NCBI RefSeq assembly: GCF_900168295.1
Contig: NZ_FVZL01000004.1
Span: 124,001 to 188,000 of the forward strand
DNA from: Arthrobacter sp. P2b
GTDB lineage: Bacteria; Actinomycetota; Actinomycetes; Actinomycetales; Micrococcaceae
Reading direction: 5' to 3'
Length of the DNA: 64,000 nucleotides
The notes beneath the pieces were generated by a model. It was not told where the DNA came from. It saw only the letters and a list, made by a program, of their open reading frames with translations, and did no database searches. Position 1 is the stretch's first letter. Each line of letters starts with the position of its first letter. The position numbers were made by a program, and so were the translations under genes. Shown here in pieces: positions 1 through 64,000 of the stretch.

Positions 1-493
1 CGGCCACCTCGTTCATCGAGATGACCATGATTTCGCAGGACAGGATGAAGTCGGTGGTGATGGCGCCCTTGACCACCTTGGCTTCCGCGCCCGGTCCGCG
101 GTCCACCGCCGGTGCGTCCTCCTCGGCGGTGTGGTGGCCGCGGAGCTTGTGCCAGACCTTTTCGGCACCCTCGTAGCAGAGGTAGGTGCCGCCCAGCATC
201 AGGATGAACGGGATGGCCCAGGGGACGAAGGCGCTCACCAGCAGCAGCGCCGGCAGGATGATGAGCAGCTTGTTCCGCAGTGAGCCCCAGAAGATCTTCT
301 TGATCATGGGAAGTTCGCGGGACGGGTCCCTCCCGGACACGTACTGCGGTGTGACGGCGGCGTCGTCAATCACCACGCCGGCGGCCTTGGCGCCTGCCTT
401 GGCGGCGCCGGCCGCGACGTCGTCCACCGAGGCTGCCGCGATGCGGGCCAGGGCTGCGACATCGTCCAGCAGGGCGACGAGACCGCCGCTCAC
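1..493 (-). CDS. DUF808 family inner membrane protein (YedI-like), C-terminus beyond window
   Basis: Reading leftward from a GTG at 491-493, the frame stays open to base 1 (about 164 codons), so the C-terminal part is missing. The N-terminus (SGGLVALLDDVAALARIAA) and the following segment rich in Ala, Gly and Asp match the start of DUF808 proteins. After this come the motif PQYVSGRDPSRELP, a lysine/tryptophan stretch (IKKIFWGSLRNK) and hydrophobic helices (residues about 75-100), then EKVWHKLRGH and the conserved VKGAITTDFILS. All of these recur in DUF808/YedI membrane proteins, whose function is unknown. The GTG was chosen because the protein begins there in register with the family; no strong ribosome site is visible. 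Confidence 0.8.
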   Translation of the reverse strand, partial: MSGGLVALLDDVAALARIAAASVDDVAAGAAKAGAKAAGVVIDDAAVTPQYVSGRDPSRELPMIKKIFWGSLRNKLLIILPALLLVSAFVPWAIPFILMLGGTYLCYEGAEKVWHKLRGHHTAEEDAPAVDRGPGAEAKVVKGAITTDFILSCEIMVISMNEVA

Positions 494-893
494 AGGAGGT
501 CCCCGTGCTGCGCGACGGCGGACGGCTGGGCGGATATGCGTCGGTTCAGGCGCGTGTTTGGCATGTTTGGAGTATATGACGGCGGGACTCGCGTCGGTGA
601 GAGCAGGAAGGTTAACAGGGAGGGTGCCAGCGCCCGGGTGCACCCAACCTGCTTCTCCGTCCGGAAGCAGGTCCAAGCCAAAGTGCCTTTCGGGCACCCG
701 CCGCGGAACGCGCTTCCAGCGGCTTCCGCAGCAGCCCCTAATGGGGCACTTTGGGGCTTGCCCGTGCGGAAGTTGGGGTTTCTTACCCCTATCATTGAGC
801 TTGCGGGAAACTGAGCATTTTCAGATCCTGCCGGCCATCCAATAAAGCCGGCATTCTTGCGGGCGGCGGTCCGCACCTTTGAAGGGAACACCT
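494..893. other. 400-base intergenic region upstream of disA
   Basis: I see no convincing gene between the divergent DUF808 and disA genes. Open frames here lack ribosome sites and family resemblance. The region contains an inverted repeat (674-760) described separately. The disA ribosome site GAAGGGA lies at 881-887. Promoters for both flanking genes should be here, but no clear -10/-35 pair stands out. Confidence 0.6.
674..760. repeat. Inverted repeat with long spacer upstream of disA
   Basis: CAAGCC-AAAGTGCC at 674-687 is matched by its reverse complement GGCACTTTGGGGCTTG at 745-760. The right arm has two extra bases. The innermost 10 bases of each arm (678-687 and 745-754) pair perfectly across a 57-base spacer. 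This could form a long hairpin in the disA leader or be a remnant of a small repeat. No function is known. Confidence 0.5.
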
Positions 894-1970
894 ATGGCGC
901 GGAGCCCCGAAGAGTCACTCAGGGCAACTCTGGGCAGGGTGGCACCCGGAACCCCCCTCCGTGACGGCCTTGAGCGGATCCTGCGGGGGCGGACCGGCGC
1001 GCTGATTGTCCTGGGCTCGGACCGGACCATCGACTCCATCTGTTCCGGCGGGTTCGATATCGGCATCGACTTCTCCCCCACCCGCCTCCGCGAACTCGCC
1101 AAGATGGACGGCGCCATCATCTGCGACAAGGACGCCGGAAACATCCTCCGCGCCGCCGTACAGCTTGTCCCCGACTCAAGCATCGAAACGCAGGAATCCG
1201 GCACCCGGCACCGCACCGCGGAACGCGTGGCCATCCAGACCGGCGTTCCCGTGATCTCGGTCAGCCAGTCCATGCAGATCATCGCCCTCTACGTCAACGG
1301 CCTGCGCCACGTGCTGGAAGGCTCGGAAAAGGTCCTGGCCCGCGCCAACCAGGCACTGGCAACCCTGGAACGCTACCGCTCCCGCCTGGACCAGGTCACC
1401 AGCTCACTCTCGGCCCTCGAGATCGAAGCAATGGTCACCGTACGGGACGTCGCCGTCACACTGCAGCGGCAGGAAATGGTCCGGCGCATCTCGGAGGAGA
1501 TCTCCCAGTACGTCCTGGAACTCGGCGAGGATGGCCGCCTGCTCTCGCTGCAGCTTGACGAACTGACGGTAGGCCGCGGGCCGGGCAGCGACGTCATTAT
1601 CCGCGACTATGCGAGCCCGGACGCCTCCGCCGAGGACATCGAAAAGGCCGTCAGCGAGCTGGTGAACCTCGGCCCCACCGAGCTGATCGACCTCGGAAAA
1701 ATTTCCGGGATTGTTGGCTTCGCCGGCGGTGAAGCCAACCTCGATGCCGTGGTCCAGCCCCGCGGCTACCGCCTCCTGTCCGGCCTGAAGGCAGTACCCA
1801 AGGCCGTCGCCGACCGCCTGGTGGACCACTTCGGGGGGCTGCAGTTCCTGATGGCCGCCACCATCGACGACCTCATGACCGTGGACGGGATCGGCGACCA
1901 GCGCGCCCGGACAGTCCGCGAAGGCCTGAGCCGCATGGCTGAAGCAAGCCTGCTGGACCGCTTCCTCTAG
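894..1970 (+). CDS. disA: DNA integrity scanning protein DisA, diadenylate cyclase
   Basis: 358-residue protein that condenses two ATP into cyclic di-AMP and monitors DNA junctions during repair. The N-terminal DAC domain carries the two signature motifs, DGA at residues 72-74 and RHR at 105-107 (in GTRHRTAER). A central helical linker follows, and the C-terminus ends in a helix-hairpin-helix DNA-binding segment (DDLMTVDGIGDQRARTVREGL). The length is normal for the family. I chose ATG 894 because GAAGGGA sits at 881-887; an upstream in-frame TTG at 879 has no ribosome site. The usual partner radA is not next to it here. The adjacent membrane-anchored hypothetical and mutY are consistent with the Arthrobacter arrangement. 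Confidence 0.95.
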   Translation: MARSPEESLRATLGRVAPGTPLRDGLERILRGRTGALIVLGSDRTIDSICSGGFDIGIDFSPTRLRELAKMDGAIICDKDAGNILRAAVQLVPDSSIETQESGTRHRTAERVAIQTGVPVISVSQSMQIIALYVNGLRHVLEGSEKVLARANQALATLERYRSRLDQVTSSLSALEIEAMVTVRDVAVTLQRQEMVRRISEEISQYVLELGEDGRLLSLQLDELTVGRGPGSDVIIRDYASPDASAEDIEKAVSELVNLGPTELIDLGKISGIVGFAGGEANLDAVVQPRGYRLLSGLKAVPKAVADRLVDHFGGLQFLMAATIDDLMTVDGIGDQRARTVREGLSRMAEASLLDRFL

Positions 1971-1995
1971 GCAGCCCTCCGGAGCCAGCCGGAGA

Positions 1996-2682
1996 CTAGT
2001 TCAGCTGGAAAACAGCCTTGGGGCTGGCCTTCGAACCGAGCTTGGCGGTGAAGATGTAGTACGCCCCGCCGGTGCCGGGCTTGGACTCTACCGCCTGGCA
2101 GCCCTCCACGGTCCTGTTCCGGGACCACGGGAAGTTGGCCGTCTCGCTCGCGCCGGGTGCGATGGTCTTCACGAGGTCCTCGCTGGTGGCCTGGCAATCC
2201 CGCGACGAGAAGATCCGGTCCGGCCCGCTGGTCACCAGGAATTCCATCTGGGAGGTGCCGATGTTGACCTGGCAGGGCATGGTGCCGCCGTTGGTCACCT
2301 TCAGTGTCAGCAGGGGGTTTTCCTCCGGACCGTACGCGGCCTTGTCGGTGGAGGCGGAGACCGTGACCAGGTTCTGGTTGCAGGTGGGCGTGGGGGAAGG
2401 AGTGGGTGTGGCGGACGGAGCGGACGCGGACGGTTCAGGCGTGGCGGTTGGCGACTCTGAAGCGGCAGGGCTGCCCGCGGGATCCGTGGACGAGGCCTGT
2501 TCGGACCCGGAAAACACTCCGGCCAGGGCGAACCCGCTGACCACCAGGGCGATGACCATCAGCAGCGCGCCGCCCGCAAACAGCCGGCGGCGGCGGTAAA
2601 CGGCGGGGCTGGCCTTCCGGACGCTGCTGGAACCGGATGCCGATGCTTTGCCGCGCGTTGATGAATCCCCTTGCCTGCCCAT
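1996..2682 (-). CDS. Membrane-anchored hypothetical protein with Pro/Ser/Thr-rich linker
   Basis: 228 residues, not assigned to a named family. A basic Ser-rich N-terminus (1-33, ending YRRRR) precedes one transmembrane helix (about 34-56, LFAGGALLMVIALVVSGFAL). Next is a low-complexity Ser/Pro/Thr/Ala linker (about 60-98), then a beta-rich external domain with four Cys (residues near 100, 136, 163 and 192) able to form disulfides. The composition suggests a type II single-pass surface protein. The convergent disA stop is 25 bases away, and mutY is divergent. AGGAGG abuts the ATG with no spacer, but TAGCCT at 2689-2694 (minus strand) is exactly six bases upstream of the ATG, so a leaderless transcript is plausible. 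Confidence 0.75.
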   Translation of the reverse strand: MGRQGDSSTRGKASASGSSSVRKASPAVYRRRRLFAGGALLMVIALVVSGFALAGVFSGSEQASSTDPAGSPAASESPTATPEPSASAPSATPTPSPTPTCNQNLVTVSASTDKAAYGPEENPLLTLKVTNGGTMPCQVNIGTSQMEFLVTSGPDRIFSSRDCQATSEDLVKTIAPGASETANFPWSRNRTVEGCQAVESKPGTGGAYYIFTAKLGSKASPKAVFQLN

Positions 2683-2851
2683 CCTCCTAGGCTAGAGAAG
2701 CGCGCCGGTTCTGCCTGGCCACCACGCCGCCGGGCCGCCATTGCTCTGGTCACATCCGCTTTTCAGGCTCCCGGAATACATCCATTACAGTGTTGGGATC
2801 GACACTAAGACTCCCTCTCCGGCCGCGCCCGCAACACTGCAGGGAAGCGGC

Positions 2852-3784
2852 GTGGAGCTTCAGCAGCTGCACAGCCGGATCACCGGCTGGTTCGCCGAAA
2901 CCGCCCGCGACCTGCCCTGGCGCGAACCCGCATGCTCCGCGTGGGGCGTGCTGGTCAGCGAGATCATGCTGCAGCAGACGCCCGTGGTCCGGGTGCTTCC
3001 GGTCTGGCAGGAGTGGCTCAAACGCTGGCCCACCCCCGCAGGGCTGGCAGGTGAACCTGCCGGTGAGGCGGTGCGTTCATGGGGCAGGCTGGGATATCCC
3101 CGCCGCGCCCTTCGCCTGCACGCGGCGGCAGTTGCCATCGTCCAGGACCATGGAGGGAAGGTCCCTGACACCTACGCGGAACTGCTGGCTCTTCCCGGCG
3201 TGGGAAGTTACACGGCCGCAGCCGTGGCGGCGTTCGCCTACGGCCGCCGGGAGACGGTGGTGGACACCAACATCCGCCGCGTCCACGCACGGCTGGTCTC
3301 CGGCGTCGCGCTTCCCGCCCCGGCGCTGACCGCAGCGGAGATGCGCCTGGCCGCCTCCCTTTTGCCGGACGACGACGGCACGTCCGTGCGCTGGAACGCC
3401 GCGGTCATGGAGCTGGGCGCCTTGGTATGCACCGCGCGTGCGCCCAAATGTTCCACCTGCCCTGTGAGGGACTCCTGTGCGTGGCTCGCGGCAGGTGAGC
3501 CGCCGCCGTCGTACGTCCCCAAAGGCCAGGCCTGGCACGGCACTGACCGCCAGGTCCGCGGCGCCGTGATAGCCGTGCTGCGCCTGGCTGAAATCCCTGT
3601 GCCGGCCGAGATGTTCACCCATGAGCCCGCCGACCTGGGCTTTGCTCCCGAAGGAATCGGCGTGCCGCTGGCAGCCCTGCACCGGCTGAACCCGCCGCCC
3701 GAGCAGCTGGAACGTTCCCTGTCGGGGCTGCTCGCGGACGGACTCGCCGAAATGCACGACGGCGGATACCGGCTTCCTGCCTGA
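2852..3784 (+). CDS. mutY: A/G-specific adenine glycosylase MutY, short actinobacterial form
   Basis: 310 residues. Removes adenine mispaired with 8-oxoguanine in base-excision repair. The glycosylase fold shows catalytic Glu37 in SEIMLQQT, helix-hairpin-helix LPGVGSYTAAAV (114-125) and catalytic Asp138 in VVDTNIRR. The [4Fe-4S] loop is C193-x6-C200-x2-C203-x5-C209. The C-terminal NUDIX-like 8-oxoG domain of longer MutY proteins is largely absent, as in many actinobacterial members. GTG 2852 was chosen because AGGGAAG at 2841-2847 is well placed; the frame extends to a TTG at 2741, but that part has no homology to the family. Confidence 0.9.
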   Translation: MELQQLHSRITGWFAETARDLPWREPACSAWGVLVSEIMLQQTPVVRVLPVWQEWLKRWPTPAGLAGEPAGEAVRSWGRLGYPRRALRLHAAAVAIVQDHGGKVPDTYAELLALPGVGSYTAAAVAAFAYGRRETVVDTNIRRVHARLVSGVALPAPALTAAEMRLAASLLPDDDGTSVRWNAAVMELGALVCTARAPKCSTCPVRDSCAWLAAGEPPPSYVPKGQAWHGTDRQVRGAVIAVLRLAEIPVPAEMFTHEPADLGFAPEGIGVPLAALHRLNPPPEQLERSLSGLLADGLAEMHDGGYRLPA

Positions 3785-3856
3785 GCCCACCAGGATCTGA
3801 CGTGCAATTATGCCTGAGCTGGCATACTTCTTGGTGACCGGAGCCGGGGGGAAGCC

Positions 3857-4288
3857 ATGAAAATCATCCTGTACATCGTGTGGGCGCTGTTCGTCGCCGC
3901 CGCCGTCTTTGCACTGATCCACGCGGCGCGGAAGACCAGGCGCCAGGAACAGCTCATGACGGGCTGGCCGAAGGCGCAGGCTACAGTGACCGGCAGCGTG
4001 CCTGGTTGGACAAGCGGCGGCGGCGGCTCCAGCCGGAACCGTCGCTTCTTCCCCACCTACCAGTTCACCGACACCCGCGGCACCTTGTTCATGGGCAAGT
4101 CCGAAATCTCCCGTGCCGTCCAGCCCGTTCCCGGTTCGCTCATTGAGGTGGCCTACAACCCCGCAAACCCGAATGAATCGCTGCAGGTTTCGTCGGCCCC
4201 GCGGACCACGCTCGGCTGCCTCATCCCGTTCTTTGCCGTCTTTGCCATCGCCCTGTTCTGGTTCATCGGCATCTTCCCGGTGGGTTGA
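3857..4288 (+). CDS. DUF3592-type membrane protein
   Basis: 143 residues. An N-terminal transmembrane helix (about 3-23) is followed by a cytoplasmic-type basic stretch (HAARKTRRQ), then a compact beta domain. That domain contains the DUF3592-like pattern W-x-K-A-x-A-T-V-T near 37-45, Y-x-F-x-D near 67-72, and G-S-x-I-E-V-A-Y-N-P-x-N-P (about 93-105). A second transmembrane helix is at the C-terminus (about 120-141). The family has no established function. The ribosome site GGGGGGAAG lies just before ATG 3857. The gene stands alone between mutY and a lipoprotein gene. Confidence 0.75.
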   Translation: MKIILYIVWALFVAAAVFALIHAARKTRRQEQLMTGWPKAQATVTGSVPGWTSGGGGSSRNRRFFPTYQFTDTRGTLFMGKSEISRAVQPVPGSLIEVAYNPANPNESLQVSSAPRTTLGCLIPFFAVFAIALFWFIGIFPVG

Positions 4289-4397
4289 CAGGCGCCCGGT
4301 CTCCTTTTGGCTGTCGACAGGCCTGCAGCCATAACAATGCCGGTACCAGTTTGGCCGCTCCGGGGAACACCTGCGCCGGCCGGTCCTACGCTGAAGT

Positions 4398-4889
4398 ATG
4401 CGCAAGCCGGGGCTGCTTTTGGCATTGATGACGACGGCGGGACTCGCCTCCGGATGCGGGCCCGGCCCTGGCGCCGTCCCCTGCCCTGCCATCGCGCAGG
4501 CGACGGCAGTTTCCGTGACGGTCGCGGCAGAATACGCGCCGCAGGTTGGCGCTCTCCACCTCAAGGCATGCCAGGACGGCACCTGCAAGGAATCCGGCGT
4601 CGAGCTGCATCCCGGGAGCGCCTCAATTGACCAGGGCTGCACCCCGGACGGCGTCTGTTCCGCAACGGCTTCGCCGGACGGCACCAAAGTGGGGGTGCTG
4701 ATGCTGGAGACGCTGACGGAATCGCCCATGACGGTAACTGCGTCCGGGACCGCCGCCGACGGGACCGCCCTGCCTGTCCGCACCCTTGATTTCCGGCCCC
4801 GCGGTGAGTACCCCTTCGGGGAGCAGTGCGGCAGGTTCGTCACTGCATCAGTGACCCTGGACGCCTCCGGCCTTAGCGAGCGGATCTGA
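4398..4889 (+). CDS. Putative secreted lipoprotein of unknown function
   Basis: 163 residues. The signal peptide ends in a lipobox LASG-C (Cys20), predicting diacylglycerol attachment and a cell-envelope location. The mature part has four further Cys and Pro/Gly-rich beta-type sequence, with no recognised domain. No ribosome site precedes the ATG, but TACGCT at 4387-4392 is five bases upstream, the geometry of a leaderless actinobacterial transcript. A family is not recognised. Confidence 0.7.
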   Translation: MRKPGLLLALMTTAGLASGCGPGPGAVPCPAIAQATAVSVTVAAEYAPQVGALHLKACQDGTCKESGVELHPGSASIDQGCTPDGVCSATASPDGTKVGVLMLETLTESPMTVTASGTAADGTALPVRTLDFRPRGEYPFGEQCGRFVTASVTLDASGLSERI

Positions 4890-4905
4890 CCCGGGAAGGC
4901 TTGAT

Positions 4906-5076
4906 TCAGAACAGCGCAGGTTGGCTGAAGGGATGTCCCGCTTCCCCCGCGGCACCGGCAGCCGCAGCTTCGGCATCCCAGTCCAGGCCCAGTTCGGCGA
5001 GCAGCTCCTCCACAGACATCTGCCCGTCCAGCACTTCAATTTCGGGGGAGTTGTCGTCAAGGTGGAGCCGTTCCAT
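4906..5076 (-). CDS. Possible small acidic protein downstream of dhaM
   Basis: A 56-residue frame reading M-ERLHLDDNSPEIEVLDGQ, then MSVEELLAELGLDWDAEA, ending HPFSQPALF. It has plausible codon use, an acidic helical centre and an otherwise unoccupied 270-base gap on the same strand as dhaM. No clear ribosome site is seen; an in-frame GTG further upstream (5119-5121) is an alternative start. It could be a real small gene or a chance frame. Confidence 0.35.
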   Translation of the reverse strand: MERLHLDDNSPEIEVLDGQMSVEELLAELGLDWDAEAAAAGAAGEAGHPFSQPALF

Positions 5077-5156
5077 GGCATCGAGCTTATTCGCAGCTTT
5101 CCCCAAAGATGCCCTGAACACACCGCGATGCCGCGATTCGGCACTCGCGGAATAAC

Positions 5157-5852
5157 CTACGGCTCGCCGAAGCCCGCCTGCACCAGCCCGCCCACGTAGT
5201 TCACGGCCCGTTCGGCGTCCACGCCCCACGCTTCAACATGCAGCAAGGACCCCTTGCCGGCAGCCAGCGTCATGAGCGATGTCATGGAAGTGCCGTCCAC
5301 CCCGTTGATGGTGACCTCGGCGTCCAGCGAGGACAGCCCGCCGGCGATCTTCGCCGCCGGCCGCGCGTGCATTCCGGCCTGGTTGATGAGTTCGAACTCG
5401 CCGGTGCAGGCCGGACCCTGGCCGGTGACCGAGCCCTCCTCCACCACCTGCTGCGGCGGAACGTCGGTACGCCGCGGCGGGCCGCCCGCTGCCTCGGCAG
5501 CGCGCTTGACGGCCTGGAGGTCCGCTCCGCCCTGTGCCGCGACGGCGGCTGCCACCAGCCCCTCCACCAGCGGCGCGTCGGCCAGGACCACACCGGCCGG
5601 GCTGTCCGCGAACTCCAGGGCGGACTCCGCCGTCATGACCGCCGACCCCAGGTCCGTGAGGATCACGGCGCCGTCGCTGCCGGCGGCCTGGTCCAGGGCG
5701 GCCAGCACCTTCTCAAGGCTGGTGCCGATCCTGCCGTCGCTGGTGCCGCCGGCTGCGACGATCACGACGTCGGGCGCCATTTGGGCGGCGAGTTCCACGG
5801 CGCCGTCGGCAATCTTTTCACTATGGGAGACCACCACAATGCTTACGGTCAC
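5157..5852 (-). CDS. dhaM: Dihydroxyacetone kinase phosphotransfer subunit DhaM with fused HPr domain
   Basis: 231 residues. Residues 1-130 are the PTS EIIA-Dha domain with the phosphoaccepting His10 in VVVSHSEKIA, which re-phosphorylates the ADP held by DhaL. Residues about 150-231 are an HPr domain with its His162 in NQAGMHARPAAKIA. The fusion lets phosphate pass from PTS enzyme I through HPr to EIIA in one chain. No separate EI domain is present, so EI must come from elsewhere. The GTG start overlaps the dhaL stop by four bases (GTGA), so the two are translationally coupled. It is the last gene of dhaKLM. Confidence 0.92.
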   Translation of the reverse strand: MTVSIVVVSHSEKIADGAVELAAQMAPDVVIVAAGGTSDGRIGTSLEKVLAALDQAAGSDGAVILTDLGSAVMTAESALEFADSPAGVVLADAPLVEGLVAAAVAAQGGADLQAVKRAAEAAGGPPRRTDVPPQQVVEEGSVTGQGPACTGEFELINQAGMHARPAAKIAGGLSSLDAEVTINGVDGTSMTSLMTLAAGKGSLLHVEAWGVDAERAVNYVGGLVQAGFGEP

Positions 5853-6481
5853 GCAGCCGCCCCCACCGCAGCCCGAAGAATCAGCGCAGTGGACGCCGCC
5901 CCGGGGTCCCGGTGCCCGATGCTCCGCTCGCCCAGGTAACTGGCCCGGCCCTTCCGCGCCATCAGAGGATCGGTGGCCACAGCCCCGGCTTCAGCAGCCT
6001 CCGCAGCCGCCACCAGAACGGTCAGGACGTCGGGGCCGCCGTTCTCGGCAGCGGCCCGGGCAGCCTCGGCTGCGGGCGTCCAGGCATCCACCATCGTCTT
6101 GTCCCCGGGCTCCGCCTTGCCCCTGGCCACGATCCCGTCCCGGGCAGCGGCCAGGGCGCCGGCCCAGGCGGCCGGTTCGATCTCCGCTGAGTCACCCAGT
6201 GCCGCGGCCGCGCGGAGGAACGCCGTGCCGTAGAGGGGCCCGGCCGCGCCGCCCACCTTGGACATCAGGGTCATCGCCGTCAGCTTCAGGGCCGCACCGG
6301 GTGTTTCCGGCGCGGCTTCGGCCAGCTTGTCCAGCACGGCCTGGAAGCCGCGGTCCATGTTCTCGCCATGGTCGGAGTCGCCGATTGCGCGGTCAAGCTC
6401 AATCAGTTCAACGCGGTGTTCGGCCATGGCCTGGGCGCACAGCGTCAGCCATTTGACTGCCCACACAACATCCAGCACCAC
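5849..6481 (-). CDS. dhaL: Dihydroxyacetone kinase ADP-binding subunit DhaL
   Basis: About 210 residues, the normal DhaL length. DhaL holds a permanently bound Mg-ADP that DhaM phosphorylates, and transfers the phosphate to dihydroxyacetone bound on DhaK. The Mg-binding Asp cluster is in LDRAIGDSDHGENMDRG, and the Gly-rich segment SKVGGAAGPLYGTAF is typical. It begins at one of two adjacent GTG codons (6479-6481 or 6476-6478), within five bases of the dhaK stop (6484-6486). It overlaps dhaM at its 3' end. Confidence 0.92.
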   Translation of the reverse strand: MVLDVVWAVKWLTLCAQAMAEHRVELIELDRAIGDSDHGENMDRGFQAVLDKLAEAAPETPGAALKLTAMTLMSKVGGAAGPLYGTAFLRAAAALGDSAEIEPAAWAGALAAARDGIVARGKAEPGDKTMVDAWTPAAEAARAAAENGGPDVLTVLVAAAEAAEAGAVATDPLMARKGRASYLGERSIGHRDPGAASTALILRAAVGAAA

Positions 6482-6483
6482 GG

Positions 6484-7485
6484 CTACACGCCCCAGCGGA
6501 GCGCTGCAGTGTGCACGGGCGCGTCCCACAGTTCGGTCAGTTCATCGTCCAGCCGGAGAACGGAGATGGAGCAGCCCTGCATCTCCAGGGCTGTGATGTA
6601 GTTCCCCACGAGTGAGCGTTCCACCACGGCTCCCCTGTCTGCCAGGATCTGCGCGGCCCGCCGGTAGACGATATACAGCTCGCTGAGCGGAGTGCCGCCC
6701 ATCCCGTTGACGAAGAGCAGCACCTTGTCGCCCGGCTGGACTTTCAGGTCACCCAAAACCGGCTCCAGCAGGCGTTCGGTGATTCCGTCCGCATTTTCCA
6801 TGGGGATGCGGTGCCGGCCCGGTTCCCCGTGGATTCCGATCCCGATCTCTATCTCATCCTCGCCAAGGTCAAAGCTGGGTGACCCGGCGTGGGGAACGGT
6901 GCAGGCAGAAAGGGCCACGCCCATCGTGCCAACGTTCGCATTGACGCGCTCACCGATGCCGGCCACGGATTCCAGGTCGTCGCCCCGTTCGGCGGCGGCG
7001 CCGGCAATCTTCTCCACCAGCAGTGTTCCGCCCACGCCGCGGCGCCCTGCCGTGTACAGGGAATCCTCGACGGCGACGTCGTCGTTGACAAGGACGGTAC
7101 GGACACTGACGCCTTCCGCTTCGGCCAGTTCGGCCGCCGTCTCGAAGTTCAGCACGTCGCCGGTGTAGTTCTTGACGATATGCACGACGCCGGCGCCTGA
7201 GTTCACAGCGAGGGTTGCGGGAAGGATCTGGTCCGGCGTCGGTGAGGTGAACACCGCCCCCGGCACGGCGGCGTCGAGCATTCCCTGCCCGACGAAGCCT
7301 GCGTGCAGCGGCTCATGGCCACTGCCCCCTCCGGAGACCAGCCCTACCTTCCGGTTCACCGGCGCTTCCTTGCGTGTGATGAACGTGGGGTCGGTGCTGA
7401 CGGTGACCAGGCCTGCGTGCGCCAGGCCGAAGCCCTGGACAGATTCTTCGACGACAGACCGGGGATCGTTGATGAGCTTTTTCAT
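6484..7485 (-). CDS. dhaK: Dihydroxyacetone kinase substrate-binding subunit DhaK
   Basis: 333 residues. Covalently binds dihydroxyacetone through a hemiaminal to a histidine; here His219 in [13 protein letters not shown] is the candidate. The motifs [16 protein letters not shown] (51-66) and TSPTPDQIL are characteristic. ATG 7485 has AGGAG a few bases upstream, so the in-frame extension to 7671 is not used. First gene of dhaKLM. The minus-strand leader contains TACCG-TCGCG-CGGTA dyad symmetry, a possible operator, but no dhaR or dhaS regulator is adjacent. Confidence 0.93.
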
Positions 7486-7584
7486 GGCGGTGCTCCTGGC
7501 CGTGTTCCTGGAGGGTATCCCTTTGACCCTACTACCGGCATACCGCGCGACGGTAGATTTCCGCTGGTGGGAGGCAGACGCAGC

Positions 7585-7614
7585 AAAGGGACAGCCCCCA
7601 ATGACTGTCCCTTT
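7585..7614. terminator. Hairpin between the FAD oxidase gene and dhaK
   Basis: AAAGGGACAG at 7585-7594 pairs perfectly with CTGTCCCTTT at 7605-7614 around a 10-base loop. It lies about 80 bases beyond the minus-strand oxidase stop and 100 bases before dhaK. This fits a terminator separating the two minus-strand transcripts, though the T run is only three bases. Confidence 0.55.
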
Positions 7615-7692
7615 CCTGAGCCCCCCATTCCCGGCATCAAGTAGTTTATCCATCAACTCGAATAAAGCCAATGGCCGCCATATGTGACGCTG

Positions 7693-9108
7693 CTAGGCCG
7701 CCGCGGCTTCCTGGACCAACGGGAGGACGGCATGGCCGTGGCGGAAGAGGTTCTTTGGATCGAACTCCGCCTTGGCCGCGGCCATTTTTCCCCGCAATTC
7801 TTCGGGCCAGGCACTGGCGGCAAGGTCCGGGGAGGCGAGATGGCCGTGCAGGTTCACGAGGGTGCCGCCGGTGCCGTAGGGTTTCAGCGCCGCCCGGGCG
7901 GCCTCGATTGCTTCAGGAACCAGGTGTGCGATGGGCGGCGCCATGATGCCGACAGTGAAGAACGAGAGCCCGGCGTCGCGGCCGCCCAGGCAATCCGCCC
8001 CGGCAGCGGCCCCGGCAAGGGGTTCGGCCAGGGCGCCGCCCATCAGGCGGATTTCGGTCAGCAGGAGCGGCGCGCGGCTGTCCGGGCCGGCAAGGTCAAG
8101 CAGGACGCCCTCGAGCCCGGGACCAAAGCCCTTGAGGAGCATGCCGCCTTCGCGCACGGGGACGGGATGCTGCGGATCTGCGTGGATTTCGTCCACCCTG
8201 TCATAAGGGAGCGGTCCCACTGCGTTCACCAGAACCGGCGCGGCGGCCCGCATGGGAGCAACAAGGGCGGCACCCTCCGCTTCGCTGCCCTGCCAGGCGA
8301 ACCGCAGGTGCATCACAAACGTGCCCCGCAGGAAAGCTGGCACCTCTTCCATGTCCGGCAGCCGCAGGAAGGCCAGTGATGCAGAGGCCCCCAGCGGAAG
8401 GTCCCGCGTCCAGCTCCTAAAGCCGGCAAGGACGTCTTTGGCATGCACACCGTCGTAAAAAATGCCGCCGGCATACAGTTGGCCGGCCGGGAAGAGAGAG
8501 AACTCCATTGCGGTGACGATGCCGAAGTTGCCCTTGCCGTCGCGAAGCAGGGAGAACAGCCGCGGCTCGCTGACGAGGTCCACACGCCGCAGTTCGCCGT
8601 CGGGCGTGACCAGGTCAAAAGCCAGGACATGGTCCGAGGCGAAGCCGTATTTGCGGCCCAGGAGCGGCAGCCCGCCGCCAAGGGTGTAACCGACCACGCC
8701 GACGTCGGTGGTGGAACCGTGCAGGCCGGTCAGGCCGTGCGGTGCAGCCGCGCGGAGGACGTCGCGCCAGCGGATGCCGGCCCCAACGCGGGCAGACTGC
8801 TCCTCCGGATCGATGGATAGCTCCAGCATGTAGCGGGTGCTGATAAGGAGGCCGTCAGTGATGGCGTTCGCGGCGCCGTGGCCCGTGGACTGGACGGAAA
8901 TGGACATGTTGCGGGCAGAAGCCCACTTGACCGCAGCCACGACGTCATCGGCGTTGACTGCGGCCAGGACCAGGTCCGGCGTGTGCCGGGTGGCGAGATT
9001 GAAAGCTGCGGCTTCTGATTCATAGGAAGCGTCGCCGGGGGCATAAACCAGCCCGCGGACAAGGAGCTGCAGTTCGGTTTTTGCCGTATGGGTAGGGAGA
9101 TTCTGCAT
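7693..9108 (-). CDS. FAD-binding oxidoreductase, berberine-bridge / 6-hydroxynicotine-oxidase type
   Basis: 471 residues. The N-terminal PP-loop FAD domain has VLAAVNADDVVAAVKWA, the His-containing flavin loop SVQSTGHGAANAI, and GSTTDVGVVGYTLGGG. The C-terminus ends in the BBE-type flavin closure DPKNLFRHGHAV. These enzymes oxidise alcohols, amines or phenolic substrates with O2; the substrate cannot be told from sequence. The usual GGHG/GHG His is present, but no obvious second (Cys) flavin link is seen. Its upstream region holds a palindrome (9157-9177) suggesting specific regulation. ATG 9108 has only a weak ribosome site. Confidence 0.85.
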   Translation of the reverse strand: MQNLPTHTAKTELQLLVRGLVYAPGDASYESEAAAFNLATRHTPDLVLAAVNADDVVAAVKWASARNMSISVQSTGHGAANAITDGLLISTRYMLELSIDPEEQSARVGAGIRWRDVLRAAAPHGLTGLHGSTTDVGVVGYTLGGGLPLLGRKYGFASDHVLAFDLVTPDGELRRVDLVSEPRLFSLLRDGKGNFGIVTAMEFSLFPAGQLYAGGIFYDGVHAKDVLAGFRSWTRDLPLGASASLAFLRLPDMEEVPAFLRGTFVMHLRFAWQGSEAEGAALVAPMRAAAPVLVNAVGPLPYDRVDEIHADPQHPVPVREGGMLLKGFGPGLEGVLLDLAGPDSRAPLLLTEIRLMGGALAEPLAGAAAGADCLGGRDAGLSFFTVGIMAPPIAHLVPEAIEAARAALKPYGTGGTLVNLHGHLASPDLAASAWPEELRGKMAAAKAEFDPKNLFRHGHAVLPLVQEAAAA

Positions 9109-9156
9109 TTCTGGCTTTCACTAGTTGGGCTGCTCCCCAGCAAGCCTCAACCAGTT

Positions 9157-9177
9157 TATCCATCGAATGGATGGATA
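9157..9177. promoter_or_regulatory. Palindromic operator candidate upstream of the FAD oxidase
   Basis: TATCCATC-GAATG-GATGGATA forms a perfect 8-bp dyad 49 bases upstream of the oxidase start. A related sequence TTTATCCATC recurs at about 7647-7656 beyond the oxidase 3' end. A further dyad GCCGAA...TTCGGC flanks an ATCCAT at 9184-9208. The arrangement suggests binding of a dimeric repressor to the oxidase promoter. Confidence 0.5.
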
Positions 9178-9223
9178 GGAAGGGCCGAAAAATCATCCAT
9201 AATTCGGCACAGTACTAGGCACG

Positions 9224-9283
9224 ATGGGACGACCCCGCGCGCGCGCCCCTGACCCGGTTCCGCGCGGTCCTAAAGGAACCTGA
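9224..9283 (+). pseudogene. Possible remnant of a divergent regulator gene
   Basis: A 19-codon frame begins M-GRPRARAPDPVPRGPKGT and stops. MGRPR is a common opening of TetR-type repressors. The frame starts next to the 9157-9177 palindrome and is divergent from the oxidase, where a repressor gene would be expected. It overlaps the end of the acetyltransferase gene. This may be chance; confidence is low. Confidence 0.2.
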
Positions 9284-9779
9284 TCATGCGGGTGTTGCCC
9301 AACGTGTTCGGCTTGACCCGGGCAAGGTCCAGGAATTCGGCAACGCCTTCGTCGTGTGAGCGGAGGAGCTCTGAATACACCACCGGGTCCACCGCAGACT
9401 GGTCCGCCATAACCTCGAAGCCGTGGCGCTTGAAGAAGTCCACCTCAAAGGTCAGGCAGAAGACGCGTGCCACACCCAGGGCGCGGGCTTCGTCCAGCAG
9501 GCTCTCCACCAGCACGTGCCCCACTCCCCTGCCGCGCCAGTCCTCGGAGGCCGCCAGGGTGCGCACCTCCGCCAGGTCCTCCCACATGACGTGCAGCGCC
9601 CCGCAGCCAATGACGTCGCCGTCACTGGACTCCGCAATCCGGAACTCCTGCAGGCTTTCGTAGTAGGCCACCGTCTCCTTCGCCATCAGGATCCGCTGGT
9701 CCGCCAAAGGCGCCACCAGCTTCTTGATGGCGGACACATCACTCGTGCGGGCAGGCCGGATATGGAAGGAGTCAGTCAC
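9270..9779 (-). CDS. argA: Amino-acid N-acetyltransferase, actinobacterial short ArgA type (GNAT)
   Basis: 169 residues. GNAT fold with acetyl-CoA loop EDWRGRGVGHVLVESLL (about 81-97). Beyond the fold it matches the short stand-alone N-acetylglutamate synthases of actinobacteria, typified by M. tuberculosis ArgA: VIGCGALHVMWEDLAEVRTLA, FCLTFEVDFFKRHGF and the C-terminal GVAEFLDLARVKPNTLGN. It would make N-acetylglutamate for arginine synthesis. No other arg genes are adjacent. It starts at GTG 9779 with TAGGAT (9786-9791, minus strand) exactly six bases upstream, consistent with a leaderless mRNA. Confidence 0.85.
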   Translation of the reverse strand: MTDSFHIRPARTSDVSAIKKLVAPLADQRILMAKETVAYYESLQEFRIAESSDGDVIGCGALHVMWEDLAEVRTLAASEDWRGRGVGHVLVESLLDEARALGVARVFCLTFEVDFFKRHGFEVMADQSAVDPVVYSELLRSHDEGVAEFLDLARVKPNTLGNTRMIRFL

Positions 9780-10008
9780 AGGCCAATCCTAGTTCGACGG
9801 TGCCGCTGGTTGCGTTCTCCTCGGCATCGGCGCCGGAGTGGAGATACCCAGCAGTCGTACTTCATGGAGGGGTCGAGTTGAAGCAGCGCTTACGCTCGAC
9901 GGCTGGATATAGCCGTGACTCCATAGAGTTCCGAGCTGTCGCTCGTTTACGTTTGCGCAGGTCAATGGTCAGCAAGCAGTGTTTCGGGTGTTACCCCCGT
10001 CACGCCGA

Positions 10009-10024
10009 TGGGCAATGATGCCCA
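10009..10024 (+). promoter_or_regulatory. Small hairpin just before the permease ribosome site
   Basis: TGGGCA-ATGA-TGCCCA forms a 6-bp stem with a 4-base loop ending five bases before GGAGGA (10029-10034), the ribosome site for ATG 10038. It could modulate initiation or simply be chance. Confidence 0.3.
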
Positions 10025-10037
10025 CCCCGGAGGAAAA

Positions 10038-11513
10038 ATGGCTTTAGGCTCCCCCACCCTGTCCGACACCTCACCGAAGCGCGACCAGGAGCACAGCGAG
10101 AAACGCGGCCTACGGCGCTCCATGGAGGCCCGCCACCTGGTGATGATCGCGATGGGAGGTGTCATTGGTTCCGGCCTCTTCCTCAGCTCCGGCTACACGA
10201 TCGCCCAGGCCGGCCCGCTCGGCGCCATCATCGCCTACCTGATCGGGGCGGCCGTGGTCTACATGGTGATGGCCTGCCTGGGCGAACTCGCCGTTGCCTA
10301 TCCTGTGTCCGGAGCTTTCCACATCTACGCGGCGAGGTCCATTGGTCCCGCTACCGGGTTTGCCACCGCGTGGCTTTACTGGCTCTGCTGGGCAGTTGCC
10401 CTTGGCTCTGAATTCACCGCTGCGGGACTTTTGATGCAGCGCTGGTTTCCGGAGGTGGATGTCTGGATCTGGTGCTTTAATTTTGCCGCGGTCCTGTTCA
10501 CGCTGAATGCGATTTCGTCGCGGGTCTTCGGTGAATCCGAATTCTGGTTTGCACTGATCAAGGTAAGCGCAGTCATCGGGCTGATCGTCCTGGGCGGGGC
10601 GGCGTTGTTTGGTTTCCACCCGCTGGCAGAAAATGCTTACCCCTTCCTCGGCGAGAACCTCAATACCCCCCAAGGACTGTTTCCCAATGGAATTACCGGT
10701 GTCCTCATCACCACGCTTGCCGTGTTTTACGCGTTTTCGGGTTCGGAGCTAATTGGCGTTGCCGCCGGAGAAACCGCCAATCCCGCCGTCAACATCCCCA
10801 AAGCGATGCGGACCACCGTTATTCGCCTGCTGATTTTCTTCGTTGGTGCCATTACCGTGATTGCCTGCACTGTTCCATACGAGGACGCCTCGTTGGAGGC
10901 AAGCCCCTTTGTCACCGTCTTCTCACAGCTCGGCATTCCCTACGCCGCCGACGTCATGAATTTCGTCATCATCACCGCCCTTTTGTCCGCGGGAAACTGC
11001 GGCCTGTTTTCCTGCGCGCGGATGCTTTTCTCCCTTGCGGATGAAGGACATGCACCCAAGGCGCTGGGGAAACTGACAAAACGTGGAATTCCTATGCTTG
11101 CCCTGTGCGTCAGCATGCTGGGCGGCCTGGCATCCCTGGTGAGCAGCGTGGTGGCCCCCACCACCGTGTACCTGGTACTGGTGTCGATCGCCGGGTTCGC
11201 CACCGTGGGGGTGTGGATGTCCATCACGGCATCACACTTCTTCCACCGCCGTGCTTTTGTCCGATCTGGGGGCCGCACCGCAGACCTCGCCTACAAAGCA
11301 CCACTGTTTCCGCTGCTGCCCATCGTGGCATTCATCCTGTGCCTGATCTCCCTGATAGGCATCGGCTTCGACCCCACCCAGGCCACCGCCCTCTACTTCG
11401 GCATCCCCTTCGTGGCAGCCTGCTACGCCTACTTCCACTTCAAGTACGGCCGCACGCAAAAAGGTCGGCAAAAGGAGCAGGACGAGGAACAGGAAACGGT
11501 AGACGCGCCCTAA
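10038..11513 (+). CDS. Amino acid permease, APC superfamily (AAT type)
   Basis: 491 residues with about twelve hydrophobic helices. The N-terminus has the AAT signature RRSMEARHLVMIAMGGVIGSGLFLSSG (residues about 28-54) and LGELAVAYPVSGAFHIYAAR in helix 3. AFSGSELIGVAAGETANP in helix 6-7 is the usual APC motif. Members import amino acids (for example proline, GABA, aromatic or basic amino acids) with protons; the substrate is not predictable. The C-terminal tail is hydrophilic (RTQKGRQKEQDEEQE). ATG 10038 is preceded by GGAGGA at 10029-10034. Confidence 0.92.
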   Translation: MALGSPTLSDTSPKRDQEHSEKRGLRRSMEARHLVMIAMGGVIGSGLFLSSGYTIAQAGPLGAIIAYLIGAAVVYMVMACLGELAVAYPVSGAFHIYAARSIGPATGFATAWLYWLCWAVALGSEFTAAGLLMQRWFPEVDVWIWCFNFAAVLFTLNAISSRVFGESEFWFALIKVSAVIGLIVLGGAALFGFHPLAENAYPFLGENLNTPQGLFPNGITGVLITTLAVFYAFSGSELIGVAAGETANPAVNIPKAMRTTVIRLLIFFVGAITVIACTVPYEDASLEASPFVTVFSQLGIPYAADVMNFVIITALLSAGNCGLFSCARMLFSLADEGHAPKALGKLTKRGIPMLALCVSMLGGLASLVSSVVAPTTVYLVLVSIAGFATVGVWMSITASHFFHRRAFVRSGGRTADLAYKAPLFPLLPIVAFILCLISLIGIGFDPTQATALYFGIPFVAACYAYFHFKYGRTQKGRQKEQDEEQETVDAP

Positions 11514-11554
11514 CTTAACAAACCGCGAGGCAAGGAAAAGAAGGTCTGGACAAA

Positions 11555-11724
11555 TATGTAGCGTGCGTCGCGAGTGCGGCGATGCTCCGCACGTGGCGAA
11601 GGAGGCTGGGACATTTATGTAGCGTGCTTGAGGGCCCACGCTGGCAGGGTTCCCTGGCCGAGCTTGCGAGGCTAGGGGGCCAGTGGGGATGGAGGAGCAG
11701 CACGCGGTAAATGTCCCAGCCTCC
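11555..11724. repeat. Repeat element with a 17-bp perfect inverted repeat
   Basis: The arms at 11601-11617 and 11708-11724 are perfect reverse complements (GGAGGCTGGGACATTTA and its complement). Pairing continues as GCGTGC (11622-11627) with GCACGC (11700-11705). TATGTAGCGTGC occurs twice in direct orientation (11555-11566 and 11616-11627), so a truncated copy precedes the full one. Bases 11632-11656 match 51629-51653 in inverted orientation at 23 of 25 positions. The block fills the gap between convergent permease and peptidase genes. No transposase is present; it resembles a non-autonomous or REP-like family. Confidence 0.75.
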
Positions 11725-11749
11725 GTTTGCCGGACTCAGCCGAAAAGAA

Positions 11750-13867
11750 CTAGAGCCCCAGATCAGAAGGCAGAGGCAGATCCTGGTCCAGGACGTGCCG
11801 GGCCAGGAAGTGCTCTACGACGCCGTACCAGACCTTGGCGTGCTGAGGCTGGAGAACCCAGTGGTTCTCGTCCGGGAAGTACAGGAAGCGGTGGGGCGTC
11901 TGGCCGTCCTGGTCTGCTGCCAGCTGGGATTTGGACAGCAGCTCGTACCAAAGCCGGAGGCCTTCCCCGATGGGCACCCGGTAGTCCTTGTCCCCGTGGA
12001 TGACCAGCATGGGGGTGCTGATCTTTTCGACGTGCAGGTGCGGGGAGTTGTCCAGGGCCATCTCCCCGGTCATCTCCTTCAGCCAGTATTGGGAGGCGTC
12101 CGTGGTGGGACCGAACTGGTCGAGGGCCCAGAGGCTGGCGTGGGTGACGATGGCCCTGAACCGGTCCGTTTGCCCGGCCACCCAGTTGGCCATGTAACCG
12201 CCGAATGAGCCGCCCATGGCCGCAATCCTCTCCGCGTCAATGTCAGGGCGGCCGACGGCGGCATCCGTCACCGCCATGAGGTCCGTGAAAGGCGCCTTGC
12301 CCCAGGAGCCCCAGCCGCGCTGGATGTACGCCTGGCCGTAGCCTGTGGACAGCGCCGGGTCAGGCAGCAGCACCGCATAGCCCCGGGCCGTCAGCAGCCA
12401 CGGGTTCCAGCGCCAGGTCCAGGCGTTCCACGAGCCCAGCGGCCCGCCGTGGATCCAGAGCAGCATCGGCGCCGGACTTTCAGCTGAAGCACCCTCCGGC
12501 AATGCAAGGTAGGCGGGGACGCGGGAACCGTCCGCAGCCGTCGCGGCAATGCGCTCAAGCCTGCCCGCACAGGCGGGCCGCTCCGCAGGTGCCGGCAGCC
12601 TCGTGGTTTCCCCGGTCTGCAGGTTGATGCGTACCGCCTCCGGCGGGAACTCGTACGAGCTGCGGAGGGCGTAGGCGCTGCGGCCCTCCGGCGAAACCAC
12701 GACGTCGGTGTATGCCGCCGCGTCCTGCGTCACCCGGGTGACGCTCACTTCCGCGGCAGCCGCCGGAACGCTGATCCGGAAAAGCGGCGACGCGCCGTCG
12801 TCGTCCGCGGTGACCAGGACGGCTGAACCGTCCGGCAACCAGGCTGCCGGTTTGGGCCAGCGGTCCCAGTCGTGGGCCAAGGGTTGCAGGCACGCCCCGT
12901 CCGCACTCCCGGACATGTCGAGCAGGTGCAGCTTGACCTCAGGGGCCCGTCCCGGGGTGGAGTCGCTCTCGCTCACCACCAGCAGGGTCCTGCCGTCCGG
13001 GCTGACGGGACCCGGGAAATAACTTATGCCTTCTCTGTCCAGCAGCACCTCGTGGTTGCCGGAAGCGACGTCCACCGCCACCAGGATGGACCGGCTGTCC
13101 GCCCGGGCGAGGGGTTTGGTGTAGCTGGTGAAGATGGTCCGGCCGTCGGGGCTGGTGACGGTTTCCGCCTCCCGCAGCCGGGGACCGGCGCCGGGCGTCA
13201 GGTTGCGCAGGACCAGGGGCGCGGTGGCATCCACTGTTGCGGGCTTGCCGGCCGCCTTATCCTCGCCCGGTTCAACGGCGAAGATCCGGGGCTGGCCGGG
13301 GCCAAGGTCGGCGTCCCAGTACCGCACCGGGTATTCGCTGTGCAGGATGGCCGAGACTTTGTTGTCCTTGCGTGCTTTGCGGCGGCGGGCGTCATCTTCC
13401 TCGTCGGCGGAACCGGCCAGGATCTCCGCCGTGACGAATACCGAGCCGGCGTTCCTCGCCGTCAGCACGCTCCCCACACCGCCGGGCCGGCTGAGAACCA
13501 CCCGGGCCTCGCCGCCGTCGGCAGGGAGCAGCCAGAGGGCACTGACGGGATCCTCGTCCGGGTTCTCGGGGTCCGGCCGCGCGGACGTGAAGTAGACGTC
13601 GCCGTTGGCGGCGTAGGCGGCACCGGCCTCGCCCTTGGCGCTCCGGGTGATGCGCCGCGCATGCTTCTGCCCGGCGGGATCCAACTCCCACAGCGCCGTC
13701 GCGTACTCGGTGCCCTTGCCGTTCAGGGTGGCCACGGTGGTAACCAGCCGGGTGCCGTCCGGGCTAAGGCTCAGCCCACTCACCCGCGGGATGGACAGGT
13801 AATGGTCAAGGTCATGGAAAGGGGTCAAAGGTTGCTCGTCCGGGATCACCGGATTCTCGATAGCCAT
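11750..13867 (-). CDS. S9 family prolyl oligopeptidase / acylaminoacyl peptidase-like serine peptidase
   Basis: 705 residues. The N-terminal two thirds form a WD/TolB-like beta-propeller with recurring SPDG and LPDG turns. The C-terminal alpha/beta-hydrolase domain carries the triad: nucleophile Ser in GGSFGGYMANW, Asp in HGDKDYRVP and His in DENHWV. The oxyanion region is LLWIHGGPLGSWN. It should cleave short peptides; no signal peptide is present, so it is cytoplasmic. ATG 13867 is preferred; a TTG twelve bases upstream is possible. It is flanked by repeat-rich intergenic DNA on both sides. Confidence 0.92.
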   Translation of the reverse strand: MAIENPVIPDEQPLTPFHDLDHYLSIPRVSGLSLSPDGTRLVTTVATLNGKGTEYATALWELDPAGQKHARRITRSAKGEAGAAYAANGDVYFTSARPDPENPDEDPVSALWLLPADGGEARVVLSRPGGVGSVLTARNAGSVFVTAEILAGSADEEDDARRRKARKDNKVSAILHSEYPVRYWDADLGPGQPRIFAVEPGEDKAAGKPATVDATAPLVLRNLTPGAGPRLREAETVTSPDGRTIFTSYTKPLARADSRSILVAVDVASGNHEVLLDREGISYFPGPVSPDGRTLLVVSESDSTPGRAPEVKLHLLDMSGSADGACLQPLAHDWDRWPKPAAWLPDGSAVLVTADDDGASPLFRISVPAAAAEVSVTRVTQDAAAYTDVVVSPEGRSAYALRSSYEFPPEAVRINLQTGETTRLPAPAERPACAGRLERIAATAADGSRVPAYLALPEGASAESPAPMLLWIHGGPLGSWNAWTWRWNPWLLTARGYAVLLPDPALSTGYGQAYIQRGWGSWGKAPFTDLMAVTDAAVGRPDIDAERIAAMGGSFGGYMANWVAGQTDRFRAIVTHASLWALDQFGPTTDASQYWLKEMTGEMALDNSPHLHVEKISTPMLVIHGDKDYRVPIGEGLRLWYELLSKSQLAADQDGQTPHRFLYFPDENHWVLQPQHAKVWYGVVEHFLARHVLDQDLPLPSDLGL

Positions 13868-14026
13868 CCCCCGATTCAACCCGACTTGTGCTTTCCGTCA
13901 CAACCACTTCACTCCAGGCGGAACGACGCCGGCACCCTCGAACGCTGCACAAGCGAGGTGCGCAGCTGGCTTGGCGCCGTCGGTCCGTGGCAGGGTCGCG
14001 CCGCCACCGGCGCCACTTGCCGCTTG

Positions 14027-14179
14027 CTGCTCGTTCCTCGCTTTGACGCAAGCTACACAAGTGGCCCCGGCACCTGCGCTAGGTGCCGCCGCGCACGAGG
14101 TGCCGGGCATCAGGGATTTATGTAGGCGCCGTCAAAGCGAGGAACGAGCAGGCGCCGGGAAATCTCTGATGGCCGGCAC
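14027..14179. repeat. Nested inverted repeats between S9 peptidase and clpC
   Basis: A perfect 22-bp inverted repeat joins 14027-14048 to 14130-14151. Nested with it, 14100-14119 and 14160-14179 pair at 18 of 20 positions, enclosing two GGCGCC hexamers (14125-14130 and 14151-14156). The left arm of the second repeat is followed by ATGTAGGCG, echoing ATGTAGCG in the 11.6 kb element, so the two are probably related. The remaining DNA of this 430-base gap (13868-14297) shows no gene apart from the clpC terminator. Confidence 0.7.
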
Positions 14180-14251
14180 CGAAGCCAACCGAGGGAACAC
14201 GCCCCAGCCACGCACCGGACTCAACCTTTGGGTGGTGCGGGTTAAAAGCGG

Positions 14252-14286
14252 AAGGCCCCGCCTGCTCTGGGAGCTGGCGGGGCCTT
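14252..14286 (-). terminator. Rho-independent terminator of clpC
   Basis: AAGGCCCCGCC (14252-14262) pairs perfectly with GGCGGGGCCTT (14276-14286) around a 13-base loop, eleven bases past the clpC stop. On the minus strand the stem is followed by CCGCTTTT. Confidence 0.8.
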
Positions 14287-14297
14287 ACGGTGATGCT

Positions 14298-16790
<2,493 letters not shown>

Positions 16791-17091
16791 TTCGCCACAC
16801 TCCTAGCTACGACGTACTTTGATGCTACGTGGCGGGCCCGGACTTGTGGAGCGTGTTCGCCACAGGGGAAACCGGAGGGGTTGCGGGAATATCGGCAGGA
16901 CCCTTCCCTGCCGCGTACAGGCTGGCCTCACGGACTGGCTGCTGTGCGTGCCAGGGCCCCTTTGACGACGGAACTGGTGGGTTGATCCCTGCATGAAGGA
17001 AAGAGGAGCAGCTAACCCCGCCACCCCAAAAGTTTGGATTAATTACGACGACGGCGGGCCGCCTTGGTTTTTAGCGTTTCCGGAACCGAAA
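16791..17091. other. clpC upstream region and gap to lsr2
   Basis: About 300 bases without a convincing gene. It holds the dyad TGTGG-N10-CCACA (16845-16864), a 7-bp hairpin CGGCAGG/CCTGCCG (16893-16913) and presumably the clpC promoter. A 73-codon minus frame lacks homology and a ribosome site and is rejected. Confidence 0.5.
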
Positions 17092-17125
17092 AAGCCCTGC
17101 TTCCCGGTTAGGGGAAGCAGGGCTT
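17092..17125 (-). terminator. Rho-independent terminator of lsr2
   Basis: A perfect 14-bp stem (17092-17105 with 17112-17125) has a 6-base loop and begins 22 bases after the lsr2 stop. On the minus strand it is followed by TTTTTCGG. One of the strongest terminators in the window. Confidence 0.9.
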
Positions 17126-17147
17126 AATACGGGCACCGGGCCTGCGG

Positions 17148-17483
17148 CTAGGAATTTGCCTTTTGGTAGGCTTCCTGGATTTCGGCCTGAATTCGGCCGC
17201 GGCTGTTAACGGTGTAGCCGTTATCCCGCGCCCATTGGCGAATCTGTGCTGAATCGTGGCTGCGGCCCCCGGAAGGAGCAGCCTTGGTGCGGGTGGCGGC
17301 GCGGCCACCGGAAGCCTTTCGCGCTGCGGCAATAAACCGCTCAAGCGAAGACCGGAGTTCAGCGGCATTGGCCGCCGAGAGGTCAATCTCGTAGTTGGCC
17401 CCGTCGAGGCCAAACTTTACATTCTCGTCTGCGGATCCCCCATCCAGATCATCAACGAGGATGATGTTTACTTTCTGTGCCAT
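17148..17483 (-). CDS. lsr2: Lsr2-family nucleoid-associated protein / xenogeneic silencer
   Basis: 111 residues. An H-NS-like actinobacterial protein that bridges DNA and silences AT-rich genes. The N-terminal dimerisation domain (MAQKVNIILVDDLDGG through about 55) is followed by a basic Ala/Arg linker and a C-terminal DNA-binding domain. That domain has the AT-hook-like R95-G96-R97 in VNSRGRIQAEI and the IRQWARDNGY helix. GAGGAAG lies upstream of the ATG. A strong terminator follows, so it is probably monocistronic. The leader (17484-17622) is AT-richer than its surroundings, which would allow autoregulation. Confidence 0.96.
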   Translation of the reverse strand: MAQKVNIILVDDLDGGSADENVKFGLDGANYEIDLSAANAAELRSSLERFIAAARKASGGRAATRTKAAPSGGRSHDSAQIRQWARDNGYTVNSRGRIQAEIQEAYQKANS

Positions 17484-17622
17484 TAAAGGTCTTCCTCTTG
17501 GAAAGGGTCGGTTTTCAGAAAAGCAGGATGTTTCCTTTAAAAGTATGACTCTTTTTATGGCAACGCGTCAAAGCGCCTAATGGTTCCTTGGGGATAAAGG
17601 CAGGAGATTAGGGGTTTTTTAT

Positions 17623-17814
17623 CTATTTTGATTCGGGGTCCGGACGGTCCGCCGGCTGCGCGTCGGAGACCTGCGCGGCGCGGGCATCCGCTTCAGCCTG
17701 GGCCCGGGCCTCCGCCTGGCGCTCGGACTTGTCCGCATTGAAGATTGCCCTCATGGCGAACCAGAAGATGAGGCCCACCACCAGCGAGGGCAGGAGGACT
17801 GCCACGTATTCCAT
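17623..17814 (-). CDS. Small single-pass membrane protein cotranscribed with lysS
   Basis: 63 residues. One transmembrane helix (about 4-24, VAVLLPSLVVGLIFWFAM) is followed by a highly charged Ala/Glu/Arg-rich helical tail. The ATG is only two bases after the lysS stop, indicating cotranscription. This type of short protein commonly follows lysS in the Arthrobacter group, but no function is known. Confidence 0.75.
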   Translation of the reverse strand: MEYVAVLLPSLVVGLIFWFAMRAIFNADKSERQAEARAQAEADARAAQVSDAQPADRPDPESK

Positions 17815-17816
17815 GA

Positions 17817-19355
17817 TCAGTGCCCTTCGGGCTTCAGCAGGGGGAAGAGGATGGTTTCCCGGATACCCGCACCGGTGAAGAGCATCACCAGGCGGTCGAT
17901 TCCGAGGCCGATGCCGCCCATGGGCGGGGCGCCGTACTCAAGCGCGCGCAGGAAGTCCTCGTCCAGCTGCATGGCCTCGTCGTCGCCGGCCGCGGCATGG
18001 CGTGACTGCTCGGTGAGCCGTTCGCGCTGGATGACGGGGTCGATCAGCTCCGAGAAGGCGGTGCCGCGCTCCATGCCGCCGATGATCAGGTCCCAGGCCT
18101 CGATGAGCCGGCCGTCCTCGCGGTGCGGGCGGGCCAGCGGCTGCGCGGAGGGCGGGTAGTCGTAGACGAAGGTGGGGTTCAGCAGGGTGGGCTCCACGAT
18201 TTCGCCGAAGAGTTCCACCACCAGCTTTTCAGCGTCCCACTTGGGATCGACCTTGACGTCGTGCTTCTCCGCGATTCCGCGAAGCACCTCAAGCGGAGTG
18301 TCCGGCGTGACTTCCTGCCCAACGGCGTCGGACAGCCCGGGGTAGACCGCCAGCCAGGCCCACTCGCCGTCGAGGTTGATCTCCCCGGCGTCCGTCTGGA
18401 TAGTGCGGCCCGCACCCACGGCGTCTGCGGCGTCGAGGATCATCTCCTTGATGCGTTTAGCCATAACGAACTGGTCCGCCCACGCCTCGTAGCACTCCAG
18501 GGTGGTGAATTCGGGGCTGTGGGTGGAGTCCACGCCCTCGTTGCGGAACACACGGCCCATGTCGTAGACGCGGTCGATGCCGCCCACCACGGCACGCTTG
18601 AGGTACAGCTCGGTGGCGATGCGCAGGGTCATCTTCTGGTCGAAGGCGTTCATGTGGGTCTCGAACGGCCGTGCCAGGGCACCGCCGTGGACTAGGTTCA
18701 GGATGGGCGTTTCCACCTCGACATAGTTGTGGCGGAATAGCGTTTCGCGGATGGACCGGGTGATGGCGGCACGCGTGTAGACCATTTCGCGGGCTTCGTC
18801 GCGGACCATCAGGTCCACGTAGCGCTGGCGGACGCGGGTTTCCTCGTTCAGCTCGGCATGCAGCACCGGCAGCGGACGGAGGGCCTTGGAGGCCATGGTC
18901 CAGGATTCGGCCATGATGGACAGTTCGCCGCGGCGGGAGGAAATCACCTCGCCCTTGATGAACACATGGTCGCCGAGGTCCACCAGGGCTTTCCAGTCGG
19001 CGAGCGCTTCCTCGCCGATGTTGGCGAGGCTGAGCATGGCCTGCAGCCGGGTCCCCTTGCCGTCCGTGCCGCCCTCCTGGAGCGTGGCGAAGCACAGCTT
19101 GCCGGTGTTGCGGACGAAGACCACGCGGCCGGTGACGCCCACAATGTCGCCCGTGGTGTCGTCCGCCTCGAGGTGGGCGTACTTTTCACGGATTTCGGCG
19201 AGGGAGTGGGTCCGTTCCACGCCCACCGGGTACGCCTCCGAGCCGCGCTCAATCAGCTTGGCGCGCTTCTCCATGCGGATCCGCATCTGCTCGCTGGCGT
19301 CGAGGGGCTCTGGGGCGTTCTTGGGGGCGGGGGTGTTTTGGGAAGTCACAGTCAT
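17817..19355 (-). CDS. lysS: Lysyl-tRNA synthetase, class II
   Basis: 512 residues. Charges tRNA-Lys. The N-terminal OB-fold anticodon domain (about 60-170) contains GRVVFVRNTGKLCFATLQ. The class II core has motif 1 around FRHNYVEVETPIL, motif 2 FRNEGVDSTHSPEFTTLECYEAW and motif 3 GIGLGIDRLVMLFTG near the C-terminus. ATG 19355 is followed six bases later by an in-frame GTG (19349). TAAACT lies just upstream, so initiation at the GTG on a near-leaderless mRNA is possible. Divergent from the adjacent hydrolase gene with 69 bases between starts. Confidence 0.95.
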   Translation of the reverse strand: MTVTSQNTPAPKNAPEPLDASEQMRIRMEKRAKLIERGSEAYPVGVERTHSLAEIREKYAHLEADDTTGDIVGVTGRVVFVRNTGKLCFATLQEGGTDGKGTRLQAMLSLANIGEEALADWKALVDLGDHVFIKGEVISSRRGELSIMAESWTMASKALRPLPVLHAELNEETRVRQRYVDLMVRDEAREMVYTRAAITRSIRETLFRHNYVEVETPILNLVHGGALARPFETHMNAFDQKMTLRIATELYLKRAVVGGIDRVYDMGRVFRNEGVDSTHSPEFTTLECYEAWADQFVMAKRIKEMILDAADAVGAGRTIQTDAGEINLDGEWAWLAVYPGLSDAVGQEVTPDTPLEVLRGIAEKHDVKVDPKWDAEKLVVELFGEIVEPTLLNPTFVYDYPPSAQPLARPHREDGRLIEAWDLIIGGMERGTAFSELIDPVIQRERLTEQSRHAAAGDDEAMQLDEDFLRALEYGAPPMGGIGLGIDRLVMLFTGAGIRETILFPLLKPEGH

Positions 19356-19424
19356 CAAGTTTACCGGGAGTTGGGCTGGCCCGGCTTCGCAACTGCTCCC
19401 CCGGCTCCCGCCTACGATGGGGTG

Positions 19425-20321
19425 GTGAAAGAACAGGTCATTGCAACGCACGACGGCGGCCGGCTGGCCTTATACAGTTACGGCACCGTTGATGCCCCGG
19501 GCGAACGCCGCGTGGTGCTGATCGGCGGAGCGTTCCTGACCGCACTGATCTACCGGCCGTTTTCGGTGGCGCTGGCGAAGGGCCTGGGCGACGGCTGGGC
19601 GGTGGACGTGTATGACCGCCGGGGCCGCGGCAGCTCGTCGGAGCAGCCCGCCGACTACTCGATGGCCACCGAGATCGCCGACGTGCGGGCTGTCCTGGAT
19701 GCCACGGGTGCCCGGAACATCCTGGGCCACAGCCTGGGCGGGGCGGTTGCCCTGAACGCCGTCCAGGAGTTCACCGGAACCTCCTACGTGCCGGACAAGC
19801 TCGCGGTGTACGACGCCGCGGTGAACATCGACGGCAGCATCGACACCGCCTGGCTGGACGGGTTCGAGGACGCCGTCAACAACGGCAAGGTGGGCCACGC
19901 ACTGGCGCACATGAAGAAGGCCACCAGCCCCGGCACCGCCCTGGCAAGGATTCCCGAGCCTGTCCTGGCCGGGCTGATGGCGCTGGTCTCGAACACCAAA
20001 ATCAACAGGATGTTCCGGGACGTCATGCCCAGCGGAGTGGGCGAGCTGCGCGCCGCCTACAACGAGGCCGACCATGCCAGGGACTTCAGCGTGCTGCCCG
20101 CCTCGACCCATTTCATGGCCGGCGGCAAGAGCCCCAGCTACTACAAGGTCACGGCAGAGCGGCTGCACGCCGCCGTCCCCGGCAGCACCTATGAGCTCTC
20201 CCCCAAGGGCTTCCACGGCTCCATCCCCGCGGCCGTCAATGAACTCGTCACCGATATCTCGGAGTATTTCAAGGGCTCACGAGCTCCTTCCGGTCCGCCA
20301 GCCAGTCACCAAAGCGCGTGA
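19425..20321 (+). CDS. Alpha/beta hydrolase (paralogue of the gene at 29.9 kb)
   Basis: 298 residues. The nucleophile elbow is GHSLGGAVAL and the cap region is helical; the His is probably in SPKGFHGS near the C-terminus. It shares DGG-x-L-x-L, RRGRGSSS-x-QP-x-DY, GHS-x-GGAVAL and KLAVYD with the hydrolase at 29878-30714. The substrate is unknown. GTG 19425 has TACGAT (19413-19418) exactly six bases upstream and no ribosome site, so a leaderless start is likely. Its 3' end overlaps the convergent atzF gene by 53 bases. Confidence 0.85.
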   Translation: MKEQVIATHDGGRLALYSYGTVDAPGERRVVLIGGAFLTALIYRPFSVALAKGLGDGWAVDVYDRRGRGSSSEQPADYSMATEIADVRAVLDATGARNILGHSLGGAVALNAVQEFTGTSYVPDKLAVYDAAVNIDGSIDTAWLDGFEDAVNNGKVGHALAHMKKATSPGTALARIPEPVLAGLMALVSNTKINRMFRDVMPSGVGELRAAYNEADHARDFSVLPASTHFMAGGKSPSYYKVTAERLHAAVPGSTYELSPKGFHGSIPAAVNELVTDISEYFKGSRAPSGPPASHQSA

Positions 20322-22053
20322 TGTCCTCGCCGCCGGCGGCGGCCACGGCGTCGCAGGCGAACCCGACAGCGGTTGACCCGTCGGAGAGCTGCACGGATCC
20401 GAGCAGCATGGGCTCGGGAAGGGACGCCAGGAACGAGCCCAGCCCCGCAGGCGACAGAAGCCACCGTTCACCCACGAGCTCCGCGCCGTCGTCGGACCGG
20501 TAGACGCCCGGCTTCGGCGGCACGGTGTCCAGGGACACCATGCGGTAGCGGGCGGCCGTCCGGACGGGACCGTCCCAGACCGCCCCGAGTTCCTCCAGCT
20601 GCGGAGCCAGCGGCTGGCCCTTCCGGTGTGCACCGACCACAACCAGCGGGACCGCCACAGCACCGGCGGCCACCGGCCACGGAACGGACGACGACGGCTG
20701 GCCGGCTGCCGCCGTCACTGCCGGTACTGCGCCGGCAGCAAAGAGTTCCGGCGCGGCGGGGGTTGTTTCGATCCTGCGGGCGATGTCAGCGGCGACTGCG
20801 TCGTCAAAGGTCCGGCCCACCACTGTCAGACCGAACTGGGAATTGTCCACCACGCCTGCCGGGACGGCCACCGCGCAGAGGTCGAACAGGTTGCAGAAGT
20901 TCGTGTAGGTGCCCATAAGGGAGTTGACGCCCACAGGGTTGGCGGCCACCTCGTCCAGCGTGGGGTGGAACGGCGCCGTGGGCACCAGCAGGGCGTCGAA
21001 GCCTTCCAGCCCTGCCATCGCCTTGCGTTTCAGTTCTTCCAGTTTGGCGGTGTCCGCAACGTAGCGGTGGGCAGGCAACGTGCCGGCCGCCCGGACGATT
21101 CCACCCACCGTGGGGTCGATGCCCGCCTGCCCGTCCGTGCCGGCGTCGGCCGTTTCGATGTAGCTGCCCACGGCGGCATGGCGCTCGGCCACCAGGGCTC
21201 CGTCGTACAGCAGCCGCGCCGCGTCCAGGAAGGCGTCGAATTCGATGGGCCGGACGTCCACGCCCGAGTCGCGGAGCCGGTCCACCTGGCGTCCGAACTC
21301 TGCTGCCCAGGAGTCTGGAAGGGCGGGCAGGCTGGCGGGGTAGGCCACGCTCGGCCTCGCCGGTGCTGCCAGCCGGATATCGCTGGGCCAGGTCCGCGCG
21401 CTGCCGGCCATCACCCCCATCGCAAGCTCCGCCGTGGACAGCTGGCGGGCAAAGATGGTGACGGCGTCCCACGACCGGCAGGCAGGCACTACGCCGGTGG
21501 TGGACACAACGTGCAGCGTCGGCTTGATTCCCACGATCCCTTGCAGCCCCGCCGGCACCCGGCCTGATCCTGCAGTGTCCGTTCCGATGGCGATGTCCAC
21601 CAGGCCCAGCGCCACTGCCACGGCGGAGCCGGAGCTGGAGCCGCCGGAGATGAACTCCGGGCGGCGGGAGTCCCGGACAGCACCATACGGGCTGCGTGCG
21701 CCGACGAGCCCGGTGGCGAACTGGTCCAGGTTGGTGGCACCGAGGACCAGTGCGCCGGCGGCCCGGAGCCGGGCCACCGCGTCGGCGTCCTTCTCCGGCA
21801 GGTAGGCGAAGCCGGGGCACGCCGCCGTCGTGGGGATGCCCGCCACGTCCACGTTGTTCTTGACGGCCAGCAGGAGCCCGGCGAGCGGCAGGTCGGCGCC
21901 GCCCGCTACAGCCGCGTCGATGCCAGCTGCCTCGGCCAGCAAATCAGCCTCACCGCGGAGGGTGATCCAGATTTCGGGGCGGTCCACTGCTTCGACGGCG
22001 GCGAGCGCCGCCTTGACCCGCGCTGTGGCCGTACCGGTGGCGGGGTTGCTCAT
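20269..22053 (-). CDS. atzF: Allophanate hydrolase
   Basis: 594 residues. Hydrolyses allophanate to two ammonia and CO2, the last step of biotin-dependent urea/guanidine breakdown. Residues 1-450 are an amidase-signature domain with catalytic Lys65 (VKNNVDV), the cis-Ser motif SGGSSSGSA (136-144) and nucleophile Ser163 in GTDTAGSGRVPAG. Residues about 470-594 form the C-terminal domain specific to allophanate hydrolases, which handles the N-carboxy intermediate. Its ATG overlaps the carboxylase stop by four bases. Confidence 0.94.
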   Translation of the reverse strand: MSNPATGTATARVKAALAAVEAVDRPEIWITLRGEADLLAEAAGIDAAVAGGADLPLAGLLLAVKNNVDVAGIPTTAACPGFAYLPEKDADAVARLRAAGALVLGATNLDQFATGLVGARSPYGAVRDSRRPEFISGGSSSGSAVAVALGLVDIAIGTDTAGSGRVPAGLQGIVGIKPTLHVVSTTGVVPACRSWDAVTIFARQLSTAELAMGVMAGSARTWPSDIRLAAPARPSVAYPASLPALPDSWAAEFGRQVDRLRDSGVDVRPIEFDAFLDAARLLYDGALVAERHAAVGSYIETADAGTDGQAGIDPTVGGIVRAAGTLPAHRYVADTAKLEELKRKAMAGLEGFDALLVPTAPFHPTLDEVAANPVGVNSLMGTYTNFCNLFDLCAVAVPAGVVDNSQFGLTVVGRTFDDAVAADIARRIETTPAAPELFAAGAVPAVTAAAGQPSSSVPWPVAAGAVAVPLVVVGAHRKGQPLAPQLEELGAVWDGPVRTAARYRMVSLDTVPPKPGVYRSDDGAELVGERWLLSPAGLGSFLASLPEPMLLGSVQLSDGSTAVGFACDAVAAAGGEDITRFGDWLADRKELVSP

Positions 22054-25000
22054 ACTGCTGCCTCTTCCAGTTCCGGGGCATCCACGTCCGCAGGCTCCAC
22101 GTCATCGCTGCCGAGGACCACCACGGCCTCGCCCGCCACCACCTGTGAACCGGCGGCCGGCAGGACGCGCAGCACCACGCCGTCGCAGGGCGCTTCCAGC
22201 ACCGTTTCCATCTTCATGGCCTCGAGGGAAACCAGCGGCTGGCCCTTGGTAACCCGGTCCCCCACTGCAACATCAACCTTCCAGACGCTCGCAGCAAACG
22301 GCGCGGACACAAGGGAACCGCCGTCGGGAACCACTATGTCGTCTGCCGCGGGGGCCACGACGGCGGCCAGCGCCTCCGCGCGGTCGAACTCGCCGGCGTC
22401 GGCCCATGCCTGCCGTTCCACCGCAAAAGCCGCGCCCTGCGTCTCGCGGAATGCCGCGATGGACTCACGGTTTTCCTCAAGGAACAGCTCATGCTCGGCC
22501 AGGGAGAAGGTGCCCTCCTCGATTTCGACGCCGCGGCCCCTGCCGGCGGCCATGTCGGCACGCAGGTCAAGGAGTTCCTCTGGGCTGACCGGGTACCACG
22601 AGATCCGGTCGAAGAACCGCAGCAGCCAGGGTGAGCCCGCCTCAAAGGGAGCCGAATCCGCGTAGCGCGACCACACCTGGGTGGTGCGGCCGACGAACTG
22701 GTAGCCGCCCGGCCCTTCCATGCCGTAAATGCACATGTAGGCCCCGCCGATCCCCACCGCGTTCTCCGGCGTCCAGGTGCGGGCCGGGTTGTACTTGGTG
22801 GTTACCAGCCGGTGCCGCGGATCCAGCGGCGTGGCCACCGGGGCGCCGAGGTAGACATCCCCGAGGCCCAGGACCAGGTATTCGGCATTGAAGACGGTGT
22901 CGAAGACGTCGTTGACGGAGTCCAGTCCGTTGATCCGGCGGATGAACTCGATATTCCAGGGGCACCAGGGGGCGTCATCACGGACGCCTGCCATGTAGCG
23001 CTGAATGGCTTCCCTCGTTGCCGGATCGTCCCAGGACAGCGGCAGCCGGACGGTGCGGCTGGGAACTACCAGTTCGGAGCTCGGGGGCAGTGCCGCCTCA
23101 ACCTCCTGGACGAGGCCCAGCAGCCGCTTGGTGGCCAGGACCGACGGGTCCACCTTGATCTGGAGGGAGCGGATGCCGGGGGTGAGGTCCACAATTCCGG
23201 GCACGCGGAGCTGTTCGAGGTGCTGGTGCAGGGCGTGCACCCTGGCACGCAGCCCCAGGTCCAGGACCATCTCGCCGTATTCCACGAGCAGGTTGTCATC
23301 GCCGGAGCGGCGGTAGGTGACTGCCGGCCGTCCGGCGCCTTCAGGCACCCGGCCAAGCACGCCGTCGTCGCCGTCTCCCCGCCCGGCGCGCCTGCCTGCC
23401 GGCGCTGCTGCAGTCTTTGTTGGCAGGTGCGCTGACAGGTTGCCTGACAGCTCTGCCGACCAGCCGGCGTCACCCGGCAAAACCAATTGCCGGCCGGGCC
23501 CGAGGTCCCCGGCGGACGGTGCCTGGCTGACTTCGATGGGAACGAATCGGACCTTGTCCCCCGGGCGGAGCTGGCCGAGCTTCCAGCGGTCGGCCGTCAC
23601 CACGGTGACGGGGCAGACGAAACCGCCCAGACTGGGGCCGTCCGGGCCGAGCAGGATGGGGGTGTCGCCGGTGAAGTCGAGGGCGCCCACGGAGTAGGCG
23701 GTGTCGTGGATGTTGGACGGGTGCAGGCCGGCCTCGCCGCCGTCGGTCCTTGCCCAGCGGGGTTTGGGACCGGTCAGCCGGACGCCGGTGCGGGCGGAGT
23801 TGAAGTGCACCTCGTACTCGGCGGCGTACAGTTCCTCGATGTCTTCGCGCTGGAAGAATTCCGGGGCGCCGTGCGGGCCTTCGGCCACGGCGAGTTCCCA
23901 GGTTGAGGTCAGGGCGGGCCGGCTGTCGAGCGGGACGGCGAGCGTCTCGGGTTCTCCGGCGGCGGCCGGCTTCACGGTGCGGAGGACGTCGCCGGCGCGG
24001 AGGACGCGTCCGGCGTGTCCGCCGAACTGCCCGAGCGTGAAGGTGGAGGCGCTGCCAAGGTACTCCGGAATGTCCAGGCCGCCCTGGAACAGGATGTACC
24101 CCCGCAGCCCGTGCCCTGCTGCGGTGCCGACGTCGAGCGTGCCGCCTGCGGGCACTGTCACCGGCGCCCATGCTGGAACCTCCGTCCCGTCAACCGTCAC
24201 TGTTACCTCGGCGCCGGTGACGCAGAGGGTGGTGGCGTGGGTGAAGGTCAGGCTGGGCCCGGTCATGGTGAATTCCAGGCCGGGGGCGCCTTCGGGGTTG
24301 CCGAGCGCGGTGTTGCCGATCCGGAAGGACAGGTCATCCATGGGGCCGCTCGGCGGGACGCCGATCTGCCACAGGCCGGTCCTGCCGGGCCAGTCCTGCA
24401 CGCTGGTCTGCAGGCCGGGGCGGTCCACGGTGATCCGGGGTTCCGGATCGCCCACGGAGTCCAGGGTGCTGGTGGAGTGCTCGACGCTGCGGACCACGTC
24501 CAGTCCCGCCACGGCGCGGAGCATTCCAAGGTTGGTTTCGATGCCGTCGATCCGGATTCCGGCGAGTGCTGCGGCCAGCCGGTCGAAGGCCTCAGCCCGC
24601 GTTGCTGCCGAGGTGATGATTTTTCCCAGGAGGGGATCGTAGTTGGTGGACACCTCGGTGCCGGTTTCCACCCAGGCGTCCACGCGGACATCCTCCGCAG
24701 CGGGGTATACGGCGTTGGTGACGGTTCCGGCGCTGGGCTGGAAGCCGCGGGCCGGATCCTCGGCGTACACGCGTGCCTCCACCGCATTGCCGGAAACGGG
24801 CAGGCTGTCCGGGATGCCGGCGAGTACGCCCTGGGCTTCCGCGCCGCCCTGCGCCAGCCGGAGCATCCACTCCACGAGGTCCACCCCGGTGACGGCCTCG
24901 GTGACGGGGTGCTCCACCTGGAGCCGGGCATTGACCTCCAGGAAGGACGCTTCGCGGCGGGAGGAGTCGTAGACGAACTCGACCGTTCCTGCGGAGCGGT

Positions 25001-25805
25001 AGTTGAGCGAGGCGCACAGTGCGCGGGAGCTGCGGTGCAGTTCTTCGCGCAGCTCCTCGGGCAGGTCGGGGGCCGGCGCTTCCTCAAGAACCTTCTGGTG
25101 GCGGCGCTGCAGGGAGCAGTCGCGGTCGCCGAGGCTGACCACCCGGCCCTCACCATCGCCGAAAACCTGGACTTCGATGTGCCGGGCGTTTTCGACGTAG
25201 CGTTCCGCGAAGACGCCCGCGGTGCCGAAGCTGGCCCCGGCCAGGCGGGCAACCCGGGGGAAGCTCTCCACCAGTTCGGCCTCGGTGCGGCAGACCGTCA
25301 TGCCGATGCCGCCACCGCCGCCGGTGGCCTTGAGCATCAGGGGGAAGCCGATGGCGGCACTTGCCTCTACAGCCTCAGCCACGTCCGCCAGCAGTCCGGA
25401 TCCGGCGATCATGGGGACGCCGGCGGCGCGGGCGGCGTCGCGTGCCGTGTGCTTGGTGCCGAAGATGCGCAGCTGTTCCGAGGTGGGGCCAACAAAGACC
25501 AGTCCTGCTGCTTCCACGGCTTCGGCGAAAGCGGCGTCCTCGGACAGGAACCCGTATCCGGGGTGGATCGCTCCTGCCCCGGTGGACTTCGCCGCTGCCA
25601 GGAGCGCATCCACCCGGAGGTAGGACTCCTTGGCAGGCGCCGGGCCGAGGAGCACCGCTTCGTCTGCCAGGCGGACGTGGCGGGCGCCGCGGTCCGCTTC
25701 GGAGAATACGGCGACGGTCCGCAAGCCGAGTTTCTTGGCTGATTCGATGATGCGGCAGGCGATTTCGCCGCGGTTGGCGATCAGCAGGGTGTCGAAAGTA
25801 TTCAC
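22050..25805 (-). CDS. Biotin-dependent urea carboxylase family enzyme, probably guanidine carboxylase
   Basis: 1251 residues. The N-terminal biotin carboxylase (1 to about 455) begins DTLLIANRGEIACRII and has the Gly-rich ATP loop KATGGGGGIGMTV. The carboxyltransferase region follows as an AHS2/KipA half (about 460-770, PGLQTSVQDWPGRTG) and an AHS1/KipI half (about 830-1040). The C-terminal biotinyl domain has biotin-Lys1198 in EAMKMETV. It transfers carboxyl from bicarbonate to urea or guanidine. Urea carboxylases linked to DUF1989 gene pairs have been reassigned as guanidine carboxylases, so guanidine is the better prediction here. GTG start overlaps the upstream DUF1989 stop (GTGA). A protein of this size leaves only tight gene junctions in the operon. 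Confidence 0.92.
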   Translation of the reverse strand: MNTFDTLLIANRGEIACRIIESAKKLGLRTVAVFSEADRGARHVRLADEAVLLGPAPAKESYLRVDALLAAAKSTGAGAIHPGYGFLSEDAAFAEAVEAAGLVFVGPTSEQLRIFGTKHTARDAARAAGVPMIAGSGLLADVAEAVEASAAIGFPLMLKATGGGGGIGMTVCRTEAELVESFPRVARLAGASFGTAGVFAERYVENARHIEVQVFGDGEGRVVSLGDRDCSLQRRHQKVLEEAPAPDLPEELREELHRSSRALCASLNYRSAGTVEFVYDSSRREASFLEVNARLQVEHPVTEAVTGVDLVEWMLRLAQGGAEAQGVLAGIPDSLPVSGNAVEARVYAEDPARGFQPSAGTVTNAVYPAAEDVRVDAWVETGTEVSTNYDPLLGKIITSAATRAEAFDRLAAALAGIRIDGIETNLGMLRAVAGLDVVRSVEHSTSTLDSVGDPEPRITVDRPGLQTSVQDWPGRTGLWQIGVPPSGPMDDLSFRIGNTALGNPEGAPGLEFTMTGPSLTFTHATTLCVTGAEVTVTVDGTEVPAWAPVTVPAGGTLDVGTAAGHGLRGYILFQGGLDIPEYLGSASTFTLGQFGGHAGRVLRAGDVLRTVKPAAAGEPETLAVPLDSRPALTSTWELAVAEGPHGAPEFFQREDIEELYAAEYEVHFNSARTGVRLTGPKPRWARTDGGEAGLHPSNIHDTAYSVGALDFTGDTPILLGPDGPSLGGFVCPVTVVTADRWKLGQLRPGDKVRFVPIEVSQAPSAGDLGPGRQLVLPGDAGWSAELSGNLSAHLPTKTAAAPAGRRAGRGDGDDGVLGRVPEGAGRPAVTYRRSGDDNLLVEYGEMVLDLGLRARVHALHQHLEQLRVPGIVDLTPGIRSLQIKVDPSVLATKRLLGLVQEVEAALPPSSELVVPSRTVRLPLSWDDPATREAIQRYMAGVRDDAPWCPWNIEFIRRINGLDSVNDVFDTVFNAEYLVLGLGDVYLGAPVATPLDPRHRLVTTKYNPARTWTPENAVGIGGAYMCIYGMEGPGGYQFVGRTTQVWSRYADSAPFEAGSPWLLRFFDRISWYPVSPEELLDLRADMAAGRGRGVEIEEGTFSLAEHELFLEENRESIAAFRETQGAAFAVERQAWADAGEFDRAEALAAVVAPAADDIVVPDGGSLVSAPFAASVWKVDVAVGDRVTKGQPLVSLEAMKMETVLEAPCDGVVLRVLPAAGSQVVAGEAVVVLGSDDVEPADVDAPELEEAAV

Positions 25806-26479
25806 AGCGCTGCCTCCGGCCGGGTGACGATCATGCGGACTGGGGTGGGGTTGAAGCCGTTGCAGGGGTTGTTGACCTGCGGGCAGTTGGAGACGAGGAC
25901 CAGGGTGTCCACCTCGGCCCGCAGCGCCACACGCTTGCCGGGGGCCGACAGTCCATCAACGATGCCCAGGGCACCGTCCGGGTCCACGGGAACGTTCATG
26001 AACCAGTTGATGTTGGACACCAGGTCCCGCTTTCCCAGGCCCCAGCGGGAGCCTTCGATGAGGAAGTTTTCAACGCAGGCGTGCTGTTCGCGGGTGTGCT
26101 GGCCGTAGCGGAGGGTATTGGATTCCTGCGAGCAGGCCCCGCCTATGGTGTCGTGCACGCCCACTTCGTCTGCCACCACGGTCATCAGCGGAGCTCCGGT
26201 GTCTGCGCGAAGCACCGAAGCCGTGGTCAGGACGATCGACTGCTGCCGGGCGATGGTGACGGGCGCCGAGTAGCGGACGGACGTGTCTTCAGCGGCGTAC
26301 AGCAGGCAGTCCACGGCCTGGTTGCCTTCCAGGTCCACGATGGTCAGCACGTCGCCGGCTGCCACTACCGCTGACCAGGGGCCTCTGGCTTCCACGAATT
26401 CGTCGAGGACCACGGCGCCGGGCACCAGGGCGGTTTCGCCCGCGGCCGGGATGGGTTTGGTGTCAATGGCGGTGTTCAT
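25802..26479 (-). CDS. DUF1989 urea carboxylase-associated protein, probable carboxyguanidine deiminase subunit
   Basis: 225 residues. The DUF1989 fold shows GNQAVDCLLY, VHDTIGGACSQESNTLRYG and the closing SNCPQVNNPCNGFNPTPVRM. Conserved Cys and His (C115, C212, C218) could bind a metal. In guanidine-degrading bacteria two DUF1989 proteins form a heteromeric deiminase converting carboxyguanidine to allophanate; this would be one half. Its ATG overlaps the preceding gene's stop (ATGA) and its stop overlaps the carboxylase start (GTGA). Confidence 0.85.
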   Translation of the reverse strand: MNTAIDTKPIPAAGETALVPGAVVLDEFVEARGPWSAVVAAGDVLTIVDLEGNQAVDCLLYAAEDTSVRYSAPVTIARQQSIVLTTASVLRADTGAPLMTVVADEVGVHDTIGGACSQESNTLRYGQHTREQHACVENFLIEGSRWGLGKRDLVSNINWFMNVPVDPDGALGIVDGLSAPGKRVALRAEVDTLVLVSNCPQVNNPCNGFNPTPVRMIVTRPEAAL

Positions 26480-27351
26480 CGGGCGTTCCTTGCGGTGAGG
26501 TCGTGTTCGGTGTTGCGGAGTGCCTGCAGGTGTTCGGGCGCCAGGGGGCCGGCGAGAGTGCCCGCCTCGAGCGCGGCGAGGTCCTGCGGCGCATGCCAGG
26601 CGACGACGTCGACGGCGGTTCCGGTGAAGCCTTCGCGGGGATCCAGGGGGTGGGCGGTGTTGGCGAGCACCAGCACCGCGTCCATCTGGAGCAGGAATTC
26701 GACGGCGGCGCCCGGACCGGCACTTCCGGTGAACGTGATGGTGCCGGCGGGGTCCACGTTGATGCCCTTGAAGAGTGTCAGCGACGGTGCCACGTCGCGG
26801 GGGCCGAGCCCGGTTTTGAGGGCTCCGAGAGTGAGGAGTTCGCGGGCTGCCGGGGACGCGCTGTGGGCCGTTCCGGCACCGTATCGCTCGGTGTTTCCGC
26901 TGAGTGTGGTGGCGCCGGTCAGGGCATCGTGGCGGGATGAGGTGTCAGCCACGATGGTTGCCATCAGGCGGCCGGCGTCGGACAGCAGCGGGTGGCCCGT
27001 CCCGGGGTAGGCCTGCCACGGGACCTTGACGGTGTCCGCGGTGTTGAGGCGTTCGTGAAGGGCCCCGGCCCGGTACAGGAGGGTGTGCACGCAGGCATCA
27101 CCGGCGGTGTCCGTGAGCCGGACGCGGGTGCCGCGGGCAAGCGTCATGGTGGTGTACCGGCCGAAGGCCAGGGACTCGACCCAAGTGGGGAAAACGCCGT
27201 CGGGCAGTTCCTCAGTGAAGCGCGCGGGGGCGGAAGCGGCCGGTACGAAGCGCATGGTGTCCGCGGTCCGGTCGTGCTGTTCCCGGGCGTGGGCACGGGC
27301 GCCGGCGGTGGTGGCTGTGCCGGTTGCTGGTGTTTCGATGGTCTGTGTCAT
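26476..27351 (-). CDS. DUF1989 urea carboxylase-associated protein, second subunit
   Basis: 291 residues, longer than its neighbour because of an N-terminal extension (about 1-55) and a C-terminal tail. The core motifs are RGTRVRLTDTAGDACVHTLLY, TSSRHDALTGATTLSGNTERYG and LTLFKGINVDPAG. It belongs to the same family as the downstream gene but is clearly diverged, fitting the two-subunit carboxyguanidine deiminase arrangement. 54 bases separate it from the permease stop, and it overlaps the next gene by four bases. Confidence 0.84.
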   Translation of the reverse strand: MTQTIETPATGTATTAGARAHAREQHDRTADTMRFVPAASAPARFTEELPDGVFPTWVESLAFGRYTTMTLARGTRVRLTDTAGDACVHTLLYRAGALHERLNTADTVKVPWQAYPGTGHPLLSDAGRLMATIVADTSSRHDALTGATTLSGNTERYGAGTAHSASPAARELLTLGALKTGLGPRDVAPSLTLFKGINVDPAGTITFTGSAGPGAAVEFLLQMDAVLVLANTAHPLDPREGFTGTAVDVVAWHAPQDLAALEAGTLAGPLAPEHLQALRNTEHDLTARNAR

Positions 27352-27405
27352 GTCAGTCCTGTTGTTCTAAGGCTTGGGTTCTAAGGCTTGGTTGCTTGGC
27401 GGTTG

Positions 27406-28908
27406 TTATGCGCTGGCTGCCAGGTTCCGGCGGCGGACCCAGAGGCCCAGGAGCAGGACCGCCGTCACCATCAGCGGCGCCGAGTAGAGGAGGTTCCCGT
27501 TCTCGCCGGAGGGGTCGTAGACCTCGGGCCGGGGCCAGGCAAGGTTGACCACCATCACGGCGCCGTAGAGGACGGCGAGGATGTTGACGGGCAGCCCCCA
27601 GCGGCCGAGCGAGAAGAGGCCCGCGGGCATGGTCTGCCCCACCCGGTTCCAGTCGCCGCGGAGGCGGTTCACCAGCTGCGGCACGGTGACCAGGAGGTAG
27701 GCAAGGTAGACCATCACGATGCACACGCTGCACAAGGTGGTGAACAGGGCGGCGTTGCCAACGTTGATGGCCAGCACACCCACGGCCAGTGCGCCGATGA
27801 CGATGGATGGCCACATGGGCGTGCCCCGGGTGGGGTGGACGGAGGAGAGCAGCGCGGAGGCGGGGAGTTTCCCGTCCCTAGCCATCGAGAACACGAGGCG
27901 GGAACCGGCGGTCTGGATCGCCAGGGTGCAGACGAAGATGGCGATGGCCACGTCCACCAGCAGGACCTTGCCCCAGAACGTGCCCAGCACGGCGGTGAGG
28001 ACGTAGGGAAGACCTTCGGTGGCGAGCCGGCCGTCGTCGAGGCTGGGTGCAGCCATCAGGGCGGTGATGATCATCAGTGCGCCGCCGATGCCGGAGATCA
28101 GCAGCGCGGAGAGGATGGTGCGGGGTGCGGTGCGCCGCGGGTCCTTGGTCTCTTCGGACAGTTCGCCGGCGGAGTTGAAGCCCACCATGACGTAGGCGGC
28201 CATCAGACCGGAAACCAGGAAGGCTCCCACTGCGCCGAGCTCTGAGTTTTGCAGCACCGTGGTGTCCGCGACGACGTCCGGACCGCGCTGGGCAGCGCTG
28301 ATCAGCGCGAGGATCACGGCCACGACGCCGACGATCTCGCACGTGACACCGACGGAGTTCACGTGCGCCATGAGCTTGACGCCCAGCGAGTTGATGATGG
28401 TGGTGGCCACCAGGAGCACGGCCCCGAGGACCACCGCGTTGGCGGCACCGCTGACCGTGTTGAGGGCGGGATCGCCGCCCACAATCTGGAAGCCGTCCCA
28501 GAGCTGGGGCAGCACCACCTGCAGGGCGATGGCGGCGGCCGCGGCAGTGACCACCTGGGCGATGGCCATGAACCAGCCCGCGAACCAGCCGACACTTTCA
28601 CCGCCCACGCGCCGGGCCCACTGGTACACGGCGCCGGACAAGGGGTAGCGGGCGGCCAGTTCGGCGAAGTTCAGGGCCACCAGGAGCTGGCCCACCAGGA
28701 CAACCGGCCAGGTCCAAAAGAACGCAGGCCCAGCGAACGAGTAGCCGAACGCGAAAAGCTGGAAGATGGTGGTCAGGATCGAAACGAAGGAGAAGCCGGC
28801 GGCAAAGGAAGCGTAGCGGCCGAGCTTTCGGTGAAGGGTGGGCTCATAGCCAAGGGACGTCAGGTCCGCATCGTCCTGGTGGACGGTGGGGAGAACGGTT
28901 GATGTCAT
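27406..28908 (-). CDS. APC-superfamily permease of the urea/guanidine operon
   Basis: 500 residues with about twelve transmembrane segments. N-terminal FSFVSILTTIFQLFAFGY and AELAARYPLSGAVYQWARRVGGE in helix 3 are typical of the amino acid/choline transporter branch, as is VMVGFNSAGELSEETKDPRRTAPRTI in the middle. Permeases of this branch are regularly first in urea-carboxylase operons and are thought to import the amine substrate. Guanidine, urea or another amine is inferred from context only. GGAGA lies seven bases before the ATG. First gene of the operon, divergent from tetR. Confidence 0.9.
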   Translation of the reverse strand: MTSTVLPTVHQDDADLTSLGYEPTLHRKLGRYASFAAGFSFVSILTTIFQLFAFGYSFAGPAFFWTWPVVLVGQLLVALNFAELAARYPLSGAVYQWARRVGGESVGWFAGWFMAIAQVVTAAAAAIALQVVLPQLWDGFQIVGGDPALNTVSGAANAVVLGAVLLVATTIINSLGVKLMAHVNSVGVTCEIVGVVAVILALISAAQRGPDVVADTTVLQNSELGAVGAFLVSGLMAAYVMVGFNSAGELSEETKDPRRTAPRTILSALLISGIGGALMIITALMAAPSLDDGRLATEGLPYVLTAVLGTFWGKVLLVDVAIAIFVCTLAIQTAGSRLVFSMARDGKLPASALLSSVHPTRGTPMWPSIVIGALAVGVLAINVGNAALFTTLCSVCIVMVYLAYLLVTVPQLVNRLRGDWNRVGQTMPAGLFSLGRWGLPVNILAVLYGAVMVVNLAWPRPEVYDPSGENGNLLYSAPLMVTAVLLLGLWVRRRNLAASA

Positions 28909-29134
28909 CGGAATCTCCGGGGCTGGAATGGCAGGGGGGATAAAACCTCCCGGCAGCGCAGCGCTCGGCCGAAGGCTGCTGATTACCGGTCAATTGATAG
29001 TTTTCCAGCGCCATGTCCCCAAACAGTTTCACCTCTGTAAAAGGCACATAGACATCTTGTTTCGGGTTCATTTCCGTCCCCTCACATTGCCGTTCCGCGG
29101 TTTTCGGGCCGGACGGGAATGCAAGAATGATGCG
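28909..29134. promoter_or_regulatory. Divergent control region of the carboxylase operon and tetR
   Basis: 226 bases between divergent starts. It contains the 8-bp palindrome TCAATTGA (28990-28997) inside CTATCAATTGACCGG (minus strand), a candidate TetR site, and a GCAGC...GCTGC stem nearer the permease. I did not find the conserved core of the ykkC guanidine-I riboswitch or of guanidine-II or -III. Control by the adjacent TetR protein is therefore the simpler inference. Confidence 0.45.
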
Positions 29135-29806
29135 GTGACTTCAGCCGGACCGGGACGCCCTCGCCACCAACAGCCCTCCCGCCCGGGGGCCACCGCCCGC
29201 GACGAAATCCTCGATGCGGCCGCCGAACTTTTCACCACCCACGGCTTCGCCAGCACCTCCACCCGGTCCATCGCGGACGCCGTGGGAATCCGGCAGTCCT
29301 CGCTCTACCACCACTTCAAGACGAAGGACGACATCCTCGAGGACCTGCTGGAGGGAACAGTGAGCGGCGGCTTGAAGTTCGCGCGGGCCGTCGCAGCCGA
29401 CACCACAGGTGAAGCTGCCGCCGGAAGCCGGCTTCACGCCGTCGCGCTTTACGACGGCACCCAGCTCTGCAGCGCCCGCTGGAACCTCGGAATCCTCTAC
29501 CACCTGCCCGAAGTCCGCACCGCACGCTTTGCCCGGTTCCTCGCGGACCGGCAGGAGCTGCGCGGCCTGTACGGGCGACTCGGCGCCGGCCTGTCCCCTT
29601 CCCGCGGCGACGGGCACCCGGAAGCCAGCGGCGGCGATTTCACGTTCCGCCTGGTCGAATCCCTGATCAGCCTCCGCGTGGACGGCATGGCCACCCCGGA
29701 ATCTCCACTGGAGGCCGCGGATGCGGGACTGATCCTCTGCGGGCTGGCCGGAGAACTGCCCGCCATCCGGGCGGAAAGCGCCGCGCTCATCTCGCGCCTC
29801 GCCTAG
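29135..29806 (+). CDS. TetR/AcrR family regulator divergent from the carboxylase operon
   Basis: 223 residues. The N-terminal HTH (about 20-66) reads ATARDEILDAAAELFTTHGFASTSTRSIADAVGIRQSSLYHHFKTKDDIL in pattern. The C-terminal ligand domain is unassigned. Divergence and proximity make it the likely repressor of the permease-DUF1989-carboxylase-atzF operon. In mycobacteria a TetR protein (AmtR) controls homologous urea-carboxylase genes, but I cannot show orthology. GTG 29135 was chosen as the first codon of the conserved part; an overlapping ATG is out of frame. Confidence 0.85.
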   Translation: MTSAGPGRPRHQQPSRPGATARDEILDAAAELFTTHGFASTSTRSIADAVGIRQSSLYHHFKTKDDILEDLLEGTVSGGLKFARAVAADTTGEAAAGSRLHAVALYDGTQLCSARWNLGILYHLPEVRTARFARFLADRQELRGLYGRLGAGLSPSRGDGHPEASGGDFTFRLVESLISLRVDGMATPESPLEAADAGLILCGLAGELPAIRAESAALISRLA

Positions 29807-29877
29807 ATCCCCTCCGGATCCTTCAGCCGGCAGTGTCCATGGTGCCCGCGCTCAGGTTGCTCAGCTAGGCTCGGAAC

Positions 29878-30714
29878 ATGACGCGTGAGAACATCAGGAC
29901 CCCCGACGGCGGCACTCTGGAGCTCTTCTCCACCGGCACGGATATGGCTTCCGCCGGCTCCGGCGTGGTGATCGTCCCGCCATCCATGGTGACGGCAGCG
30001 GATTACACCAAGTTCGCGCAAAAGCTGAGCGCCGCCCTGGGCCGGCCCGTCCACACGTTCAACCGCCGCGGCCGCGGATCGTCGTCCCCCCAGCCGGAGG
30101 ACTACACGCTGGATGTGGATATCCGCGATTTGGACACGGTCATGAAACACACGTCCAGCACGGACGTGTTCGGCCATAGCTTCGGCGGCGCGGTGGCACT
30201 GCACGCGGCTCGGACGCTGCCGGTTGAGCGGCTGGCCGTGTACGACCCCGCGGTATCCGTGAACCACAGCGTAAAGGCGGAGTGGATCGCCGAATATGAG
30301 GCCGCGGCTGCCGCTGGCGATGACGACCGGGCCCTCGCCGTGATCCAGCGCGGGCTCGAGGAAGGTGGACCGTTCTCGTCCCGGATGCCGCTGTCCATGC
30401 TGACCCTCGCCAACAAGCTGACCGCCGGCACGTCAGAGGGCAAGCAGCAGAGGGAGCTGATGCGGACCGGCGTCCGGGAGATCAAGGCGATCATCGCCGC
30501 GGACATGCCGGCCGAGCCGTTCCTGGCGCTTCCGCTCGAAACGCTGATCGTGGTGGGCGAAAAGAGCCCGGCCTACTTCGGTGTGGCCTGCGGGCAGATC
30601 CATGACGTCCTCTCCGGCTCCAGCTACACCATCCTCCCCGGCTTCGGGCACGACGGCGCCATCAAGGCCCCGGACGTGCTGATCAAGGAACTCAGCGACT
30701 TCTACGCCGGCTGA
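29878..30714 (+). CDS. Alpha/beta hydrolase (paralogue of the gene at 19.4 kb)
   Basis: 278 residues. The nucleophile motif is GHSFGGAVAL and the probable His is in LPGFGHDGAIKAP. RRGRGSSSPQPEDY and LAVYDPAV match the hydrolase at 19425-20321. Substrate unknown. No ribosome site is seen, but TAGGCT (29866-29871) is exactly six bases before ATG 29878, a leaderless geometry. It lies 71 bases after tetR on the same strand and ends before a large perfect hairpin. Confidence 0.85.
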   Translation: MTRENIRTPDGGTLELFSTGTDMASAGSGVVIVPPSMVTAADYTKFAQKLSAALGRPVHTFNRRGRGSSSPQPEDYTLDVDIRDLDTVMKHTSSTDVFGHSFGGAVALHAARTLPVERLAVYDPAVSVNHSVKAEWIAEYEAAAAAGDDDRALAVIQRGLEEGGPFSSRMPLSMLTLANKLTAGTSEGKQQRELMRTGVREIKAIIAADMPAEPFLALPLETLIVVGEKSPAYFGVACGQIHDVLSGSSYTILPGFGHDGAIKAPDVLIKELSDFYAG

Positions 30715-30725
30715 CCCCCATGTAA

Positions 30726-30773
30726 GTAGCACTAACTGTCGTTTTGAGGGCTCAAAACGACAGTTAGTGCTAC
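30726..30773. repeat. Perfect 22-bp-arm hairpin between convergent genes
   Basis: Bases 30726-30747 and 30752-30773 are perfect reverse complements around a GGGC loop. The outer end is GTAGCACTAACTG and the centre is GTTTTGA-GGGC-TCAAAAC. It is AT-richer than its surroundings. It sits between the stops of convergent genes, so it could be a bidirectional terminator, but the arms are far longer than a terminator needs. It may be a copy of a dispersed palindromic repeat. Confidence 0.85.
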
Positions 30774-30783
30774 CCAGTTGGGA

Positions 30784-32259
30784 TCAGTGCCCGCCGTGGC
30801 CCGCGCCGGCACCTTCGGTTTTGCGCATCATCGCGGAAAGGACGACGGCGGCGAAGGCGATGACTGTTGCCGTCATGAAGGCGGCGCTCATCCCGGCGAC
30901 GAGTCCCGACGCCGCGGACACCACGGCGAAGATGGACACGAGCAGCGCCGTGCCGGCGGCGCCGGCAACCTGCTGCGTGGTGCTCATGATCGCTGAACCG
31001 TGCGAGTACAGGTGCGGCGGGAGCGGGTTCAGGCCGGTGGTGAACGCCGGAGTGAAGAGCAGCGCCAGGCCGAAACTCAGCCCCACGTGCAAGGTGACGA
31101 TCCACCAGACTTCCGTGCCGGCGTCGAGCATTGAAAACTGCCAAAGAGTCACGACCATCAGGATGGACCCGGTGACGGTGAGGGGCAGCGGGCCCACCTT
31201 GTCGAACAGCCGGCCGATGACCGGGCCCAGGAGGCCCATGGCCAGTCCGCCGGGGAGCAGTGCCAGCCCGGTTTCGAGGGAGCCCAGGCCGCGGACTTCC
31301 TGGAGGTAGAGCGGCAGCAGGATCACGCCGCCGAACAGGGCCATCATGGCCACCACCATCAGCAGGACCGAGACGGTAAACATGCGGAAGTTGAACGCGC
31401 GGAGGTCCAGCAGCGGGGCGCTGGCCTTCTGCAGCCTGAGCTGGCGGAGGACGAACACGGCGAGGCTGGCCACGCCGATAACCAGGGCAGCAATCGCGGT
31501 GGTGCCCGGACCCGCTTGGCCGCCGTGGCCGCCGCCGATCTGGCTCAGGCCGTAGACCAGGCCACCGAACGCGGGGACGGTGAGGAGTACGGACGCGAAG
31601 TCGAGTTTGGTCTTCTCCGCTTCGCCCACGTTGGTGAGGTACTTCGCACCGATGGCCAGCGCCGCGAGGGCGACGGGCAGGACGAACACGAACATGAACC
31701 GCCAGGTGAAGTGCTCCAGGATCAGGCCTGAAACGGTGGGTCCCATGGCCGGGGCCACCGAGATGGCGATGCTGACGTTGCCCATCACGGCCCCGCGCTT
31801 GGCGATCGGGACCAGCGTGAGGATGGTGGTCATCAACAGCGGTAGCATGATGGCCGTGCCGCCCGCCTGGATGATGCGGGCCAGCAGCAGGATCTCGAAT
31901 CCGGGAGCCACGGCGGCCAGTGCGGTGCCGCCGGCGAAGAGCCCCATGGCCAACATGAAGACGGCACGGGTGGACAGGCTCTGGAGGATGAAGCCGGTGG
32001 TGGGAATGACCACTGCCATGGTCAGCATGAAGCCGGTGGAAAGCCACTGGACCGTGGGTGCGTCCACCTGGAGGTCCACCATGAGCCGCTGGAGGGCGAC
32101 GTTCATGATGGTCTCGTTGAGGATCACCACAAAAGTCGCCACCAACAGGGTGGTGATGATGGTGACGGACTCGCGGGACATCTTCTCCGGCGCGGCGGGC
32201 TTGATTCCTTCGGTGTTGACGGACTGGCCGTTGGCGGGCGGAGAGACTTCGGTAGACAT
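30784..32259 (-). CDS. MFS drug exporter, DHA2 (EmrB/QacA) family
   Basis: 491 residues with fourteen predicted helices. Motifs are VVILNETIMNVALQRLMVDLQ in helix 1, WLSTGFMLTMAVVIP (helix 2) and the helix-5 motif GPTVSGLILEHFTWRFMF. It should expel hydrophobic or cationic compounds using the proton gradient; the substrate is unknown. GAGGGAA precedes the ATG and overlaps an inverted-repeat arm (32264-32275) that may be an operator. Downstream of, and on the same strand as, the PfpI gene. Confidence 0.9.
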   Translation of the reverse strand: MSTEVSPPANGQSVNTEGIKPAAPEKMSRESVTIITTLLVATFVVILNETIMNVALQRLMVDLQVDAPTVQWLSTGFMLTMAVVIPTTGFILQSLSTRAVFMLAMGLFAGGTALAAVAPGFEILLLARIIQAGGTAIMLPLLMTTILTLVPIAKRGAVMGNVSIAISVAPAMGPTVSGLILEHFTWRFMFVFVLPVALAALAIGAKYLTNVGEAEKTKLDFASVLLTVPAFGGLVYGLSQIGGGHGGQAGPGTTAIAALVIGVASLAVFVLRQLRLQKASAPLLDLRAFNFRMFTVSVLLMVVAMMALFGGVILLPLYLQEVRGLGSLETGLALLPGGLAMGLLGPVIGRLFDKVGPLPLTVTGSILMVVTLWQFSMLDAGTEVWWIVTLHVGLSFGLALLFTPAFTTGLNPLPPHLYSHGSAIMSTTQQVAGAAGTALLVSIFAVVSAASGLVAGMSAAFMTATVIAFAAVVLSAMMRKTEGAGAGHGGH

Positions 32260-32263
32260 GAGT

Positions 32264-32379
32264 GTTCCCTCAGGGAGAGTAATGAGTGTGGTGCGCGAAC
32301 ATGGCCGCTGCAGATGGCAACACTCTACCGGCTGGAGTAATTCCTCCGCGCGGGATCTTTTTTCAAACCCTGAGGGAAC
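32264..32379. promoter_or_regulatory. Paired CCCTCAGGG-type palindromes upstream of the MFS gene
   Basis: GTTCCCTCAGGG (32264-32275) and its exact reverse complement CCCTGAGGGAAC (32368-32379) bracket the MFS leader. Each contains a 9-base palindrome CCCT-S-AGGG. One copy covers the MFS ribosome site and the other lies just past the PfpI stop beside a run of six T. They may be two operator sites for looping control, or a long-range hairpin ending the PfpI transcript. Confidence 0.45.
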
Positions 32380-32387
32380 AACAGGTG

Positions 32388-32954
32388 TCAGGCGATCTGG
32401 CCTGCGTGCTCGCCTTCGGCGATTTCCTCTACCAGCTTGCTGTTGAACGCGGGAAGATCGTCCGGGTTCCGGCTGGTCACCAGGCCCTGGTCAACCACTA
32501 CTTCCTGATCCGTCCAGTTGGCGCCGGCGTTCCTGAGGTCCGTTTCGAGCGTGTGGTAGGACGTGACATTGCGGCCCCGCACCACGCCGGCCTCGATGAG
32601 CAGCCACGGTCCGTGGCAGATCGAGGCGACCGGTTTGTGCTGTTCGAAGAAGCTTCGCGTGAAGCCCTGCGCGTCTTTGTCCACGCGGAGGTGGTCCGCG
32701 TTGACGACGCCGCCGGGCAGGACCAGCGCGTCGTAGTCGGAGGCGTTGGCTTCTGCGACGGTGAGGTCGACGTCGAAGGTGTCGCCCTTTTCCGTGCCGT
32801 TGTAGCCCTGCAGCTTGCCGGCTTTGGGGGCCACGAGGGTGGGCACGCCGCCGGCTTCCTTTACCGCCTGCCAGGGGCTGGTCAGCTCAACCTGCTCCAC
32901 ACCGTCTGTCAGCAGGAATGCGACCTTCTTGCCTGTGATGCTGTGTTCTGACAT
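32388..32954 (-). CDS. PfpI/DJ-1 family type 1 glutamine amidotransferase-like protein
   Basis: 188 residues. The nucleophile elbow ASICHGPW has Cys113 and His114, and the acidic partner is in TDGVEQVELTSPW. Length and motifs match bacterial PfpI/YhbO-type proteins, which have been described as deglycases or stress proteins. FDVDLTVAEANASDYDALVLPGG fits the family exactly. GAGGAAAA precedes the ATG. A 236-base gap, without an evident gene, separates it from the divergent HNH gene. Confidence 0.92.
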   Translation of the reverse strand: MSEHSITGKKVAFLLTDGVEQVELTSPWQAVKEAGGVPTLVAPKAGKLQGYNGTEKGDTFDVDLTVAEANASDYDALVLPGGVVNADHLRVDKDAQGFTRSFFEQHKPVASICHGPWLLIEAGVVRGRNVTSYHTLETDLRNAGANWTDQEVVVDQGLVTSRNPDDLPAFNSKLVEEIAEGEHAGQIA

Positions 32955-33190
32955 TTTTCCTCCTCGTGTGAAGCGGTGTGCAGCGCGTCTGCTTCAGGGC
33001 GCGGACTACCGCTTCGAGAGTTGTTTGCCTGACGGTTTCCAGCCTAGGAAAGGTGAAAGTAATAAGCAAGCTGACTATTGGGTGGCGCGCTTTGAGGATT
33101 TACGACGGCGGCAGGCTGGCTTGACGCGCCATCTCGCCCTGACTGGGCAACGTACCAAAGAATGTCGTACCCTCCCACGATGATTTAGAT

Positions 33191-35068
33191 ATGGGAAACA
33201 GCAAAGTGATAGCAGCACCATTGGAGGGTGTTTTTTCCACTATGGCTGCCGTCAACGCGCTGTTCCTTGAAGAAGAAGGTATGAAGGCGGCCACCGTCGT
33301 TGACGGGAGCGCCGGGGTTGATGTGCTGGAACGGCAGTATGAGGTCCGGCTGAAACGGATGGGCCTCGTTTCCCGGCTGGAGGCGCAGGTCGCGGCGATT
33401 AAGGCGCGGGACGCCGCCGCGGCCCTTGAACTGCAGGAGGCGGTGATCCCGCCCACTGCTTCCCTGCAGGACCGGGTTTTTGCTGAGATGTCCGTCGTGG
33501 AGGAGATCGCCGCTGTCCTGACCATCGGTTCGGGGGCCGCCGGGGCGTTCGTCCGCCAGTCCCGGCAGTTGTGCGCGCTGCCGCCGGCCATGAATGCGCT
33601 GGCTGCCGGGAACGTGTCCTGGCTGCACGCGCGGATCATCGCCGACGAGACCGCGGACCTGGACCGGGCCGCTGCCGCCGCGCTGGTGGCACATTTCTTC
33701 GATTCGGATACGCCTCATCGGGCGCGCGGGGCCGCGCCCGGGGAACTGGTGCCGTCACGGTTCCGGCACAAGGTGCGCACCTGGCGGGAGCGGCATCACC
33801 CCGAATCCCTCGAGAAGCGGCACGCCAAGAGCGTCGCCGACCGGCGGGTGGAGCACTGCCCGGACCGCAACGGGATGGCATGGATCTCCGCGTACCTGCC
33901 CGCCGACTCCGCGTCAGCGATCTGGAACAGCACCACCGCCATGGCACGTGGCCTCCAGGGACCCCACGAAACCCGCACCCTGCCCCAACGACGCGCCGAC
34001 GTCCTGGCCCACCGCCTCCTCACGCGCACCGCCTTGGCTGGCGCGGACACAGCAGGCAGCGGCCAACCCCACACCCGCAGCCAGGACCAGGCTGGCATTG
34101 ATGAACAGCTCCCCGAGGCCTTCATCGGGCTCGCCACGCTCGTCGGTTCGGAGGAAACAACCGCGGACCTGGGCATCCCAGACACCGGCCATTACCCAAC
34201 CAACGGGCGCATCTTCGCGAGCGGCAATCCAGACACCACAGCACCCGCTGGCCCCCTCGCCGGAAAAGTACCGGCCCCTCGGACGGACGTGCTGATCACC
34301 GTCCCGGTGTTCGCCCTACTCGGCCTCACCGATGAACCGGCCATGCTCGATGGCCACGGGCCCATCCCGGCCTCGATGGCACGGGAACTGGTCGCGGACG
34401 GGGCAACCTCCTTCTACCGGGTCCTGGTGGACCCGCGGGACGGAACGCCTCTGGAGATCGGCCGCACCAGCTACCGGCTCACGAAAGCCATGAAACAGGC
34501 ACTCCGCCTCAGAGATGGCAGATGCACCTTCCCCGGCTGCAACAACCACACCCTGGACAACGACACTGACCACCTCGCAGCATGGCAGCACGGCGGAACC
34601 ACCGGAATCAGCAACCTGGCACAGCTCTGCCCCAAGCACCACCGGCTCAAGCACAACAGCGCCTGGACCCCCACACCGGCCACCAAAAACGAGCCGCCCG
34701 GCTGGACCTCACCCACCGGCCGCAAATATCAAAGCGAACAACCTGACTGGGAACCACCCATCGGGCCCGACAAGCTGCAGGATCAGTCGCGGAGTGCCCT
34801 GCGGCATCCCCAAGAAGCAGGCGAGCCGGACCCCTCAACCGCCGACGGGTGGCCACCACAGGAATGGCTGGATTCGGCCCCGTCCTACTTCGAGCCACCC
34901 TGCGAAGAACCAGCAGGCGAAAACCTCATCGACCCTGACGACATCCCGCCCGACTCCCCCATATGGGATGAGCCCGTGTGGAACGACTTTTATGCCATGC
35001 CGTTCGTCCTCCCGCAGGACCCGGACAAGGACTGGGCCCTGAGCGGGTGGGCCCTGCTCCAGACCTGA
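33191..35068 (+). CDS. DUF222-HNH protein (13E12 repeat family type)
   Basis: 625 residues. The DUF222 region (about 50-420) has the family pattern LCALPPAMNALAAGNVSWLHARIIADE. An HNH nuclease domain follows at about 440-490, with RDGRCTFPGCN, DTDHLAAWQHGGTT and LCPKHHRLKH. The C-terminal 130 residues are Pro/Asp/Glu-rich and probably disordered. These proteins occur in many copies in actinobacterial genomes and resemble the M. tuberculosis 13E12 repeat proteins. They are suspected mobile or selfish genes, but the biological role is not settled. ATG 33191 or the in-frame ATG 33242 (after GGAGGG) could be the start. Confidence 0.88.
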   Translation: MGNSKVIAAPLEGVFSTMAAVNALFLEEEGMKAATVVDGSAGVDVLERQYEVRLKRMGLVSRLEAQVAAIKARDAAAALELQEAVIPPTASLQDRVFAEMSVVEEIAAVLTIGSGAAGAFVRQSRQLCALPPAMNALAAGNVSWLHARIIADETADLDRAAAAALVAHFFDSDTPHRARGAAPGELVPSRFRHKVRTWRERHHPESLEKRHAKSVADRRVEHCPDRNGMAWISAYLPADSASAIWNSTTAMARGLQGPHETRTLPQRRADVLAHRLLTRTALAGADTAGSGQPHTRSQDQAGIDEQLPEAFIGLATLVGSEETTADLGIPDTGHYPTNGRIFASGNPDTTAPAGPLAGKVPAPRTDVLITVPVFALLGLTDEPAMLDGHGPIPASMARELVADGATSFYRVLVDPRDGTPLEIGRTSYRLTKAMKQALRLRDGRCTFPGCNNHTLDNDTDHLAAWQHGGTTGISNLAQLCPKHHRLKHNSAWTPTPATKNEPPGWTSPTGRKYQSEQPDWEPPIGPDKLQDQSRSALRHPQEAGEPDPSTADGWPPQEWLDSAPSYFEPPCEEPAGENLIDPDDIPPDSPIWDEPVWNDFYAMPFVLPQDPDKDWALSGWALLQT

Positions 35069-35137
35069 CCACGCCCGAGGACACTCAACGACGGCTGAGG
35101 ACATGTCCAGCGCGGGACGTGGACAGTGAGTCAGGAA

Positions 35138-35758
35138 CTACGGCTGGTGGTGCTCGATCAGCCAGCCAGCCATCTGCTGCGCACGCCTGTTGGCCTGCAT
35201 GTCGCCTTCAGTAGCGGAGATGATGGACCCCTTCATGAGGATGTGCCATGAACGGGCGAACTCCTCGGGGCGCACCAGTCCGGCCTCTTCCGCCAGGACC
35301 TGCACATGCCCCCTGATTTTGGCCAGGTAATCAATGCTCGCCTGCCCCAGCGGGTGGGCGGGCCCCATCTCCAGCAGGATGTTGATGAAGGAACAGGCTT
35401 CGAAGTCCTCCCGGAGGAACCAATCACCAAAGACGTCGAAGATGGCCAGCAACTGCTCGGCAGGGGTGTTTCCGCGGCGCCGGGCCTCCGAAACAATCGC
35501 GTTGACGGTCCACTGCTTGTCACGCTGCTCAAGGAATGCCAGAACCAATGAGTCCTTCGAGGGGAAGTGCCGGTAAAAGGTTGCCTTGGCCACTCCGGAC
35601 CGTTCGATCAGTTCGTTGACGCCGACGTCGCGGACACCGCGCCGCGAAAAAAGCTCGTATGCGACTGCCATGATGCGTTCCGCAGAACCGGCAGGAGTCA
35701 TTGCCGCCACCGCCGGAGGAGACACGGGGGACGCTGAAAACTCTGACTCAGGATTCAT
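35138..35758 (-). CDS. TetR/AcrR family transcriptional regulator
   Basis: 206 residues. The HTH (about 25-70) reads ERIMAVAYELFSRRGVRDVGVNELIERSGVAKATFYRHF in pattern. The C-terminal domain contains DFEACSFINILLEMG, common in the AcrR/QacR branch. It is followed by no obvious target gene on its strand. The palindrome AGACCGGTCT (35787-35796), 29 bases upstream of the start, suggests autorepression. TAGACT is nine bases before the ATG. Confidence 0.9.
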   Translation of the reverse strand: MNPESEFSASPVSPPAVAAMTPAGSAERIMAVAYELFSRRGVRDVGVNELIERSGVAKATFYRHFPSKDSLVLAFLEQRDKQWTVNAIVSEARRRGNTPAEQLLAIFDVFGDWFLREDFEACSFINILLEMGPAHPLGQASIDYLAKIRGHVQVLAEEAGLVRPEEFARSWHILMKGSIISATEGDMQANRRAQQMAGWLIEHHQP

Positions 35759-35786
35759 CGCACTTTCAGTCTATCGCGGGGAAGAC

Positions 35787-35796
35787 AGACCGGTCT
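35787..35796. promoter_or_regulatory. TetR-type operator palindrome
   Basis: AGACCGGTCT is a perfect 10-bp palindrome within GGGAAGAC...GTCTTTCCC, extending imperfect symmetry to about 23 bases (35779-35801). It lies upstream of the tetR gene and toward the divergent 88-residue gene, so it could control either. Confidence 0.55.
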
Positions 35797-35886
35797 TTCC
35801 CGCTGTAATGTTTTTCCTATGCGCAGTGCTTAGGACACCGTGGAGGCCATAAACCGGCCGCTTCGGATTGGTGCAAGGAGGCCCCG

Positions 35887-36153
35887 ATGTCAGCAGAGCG
35901 GTTGTTCCAAAGCGTACCTTCGGACCCCGACCCTTGGATGGCCGGTGACACGCCTGCCGAAATCCGCGAGTTCGCCATCCAGTCCCTCCGCTGGCAAGCC
36001 CAGGAAATCATCGACGAAATCCTCCGCAGCAATGAACCCGCCGAAGAGCTCTCCCGTGCAAGGCTCCGCCGCTGCGTGGCCAAAAACCCGGGCCGGCCCG
36101 AACGGGCGCTCCTGGAACAGCTGATGACCAACCGGGACGTCCCGGGACTATAA
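35887..36153 (+). CDS. Small hypothetical protein
   Basis: 88 residues, predicted helical and hydrophilic (EIREFAIQSLRWQAQEIIDEI, RARLRRCVAKNPGRPERALLEQL). No known family. A good ribosome site, GGAGG, is placed before ATG 35887. Convergent with panC with an 10-base gap. Codon use fits the genome. It may be under the same divergent control region as tetR. Confidence 0.65.
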   Translation: MSAERLFQSVPSDPDPWMAGDTPAEIREFAIQSLRWQAQEIIDEILRSNEPAEELSRARLRRCVAKNPGRPERALLEQLMTNRDVPGL

Positions 36154-36163
36154 CAAAGGCCGG

Positions 36164-37081
36164 TCATGAATTCAGCGGCGCGTTGTCGATCAGCCGCACC
36201 GGCCCCACCTTGGCGGCGATAAGCGCCAGCCCCTCGCCCCGGAACGGCGTTTCGCGGCAGTTTTCGGCCAGCGGCTCGAGCGTGGCCGGATCCACCACGT
36301 CGAAGTAGTCCAGCGCCACCAGGGGCTGGGACTCCACCAAGCGGACGGCTGACTCAAGATCCAGCGGCTCCCGTGCGGCAGCCCGCTCCTCAAGCAGCCG
36401 GAGGGCCCTGGACAGCACCAGCGCGGCCTCCCGCTCTTCGTCCGACAGGAAGCGGTTGCGGCTGGACAGGGCCAGGCCCTCCGCGGAACGGACCGTGGCA
36501 ACCCCCACGATCTCCACCGGAAAATTCAGGTCCGCCACCATGCGCCGCACCAGCGCCAGCTGCTGGGCATCCTTCTGGCCAAAGTACGCACGGTAGGCGG
36601 GAAGGCCTGAACCATCCGAACCACCCCCGGCCAGCCCCGCGGCGGGCATGCCGTAATGCAGCAGTTTGGCCACCACCGTCAGGGCACCGTCAAAGTGCCC
36701 GGGACGGGAAGCGCCCTCCCACTTCTCCCCCAGCCGGCCGGACGTTACGCGCACCAGCGGCTCACCCCCCGGGTACACCTCCTCCACCGACGGCGCGAAC
36801 GCAAGGTCCACGCCCTCGGCTTCCAGCAGCGCCAGGTCTGCCTCCAGCGTGCGCGGGTACCGGTCGAGGTCCACGGCGTCGCCGAACTGCAGGGGGTTGA
36901 CGAAGATGCTGGCCACCACCACGTCGTTCTGTTCGACGGCGGTGCGCGCCAATGCGGCATGGCCTTCGTGGAGTGCACCCATGGTGGGCACCAGGCCCTG
37001 GGAAGCACCCTGCCTGGAAGTCAGCAGACGTGCGCTTTCGGCGTGCAGATCGCCAACCGTCGTGACGAGTTTGATGGGCAT
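36164..37081 (-). CDS. panC: Pantothenate synthetase PanC with Gly-rich insertion
   Basis: 305 residues. Joins pantoate and beta-alanine using [14 protein letters not shown] (31-41), [10 protein letters not shown] (58-67) and [10 protein letters not shown] are the nucleotide- and substrate-binding motifs; LSSRNRFLS is also conserved. Between VAKLL and RAYFGQKD, where most PanC proteins have a few residues, there is an insertion of roughly 18 residues rich in Gly and Ser (about 142-163). panD and panB are not adjacent. It begins two bases after the DUF2520 stop. Confidence 0.95.
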
Positions 37082-37083
37082 GA

Positions 37084-37977
37084 TCAGTCCTCCCTCGGTT
37101 CGAGGGCCTTGCGCAGCCCCTCCAGCTGGTCAGCTTTCAGCAGGCCGCGCCCCTCGGCGCGCAGGGCTGTGGCGCGAGCCATCGCGAGGTAAGCCGCCAA
37201 CACGTCACCTTGCCCGCCGCCGTCGAACTCCCGCAGCGCCTCCGCATGCGCCTGCACTGTTCCCACATCACCGCGCGCCACAGGGCCGGTGAGGGCGGAT
37301 TCCCCGGAGGCCAGAGCGTTCTCCAAGGTTGCGCGCAGCAGCGGACCCAGCATGCGCCCGGGCAGGTCAACGCCCACCTCAGCCAACAGTTGCGAGGCCT
37401 GCGCCACCAGGGTGACCAGGTGGTTGGACCCGTGCGCCAGGGCCGCGTGGTACAGCGTCCTGTCCGCTTCGGCGATGGCTACGGGCTCCGCGCCCATCTC
37501 CACCACCAGCGCCTGCGCGATGGGAAGCATGGCGGCGTCGGCCGTGACACCGAAGGTGCAATCCAGCAGGCGCGTCAGGTCAAGGCTCATCCCGGTGAAC
37601 GTCATGGCCGGGTGCAGCGCCAACGGGACAGCGCCTGCAGCCCGCACCGGATGCAGGACACCCACCCCGAACCTGCCCGAGGTGTGGGCCACCAGTTGGC
37701 CTGGCTGCCAGGCGCCGAGCTTGGCCAGACCCTCCACCAGGTCCGGCAGGGCGTCGTCCGGCACCGCGAGCAGCACAAGTTCCGCCCGCTCCACGATGTC
37801 CTGCACCTCAAGGATGGGGACGCCGGGGAGCAGCGTTTCGGCCCGTTCACGGCTCGCGTCGGACACCGCTGAGACACCTACGACGGCGTGTTCCGCCGCG
37901 CGCAGGGCGGCGCCGAGGACCGCGCCCACTTTCCCGGCGCCAATGATTCCGACGCCGAGGCGTCCGGGTTTAGCCAT
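37084..37977 (-). CDS. Rossmann-like and DUF2520 domain protein
   Basis: 297 residues. The N-terminal NAD(P)-type Rossmann fold has [18 protein letters not shown] (7-24), followed by [17 protein letters not shown]. The DUF2520 half contains [22 protein letters not shown] and a helical C-terminus. These proteins resemble reductases of the ketopantoate/prephenate type and are regularly next to panC in actinobacteria; a role in pantoate supply has been guessed but not shown. ATG 37977 overlaps the 3' end of the PH-domain gene by 8 bases. Confidence 0.88.
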
Positions 37978-39583
37978 GCTGCGGGCCTTCCTGGGTTGGG
38001 GCATGCGGCGCCCGGGTTTCGACAGGCTCAACCACCGAGGACGGCTCAACCACCGGCGCGGGCCTGGTTTCGGCGGGCTCAACCACCGGGACCGCTACCT
38101 GCCGCAGCCACTGTTCCGTTGTTTGCCGTTTCCTGGCCAGCCGGGCGCGTGCCGACTGTTCGTTGAAGAGGGCCCGCGCCTCGTCCACGCCGGCCTGGGT
38201 CAGCCGCGGCGCGACAGGGCCGGCGGTGGTGTGAAGCACCAGGTCGGCAACCCTGAACCGCCGTGCCAGCGGCCCCTGGTGCAGTGCCATGGATTGCGTT
38301 CGCTGGTGCGGAACCACCACGAGCTCCCGCCACCAGCGGCCGGAGCGGATTAGGAGGGCGGTGTCCGTCGCGGCAAACCCGTTCCGGCGCCATCCCAGCG
38401 GGGCAAGTATCCGCGCCCGGCGCGGCGTGGTGACGAATCCGCCGTCCGAATCCAAGCCGGTGAGCCCGGCACCAAAAACGGCGGCAGGCTGGGCAGTGCC
38501 TGGATCCGGCAGCACCAGGGCGAGCATGTTCATGGCGTCCTCGAGCTTGCCGACGGGCAGCAGGGTGGTGCGGGAGGTGCCCTCTCCGGCGTTCTCCACC
38601 AGGCCGTAGCCGGCCACGTTGACCTGCATCCGGTACCAGCCGAACGGACGCCACAGGGGCGGCTGGGCAATCTTGAGTGCCTGGATCCGGCCGGGCGGCA
38701 ACGTCTGCGCCTGCGTGTCCAGCAGCCCGTACCGCAGCCTGATGCCGTCCGGCGAAATGGCGGCCGTGAAGTTGTAGCCCTTGTTGAAAAGGGTCCAGTA
38801 GCTGGCGGCGAGGCCCAGCGCGGCTGGAATCAGATAAAAGTAGAAGCTCTGGTTGTCGGTGACGGCGGAAAGAACCACGGAGGCCACACCGCCCACCGCC
38901 ACGAAAAAGCTTTGTTCGCTCAGCAGCAACGAACCGACAAGGCGCGACGGCGGCACCGACAGGACCGGGTATTCCGGCGCCTCGGGCGCGGCCTCGCCAG
39001 GGCCCTCGACGCCGGTGCTCACCCCGGCGGCCCGGGCCAGGATGGTGGCGCGGAGCTGCCGGGCGTCATCCATCTTCAGGTAGGCCAGCCGCACGGCCGA
39101 CTCCCCGGCGTCAGCAACCTCGAACTTGAGTTCGGCCAGGCCGAAGATGCGCGCCAGCAGGGGCTGGACGATGTCGATAGCCTGGACCCGGTCCAGCCGC
39201 GCCTGCCGTTGCTGCCGGAAGAGGAAGCCGGTGTTGACCCGGACGTAGCCGCCGGACACCTGGTACTTGGTGAAGTACCAGGTCAGGACGAAGCCCAGGA
39301 CGGCGATCAGCAGCATGGCCGCACCGCCCGCCAGCAGCCACGGCGCCCGGCCTGCCAGCTCGTCCGTGAACACGGGCCGGCCCTGCAGCATCCGCTCAAA
39401 AATATCGCGGCCAAAGAAGAAGCCGATGGCGGCCAGCGCTACCCAGCCGCGGACAAAAGGCGACGCCGGGTGCACACGCAGCCACCCGTCGTCGGGCGCG
39501 GCACTGTCTGCGGCAGCCGGTCCGGCGGGCAGCGGCGAACTGCCCGGCGCCCCCGTACCGGGGACCTGCCTGTCAGCGGTCAC
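37970..39583 (-). CDS. bPH2 (DUF304) multi-domain membrane protein, YdbT-like
   Basis: 537 residues. Contains pairs of transmembrane helices (about 45-60, 80-105 and 215-265) and three bacterial PH (bPH2) domains, recognisable by YQVSGGYVRVNTGFLFRQQRQARLDRVQAIDI, LRYGLLDTQAQTLPPGRIQAL and LIRSGRWWRELVVVPHQRTQSM in pattern. The function of YdbS/YdbT pairs is not established; membrane-stress resistance is suggested for some. The last 30 residues (VVEPAETR ... VVEPVETR) come from a DNA repeat described separately. GTG start overlaps the YdbS-like stop (GTGA). Confidence 0.85.
   Translation of the reverse strand: MTADRQVPGTGAPGSSPLPAGPAAADSAAPDDGWLRVHPASPFVRGWVALAAIGFFFGRDIFERMLQGRPVFTDELAGRAPWLLAGGAAMLLIAVLGFVLTWYFTKYQVSGGYVRVNTGFLFRQQRQARLDRVQAIDIVQPLLARIFGLAELKFEVADAGESAVRLAYLKMDDARQLRATILARAAGVSTGVEGPGEAAPEAPEYPVLSVPPSRLVGSLLLSEQSFFVAVGGVASVVLSAVTDNQSFYFYLIPAALGLAASYWTLFNKGYNFTAAISPDGIRLRYGLLDTQAQTLPPGRIQALKIAQPPLWRPFGWYRMQVNVAGYGLVENAGEGTSRTTLLPVGKLEDAMNMLALVLPDPGTAQPAAVFGAGLTGLDSDGGFVTTPRRARILAPLGWRRNGFAATDTALLIRSGRWWRELVVVPHQRTQSMALHQGPLARRFRVADLVLHTTAGPVAPRLTQAGVDEARALFNEQSARARLARKRQTTEQWLRQVAVPVVEPAETRPAPVVEPSSVVEPVETRAPHAPTQEGPQHG
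38015..38087. repeat. Cluster of a dispersed actinobacterial repeat in coding DNA
   Basis: A 22-base unit GGTTTCGACAGGCTCAACCA (first 20 bases shown) starts at 38015. A partial copy GGCTCAACCACC lies at 38043-38054, and a diverged full copy with GGTTTCGGCGGGCTCAACCA at 38066-38085. On the minus strand they encode VVEP(V/A)ETR. The same motif is familiar as an interspersed repeat in Micrococcales and related genomes. Here three copies sit within the last 40 codons of the PH gene. Confidence 0.75.
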
Positions 39584-40092
39584 AGTCCTGCCAGCCTGGC
39601 TTCGCCGCGCGCCGCCAGCTGTTCGCGGAGCCGCGCGCCTTCGGCGGCGGGCAGGCCCGGGATCTTGGCATTGGTGCCCGGCGCGGCAGTGTGCAGCTTG
39701 AGCGTGCACAAACCCAGCCCGCGTTCCACCGGGCCCACGCCGATGTCCACGTACTGCATCCTGCCGTAGGGAACGGCCATGGTGCGCTGGAAGAAGATCC
39801 CGGTCCTGACCAGGAGGTCGTCGTCGCGCTCGGCATAGCCGATGGCCCGGACCTGGCGCGGGATCAGCACGAGGCGCCAGAGGGCCAGCACCAGCATCGC
39901 CGCGGGAAGGGCGACGGCCAGCCACAGCGGCGGCCAGCGCCATACGCCAAGGAGGACAAAGAGCAATGGCAGGGAGAGCAGCAGTACCGCGACGAGGTTG
40001 CCCACGGCCCACTCCACCAGCCGGACGGTGATGTACTTGGGCGAGACGCGCTGCCAGGCGATGCCCGGCGGATCAATCGCCTCGGTATGCAT
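39580..40092 (-). CDS. bPH2 (DUF304) membrane protein, YdbS-like
   Basis: 170 residues. Two transmembrane helices (about 27-70) are followed by one bPH2 domain: AIGYAERDDDLLVRTGIFFQRTMAVPYGRMQYVDI in pattern, then VERGLGLCTLKLHT. It is the small partner of the downstream three-domain protein, joined to it by a four-base overlap. ATG 40092 has GGGGGAAGG upstream and overlaps the DUF3180 stop by 20 bases, indicating one transcript. Confidence 0.88.
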   Translation of the reverse strand: MHTEAIDPPGIAWQRVSPKYITVRLVEWAVGNLVAVLLLSLPLLFVLLGVWRWPPLWLAVALPAAMLVLALWRLVLIPRQVRAIGYAERDDDLLVRTGIFFQRTMAVPYGRMQYVDIGVGPVERGLGLCTLKLHTAAPGTNAKIPGLPAAEGARLREQLAARGEARLAGL

Positions 40093-40621
40093 ATTCGCCT
40101 TCCCCCGCGGCTTCGCCACGGACCTGGCGCCCGGGCTTGCCGTCAACACCCTTGGTGTCGCCGTCCTCCGGGGGAATCTTGCAGAAGCGCTCCACCAGGA
40201 GGCCAACCACGATCATCACTAGTCCCCCGCCGGCCATGGCCAGGGCCAGCCAGGTGATGCCCTGGTCGCTGCGCAGGCTCCAGATCCGCAGCTGGTCCAG
40301 GAAGATGCCCACGTGCCAGCCCAGCAGCACGGTTCCGGCGTAGGCGCACGCCTGGGCCAGGACCAGGGTCCGGGCTGCCAGCAGGGGATCGAGCACCGTC
40401 TTCTTTTTGGCGTTGGCGTTCGTAATGCTGTTGCGCCACCTCAGGACCCGGATGCCCAGGATCAGGGTGATGGCGACGATGACGCCCATCGTGGCCAGCG
40501 CCGTAGCGGGCAGCACGGGAGTGGCCATGCTGTACCGGCTGGTCACCACGGTGGCCGCCCAGCCCGCGACTGCCAAAATGATGCCGATCAGCATGAGGCG
40601 CAGCGGGTTGATGGGCTTCAT
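40073..40621 (-). CDS. DUF3180 membrane protein
   Basis: 182 residues with four predicted transmembrane helices (about 8-25, 38-57, 85-105, 125-143). Its place immediately after folK is conserved in actinobacteria; the function is unknown. Its ATG overlaps the folK stop (ATGA). A charged C-terminal tail (about 150-182) extends into the overlap with the next gene. Confidence 0.85.
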   Translation of the reverse strand: MKPINPLRLMLIGIILAVAGWAATVVTSRYSMATPVLPATALATMGVIVAITLILGIRVLRWRNSITNANAKKKTVLDPLLAARTLVLAQACAYAGTVLLGWHVGIFLDQLRIWSLRSDQGITWLALAMAGGGLVMIVVGLLVERFCKIPPEDGDTKGVDGKPGRQVRGEAAGEGEYAYRGD

Positions 40622-41163
40622 CGTTCTTCCACCGCCCCGGCAGTGGGCATGCCATCGAAGTCGCCGAAGCCGTCGAACGGGGCAAGATCGCCGTAGTCCG
40701 CCGCCCTGGCGGCCAGCGCGCTGATGCGTTCACCGTTCAGGGTTGCCGCGGGTTCGATCAGCGACCACGGGTACAGCACAAAGGCGCGTTCGGCGGCGCG
40801 CGGATGAGGCAGGGTCAGCACGGGGTCGTCGCTGCGTAGGTCGCCGTAGGTGATGACGTCGACGTCGAGCGTCCGCGGCCCCCAGTGCACCTCGCGGACA
40901 CGGTGGTGCTTGTTCTCCACCGCCTGGCAATGTGCCAGCAGTTCCAGCGGAGCCAGGCTGGTTTCCGCGGTGATGACCATGTTCAGGAAGTCGGGCTGGC
41001 CTGCCGGGCCGCCCAGCGCCTTGGTCTGGACCACCGGGGACACCGCCAGGAGGCGCACCTCCGGCGGGTCGACAAGATCTGCGACCGCCTCGGAGAGGGT
41101 GTCGTTCCGTTCCCCCAGGTTGCTGCCAAGAGCCAGCACTACTCTGGCATAACCGGCATTCAC
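40618..41163 (-). CDS. folK: 2-amino-4-hydroxy-6-hydroxymethyldihydropteridine pyrophosphokinase
   Basis: 181 residues. Transfers pyrophosphate from ATP to the pterin alcohol before dihydropteroate synthase. Motifs are VVLALGSNLGER at the N-terminus, QPDFLNMVI, and the signature WGPRTLDVDVITYGD with LPHPRAAERAFVL. GTG 41163 has GGGGGG close upstream and overlaps the folB stop (GTGA). The upstream open frame is folB in another register. Confidence 0.95.
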   Translation of the reverse strand: MNAGYARVVLALGSNLGERNDTLSEAVADLVDPPEVRLLAVSPVVQTKALGGPAGQPDFLNMVITAETSLAPLELLAHCQAVENKHHRVREVHWGPRTLDVDVITYGDLRSDDPVLTLPHPRAAERAFVLYPWSLIEPAATLNGERISALAARAADYGDLAPFDGFGDFDGMPTAGAVEER

Positions 41164-41570
41164 GGTGTCCCCCCATTGAAGGTTGACTCCTGGCGGACGG
41201 GATTCCCGGGGACCGGATTCCCGCGGTGGACGGTGACGGCCACGTCGCCGAAGGGAACCTCGATGGGCGCCTGCGGTTTGTGCACGGTGATCTCCACGGC
41301 GTGGAGCCGGAATTCGGCCAGCAGGCTGTCCGCGATCCGGACGGCCAGGGCTTCGATCAGGTTCAGCGGCTCGCCCGAGACCCATTCGGTAATACGCTGG
41401 GCCACCTCGCCGTAGTGCGCGGTGTCGCGGACGTCATCGGACTCCGCCGCCGCGGCGAAATCCAGGTAAAGCACTGCGTCCACAACAAAAGGCTGGCCCT
41501 CGCGGCGTTCAAAATCAAACACTCCGTGATGGCCGACGGCAGTCACACCGGTCAGCGTAATTTTGTCCAT
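41160..41570 (-). CDS. folB: Dihydroneopterin aldolase
   Basis: 136 residues. Converts dihydroneopterin to hydroxymethyldihydropterin and glycolaldehyde. LTGVTAVGHHGVFDFERREGQPF at the N-terminus contains the family pattern, with YGEVAQRI and NLIEALAVRIAD following. ATG 41570 begins 13 bases after the folP stop. The last residues (GNPVPGNPVRQESTFNGGTP) are a nonconserved tail. Coupled to folK. Confidence 0.94.
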   Translation of the reverse strand: MDKITLTGVTAVGHHGVFDFERREGQPFVVDAVLYLDFAAAAESDDVRDTAHYGEVAQRITEWVSGEPLNLIEALAVRIADSLLAEFRLHAVEITVHKPQAPIEVPFGDVAVTVHRGNPVPGNPVRQESTFNGGTP

Positions 41571-41583
41571 GGGTCCCCCGGCC

Positions 41584-42504
41584 CTACTGAGTTTTGGGTA
41601 CTGCGGCCATGCGGGCGGCAACCTTGACGGCGTCCAGGCTGGAGCCGACGTCGTGCACGCGGACGGCCCAAGCGCCGCGGTAGGCACTGACGGCGGTGAT
41701 TGCGGCGGTAGCGCCGTCGCGCTCCTCCGGGGACGCGGACTTGCCGGCCACGGTGAGCAGGGTTCCAAGGAACCGCTTGCGGGACGCACCCACCAGGACC
41801 TTATGTCCCAGGCTGTGCAGCTGGTCCAGGTTCTGCAGGAGTTCCCAGTTCTGGGCATCGTTCTTCGCGAAGCCCAGGCCCGGATCGATGATGATCTGGT
41901 CCTGGCTGACGCCGGCGGCATAGAGCTTGTCCCGCACGCCGGCCAGTTCAGCCACTACGTCCCCTGCCACGTCCGTGTACTCGGCAAGGGAATTCATGGT
42001 GCGGGCGTCGCCGCGGCGGTGGGTCAGGATGTACGGAACCTTGGACGCAGCCACAAGCTCTGCCATTTCCGGTTCGATGCTGAGGCCGGAGATGTCGTTG
42101 ATGATGGCGGCCCCGGCTTCCACAGCGGCCGCGGCGGTGGCGGCATGGGTAGTGTCGATGCTGACCAGCGCACCGGCCTTGACTAGCGCCTCAATAACGG
42201 GGATGACGCGGCGCTGTTCTTCTTCGGGGCTGACGTCTTCGGCGCCGGGCCGGGTGGACTCTCCCCCGACGTCGATGATGTCCGCACCGGCGTAGAACAT
42301 GCGCAGGCCGGCGGCGATGGCGGTGTCGGACGTGGCGTGCTTGCCGCCGTCGCTGAAGGAATCAGGGGTGACGTTCAGGATTCCCATGACCAGGGTGCGG
42401 TCGGTGGGCAGGTCTTCGAAACGGGCGGCCGGCCGCGGTTTGCGCAGGATGGGCAGCGGCGAAGTTGCGGGCCCGGTTCCCGGGGCTGCAGCGAGTGAGT
42501 CCAT
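41584..42504 (-). CDS. folP: Dihydropteroate synthase
   Basis: 306 residues. Condenses the pterin pyrophosphate with p-aminobenzoate. The two signatures are GILNVTPDSFSDGG (about 41-54) and DIIDVGGESTRPGA (about 75-88); INDISGL, IIDPGLGFAKN and LVGASRKRF complete the active-site set. A 35-residue N-terminal extension precedes the barrel. GGAAGGTAAC lies before the ATG, ten bases after the folE stop. Sulfonamide target. Confidence 0.96.
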   Translation of the reverse strand: MDSLAAAPGTGPATSPLPILRKPRPAARFEDLPTDRTLVMGILNVTPDSFSDGGKHATSDTAIAAGLRMFYAGADIIDVGGESTRPGAEDVSPEEEQRRVIPVIEALVKAGALVSIDTTHAATAAAAVEAGAAIINDISGLSIEPEMAELVAASKVPYILTHRRGDARTMNSLAEYTDVAGDVVAELAGVRDKLYAAGVSQDQIIIDPGLGFAKNDAQNWELLQNLDQLHSLGHKVLVGASRKRFLGTLLTVAGKSASPEERDGATAAITAVSAYRGAWAVRVHDVGSSLDAVKVAARMAAVPKTQ

Positions 42505-42514
42505 GGTCTGTTTG

Positions 42515-43159
42515 TTACCTTCCGAGGATGAGGCTCATGGCTTCGGCGCGGGTGGCCGGGTCATGAAGCTGCCCGCGGACCGCACTGGTGACGGTCTTCG
42601 CTCCGGGCTTGCGGATACCGCGCATTGACATGCACATGTGTTCGCATTCAACAACGACGATGGCGCCCCGCGGCTTGAGGTAGCGGACCAGCGCCTCAAC
42701 GATCTCAGTGGTGAGCCGCTCCTGCACCTGCGGGCGGCGGGCATAGATGTCCACAAGCCGGGCCAGCTTGCTCAGCCCGGTGACCTTGCCCTCATGCGAG
42801 GGGATGTAGCCGACGTGGGCCATGCCGTGGAACGGCACCAGGTGGTGCTCGCACGTGGAGTAGAAGGGGATGTCCTTGACCAGGACCAGTTCCTCATGGT
42901 CAAGGTCGAACGTGGTGGACAGGACATCCGCGGGGTCATGGTGCAGCCCGGCAAAAACCTCGGCGTAGGCTTTGGCCACCCGTTTGGGGGTGTCCACCAG
43001 GCCGCCGCGGTCCGGGTCTTCACCGATGGCGAGAAGGATCTCCCGGACGGCCGCCTCGATCCGGGGCCGGTCCACTTTCTGGTGCTTGGAGTGGGAGGAT
43101 CCGTCCTCCGCCGGGTATCCGGCGGAGGCGGGAACGTCGTCGTCGTCGAAGTGAGTCAC
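42515..43159 (-). CDS. folE: GTP cyclohydrolase I
   Basis: 214 residues. Makes dihydroneopterin triphosphate, the first step of folate synthesis. [20 protein letters not shown] has the zinc Cys and the two active-site His; [14 protein letters not shown] supplies the second zinc Cys. GTG 43159 has no ribosome site, but TAAGCT (43166-43171, minus strand) is exactly six bases upstream. An internal leaderless promoter may therefore supplement transcription from ftsH, whose stop is nine bases away. Confidence 0.96.
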
Positions 43160-43168
43160 AGAGAAAGC

Positions 43169-45232
43169 TTAGCCGCGAAGGGTGTCCGGCCCCGATTCGG
43201 GGACGCCGCCCTGAAACGGTGCGTCTTCCGTAACGCCCTGCGGATGCGGAGGGTTGGCGTCCAGCGGCTCGTCCAAACGGGCCTGCTTGGCTTCTTCCTG
43301 CGCCTCGCGCTCGGCCCTCTCCTGGCGGCTTTCCACGGGGCCGGCCATCTGGACGGGGCGGGTCTCCTTGGACAGCCATACCTCGCGGAAGTCGCGCTTG
43401 CGGATGTCGCGGAAGATGTCGGCGATCTCGGCCTGGTTCAAGGTTTCGCGTTCCAGGAGTTCGAGCGCCAGCCGGTCCAGGACCTCGCGGTTCTCGGTGA
43501 GGATGGCGTAGGCCTCGTCATGGGCCTGGTCGATGAGGCGGCGCACTTCCTCGTCCACCACGTAGGCGATCTGGTCGGAGTAGTTGCGCTCGTGGCCGGC
43601 ATCGCGGCCAAGGAACGGCTCGCCGCCGCCCTGGCCGAGCCGGACAGCGCCCACCCGCTCGCTCATGCCGTACTCGGTGACCATCTTGCGGGCGGTTCCG
43701 GTGGCCTTTTCGATGTCGTTCGAAGCGCCGGTGGACGGATCGTGGAACACGATTTCTTCGGCCACGCGGCCGCCCATGGCGTAGGCCATCTGGTCCAGGA
43801 GTTCGTTGCGGGTCACGGAGTACTTGTCGTTGTCCGGAACCACCATGGTGTAGCCCAGGGCACGGCCGCGGGGAAGGATGGTGATCTTGGTGACGGGCGC
43901 GGAGTTGCGCAGGGCTGCCGCCACGAGCGCGTGGCCGCCTTCGTGGTAGGCGGTGATCTTGCGCTCGTGTTCCTTCATGACGCGGCTGCGCTTCTGCGGG
44001 CCGGCCATGACGCGGTCGATGGCCTCGTCCAGGGCGCGGTCGTCAATGAGGTTGGCGTTGGAGCGGGCCGTGAGCAGTGCGGCCTCGTTGAGGACGTTGG
44101 CAAGGTCGGCGCCGGTGTAGCCGGGAGTCTTCTTGGCCACGGCCTTCAGGTCCACGCCGGGCGCCATCGGCTTGCCCTTGGAGTGCACCTGCAGGATCTG
44201 GTCGCGGCCGATCAGGTCCGGCGCTTCCACGCCGATCTGGCGGTCGAAGCGGCCCGGGCGCAGCAGTGCGGGGTCCAGCACGTCGGGGCGGTTGGTGGCG
44301 GCGATGAGGATGACGTTGGTCTTGACGTCGAAGCCGTCCATTTCAACCAGCAGCTGGTTGAGGGTCTGTTCGCGTTCGTCGTTGCCGCCGCCGATGCCGG
44401 CGCCGCGGTGGCGGCCGACGGCGTCGATTTCGTCCACGAAGATGATGGCCGGGGAGTTCGCCTTGGCCTGTTCGAAGAGGTCGCGGACACGGGAGGCACC
44501 CACACCGACGAACATTTCCACGAAGTCGGAACCGGAGATGGAGAAGAAGGGAACGCCGGCCTCACCCGCGACAGCGCGGGCCAGGAGGGTCTTACCGGTG
44601 CCTGGCGGGCCGTAGAGCAGCACGCCCTTGGGGATCTTGGCGCCAACGGCCTGGAACTTGGCCGGTTCCTGCAGGAATTCCTTGATTTCCTGGAGTTCCT
44701 CCACTGCTTCGTCAGAACCGGCGACGTCGGCGAAGGTCACCTGCGGCATGTCCTTGCTGACCATCTTGGCCTTGGACTTGCCGAACTGCATGATCTTGGA
44801 GCCGCCGCCCTGCATCCGGGTCATCAGGAACCAGAACAGCGCGCCGAGCAGGATGACGGGAATCAGGAGGGAGAGGAGGCCGGAGAACCAGTTGCTCTCG
44901 ATGGGCTGGTCCGTGTAGCCGCCGCTGAGGTCAGAGGCGGTGACAGCCCTGACGATGTCCTCGGCGCGGGCGTCCACAAAGTAGAACTGGACGCTCTTGC
45001 CCTTGTCCTGCCCTTCCAGGTTCAGGTTTTCCTTCAGCGTCAGGTCAACACGGTTTTCACCATCGAAGATCTTCGCCTGCTCCACCTGGTTGCCGGAGAG
45101 TAGTTCGAGGCCCTTATCGGTGTCAATCCGTGCCGCACCGCCGGGAGCCAGCGTTGCAAAAGCCACAAGGAGCAGACCGACCACAACGACGATCCAGATG
45201 CCCGGGCCCTTGAAAAAGTTCTTAGCTTTCAT
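43169..45232 (-). CDS. ftsH: ATP-dependent zinc metalloprotease FtsH
   Basis: 687 residues. Two transmembrane helices (about 11-29 and 117-137) flank an external domain. The AAA module has Walker A GPPGTGKT (208-215), Walker B IIFVDEID (263-270) and the SRH region [19 protein letters not shown]. The zinc site is H430-EGG-H434, with a further Asp in [10 protein letters not shown]. It degrades misfolded and short-lived membrane proteins. The acidic C-terminal tail is not conserved. Normally next to hpt in actinobacteria; here a LacI gene intervenes. Confidence 0.97.
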
Positions 45233-45408
45233 CTGTTCGGGGGCTGGCCCCGTCCCTTCTGGTAGTGCTGCACGGCGAGTAGTTTGCGCGCGTGATGGTG
45301 CTGCGTCAGCTTCTAGCTATACACCGTCCGGAGTAGATCACGCATGATGGAAAGCAAAAGTTCCCTGTGGGCGTAGCTACACGGAGGGGTGGGGCCTGTG
45401 CGGTGGTC

Positions 45409-46476
45409 CTACTGCCGCGGCGGCGCAACGGACTCCCGGATGACCAGCGGACACTCCAGGGTGGTGGTTCCGGCGTCGGGGTCATCACCGCCGGTTCTGC
45501 CTTCGAGGGTGTCGATCAGGTGGTTCACGGCCCAGGCGCCCATTTCGTAGTGGGGCAGCCCCACGGTGGTCAGCCCGGGGTGGAGGCTGCCGGCAATCAG
45601 TGCCTGGTCGTCGAATCCGATGATCGAGAGATCACCCGGGACGGACAGCCCCAGCTCGGCTGCCGCGCGGTACGCCCCCATGGCCATGCGGTCGTTGTAG
45701 CAAAAAAGGCCCGACGGCGGGTTGCCACCGCTGAGGATCCGGCCGGCTGCCGTATATCCCCCGGCGGCAGCGGACGAAGCCGCCACAACAGGGGCGGCTT
45801 CGCCGTCGAGGCCTGCCCGGGTCAGGGCCTCCCGGAAACCGCGGAGCCGCTGCGAGGTGGAGGGCACGTCCTCCGTGTTGTTAATGAACCCGATGCGCGT
45901 GTGGCCGGCGGCGAGAAGGGCATCGACTGCAGCCGTGGCGCCGCCGTGCTCGTCCGGCACAACAGCCGGAAAACCGCCGTCCGCGGTCACGGCATCCACA
46001 AGGACCGCTGGCACCCTGGCGAGGTTGGCGGGTGCCTCAAGGTACCGGTGGTACATGGTGGCGTAGAGGATCCCGTCCACCTGGCGTTCCAGTACGGCCT
46101 CGACGTCGCGTTCCCGGGACGCCCGGCTCGCCGATCCCGCGGTGTTGATGACCATCAGGGTGTAGCCGCGGGCACGGGCGGCCTCATCCGCGCCGAGGAT
46201 GATCCGGCCGGCGTGCGGGGTGGTGGCGACGTCCTCGCTGACCAGCCCGAGCACCCCCGTGCGACGGCTGCGCAGGGCCTGCGCCACGCGGTTGGGACCG
46301 TAGCCCAGCTCCAGGGCCGCGGCCTTCACCTTGCCGCGGGTTTCCGGGCTGATCCGCGCGTAGGAAACGTCGTTCAGGACGTGCGACACGGTGGTGGCGG
46401 ACACCCCTGCCGCCAATGCCACATCCTTGATGCCGATGTTCCTGTTCAGCCGGCCTTCCCTTTCAACGGCGCGCAT
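45409..46476 (-). CDS. LacI family transcriptional regulator
   Basis: 355 residues. The HTH is IGIKDVALAAGVSATTVSHVLN (about 14-35) with hinge helix GPNRVAQALRSRRTG. A periplasmic-binding-protein-like effector domain follows (GVLGLVSEDVATTP onwards), so it should sense a sugar or nucleoside. It lies between hpt and ftsH on the same strand, 20 bases after hpt, with no sugar genes near. Its target is not obvious. The ftsH start is upstream, so ftsH transcripts do not need to cross it, while hpt readthrough would. Confidence 0.92.
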   Translation of the reverse strand: MRAVEREGRLNRNIGIKDVALAAGVSATTVSHVLNDVSYARISPETRGKVKAAALELGYGPNRVAQALRSRRTGVLGLVSEDVATTPHAGRIILGADEAARARGYTLMVINTAGSASRASRERDVEAVLERQVDGILYATMYHRYLEAPANLARVPAVLVDAVTADGGFPAVVPDEHGGATAAVDALLAAGHTRIGFINNTEDVPSTSQRLRGFREALTRAGLDGEAAPVVAASSAAAGGYTAAGRILSGGNPPSGLFCYNDRMAMGAYRAAAELGLSVPGDLSIIGFDDQALIAGSLHPGLTTVGLPHYEMGAWAVNHLIDTLEGRTGGDDPDAGTTTLECPLVIRESVAPPRQ

Positions 46477-46496
46477 CAGAGGGCGCGGAAGGTGGC

Positions 46497-47051
46497 TTAC
46501 TCGTAGACGTGCGGCGCGAGGGTGCCCACAAAGTCCAGGTTGCGGTACTTCTCGGCGTAGTCCAGGCCGTAGCCAACAACGAACTCGTTGGGAATGTCGT
46601 AACCGACGTACTTGACGTCGATCTCCACCTTGGCGGCCGTGGGCTTGCGGAAGGCGGTGCAGATTTCCACCGACGCGGTGCCGCGGGATTCCAGGTTGGT
46701 CTTCAGCCAGGAGAGCGTGAGGCCGGAGTCGATGATGTCCTCGACGATCAGCACGTCCTTGCCCATCAGGTCCGTGTCCAGGTCCTTCAGGATGCGGACC
46801 ACCCCGGAGGACTGGGTGCCGGAGCCGTAGGAGGAAACAGCCATCCAGTCCATGGAAATGTGGCTGTGCAGCGCACGGGCCAGGTCCGCCATGACCATTA
46901 CGGCACCCTTGAGCACACCGACAATGAGGATCTCGCGGCCTTCATAGTCCTTGTCGATCTGGGCAGCGAGTTCGGTGATCCGCTGCTGGATCTGTTCCTT
47001 GGTGTAGAGAACGTGCTTGAGGTCTGCCTGGACGTCGTTTGAATCCACCAA
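46497..47051 (-). CDS. hpt: Hypoxanthine phosphoribosyltransferase
   Basis: 184 residues. Salvages hypoxanthine and guanine with PRPP. The PRPP-binding motif is VLIVEDIIDSGLTL, and VGVLKGAVMVMADLAR and SSYGSGTQSSG are typical. Its place next to tilS is conserved across many bacteria. The start is ATG 47051 with AGGAGCC upstream. The C-terminal LDFVGTLAPHVYE is the family ending. Confidence 0.96.
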   Translation of the reverse strand: MVDSNDVQADLKHVLYTKEQIQQRITELAAQIDKDYEGREILIVGVLKGAVMVMADLARALHSHISMDWMAVSSYGSGTQSSGVVRILKDLDTDLMGKDVLIVEDIIDSGLTLSWLKTNLESRGTASVEICTAFRKPTAAKVEIDVKYVGYDIPNEFVVGYGLDYAEKYRNLDFVGTLAPHVYE

Positions 47052-47078
47052 TGGCTCCTGTGTAGATGCGGGGTGCGA

Positions 47079-48233
47079 CTATTTTGTGGGCGGTTTTTGA
47101 GGCCGGAACACTAGCTTCCCACAGCGCGGCCCTTCACGGGGAACGGAGCCGGGGTTATCCGAGCCGGCAGGCCGGCCGGCGGCGGGCGACGCGTCGAGCT
47201 GCGCGAGGGACAGCCGGTAGGCGCTCACCCCGCCCGGAAGTTCAACGGGGCCCGCGGAGCCCTGCCTCCTCAGCAGCGCCTCCGCCGCCAAAAGGCGCTT
47301 GTAGCTGGGCTGCTGCCCGCCGACGTCGGCCGCGGCCTTGGCGATCACGCGGAACCTGATGGCGGGGGCCAGGGCGCGCAACGCCTCCTCCGGAAGGCTG
47401 ACTTCCGGCCCGTTCCGTTCGGCCAGGGAGGCGAAGGTGGCTTCCGCCACATCCTCGAGGTAGTCGGCGTCCAGCTGGAGAATGGACGCCGTCCGGGCAA
47501 GGGATTCGGCGACGCCGGGCCCCAGTTTTTCCTCCAGGTGCGGGAGGACTTCGGTGCGGGTGCGCGACCGGGCGAAGGACGGGTCCGTGTTGGTGGGATC
47601 GTGCCAGGGGTCCAGCTCCTCCACCTCGCAGATCTCTTCCGTGTCCGCCCGGCGAAGCCCCAGGAACGGCCGCAGCAGGATACCCCGGGCGGGCCGCATT
47701 CCGGCCAGCGAACGGGTACCGGAGCCCCGGGCCAGGCCCAGCAGCACCTGTTCAGCCTGGTCGTCCAGGGTGTGTCCGAGCAAAATCGCCTCCGCGCCCT
47801 GGCCGGCCGCAGCCGCTTCCAGCGCTTCATGCCGGGCGTCCCGGGCCGCGGCTTCAGGGCCCATGCCGGTGCCTGCCACGGTCACGGTCCGGATCTCCAC
47901 GGGGGCCAGCCCGAAGTTCTGCAGCACCTCCGCGGTGTGCGCGGCCACCTGGCCGGAGCCTTCCTGCAGCTGGTGGTCCACCACCACGGCGCCGACCGTT
48001 ACCGGGTGGCCATCAACATGGCCGCGCCGTGCGAAGTAGGCCGCGACGGCGGCGAGCGCCAGGGAGTCCGGCCCACCGCTGCAGGCCACCAGGACGTGAT
48101 GCGGATAGCCGGCCTCGGCGAGTGCATTCTGGACCATTTTCCGCGCGGTGCCGACGACGGGCGCCAGCCTCCCGGGCCGCCGCCGGCCGCTGCCGGCCGG
48201 GGAAGGAAGGGAAACGCGGGGAACGTCAGGCAA
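47079..48233 (-). CDS. tilS: tRNA(Ile)-lysidine synthetase TilS
   Basis: 384 residues from a TTG at 48231-48233, which directly follows the stop of the protease gene. The PP-loop is SGGPDS (52-57), with GHTLDDQAEQVLLGLARGSG further on. It modifies the wobble cytidine of the AUA-reading tRNA. An ATG at residue 33 (48137) is an alternative start, closer to the PP-loop. The long basic C-terminal region is variable. Confidence 0.93.
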   Translation of the reverse strand: MPDVPRVSLPSPAGSGRRRPGRLAPVVGTARKMVQNALAEAGYPHHVLVACSGGPDSLALAAVAAYFARRGHVDGHPVTVGAVVVDHQLQEGSGQVAAHTAEVLQNFGLAPVEIRTVTVAGTGMGPEAAARDARHEALEAAAAGQGAEAILLGHTLDDQAEQVLLGLARGSGTRSLAGMRPARGILLRPFLGLRRADTEEICEVEELDPWHDPTNTDPSFARSRTRTEVLPHLEEKLGPGVAESLARTASILQLDADYLEDVAEATFASLAERNGPEVSLPEEALRALAPAIRFRVIAKAAADVGGQQPSYKRLLAAEALLRRQGSAGPVELPGGVSAYRLSLAQLDASPAAGRPAGSDNPGSVPREGPRCGKLVFRPQKPPTK

Positions 48234-49376
48234 TTACAGGCCCATCCGGTTCAGCCACAGCTTGGCGTCGTGGATCTCCGGTTCGGTGGGCAGGTGATCA
48301 GCGGACTCCCAGACCCTGTTGAAGCCGTCCATTCCCGCAACGTCCACCACGGCGCGGACGAACCGGGCGCCGTCAGAGTACTGGCGCATCTTGGCGTCCA
48401 GTCCAAGGAGGCTGCGGATGAACTTCTCGATCACGCCGCGGTCCTTGCCGCGGTCGTTGAACCGCTGCCGGATGGTCTTGACGGACGGGACGATGCTGGC
48501 ATCCACACCGTCCATCACCACGTTGGCGTGGCCCTCCAGCAGGCTCATGACGGCGGTGAGGTGCGAGATGGCAGCCTTTTCCTCCGGGTCCTGCAGCAGG
48601 TCCAGGATGGCGCCGCGGCCGGGAGTGTTTCCGGTGGCGGAGCGGTCCTTGAGCGAGCGGGCTGCGGCGGTTGCCCGCTCCATCAGCGAATCGACATTGC
48701 CCAGCAGGTGTCCGCTCAGGTCGTCGATCTGCTGCAGCATGTGGTGGCGCAACCAGGGCGCGGCGGCGAACTGCACCCGGTGGGTCTGTTCGTGCAGGCA
48801 CACCCACAGGCGGAAGTCCTCGGGCGCGACGTTCAGTTCGCGTTCCACGGAGATGATGTTCGGGGCCACGAGCAGGAGCCTGCCCCCGGCGGGCGCGTTG
48901 GAGCCCTCGGCCAGCGCGGCGAAGGGATCGTACTGGCCAAGGACCTTGCTGGACAGGAACGCCAGGACGGCGCCCAGCTGGCTGCCGGTGATGGCGCCGC
49001 TGACGCTGGCAGCTGCCGGGCTGAGGGAGCCGCGGCGGTTTTCCAGCATCTTTTCCATCGCGGGCTTCAGCATCACGGCGAAGCTCTGGGTGTTGGCCTT
49101 GGCCCACGAGGCACGGTCCACCACCAGCACGTTGGAGTCGCGGAGATCCCTGGCAGCTTCCAGCCCGCTGATTTCGTGGACGTGCTCCACCGAGGCGTCC
49201 GCGAGCCGGCGCAGGCTGTCCACTGCCTCGCCGATTGCGGCATGGCCCAAATCAGGCCCGGCAGGAGCCAGCCGTGCCGCGGTGGACGCGGCAAGGTCCC
49301 AGTTGATCAGGGCCTGGGCCGGATTGGACAACGTTTGTGCTGACGACTCACCTGCAGTGGACTCCATAAGTCCCAT
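48234..49376 (-). CDS. Zinc-dependent metalloprotease-like protein, DUF2342 family
   Basis: 380 residues. HEQTH at 195-199 (in WVCLHEQTHRVQF) is an HExxH zinc motif, and LLEGHANVVMDG about 80 residues later may supply the third ligand. Families of this type (DUF2342, also described as F420-associated in some databases) are adjacent to dacB and tilS throughout actinobacteria. No substrate is known. There is no signal peptide. Its stop abuts the tilS start. Confidence 0.88.
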   Translation of the reverse strand: MGLMESTAGESSAQTLSNPAQALINWDLAASTAARLAPAGPDLGHAAIGEAVDSLRRLADASVEHVHEISGLEAARDLRDSNVLVVDRASWAKANTQSFAVMLKPAMEKMLENRRGSLSPAAASVSGAITGSQLGAVLAFLSSKVLGQYDPFAALAEGSNAPAGGRLLLVAPNIISVERELNVAPEDFRLWVCLHEQTHRVQFAAAPWLRHHMLQQIDDLSGHLLGNVDSLMERATAAARSLKDRSATGNTPGRGAILDLLQDPEEKAAISHLTAVMSLLEGHANVVMDGVDASIVPSVKTIRQRFNDRGKDRGVIEKFIRSLLGLDAKMRQYSDGARFVRAVVDVAGMDGFNRVWESADHLPTEPEIHDAKLWLNRMGL

Positions 49377-49447
49377 CAGAACACAGCAGGCCGGGGATCG
49401 TCCTTAAGTTCGCTCACCGGCGAACCACGGCGGCGGCAACCACGCAG

Positions 49448-50950
49448 CTAGCGGCAGCCGCAGGCGGCGAGGGCTGTTGCGGCCTGGTCCAGGGCCACCC
49501 TGTTGCCCGCGGCACCCGGGGTGAGACCGTTTCCGATGAAGGAAAACACCAGGAGCCGCCCGTCCGCATCCACCACGTAACCGCTCAGCGCCAGCACCGT
49601 GTTCAAGGTTCCGGTCTTGGCGCGCACCAGCCCGGCGCCGCCCGCCGTCGATTCCTCCCCGTATCTCGCGTCCAGGGTGCCTGTCAGGCCGGCAACGGGA
49701 AAACCGTCCAGCGCCTCGCGGAGCCTGCTGTCCGTGCCGGACGTGATGGCGCGGACCACCTCGGCGAACTGGCGGGCCGAGACCTGGTTGCCCATGGCCA
49801 GCCCGCAGACATCCACAAGTTGCATGGAGTCCGAGGGGATTCCGGCCTCTGCAAGCTGCGCGCGGACAGCCGCCGTGGCGCCGTCGTTACTGCCCGGCAG
49901 GCCGGCTGCCACGGCAGCCATCCGGCCCAAAGCCTCGGCCAGGTAGTTGTCGGAGACCTGCAGCATCAGGTCAACCTGCTCCGCGACGGTGGCCGACTGC
50001 ACTTCCGCCAGGACCGGCGGGGCGGCAGTTTGACCGGCGGGCGCGGGTGCACGTTCGACGGCGGCGGCCACGGTCAGCCCCGCCGCGGCACCTGCCTGAC
50101 GCAGCCGGGCGGCGAATTCCTCCGCTGCCGTGATGGCGGAATCCTGCGGGCGCGGCCCGGCAGTGACGGCAGGATCGAAGCGTGCCGAATGCAGCGCCAG
50201 CGGGTAGAGCGGGGCCACCTCACCGGCAGCCACATCCCCGGCCTGCCATGCCGGATTAAGGGCGGGGCCAGTGAAGAGGGAATCGTCCACCAGGACCTTG
50301 ATCTCCCCCAATGTTCCGGCAGCCTGCAGCGCTTCTACCGTCAGGGCCGCCAGCGTGGCCAGGCCGCCGTGGCCCATCACCTTTTCAGCGGCCGATTCAC
50401 CGGAGCCGAGCAGGACGTCGCCGCCGCCCTTCAGGACCACCTGATCGGCTGTGGGGCCGGCGGTCACGGTGGTGCTGAACCGGCGGTCCGGGCCCAATGA
50501 GCGCAACGCGGCGACCGCGGTCAACAGTTTCAGGTTCGACGCCGGCACGCGGCTTTCGGAGCCGCCCCGGTCAAAGAGAACCTGGCCGGTCACCGCATCC
50601 TGGACCAGCCCCGTGAAAGTACCGCCGCCGTCGGTCTTCAACACCGGGTCCAGCCGAGCGGTGACCGCCTCCGGCGACGGCATGTCCGCGGAGGCGTCCA
50701 GCTGGGCAAGCCCCTCCGGGGCTGACAGTGTGGCCGGAACCTGCTGCCATTCGGGAGCCGGCGGTGCGGGGGCAGGGGGCTCGGGTCCGAGGAACCCGGG
50801 GGCCACCAGCAGGGCCGCCGGGACGGCGAGGGCAACCAGGAGCGCAGTGAGCAGGACGGCAGGCCAAGAGCTCTTCACGGCTGCCAGCCCGCTGTCCGCA
50901 GCCCGCCGGACGCGGTCAGTCCACGCGTCCGTGACGGTTGTTTTGGTCAT
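49448..50950 (-). CDS. dacB: D-alanyl-D-alanine carboxypeptidase / endopeptidase, PBP4 (S13) type
   Basis: 500 residues. A transmembrane anchor (about 29-52) and Pro-rich linker lead to the S13 domain with SxxK in [12 protein letters not shown] in [10 protein letters not shown] and KTG in VRAKTGTLN. It trims peptidoglycan peptides outside the membrane. ATG 50950 was chosen because it begins a normal cytoplasmic tail; a GTG at 50986 is in frame. First gene of the minus-strand block, divergent from ppa. Confidence 0.93.
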
Positions 50951-51105
50951 GCTGGTGCCGGTCCTCAAGTCCTGAAATATCCCCACAAGTTCCTGATTCC
51001 AGGGCCTCTCGCTATATCCTCAATAGTAGTCGGCGGCACGGACACTCCTTTTTGTGGGCCCGTCAGATGTGCCGCGCACCCCCTGCAATTGCCGAGGAGC
51101 ATTCC

Positions 51106-51594
51106 ATGAAGCATGACGTGACCATCGAGATCCCCAAGGGATCACGCGTCAAGTACGAAGTTGACCACGAGACCGGCCGCGTCCGCCTGGACCGCGTCCT
51201 CTTCACCTCCATGCAGTACCCCACGCACTACGGGTACTTCGAAAACACCCTCGGCGAAGACGGCGACCCCTTGGATGCACTGGTGCTCCTGCAGGACTTC
51301 GACCTGCACCCGGGCGTCATCGTGGAGTCCCGTCCCATCGGCGTCTTCAACATGACGGACGACGGCGGCGGAGACGCCAAGATCCTCTGCGTCCCGGTTG
51401 ACGCCCGCTTCGACCACATCCAGGAAGTCAGCGACGTCAACGACTTCCTGATCAAGGAAATCGAGCACTTCTTCACCCGCTACAAGGACCTGGAGCCGGG
51501 CAAGTGGGTCAAGGCCGAGGGCTGGGGCGACCGCGCCGCCGCCGAAGCCGAACTGGAAGCCTCCATCAAGCGTTACGTACCCACCGGCCACTAG
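51106..51594 (+). CDS. ppa: Inorganic pyrophosphatase, family I
   Basis: 162 residues. Splits pyrophosphate, pulling biosynthetic reactions forward. The signature is [11 protein letters not shown] (about 47-57), with metal-binding Asp; [12 protein letters not shown] and [14 protein letters not shown] are also conserved. GAGGAGC precedes ATG 51106. Divergent from dacB; the intergenic 155 bases should hold both promoters. Confidence 0.97.
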
Positions 51595-51612
51595 TCCCCA
51601 CCGTCTCCCTCA

Positions 51613-51719
51613 CCTCGCTTCGCTCGGTCAGGGAACCCTGACGGCGTGGGCCCAGCCATCGACGCGGGGTCACTCCGCGCCCAATCCGCCGCCGGATTTG
51701 GGCCGGAAGTGACTCCGCG
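51613..51719. repeat. Repeat related to the 11.6 kb element plus a large imperfect hairpin
   Basis: Bases 51629-51653 match the inverse of 11632-11656 at 23 of 25 positions, and 51613-51632 also resembles the inverse of 11652-11671. Directly after, 51663-51688 and 51693-51719 form an imperfect stem (GGGGTCACTCCGCGCCC against GGGCCGGAAGTGACTCCGC) around CCGC. The block lies between ppa and the esterase gene. It could terminate ppa, but the homology shows it belongs to a dispersed repeat family. Confidence 0.65.
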
Positions 51720-51754
51720 TTGTTGCTTAAGGGTTGTGGTTTAAGGTGGGTTCG

Positions 51755-53167
51755 GTGAACTCCGCACCTGTTTTCAGCCCGCCCTGCGGACCCGTCACCG
51801 GGTGGCGGGACGGGGATGTCCTCCGCGCCACCGGCATTCCCTATGCCACGGCCGCCCGGTTCCAGCCGCCCGTCCCGGTGCCGGACTGGAGCCAGCCTTT
51901 TGCTGCCACCTCGCCCGCACCGGCCTGCCCGCAGGGGCCAGTCCCGTTCCTCGACGACGTCCTGGGCACCCGGTACGGCGAGCTCCCCGGCAGCGAAGAC
52001 TGCCAGAACCTGTCCATCACCATGCCTGCCGACGTGTCCCCGGATGAACGGCTGCCCGTCATGGTGTGGATCCATGGCGGGTCCTACACCACCGGGTCCG
52101 GCGACCTCGCCATCTTCGATCCCGCAGTCCTGGTGGCCGAGAACCGGGTGGTGGTGGTTTCGGTGACCTACCGGCTGGGACTGTTCGGGTTCCTGGCCAC
52201 GCGCACGGGCCGGCCCGGGAACCTGGGACTGCTGGACCAGCTCGAGGCGTTCCGGTGGGTCCGACGCAACATCGCAGCGTTTGGCGGTGACCCCGGCCGG
52301 GTCACCGCATTTGGGCAGTCCGCCGGCGGTGACGCCATCGCCCACCTGATGGCCACCCCGGAAGCGCCGCAGCTCTTCCAGCGTGCCATCATCCAGAGCG
52401 CACCGCTGGGCATTGCACGCGGCCGGGCCAAAATGAACCATGCCATGGGGATCGCCGCGGAGGCCGTCACCGGGGAAACTCCGGCCATGGACGTGGTGGA
52501 ACGGGAGAACCACGTGGCCCAGGTGGCCCGCAGGTTCGGGATGCTGGCTGCCATGCCGTTCGGGACCCAGTACGGGCATGAACCGCTGCCGGAGGAAGCC
52601 GGAATCGAGGAGGCCTGGAACCGCTCAGCTCCCGGGATCGAGGTGCTGATCGGGCACACGTCCGAGGAAGCCCGGCTGTTCCTGCCCCGCAGCCCGCACC
52701 TCAGCAGGCTCGGCACGGTGCCGGTGGTGGGTGATGCGGCGCTGCGGGCCATCAACTGGGTGGTCACCGAGACCGTCTACGGCTGGGCTGCGCGGAAGTT
52801 CGCCCGCCGGCACACCCGGGCGGGCGGGAATGCGCACCGCTACATCCTGCACTGGCACGCCCCCGGCAACATCTTCGGCGCCGCCCACACCATTGACCTC
52901 CCGCTGCTTTTTGGCAACCGGAGCACGTGGGACGGGGTGGGGCTGATCGCCGGCGCCGGCTGGGAGGACGTAAACGCTGTGGGCCGGCAGCTGCGGGCGC
53001 TCTGGGCGGGCTTTGCCCTGGGTGAAGACCTTGGTTCGGAGGGCGGGATTCCGGGCGTACTCACCTACAGGTCGGAGCGCAGGCCACCCCACCCGCGTCA
53101 GCGGCCCCGTGTGCTGGCAGCCGTGCTGCGGATGGTTTCCACCAGGATGTCCTGGCGCTGGAAGTAG
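51755..53167 (+). CDS. Type B carboxylesterase / lipase
   Basis: 470 residues. Alpha/beta-hydrolase with VMVWIHGGSYTTGSG (oxyanion loop), nucleophile Ser in VTAFGQSAGGDA (usual GESAGG is GQSAGG here) and probable His in AAHTIDLPLLFGN. It hydrolyses carboxylic esters; natural substrate unknown. GTG 51755 has TAAGGT (51742-51747) seven bases upstream and no ribosome site. The last 23 codons overlap the convergent hydrolase gene, and the basic tail they encode looks nonhomologous. Confidence 0.88.
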   Translation: MNSAPVFSPPCGPVTGWRDGDVLRATGIPYATAARFQPPVPVPDWSQPFAATSPAPACPQGPVPFLDDVLGTRYGELPGSEDCQNLSITMPADVSPDERLPVMVWIHGGSYTTGSGDLAIFDPAVLVAENRVVVVSVTYRLGLFGFLATRTGRPGNLGLLDQLEAFRWVRRNIAAFGGDPGRVTAFGQSAGGDAIAHLMATPEAPQLFQRAIIQSAPLGIARGRAKMNHAMGIAAEAVTGETPAMDVVERENHVAQVARRFGMLAAMPFGTQYGHEPLPEEAGIEEAWNRSAPGIEVLIGHTSEEARLFLPRSPHLSRLGTVPVVGDAALRAINWVVTETVYGWAARKFARRHTRAGGNAHRYILHWHAPGNIFGAAHTIDLPLLFGNRSTWDGVGLIAGAGWEDVNAVGRQLRALWAGFALGEDLGSEGGIPGVLTYRSERRPPHPRQRPRVLAAVLRMVSTRMSWRWK

Positions 53168-53937
53168 GCGTTGTGTCCGGCGTCCTGGACGACCACGAGG
53201 CGCGCACCGGGCACCGTAGCGGCAACATGCTCTGCCCCGCGGCGGATGCGCGGCCTTTCCTCATCCCCGATCAGCAGCGCCAGCGGGCTGGAGATGGATT
53301 CCAGTCCCCGCTGGAACGAGTCCACGTCCTGCGGGTCGGCGCTGAGGAACTCGCCCTGGCTCTGTTCCAGGCTCCGCGGGTGGCGTGCCGCTTCTATGGC
53401 GGCAGCGGTGGACCGGACCCGGATGTAGCGGGCGTAGTCGAGCGGGTTTTCCGCGATCCACTGCTCGGTGAAGGAGTTTCCCACGCCCAGCCAGATCCGT
53501 TCGTCTGCATCAAGCGAGCTGAAGACCTCGAACTTCTCCGGCTGGCCGGGGTGTCCCGGAGGCGGCACCACCAGCGGCCAGCCCATGCCGCAGACCACCA
53601 GGGCAGCGGCACCGCCAGGGTTTCGCACGGCCCAGCGGAGCGTGGTCATGCCGCCCATGGATTGCCCCACGATGACAGGGTTTTCCAGGCCGAGGGAGCC
53701 CAGAAAGTGTTCAAGCTCTGCGGCCCGGTCAACCAGCGGGCCCTGCCGCGGGGAGTTCGAGGACCAGCCATGGTCGTAGGTGTCGTAGGACAGGACCCGG
53801 AAGTCCTGCTCGAGTTCGCGGATGATCGGCTCCCAGCAGGCGGCCGCCGAGGCGTGGCCGTGCAGGAGCACCACCGGCTGGCCCTTGCCTGAGTCCGTGT
53901 AGTGGATGTCGTTGCCGAGTACATCAAGCCATGGCAT
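53098..53937 (-). CDS. Alpha/beta hydrolase (epoxide hydrolase / enol-lactonase-like)
   Basis: 279 residues. VVLLHGHASAAACWEPII is the oxyanion loop, GQSMGGMTTL the nucleophile elbow, and VQDAGHNAYFQR carries the catalytic His. The charge-relay Asp is probably in LIGDEERPRIRRG. Similar proteins include 3-oxoadipate enol-lactonases, but the rest of that pathway is absent. AAAGGATC precedes the ATG. The 3' end overlaps the esterase gene antisense by 70 bases. Confidence 0.88.
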   Translation of the reverse strand: MPWLDVLGNDIHYTDSGKGQPVVLLHGHASAAACWEPIIRELEQDFRVLSYDTYDHGWSSNSPRQGPLVDRAAELEHFLGSLGLENPVIVGQSMGGMTTLRWAVRNPGGAAALVVCGMGWPLVVPPPGHPGQPEKFEVFSSLDADERIWLGVGNSFTEQWIAENPLDYARYIRVRSTAAAIEAARHPRSLEQSQGEFLSADPQDVDSFQRGLESISSPLALLIGDEERPRIRRGAEHVAATVPGARLVVVQDAGHNAYFQRQDILVETIRSTAASTRGR

Positions 53938-54062
53938 GAAGATGATCCTTTCGGGCCCGGTCAGCCGGATGGCCCACCAGGCACCAGCCTTTCAGAACCG
54001 GGACGGGGCGTCATCCGGCGTCCACTGCGGCAGCGGGGTTCCCGGAGGTAGAGTCTGGTCAC

Positions 54063-54809
54063 GTGAAAACGCTCGGAGTGGATCTGGCAGCCGCCACGAA
54101 GAAGACCGCGGCGGCGGTCATCGAATGGCTCCCGGGTTCTGCACGGCTGGTGCACCTGTCCCTGGACGTGGACGACCAGGAGATCGTGGAGCTGTTCGGC
54201 GCCACGGACATGACCGGCGTAGATTGTCCTGTGGGGTGGCCAGACGCACTCATTCCCTTCCTCACCGGACACCTCGCCCTCGACCCGGCGCCTGTTCTGG
54301 AGCATGACGGGATAGCGGGCCGGCGGCTGTTGGCATACCGCGACACGGACCGGTTCGTGACGGGACAGACAGGCCTGATCCCGCTCAGCGTCTCGGCAGA
54401 CCGGCTTGCGCATCCGGCCATGCGGTGCGCGGTCATCCAAGCAAAAATCGCCGCGCTGCACGGGCCCCAGGCCCGCGACGGCTCAGGCCAACTGGCTGAG
54501 GTCTACCCGGCCGCGTCGCTGAAAGTCTGGGGGCTCAACGGGCGCGGCTACAAGGGCCGCGCCGAGACAGAACGCCTTGGCCTCCTGCTTGACAGCCTCA
54601 CGGCGCAGGCGCCGTGGCTGGACCTGGCCGGGTACGGGAACAAACTGGCCGGATCGGACGACCTGTTTGACGCCGTCGTCGCTTCCCTTACCGCCCGCGC
54701 GGTGGCCCGCCGGCTGACCCTGGTGCCGGACCGGGCCCACGCGGCCGCCGCCCGCACGGAGGGCTGGATCCACCTGCCCTCCGCGGGACTCGACGCGCTG
54801 GTCGAATAG
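54063..54809 (+). CDS. DUF429 domain protein
   Basis: 248 residues. The N-terminus, TLGVDLAAATKKTAAAVIEW, with Asp6, and GVDCPVGWPDAL follow the DUF429 pattern, a predicted RNase H-like nuclease fold. QLAEVYPAASLKVWGL and DAVVASLTARAVA are further conserved blocks. No biological role is established. GTG 54063 has TAGAGT (54049-54054) eight bases upstream, and no ribosome site is apparent. Convergent with the phosphoketolase gene, with 15 bases between. Confidence 0.82.
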   Translation: MKTLGVDLAAATKKTAAAVIEWLPGSARLVHLSLDVDDQEIVELFGATDMTGVDCPVGWPDALIPFLTGHLALDPAPVLEHDGIAGRRLLAYRDTDRFVTGQTGLIPLSVSADRLAHPAMRCAVIQAKIAALHGPQARDGSGQLAEVYPAASLKVWGLNGRGYKGRAETERLGLLLDSLTAQAPWLDLAGYGNKLAGSDDLFDAVVASLTARAVARRLTLVPDRAHAAAARTEGWIHLPSAGLDALVE

Positions 54810-54824
54810 GACGGCGCTGCTCCG

Positions 54825-57308
54825 CTAGGAAAGCTGCCAGTTCCGGATCCCCTCCGGGTCCTCGCCGTCCGTCCGGGTGTGGTCAAAGGCCCGCATGCGG
54901 CGGTCCTGGAGGTCCTGCCGCAGGAGCGAGTGCTTCTCAGCCAGCCCCGGCACGCGGTCGATGGCGTCGATGGCCAGCTGGAAGCGGTCGATGCCGTTCA
55001 GCATGGCCATGTCGAAGGGCGTGGTGGTGGTGCCCTCTTCCTTGTAGCCGCGCACGTGCAGGCCTTCCTGGTTGCTGCGCCGGTAGGCCAGCCGGTGGAT
55101 CAGGGCGGGATAGCCGTGGTAGGCGAAGATGATCGGCTTGTCCCTTGTGAAGATCCCGTCAAAGTCGCGGGCCGGGAGTCCGTGCGGGTGCTCGCTTTCG
55201 TCCTGCAGCCTCATCAGGTCCACCACGTTGACCACCCGGACTTTCAGCCCCGGCGCACCTTCCCGCAGGAGTTCCGCGGCGGCCACGGTCTCCACGGTGG
55301 GTACGTCGCCGGCGCAGGCCAGCACGACGTCGGGCTCCTCGCCGGGCACCTCGGACCCGGCGAAGGTCCAGATCCCCAGCCCGCGCCGGCAGTGGTTCGC
55401 GGCGTCCGCCGGCCCCAGCCAGGTGGGTGAAGGCTGCTTCCCGCTGACCACGATGTTGACGTAGTCCGTGGACTCCAGGCAGTGCTCCATCACGGACAGC
55501 AGCGTGTTGGCGTCCGGCGGCAGGTACACCCGGATGACCTCCGCCTTCTTGTTCACGGCATGGTCGATGAACCCGGGATCCTGGTGTGAGAACCCGTTGT
55601 GGTCCTGCTGCCACACGTGCGAGGACAGCAGGTAGTTCAGCGAAGCCACGGGCTGGCGCCACGGCAGGGTGCGGTGCACCTTCAGCCACTTGGCGTGCTG
55701 GTTGAACATGGAATCGACAATGTGGATGAAGGCCTCGTAGCAGCTGAAGACGCCGTGCCGGCCGGTGAGGAGGTAGCCTTCCAGCCAGCCCTGGCACAGG
55801 TGCTCGCTCAGCACCTCCATGACCCTGCCGGACCGCCCAAGGTGCTCGTCGACGTCGTCAATCCGGTACTGCCACACCTTGTCGGTGACCTCGTAGACGT
55901 TCTGCAGCCGGTTGGACGCCGTCTCGTCGGGGCCGAAAAGCCGGAAGGTTTCCTTGTTCAGCGAGATGACGTCCCGCATCCAGGAGCCCAGCGTGATCAT
56001 GGGGCTGACCCGTTCGGTTCCCGGCTGGGCAACCTCGACGGCGTGGTCCCGGTAGGCGGGCAGCTTCAGGGCGCGCCGGAGCAGGCCGCCGTTCGCGTGC
56101 GGCGTGGCGCTCATCCGGAAGGCCCCCGTGGGGGCACCCTCGGCGACGTCGGGCCGGAGCCGGCCGTCGCCGTCGAACAGTTCTTCCGGCCGGTAGGACT
56201 GCAGCCACTCCTCAAGCTGGCCCAGGTGCCCACTGTTGGTGCGGACCTCGGAGAGCGGGACCTGGTGGCTGCGCCACGTGCCCTCCACCTGCAGCCCGTC
56301 CACGTAGCGCGGCCCGGTCCAGCCCTTCGGCGAGCGCAGGACGATCATGGGCCAGCGCGGCGCGCCGTCTTCCCCTGCGTCCGGATCGGCCGAGGGTGAC
56401 CGGTGCACGTCCTGGATGGCACGGATGTCCGCGAGGCACCGGTCCAGCGCCTCCGCGAAGTCCCGGTGCGCCTTTTCCGTGGCAGCCGGATCGTCCACCG
56501 TGACGAAGTACGGCTCGTGGCCGTAGCCGCGCAGCAGGTGTTCCAGCTGCTGTTCGGGCATCCGCGCAAGGACCGTGGGGTTGGCAATCTTGTAGCCGTT
56601 GAGGTGCAGGATGGGCAGCACGGCGCCGTCGGCCGCGGGGTCCAGGAAGTTGTGGGAGTGCCAGCTGGCGGCCAGCGGTCCGGTCTCCGCCTCGCCGTCG
56701 CCAATGACGACGGCGGTGACCAGCTGGGGGTTGTCGAACACTGATCCGTAGGCGTGCGCCAGGGAGTACCCGAGTTCGCCGCCCTCGCTGATGGAGCCGG
56801 GGCTTTCCGGGGCGGCATGGCTGGGGATTCCGCCGGGGTAGGAGAACTGGCGGAAGAGCTCGGCCAGGCCCGCTTCGTCGTTGCCCACGTGGGCATAGAT
56901 CTCCGAGTAGGTGCCTTCCAGCCAGGCATTGGCGACGACGGCGGGGCCGCCATGGCCGGGACCGGCCACGAAGAGCATCTCGGTGGAGTCGCGGCGGATG
57001 ACGCGGTTCAGGTGGGCGTAGACGAAGTTCAGCCCCGGGGTGGTCCCCCAGTGGCCCAGCAGGCGGGACTTGGTGTGCTCTGCCTTGAGCGGTTCGCGCA
57101 GCAGGGGGTTGGCTCGGAGGTAGATCTGGCCCACCGAAAGGTAGTTGGCTGCCCGCCACCAGCGGTCGACGAGTTCGAGTTCTTCCTGCCCCATGCTGCC
57201 GGCCATAACCATCCTCACGTCGGGTGCGCCGCCCGTCAGCGGCCGTCCCTCCATCGCAACAGATGGGCCGGGCTGAGGCAACCTCTGCCCATGCTTTGCT
57301 GCCACCAT
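54825..57308 (-). CDS. xfp: Phosphoketolase (xylulose-5-phosphate / fructose-6-phosphate)
   Basis: 827 residues. A thiamine-diphosphate enzyme that cleaves xylulose-5-P or fructose-6-P to acetyl phosphate. Recognised by [51 protein letters not shown] (ThDP/Mg region) and [15 protein letters not shown] near the C-terminus. True initiation may be at an inner ATG (57254 or near 57210), because homology begins at about residue 44. The gene is single; no acetate kinase is adjacent. Confidence 0.94.
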
Positions 57309-57373
57309 CTCCCGTTTGACCAGCCGTAATACGAGATTCCCTGATTCCTGCTTCCGGGTAGTGTGTACCCAGA

Positions 57374-57973
57374 ATGTTCACGCTGACAATCAATCAAACG
57401 GCCGTCCGGCGCGATGGGGACCGGGTACCGCAGTTACTCAAGGACCTGCGGCACATCCCCGCGCGCCTGGACTTCGACCGCTCGGTGGAGGATGAAGTCC
57501 AGGGCATTGTTGACTCTCCGAACCAGGCGGTGGATGCCGCGTTGATCGCGCTGCGCAGCGGTTCCTGGTACGTGGGGATCGGCGTTGGCCCTGTCAGCGA
57601 GCCGCTTCCCAACCAGATCAAGGATGCCTCCGGGCACGGCCTGGTCTATGCCCGGCGTGCAGTGGACCGGCTGCGCAGCAGCAAAGAGCGGGTTCCGGTG
57701 GCCGTCGAAGGGCCGCTGGCGGATATTGCCCATGACGCCGAGGCCGTGCTGCGGCTCCTGGGGCATATTGTCCGCGACCGGTCCGAGGCGGAGTGGCGCG
57801 TCCTGGACCTGCTGACGCCCGGCGTGCGCGGGCAGCAGAAAGCCGTGGCGCAGGAGCTGGGCATCACCACCCAGGCCGTCAGCAAAGCGGTGGCGCGGGC
57901 GCAGTGGAACGAGGAACACGCCGCCCGTCCCGCGGCAGCCAGGCTGCTCGGCTTGATCCTCGAGGTGCGCTAA
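57374..57973 (+). CDS. SatD-like protein with C-terminal HTH
   Basis: 199 residues. The N-terminal part reads [21 protein letters not shown] and [15 protein letters not shown], with [12 protein letters not shown] following; this resembles the SatD family. The C-terminus has a helix-turn-helix, [24 protein letters not shown] (about 152-175), and is likely to bind DNA. Divergent from phosphoketolase with 65 bases between; its stop overlaps the convergent aconitase-family stop by four bases. Function unknown. Confidence 0.6.
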
Positions 57974-60603
57974 GGCGTAACCCCGGTGCTTTGCAGTGTC
58001 CTGCGGAGGATCATGGGGATGACGCCGCCCACGGCCAGCAGTTCACATTCGAGCCGGGTTTCCACGGCCGCGGCGGCTGTGAAGGCTTCTTCAGTCCCGT
58101 CCGCGCGGACAATTGTGGCCGGGATGCCCGCGCGGGGGCTGATCCGTTCTTCGGCGGCGTCCAGCGTGATCCGGTCACCGGGTTTGAGGCTGAGAAGGCT
58201 GCCCCTCATGCCGGCCGGCATCACGATCGGAAGGATGCCCATGCCGATGAGGTTGGAGCGGTGGATCCGTTCAAAGCCGGCGGCGATGACTGCGCGGACG
58301 CCGAGCAGCCGCTGGGCCTTGGCGGCCCAGTCCCGCGAGGACCCCATGCCGTACCGCTCGCCGGCCACCAGGACCAAGGATTCGCCCCCGGCCCGGTAGC
58401 GCTGCGCCGCGTCCCAGATGGGCATGCTGTCCCCGGAGGGCGCGTGGATGGTCTGGCCTACCGGAGCTTCCGGGTGCAGGAAGTTCCTGACGGACTTGTT
58501 GTGGAAGGCGCCGCGGACCATGACTTCCCAGTTGCCGCGGCGGGAGGCGAAAACGTTCAGGTCGGCCCTGTCCTCGCCCCGGTCCACGAGGAAGTCCGCC
58601 ACGCCGCTGGCGGGCGGGATGGCACTTGCCGGCGAGATGTGGTCCGTGGTGATGTCATCGCCCAGGACCAGCAGCGGGTGGGCCGTGTACTGCCCCAGGA
58701 GGCTTCCCTCGGAAAGCGCCGCGAAGGGCGGCCGGCGCAGGATGGTGGACGTTTCCTCCCAAGGGTAGCGGGCGCCGTCGGGAGCCTCGACCCGCTGCCA
58801 CTGCGGATCCTGGCTTGCGGCCAGGAAGTCCCGGCGGAAATCGCCGGGATGGTTGGCCGCCACCACCAGCGCATCGATCTGTTCGCGGGTGGGCCACAGG
58901 TCGCCCAAGTAGACGGGTGTTCCGTCTGGCGCATGCTGCACGGGTTCGGTGCTGAGGTCGCGCTTCGCATCGCCGGCCAGGGCGAACGCCACCACCAGCG
59001 GCGGGGACATGATGAAGCCGAGTTCCACGTCGGGGTGTACTCGGCCGGGAAAATTGCGGTTTCCGGACAGGATGGCCACCGGCTCACTGGTGCCCTCTTT
59101 CTGGGCTGTGGTGACGGCAGGGGTGAGCGGTCCTGGATTGCCGATGCAGGTGGTGCAGCCAAAGCCCACGATGTCGAAGCCCACGGACGCAAGGTCATCG
59201 ACGAGACCGGCGCGCCTTAAGTAAGTGGCGGCCGCCGGAGACCCAGGAGCCAGGGATGTCTTGACCCAGTCCGGGACTGCCAGGCCCCTTCGGCGGGCAT
59301 TGCGGGCCAGCAGCCCGGCGGCGATCAGCAGGCGCGGATCCGAGGTATTGGTGCAGCTGGTGATCGCGGCAAGGGCTACCGGGAAGTCCGGAAGCGGCCC
59401 GGCGCCCGGGCCGGCGGGCCCGCTCTCCTGCTGCAGGGCTTCGCGTATACCGCCCACGGGCAGGAGGTCCTGGGGCCGCCGCGGCCCGGCAGCGTGCATG
59501 TCAATGGTGGAGAGATCGATATCGACGACCCGCGTGTACACCGGGGTAGCCTGCGGATCGAACCAAATACCTGCCTGCCGGGCGTACGCCTCAACCAGCC
59601 GGATGTGCTCTGCCGGACGGCCGGTGCCTCTGAGGTAGTCCAGGGTCATGTCGTCGATGGGGAAGTAGCCTGTGGTGGCACCATACTCGGGCGCCATGTT
59701 CGCGACGACGGCCCGCTCCCCCACCGTCAGGGTGGAGACGCCGGGCCCGAAGAATTCGACGAACTCGCCCGTGACGCCCACTTCCCGGAGACGGTGGGTG
59801 ATGGTCAAGGCGAGATCGGTGGCCAGGGTGCCGGTCCTCAGCTCCCCGGTGAGCCGGACCCCGACAACGTCCGGGATGCGCAGGGTGGCGGGCATGCCGA
59901 ACATTACGGTCTGCGCTTCCAGCCCGCCGACGCCCCAGCCCAGGACGCCCAGGCCGTTGATCATGGGGGTGTGGCTGTCGGTGCCCACCATCATGTCCGG
60001 AACCGCCCACCCGACGCCATCTTTCTCAATCGTGGTCACCACAGTGGCCAGCTGCTCGAGGTTGATGGTGTGCATGATCCCGGTGCCCGGCGGGTTGATG
60101 TGCACATCATTCATCGCCTTCGATGCCCATTTGAGGAACTGGTAGCGTTCCCGGTTCCGGCGGATCTCGTGCCTGAGGTTCCGGGCTGCCGCATCGGGGC
60201 GCCCGTACTCTTCCACGGCCAGCGAATGGTCGATCGAGACGTCCACCCGCAGCAGCGGATTCAGGGCCATCGGGTCCTGCCCGTGCTCGGCCAAGGTATC
60301 CCGCATGGCCGCGATGTCCACCAGCGCCGGCGTACTGGTGGTGTCATGCATCAGCACGCGGATGGGCAGGAAGTCGATTTCGGCGGTACTGCTTCCGGCG
60401 TCCAGCCAGCGGCGGAGGGCGCCCACTGCTTCCGCACGCTCGTCACCGCGCATGTTCCGCTGGACGTTCTCAGCAAGCAGCCGCAGGACGACGGGCAACC
60501 TGCCGTAGTCCGGGCCGAAAGCGCCTTCAGTGTCGGTCATCCGGAGCACCTCGCCGTTCACGCGCACTTGGGTGAAGGGGCCGGAGTTCTGGGCTGACGT
60601 CAC
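57970..60603 (-). CDS. Aconitase family hydratase, AcnA/AcnD type
   Basis: 877 residues. The three cluster Cys are C417 in AITSCTNTSDP and C483, C486 in GFGCTTCIGNPGP. The small C-terminal domain has GERYGMGSSRDWAAKG-type sequence. PPGTGIMHTINLEQL is closer to 2-methylcitrate-type AcnD proteins than to housekeeping AcnA, and a divergent GntR gene suggests inducible use. No prpB or prpC is next to it, so the substrate is unsettled. GTG 60603 has TATAGT (60610-60615, minus strand) exactly six bases upstream; leaderless. Confidence 0.85.
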   Translation of the reverse strand: MTSAQNSGPFTQVRVNGEVLRMTDTEGAFGPDYGRLPVVLRLLAENVQRNMRGDERAEAVGALRRWLDAGSSTAEIDFLPIRVLMHDTTSTPALVDIAAMRDTLAEHGQDPMALNPLLRVDVSIDHSLAVEEYGRPDAAARNLRHEIRRNRERYQFLKWASKAMNDVHINPPGTGIMHTINLEQLATVVTTIEKDGVGWAVPDMMVGTDSHTPMINGLGVLGWGVGGLEAQTVMFGMPATLRIPDVVGVRLTGELRTGTLATDLALTITHRLREVGVTGEFVEFFGPGVSTLTVGERAVVANMAPEYGATTGYFPIDDMTLDYLRGTGRPAEHIRLVEAYARQAGIWFDPQATPVYTRVVDIDLSTIDMHAAGPRRPQDLLPVGGIREALQQESGPAGPGAGPLPDFPVALAAITSCTNTSDPRLLIAAGLLARNARRRGLAVPDWVKTSLAPGSPAAATYLRRAGLVDDLASVGFDIVGFGCTTCIGNPGPLTPAVTTAQKEGTSEPVAILSGNRNFPGRVHPDVELGFIMSPPLVVAFALAGDAKRDLSTEPVQHAPDGTPVYLGDLWPTREQIDALVVAANHPGDFRRDFLAASQDPQWQRVEAPDGARYPWEETSTILRRPPFAALSEGSLLGQYTAHPLLVLGDDITTDHISPASAIPPASGVADFLVDRGEDRADLNVFASRRGNWEVMVRGAFHNKSVRNFLHPEAPVGQTIHAPSGDSMPIWDAAQRYRAGGESLVLVAGERYGMGSSRDWAAKAQRLLGVRAVIAAGFERIHRSNLIGMGILPIVMPAGMRGSLLSLKPGDRITLDAAEERISPRAGIPATIVRADGTEEAFTAAAAVETRLECELLAVGGVIPMILRRTLQSTGVTP

Positions 60604-60609
60604 GGGTAG

Positions 60610-60622
60610 ACTATAGCTTATA
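60610..60622. promoter_or_regulatory. -10 element and GntR-type dyad between aconitase and gntR
   Basis: TATAGT on the minus strand (60610-60615) is the -10 of the aconitase gene. It lies within TATAGCTTATA (60612-60622), a TATA-N3-TATA dyad typical of GntR-type sites. Repressor binding here would block the aconitase promoter directly. The gntR ribosome site GAGGAG lies further right. Confidence 0.55.
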
Positions 60623-60648
60623 ACCTAGCCCGTCTGAGGAGTTCACCC

Positions 60649-61317
60649 TTGCCTGTCCCGCCACCGATACTCACCAAGAACGCCTACGCCTACGAGGAAC
60701 TGCGGCGCCGCATCCTCACGGGGGAAATTAAGGAGGGCTCCGTGTTGAGCCAGTCGAAGCTGGCCCAGGAAATAGGCGTGAGCACCACCCCTTTGCGGGA
60801 AGCCCTCCGCCGCCTCGCGGCCGAGGGACTGGTGGAACTGAAGTCACACTCAGACGCGCGGGTGGCCGCCCTGACCGCGGATGAAGCCAGGGACCTCTAC
60901 CTCATCCGTGAGAACCTCGACCCCCTGGCGGCGGGCCTCGCCGCGGAGAGCCGGACGCCGTCGGACATTGACGATATCCAAGCCGCACTGGCGCAACTGG
61001 TCCCGCTTCGGGATGCATCCGATCTTGCGGCGATGACAGCCCACCGCGATTTTCACCGCGCCATCTACACCGCATCCCACAATCCGCTGCTGACAGGCAT
61101 CCTGGAGGGTCTGTGGGACAAGGCAGACCGCTACCGGCAGGTGGGCCTGAGGGGTCAGGAGGAGTCAGAAAAGGACCGGCTCCGGGTCCAGGAAGAACAT
61201 CACCAGATTGCCGAAGCCGTCATTTCCGGCGACGCCGCCCGCGCCCGGGACATCATGCACCGGCACATTGTGGGCAGCCTGGGCCGCCGGGCAATCACCG
61301 TGTTGAGCACGGACTGA
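60649..61317 (+). CDS. GntR family regulator with FCD domain
   Basis: 222 residues. The N-terminal wHTH has YEELRRRILTGEIKEGSVLSQSKLAQEIGVSTTPLREALRRLAAEGLV in pattern. The C-terminal FCD domain has the His/Asp ligand pattern (AHRDFHRAIY, EEHHQIAEAV and MHRHIVGS) that binds a metal and an organic acid. Divergent from the aconitase-family gene, it is the obvious candidate regulator. TTG 60649 is preceded by GAGGAG seven bases upstream. Confidence 0.9.
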   Translation: MPVPPPILTKNAYAYEELRRRILTGEIKEGSVLSQSKLAQEIGVSTTPLREALRRLAAEGLVELKSHSDARVAALTADEARDLYLIRENLDPLAAGLAAESRTPSDIDDIQAALAQLVPLRDASDLAAMTAHRDFHRAIYTASHNPLLTGILEGLWDKADRYRQVGLRGQEESEKDRLRVQEEHHQIAEAVISGDAARARDIMHRHIVGSLGRRAITVLSTD

Positions 61318-61360
61318 TCCCGCCGGATCAGCGGGGGGTCGGATCAACCCTGCGTCCGAC

Positions 61361-61945
61361 TCAGCCCTGGGTGGCAGCCAGAACAGGTTCGCCGTTGAAG
61401 TATTCGAGCTGCCAGCCTTCGATGGCGTGGTGGTGCGCCAGGTTAAGGACGGCGTTGTCCACACTCGTCAGCGTGCGGCCGATGGCGCGGCTCAGGCTCA
61501 CGCGGAGCAGGGTGCCGTGCGTAACCACCAGGAGCCGTTGGCCACGGAACTCCTCGGCCAGCGCCTCCAACGCAGCGAGTCCCCGCTCGGCTGCCTCGTC
61601 CTCGCTCTCGGCGCCCTGGAAACCGCCGGGGACGCGCAGCGCGTCCAGTTCGGGTCCCGCCTGCATCCCTTCCGCCGGCCCGAAGCTGCGCTCGGTGAGT
61701 TCCGGAACCCGGCGCACCACCTCCAGCCCGAGCCCTTCGGCAATCAGGTCTGCGGTTTCGGCCGCCCGGCTCAACGGCGAGGAGACGATCGCGTCCCATT
61801 CGTACGGGGCAAGGACGGCGACGGCGTCACGCGCCTGGCCGCGGCCGACGTCGTTCAGCGGGATATCAGTTGATCCCTGCAGCCGGCGCTCGGCATTCCA
61901 GTCGGTCTGGCCGTGGCGGACGAGGGCGAACGTCGTAAGGGTCAT
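61361..61945 (-). CDS. Histidine phosphatase (phosphoglycerate-mutase-like)
   Basis: 194 residues. The phosphohistidine motif LVRHGQTDWNAERRLQG is at 8-24, and the second His is in VVTHGTLLRVSL near residue 145. The catalytic acid is in LTERSFGPAEG. It is a PhoE/GpmB-type phosphatase; the substrate is undefined. AGAAGG precedes ATG 61945. The upstream frame is the read-through of the frameshifted membrane gene, not part of this protein. Confidence 0.92.
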   Translation of the reverse strand: MTLTTFALVRHGQTDWNAERRLQGSTDIPLNDVGRGQARDAVAVLAPYEWDAIVSSPLSRAAETADLIAEGLGLEVVRRVPELTERSFGPAEGMQAGPELDALRVPGGFQGAESEDEAAERGLAALEALAEEFRGQRLLVVTHGTLLRVSLSRAIGRTLTSVDNAVLNLAHHHAIEGWQLEYFNGEPVLAATQG

Positions 61946-62015
61946 GCCTTCTATTCTGCCTTGACTGCAGCGGGGCTCTGGAACCGGAGTCTGTTGCGCT
62001 GTCCGCGCCGGCGCA

Positions 62016-62406
62016 TCAGCTGAGGGCCAGGACCAGGTAAAGCACGGCCAGGACAAGCGCGACGGGCGTCCGTCATGACCAGGCGCTCCGGCTTGCTACT
62101 GGAGATGGCGTTCATGACGACGCCGAGCGCGAAGTACCCGGTCAGCACCCAGATGATGACGGCTGCGGCGGACTCGCCGCCCAAGGGCGGTACCGTACCG
62201 GCCCTGCCCAGCGCCGCATACCCGAAAAGCGCATAGAGGACGATGGAAACGGCGCTGCCGATCCGCAATCTGGCCGGCAGCACGTCATGTTGCCCTCCCC
62301 AGGCGAGCCTGCCAAGCGGGGCACCGGCAATAAGGGCGGCCTGGAAGACAGCCAAGCCGGCCAAAACCACGCAGGCAGCAATCGCTGCCAGCTGGACCCA
62401 CGCCAT
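62016..62406 (-). pseudogene. Small three- or four-helix membrane protein, frameshifted near its end
   Basis: The protein begins MAWVQLAAIAACVVLAGLA and continues with hydrophobic helices to NAISSSKPERLVMT. The frame then leaves the membrane pattern and reads a basic tail to 61951. Bases 62067-62074 are a tandem duplication CGTC-CGTC (GACG-GACG on the minus strand). Removing one copy restores TPVALVLAVLYLVLALS and a stop at 62016-62018, giving 128 residues with an intact last helix. It is either a real 4-base duplication or an assembly error. Cotranscribed after the HAD gene, 18 bases away. Confidence 0.75.
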
Positions 62407-62424
62407 GCGGACCCTGGTCCCGCG

Positions 62425-63285
62425 CTACAGCAGACTGCGGAGCACGTGGGCGGCGCCGTCGTCGAACACTGAGTGGGTAACTTCGTCCGCGGCGGCGATC
62501 ACTTCCTCCGGAGCCTGGCCCATGGCCACTCCCCGCCCCGCCCATCCGAGCATCTCGATGTCGTTGCGGCCGTCGCCGATGGCCACCGTCCGGTCGGGGT
62601 CGATGCCCAGCTGGAGGCGGAGGTTTTCCAGCGCACTGGCCTTGGTGACGCCGGCTGCAGCGATGTCCAGCCACGCGGTCCAGCCCACCGAGTACGTGAC
62701 GCCGGCGAGGCCCACATGCTCAATCGCCTCGTTGAACTCCTCGGGGGTGTTTTCGGTGCTGAACACCACCACGCGGACGGCCGTGGCCTCAAGCATGGTG
62801 TGGAAGTCGACGCCCACGGCCTCGACCCCGAAGCTCGGGTCCTGGAAGCGCTCGGTGGAGAGGAAGTTGCCATCCTCATCCTCCAGCGCGTACTTTGCGG
62901 CGGGCAGCCTCTCTCGAAGGGCCCGGAGCGCGGGGGCAGGATCAAAGGTGGCCTTGTGGAGGACCTCGTAGCCGTTGTCCAATTCGGGGTGCAGCCGCAG
63001 TGTCACGCCGCCGTTGCAGCACACCGCGTACCCGCGCTCAATCCCGATGTTCTCGATGACGGGAAGCGTGGCGTTGAGCGACCGGCCGGTGGCGATCATG
63101 ACCTCATGCCCGGCGGCCACCACAGCCTGTGCGGCTTCCCGCACGCCCGGTGACATGTGGCCGTCGTGGTCTACGAGCGTGCCGTCGACGTCCAGGGCGA
63201 CCATCAGCTTCAGGCCATTGTTGTCGTTTTCGTTCTCTCGCCGGTCATCGTTGCCGGCGACTGAGGTTTCAGTCAGCGTTGTCAT
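62425..63285 (-). CDS. Cof-type HAD-superfamily phosphatase
   Basis: 286 residues. Motif I is VALDVDGTLVDHDGHM (29-44), motif II lies in VMIATGRSLNATLP, and motif IV is AIGDGRNDIEMLGWAGRGVAMG. The cap is of the C2 type. It dephosphorylates small metabolites; the substrate is unknown. An Asn/Asp/Glu-rich N-terminus (GNDDRRENENDNNG) of about 25 residues precedes the domain. The 175 bases between this gene and the next show nothing of note. Confidence 0.92.
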   Translation of the reverse strand: MTTLTETSVAGNDDRRENENDNNGLKLMVALDVDGTLVDHDGHMSPGVREAAQAVVAAGHEVMIATGRSLNATLPVIENIGIERGYAVCCNGGVTLRLHPELDNGYEVLHKATFDPAPALRALRERLPAAKYALEDEDGNFLSTERFQDPSFGVEAVGVDFHTMLEATAVRVVVFSTENTPEEFNEAIEHVGLAGVTYSVGWTAWLDIAAAGVTKASALENLRLQLGIDPDRTVAIGDGRNDIEMLGWAGRGVAMGQAPEEVIAAADEVTHSVFDDGAAHVLRSLL

Positions 63286-63461
63286 TCACATAGTGAACCA
63301 GACGTCCCTGAAGGACGCTAGGACGCGCGCCACAGAGTTATTGAACCGAAAGTGAACATCCCGTGCCGGCGGTTCCGTTTTCCCGGCCCACGCTGAGCGC
63401 GCCGCGCGTCTGGTCCTAAGCTTGTTCGCGAAACCGAGCATTCACGGTCCGGATCCGCGGA

Positions 63462-64000
63462 CTAGCTTCTGACATGTGGGCGCAAGCCAACCGCCAGAAG
63501 CTTGCGCCTCAGCCGTTCCGGGTTTTCCACATCCGCCCAACCCCACCGCACGAAGCCGAGGCCGAGCCCCCGGATCCGGTCCTCACGAAGCTTTTCACGG
63601 TACACAGCCTCCTCCGCCGACGTGTCACCACGGACGGCCGCCTCAAGGTACTTCGCCTTCCCATCGAATTCACCCACAACGCGCTGTTGCGGCCACCAGC
63701 AGTCCACCCTGCCGATAAAGCCGTCCCGGTCATGGAAACGTGCTGGAGCACAGGTTGATCAAACCCCAGGAGCTCAAAGGCGGCACGGCTGTAGGACTCC
63801 CCGACTGATTCCGCCAAGGGACTGGCCAGGGCAGCCACCCGAGCCGCCCTGCGCTGTGCGGAGGCATGGGGGTGGGCTGAAATGCCGTCCACGATCTCGC
63901 TTACTGCCAACAAGTCGGAGCCGGCGGATAGCATGCCTTGCCGGTGCAGTCGTGCAGCCAGTCCGTCTGCTACGACCAAAGCCTCGCTGAGTTTCCCGGT
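63462..64000 (-). pseudogene. DUF559-like protein, frameshifted and cut by window edge
   Basis: In the first frame (from beyond 64000) it reads VADGLAARLHRQGMLSAG, ISAHPHASAQRRAARVAAL, ESVGESYSRAAFELLGFDQPVLQH, then loses the family pattern. In the next frame FHDRDGFIGRVDCWWPQ continues directly, then VVGEFDGKAKYLEAAV, EKLREDRIRGLGLGFVRWGW and a stop at 63462. This is the usual order of the Arthrobacter DUF559-like endonuclease-fold proteins. One base is missing in the run at 63736-63738 (AAA on the plus strand). Possibly a real pseudogene or a sequencing error. Confidence 0.75.

Follow-up and report, generated by a model that had tools for sequence, protein, structure and literature searches.

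The 64-kb window (the whole stretch of Arthrobacter sp. P2b DNA analysed here) contains a five-gene operon that very probably serves guanidine utilization, with the divergently encoded AmtR predicted to repress it from a site at 28987–29000, GlnR predicted to activate it from a site at 29026–29041, and no guanidine riboswitch found. By its sequence features the operon qualifies as a member of the guanidine carboxylase pathway, in a regulatory variant with AmtR, GlnR-like sites, an APC permease and no riboswitch found. Since the guanidine pathway is established in the literature, this is the recognition of a known pathway; what is new is the proposed connection of AmtR with guanidine. It would bring together the guanidine carboxylase pathway, in many cases under riboswitch control, and an actinobacterial AmtR regulon previously read as serving urea use.

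Operon organization and gene content

The five operon genes are all on the minus strand, as follows:

27406–28908, minus strand: APC-family permease, first operon gene (TIGR03428 'permease, urea carboxylase system', 870.5 bits, cut-off 740.45)
26476–27351, minus strand: DUF1989 protein UAAP1 (TIGR03425, 251.8 bits, cut-off 205.95)
25802–26479, minus strand: DUF1989 protein UAAP2 (TIGR03424, 328.2 bits, cut-off 284.7)
22050–25805, minus strand: carboxylase of 1251 aa with a GTG start (TIGR02712, 1766.1 bits, cut-off 1303.85)
20269–22053, minus strand: allophanate hydrolase with amidase and AH_C domains (TIGR02713, 599.9 bits, cut-off 511.05; PF01425, PF21986)

These ORFs have the coordinates assigned to them in an earlier note on this DNA, and the gene identities proposed there (a permease, two different DUF1989 genes, a carboxylase and an allophanate hydrolase) are borne out, each product scoring above its own NCBIfam cut-off. 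The 4-base overlaps it described at three of the four junctions are exact by coordinates (26476–26479, 25802–25805 and 22050–22053), and the permease/UAAP1 junction is a 54-base gap. Its span of 20269–28908 is exact for the five genes and omits the divergent regulator (29135–29806) and the control region (28909–29134).

The carboxylase contains biotin carboxylase, carboxyltransferase AB and CD, and biotin carrier domains, and is the only protein above the TIGR02712 cut-off in a search of the whole genome; DUF1989 matches genome-wide number two, UAAP1 and UAAP2. The host genome also encodes a urease. Judged by its relatives, the host is probably an Arthrobacter/Pseudarthrobacter, and in its genus 56 of 150 genomes match the carboxylase model with an E value of 1e-250 or lower.

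UAAP1 and UAAP2 are predicted to form the two subunits of carboxyguanidine deiminase. CgdA and CgdB are reported as defined by clades of a DUF1989 tree (PMC11410670); the two different DUF1989 subunits adjoining the carboxylase are told apart here by TIGR03424 and TIGR03425, each of which is passed by one of them. Across 111 homologues of each, UAAP2 has invariant Cys116, Cys135, Cys199 and Cys206 and a His109 found in 108, and the conserved positions of UAAP1 include no Cys. The permease is probably a guanidine importer, a role that PMC11410670 reports as predicted for an APC permease in ammonia oxidizers, although its cargo could be something other than guanidine.

In the pathway that we infer, the permease would import guanidine, and the biotin enzyme would use ATP and bicarbonate to turn it into carboxyguanidine. 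Deimination of this product by UAAP1 and UAAP2 would give allophanate and ammonia, and allophanate hydrolase would convert allophanate to two more ammonia and CO2. AmtR would repress the operon from 28987–29000, GlnR would activate it from 29026–29041 when nitrogen is short, and a guanidine riboswitch would play no part in its control.

Signature residues of the carboxylase

Guanidine carboxylases are described as marked by an Asp and urea carboxylases by an Asn (review PMC12186494), the criterion given in the methods section of PMC11410670 being an Asp at Kluyveromyces lactis position 1584 together with an Asp replacing Asn at position 1330. The window carboxylase has Asp710 at the position of K. 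lactis 1330 and Asp983 at that of 1584, the motif around 1330 being GALDFTGDTP rather than the GAINFTGDEP of K. lactis. In the alignment, the Asn of urea carboxylases at 1330 is thus absent from the window enzyme. To our knowledge the Asp/Asn rule rests on few assayed enzymes.

We compared residue 1330 with gene content at 109 loci in which the position is readable (window included; at least five are second copies of the same genome). All 98 loci with Asp1330 have the DUF1989 pair, or 106 of 106 when eight later loci are added, none of the nine with Asn1330 has DUF1989 genes, and both loci with Met1330 have the pair. Genes for a urt urea transporter adjoin both of the annotated Asn loci (L136 and L141). 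In a carboxyltransferase tree built by a quick method with a midpoint root (100 of 110 rows, with 10 near-identical Arthrobacter rows dropped), Asn occurs in two separate groups, one composed of K. lactis, Klebsiella and Pantoea and the other an actinobacterial cluster surrounded by Asp enzymes. Given the well-supported branches, residue 1330 must have changed at least twice; the link between residue and DUF1989 genes has therefore held in more than one lineage. The check proposed in the earlier note, on substrate-selecting residues of the carboxyltransferase, thus returns the guanidine form (Asp at 710), and its reading of the operon as guanidine-degrading is supported by this residue, by the pairing of Asp with DUF1989 genes (106/106) and by the Asn loci that lack them (9/9).

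The cut-off of the 'urea carboxylase' model TIGR02712 is exceeded by Asp-type and Asn-type enzymes alike (for example 1698.6 bits for the Asn-type enzyme of genome G467), so this name is no evidence on substrate. That note had also inferred that an older annotation as urea carboxylase would be wrong; the model covers both types, and its name says nothing of the substrate. As a curated equivalog model takes in guanidine-type enzymes, such genes are misnamed, as they are in annotated plasmid loci with UAAP1/UAAP2.

Compared with the Gca, CgdA/CgdB and AtzF pathway of Pseudomonas, Raoultella, Vreelandella and others, the window has the same enzyme set and both signature Asp residues, but an APC permease replaces the ABC importer, and AmtR with GlnR-like sites replaces the Guanidine-I and Guanidine-II riboswitches. 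The urea carboxylases (uca/DUR1,2) of K. lactis, Klebsiella and Pantoea piersonii belong to the same protein family and share the Asp at 1584; unlike the window enzyme they have Asn at 1330, and the two bacterial loci lack DUF1989 genes and have the urt transporter.

A divergent AmtR accompanies the guanidine-type operon

The gene divergent from the operon encodes a TetR-family protein:

29135–29806, plus strand: AmtR, TetR-family repressor, divergent from the operon (best PDB match 5e57; GTG start assigned by conservation in relatives)

Its best PDB match is Mycobacterium smegmatis AmtR (5e57, E 4.6e-58, residues 20–224 of the 230 aa searched), with 55% identity over 200 aligned aa; Corynebacterium glutamicum AmtR (5dxz) is the next match at E 5.9e-33, and the TetR DNA-binding domain PF00440 is present. 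The AmtR query gave 351 relatives, of which the best 80 make up the set of AmtR loci, hence not a neutral sample. Among these 80, 64 have the DUF1989 pair within the examined flanks, 16 have neither the pair nor the carboxyltransferase in flanks some of which end at a contig edge, and Asp1330 is present in all 61 with a readable residue.

Since AmtR had itself been the query for those loci, each protein was also searched for separately in a set of 296 genomes from the class, the host's own included (E 1e-200 or better for the carboxylase, 1e-30 or better for AmtR). The carboxylase is present in 33 and AmtR in 26. An AmtR match occurs in 24 of the 25 genomes with the Asp type (own genome counted), and in the remaining one (G565) the operon adjoins a gene with a weaker resemblance to AmtR (40%); AmtR is found in none of the eight genomes that have only Asn or Met types, and in two of the 263 without the carboxylase. 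For AmtR presence in Asp-type versus the remaining carboxylase genomes, Fisher's test gives p 6e-7 with relatedness ignored.

An AmtR tree was built from 100 of 112 rows (12 near-identical rows, L013–L024, dropped) with a midpoint root and no outgroup row, and M. smegmatis AmtR belongs to a group that is itself nested among operon-linked AmtRs. We rejected this tree as evidence for the origin of the Corynebacterium regulator: with no outgroup row, a very long branch to C. glutamicum AmtR and a midpoint root, it does not give the direction of change.

Predicted control sites between amtR and the operon

When 28 Micrococcaceae sequences are aligned over the DNA that precedes amtR (L022 and L032 among them being without the operon in the examined DNA), two conserved blocks stand out, and two sites are predicted in the window:

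28987–29000, no strand assigned: predicted AmtR operator CGGTC-AATT-GATAG, 78 bases upstream of the permease start
29026–29041, minus strand: predicted GlnR box TTTAC-AGAGGT-GAAAC, with an AC-n9-AC core, in a conserved block

The M. smegmatis AmtR motif is reportedly CTGTC-N4-GACAG, and the predicted window site agrees with this consensus at eight of ten fixed positions. The operator pattern fits only one place in the window (28987–29000). Of the 78 intergenic regions between amtR and the operon, 76 contain it, where shuffles predict 0.4, and its density is 10.8 per kb within those spaces versus 0.033 per kb elsewhere in the same loci. Because one set of regions served both to refine the pattern and to count it, the 76/78 is partly circular, and a cleaner test is provided by eight later loci, all of which have exactly one match per 16 kb, just before the permease. 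Among the nine Asn-type loci, three (L097, L099 and L100) have one match each somewhere in 15–19 kb. The left half of the window operator is imperfect, and in near relatives sharing the window site shuffling gives the match odds of about one in ten at best, so the weight of the window operator comes from its conservation.

The M. smegmatis GlnR consensus is given as Gn2AC-n6-GnAACA, with AC-n9-AC as the key pairs (PMC3662644). The GlnR-like box of the window contains AC-n9-AC and lacks the first G and last A of the consensus. A loose GlnR-like pattern is present in 25 of 26 Micrococcaceae regions, where 1.4 would be expected. For loci L038–L088 (mostly Mycobacteriales) the figure is 16 of 35 spaces, and for the remaining spaces 16 of 18. 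It missed all eight promoters of the M. smegmatis-like genomes described below, although visual inspection of each reveals the published form Gn2AC-n6-GAAACA. Scans of 20150–29200 were uninformative, with no promoter-like site for sigma-70 and three terminator-like sites against 4.6 expected.

Riboswitches

All of Rfam was scanned over the window at the gathering threshold without a match, a relaxed threshold over 26400–29500 also gave none, and RF00442 was not found in the whole genome, the other guanidine riboswitch families having been scanned in the window; riboswitch control of the operon was rejected on these scans. Elsewhere, a Guanidine-I riboswitch is present in seven of eight proteobacterial Asp-type plasmid loci scanned, six of which also have Guanidine-II, and neither a riboswitch nor AmtR is found at the eighth, from a Novosphingobium (L131). 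At an Asp-type locus from another class of the phylum (L126) a riboswitch is likewise absent, and the AmtR match is only 35%. In a mixed set of seven loci, Guanidine-I occurs in four (two Asp-type Bacillota and both Met-type loci) and is absent from L131, L126 and the Asn-type L136. Guanidine-I and Guanidine-II are absent from all seven AmtR-linked actinobacterial loci scanned. With the riboswitch in proteobacterial Asp loci and none in the AmtR-linked loci or the window, AmtR seems to take the place held by a guanidine riboswitch elsewhere.

The M. smegmatis AmtR regulon

The same gene set as in the window is reported in PMC4222082 for M. smegmatis (msmeg_2184–2189, with AmtR msmeg_4300) and for a like-named 'urea' cluster of Arthrobacter aurescens TC1 (AAur_0186–0192). 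According to that 2013 study, each of the ten actinobacteria it examined, A. aurescens included, has AmtR together with this operon; in M. smegmatis, AmtR binds upstream of msmeg_2184, and deletion of its DNA-binding part raises operon expression; GlnR drives the operon under nitrogen starvation, and binds the same promoter (PMC3662644). PMC4222082 calls the operon genes urea carboxylase and unknown frames, and describes urea and amino acids as without effect on AmtR binding and M. smegmatis as not growing on urea. The papers of 2013–2015 examined here, PMC4222082 among them, read the AmtR regulon as serving urea use and name no inducer.

As stand-ins for M. smegmatis we took the best eight of 17 matching genomes among 396 of the genus, with AmtRs 81–94% identical (best match 94%). 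All eight have the gene order permease-UAAP1-UAAP2-carboxyltransferase-allophanate hydrolase with a predicted operator in front, of the same 5-N4-5 form as in the window, and all have Asp1330 and the DUF1989 pair. Two differences are that the window carboxylase is full length, whereas in these nearest relatives the carboxylase is matched over the carboxyltransferase part only, and that the window amtR is divergent from and adjacent to the operon, whereas that of M. smegmatis is located elsewhere. Since the operon is of the Asp type in eight of eight genomes with the closest relatives of M. smegmatis AmtR, what has been called the 'AmtR urea regulon' probably serves guanidine; the M. smegmatis and A. 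aurescens operons were published as urea degradation. A link between AmtR and guanidine was not found in the literature searched, whose scope excluded subscription papers and preprints.

Alternative readings and a candidate AmtR ligand

Could this nevertheless be a true urea carboxylase/allophanate hydrolase operon, with the DUF1989 proteins accessory to urea use as the names UAAP1 and UAAP2 imply? The score well above the TIGR02712 'urea carboxylase' equivalog cut-off would fit, as would Arthrobacter sp. Rue61a, reported to grow on urea and to have a carboxylase pathway next to urease that was read as urea degradation (PMC3534580). The Asp at 1330 in place of Asn, the absence of DUF1989 genes from nine of nine Asn-type loci and the urease of the host genome nonetheless make this reading highly improbable; that M. 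smegmatis is described as not growing on urea even though its operon rises under nitrogen starvation (PMC4222082) points the same way, if weakly because M. smegmatis also has ureases. The operon might instead be mainly for a substituted or larger guanidine compound such as methylguanidine, entering via the permease, with guanidine only part of the diet. Extension of the guanidine carboxylase pathway to methylguanidine is reported in Vreelandella (PMC12508155), as are two nitroguanidine-degrading Arthrobacter strains (PMC10508134), but with no further gene inside the operon and with flanking alpha/beta hydrolases that are common to the nearest strains only, we consider this unlikely, and guanidine itself the favoured substrate.

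The question of how AmtR is released is more evenly balanced. In 77 operon-linked AmtRs, the window's included, the positions of Asp107, Glu126 and Glu175 (window numbering) are always acidic where the aligned protein has a residue, and these three effector-domain positions, to judge from their conserved charge, would suit a cationic ligand such as guanidinium. The C. glutamicum AmtR, a TetR-family homologue, has Glu, Ile and Met there and so lacks two of the acidic residues; it is reported to be a global nitrogen regulator released by PII (PMC4617892). Guanidine or carboxyguanidine is a candidate inducer of the regulon, and we tentatively propose, at just short of an even chance, that actinobacterial AmtR would do as a protein what the guanidine riboswitch does as RNA, with guanidinium or carboxyguanidine releasing the repressor and Asp107, Glu126 and Glu175 as conserved acidic residues of its effector domain, that the M. 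smegmatis regulon would then be a guanidine regulon, and that the PII-controlled Corynebacterium AmtR would be derived, with its ligand site lost. If true, this would explain the lack of effect of urea on M. smegmatis AmtR, and a single compound would be enough to test the inducer question. A 2016 paper reportedly describes ligand-independent AmtR binding with no PII interaction, which counts for another reading, in which AmtR has no small-molecule inducer and control is exerted through GlnR competition, through AmtR abundance or, on the C. glutamicum model, through PII. The PII-mediated release in C. glutamicum and an antisense RNA to amtR (both reported in PMC4617892), and the indifference of M. 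smegmatis AmtR to urea and amino acids (PMC4222082), are consistent with it. Against it, the occurrence of AmtR follows that of the guanidine form rather than the urea form, the three acidic positions are conserved in the operon-linked AmtRs while two are non-acidic in C. glutamicum, and guanidine is not named in the section of PMC4222082 examined among the effectors tested on M. smegmatis AmtR; we regard control without an inducer as a serious possibility, somewhat below an even chance.

Flanking alpha/beta hydrolase genes

Two alpha/beta hydrolase genes flank the region, an ORF ending at 20321 and one at 29878–30714. Among the 80 AmtR loci, the 29878–30714 hydrolase is matched at 89% or better in 14 (L011–L024) and that ending at 20321 at 82% or better in 12, one of these partial, and on this distribution we rejected them as core parts of the pathway. 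The two hydrolases are paralogues of each other, with 33% identity.

Guanidine carboxylases matched only in the carboxyltransferase part

In several actinobacterial loci the guanidine carboxylase gene matches the 1251-residue carboxylase of the window only over its carboxyltransferase part (residues ~458–1140). These loci belong to the Mycobacteriaceae, Nocardiaceae, and Gordoniaceae, and include L038, L053, L060, L071, L083, L085, L113–L119, and L145–L152, among others. In 38 loci of the Asp (guanidine) type, the fetched DNA showed neither a biotin carboxylase domain nor a biotin carrier domain. Within the clade of the carboxyltransferase-only loci, a biotin carboxylase gene with 42% identity lies ~5–10 kb away in four Mycolicibacter loci, and separate biotin carboxylase genes are present elsewhere in all eight genomes containing the nearest relatives of the M. 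smegmatis AmtR. The carboxyltransferase-only enzyme may borrow its biotin subunit, an arrangement that did not appear among the papers listed by our literature search.

Some mycobacteria have a second AmtR paralogue distant from the operon (L080, together with L053, both from Mycolicibacterium litorale; L129 and L130), and these paralogues form their own clade in the AmtR tree.

Residue 1330 of the carboxylases

The actinobacterial urea-type carboxylases with Asn at position 1330 (K. lactis numbering; L097–L103) are placed amid actinobacterial guanidine-type (Asp1330) enzymes in the carboxyltransferase tree, indicating that Asp and Asn were exchanged at least twice. Neither DUF1989 genes nor AmtR were found in the bacterial Asn loci of either Asn group.

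A third class, with Met replacing Asp or Asn, is represented by L122 (genome G366) and L123 (G308), and falls outside the Asp/Asn rule. Both loci carry a Guanidine-I riboswitch as well as the two DUF1989 genes; no biotin carboxylase was found inside either locus, and no AmtR was found for them.

Operon flanks

The window operon is flanked by two alpha/beta hydrolase genes:

ending at 20321, (+), alpha/beta hydrolase ORF
29878–30714, (+), alpha/beta hydrolase

Their products are paralogues (33% identical), and the first ORF and the allophanate hydrolase gene run tail-to-tail, their 3′ ends sharing 53 bases. Flanking of the operon by both hydrolases is limited to the nearest strains.

On a Serratia proteamaculans plasmid typed as conjugative (L140), the guanidine operon adjoins nifHDK and is preceded by two tandem Guanidine-I riboswitches with equal scores:

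2547–2645, Guanidine-I riboswitch
3616–3714, Guanidine-I riboswitch
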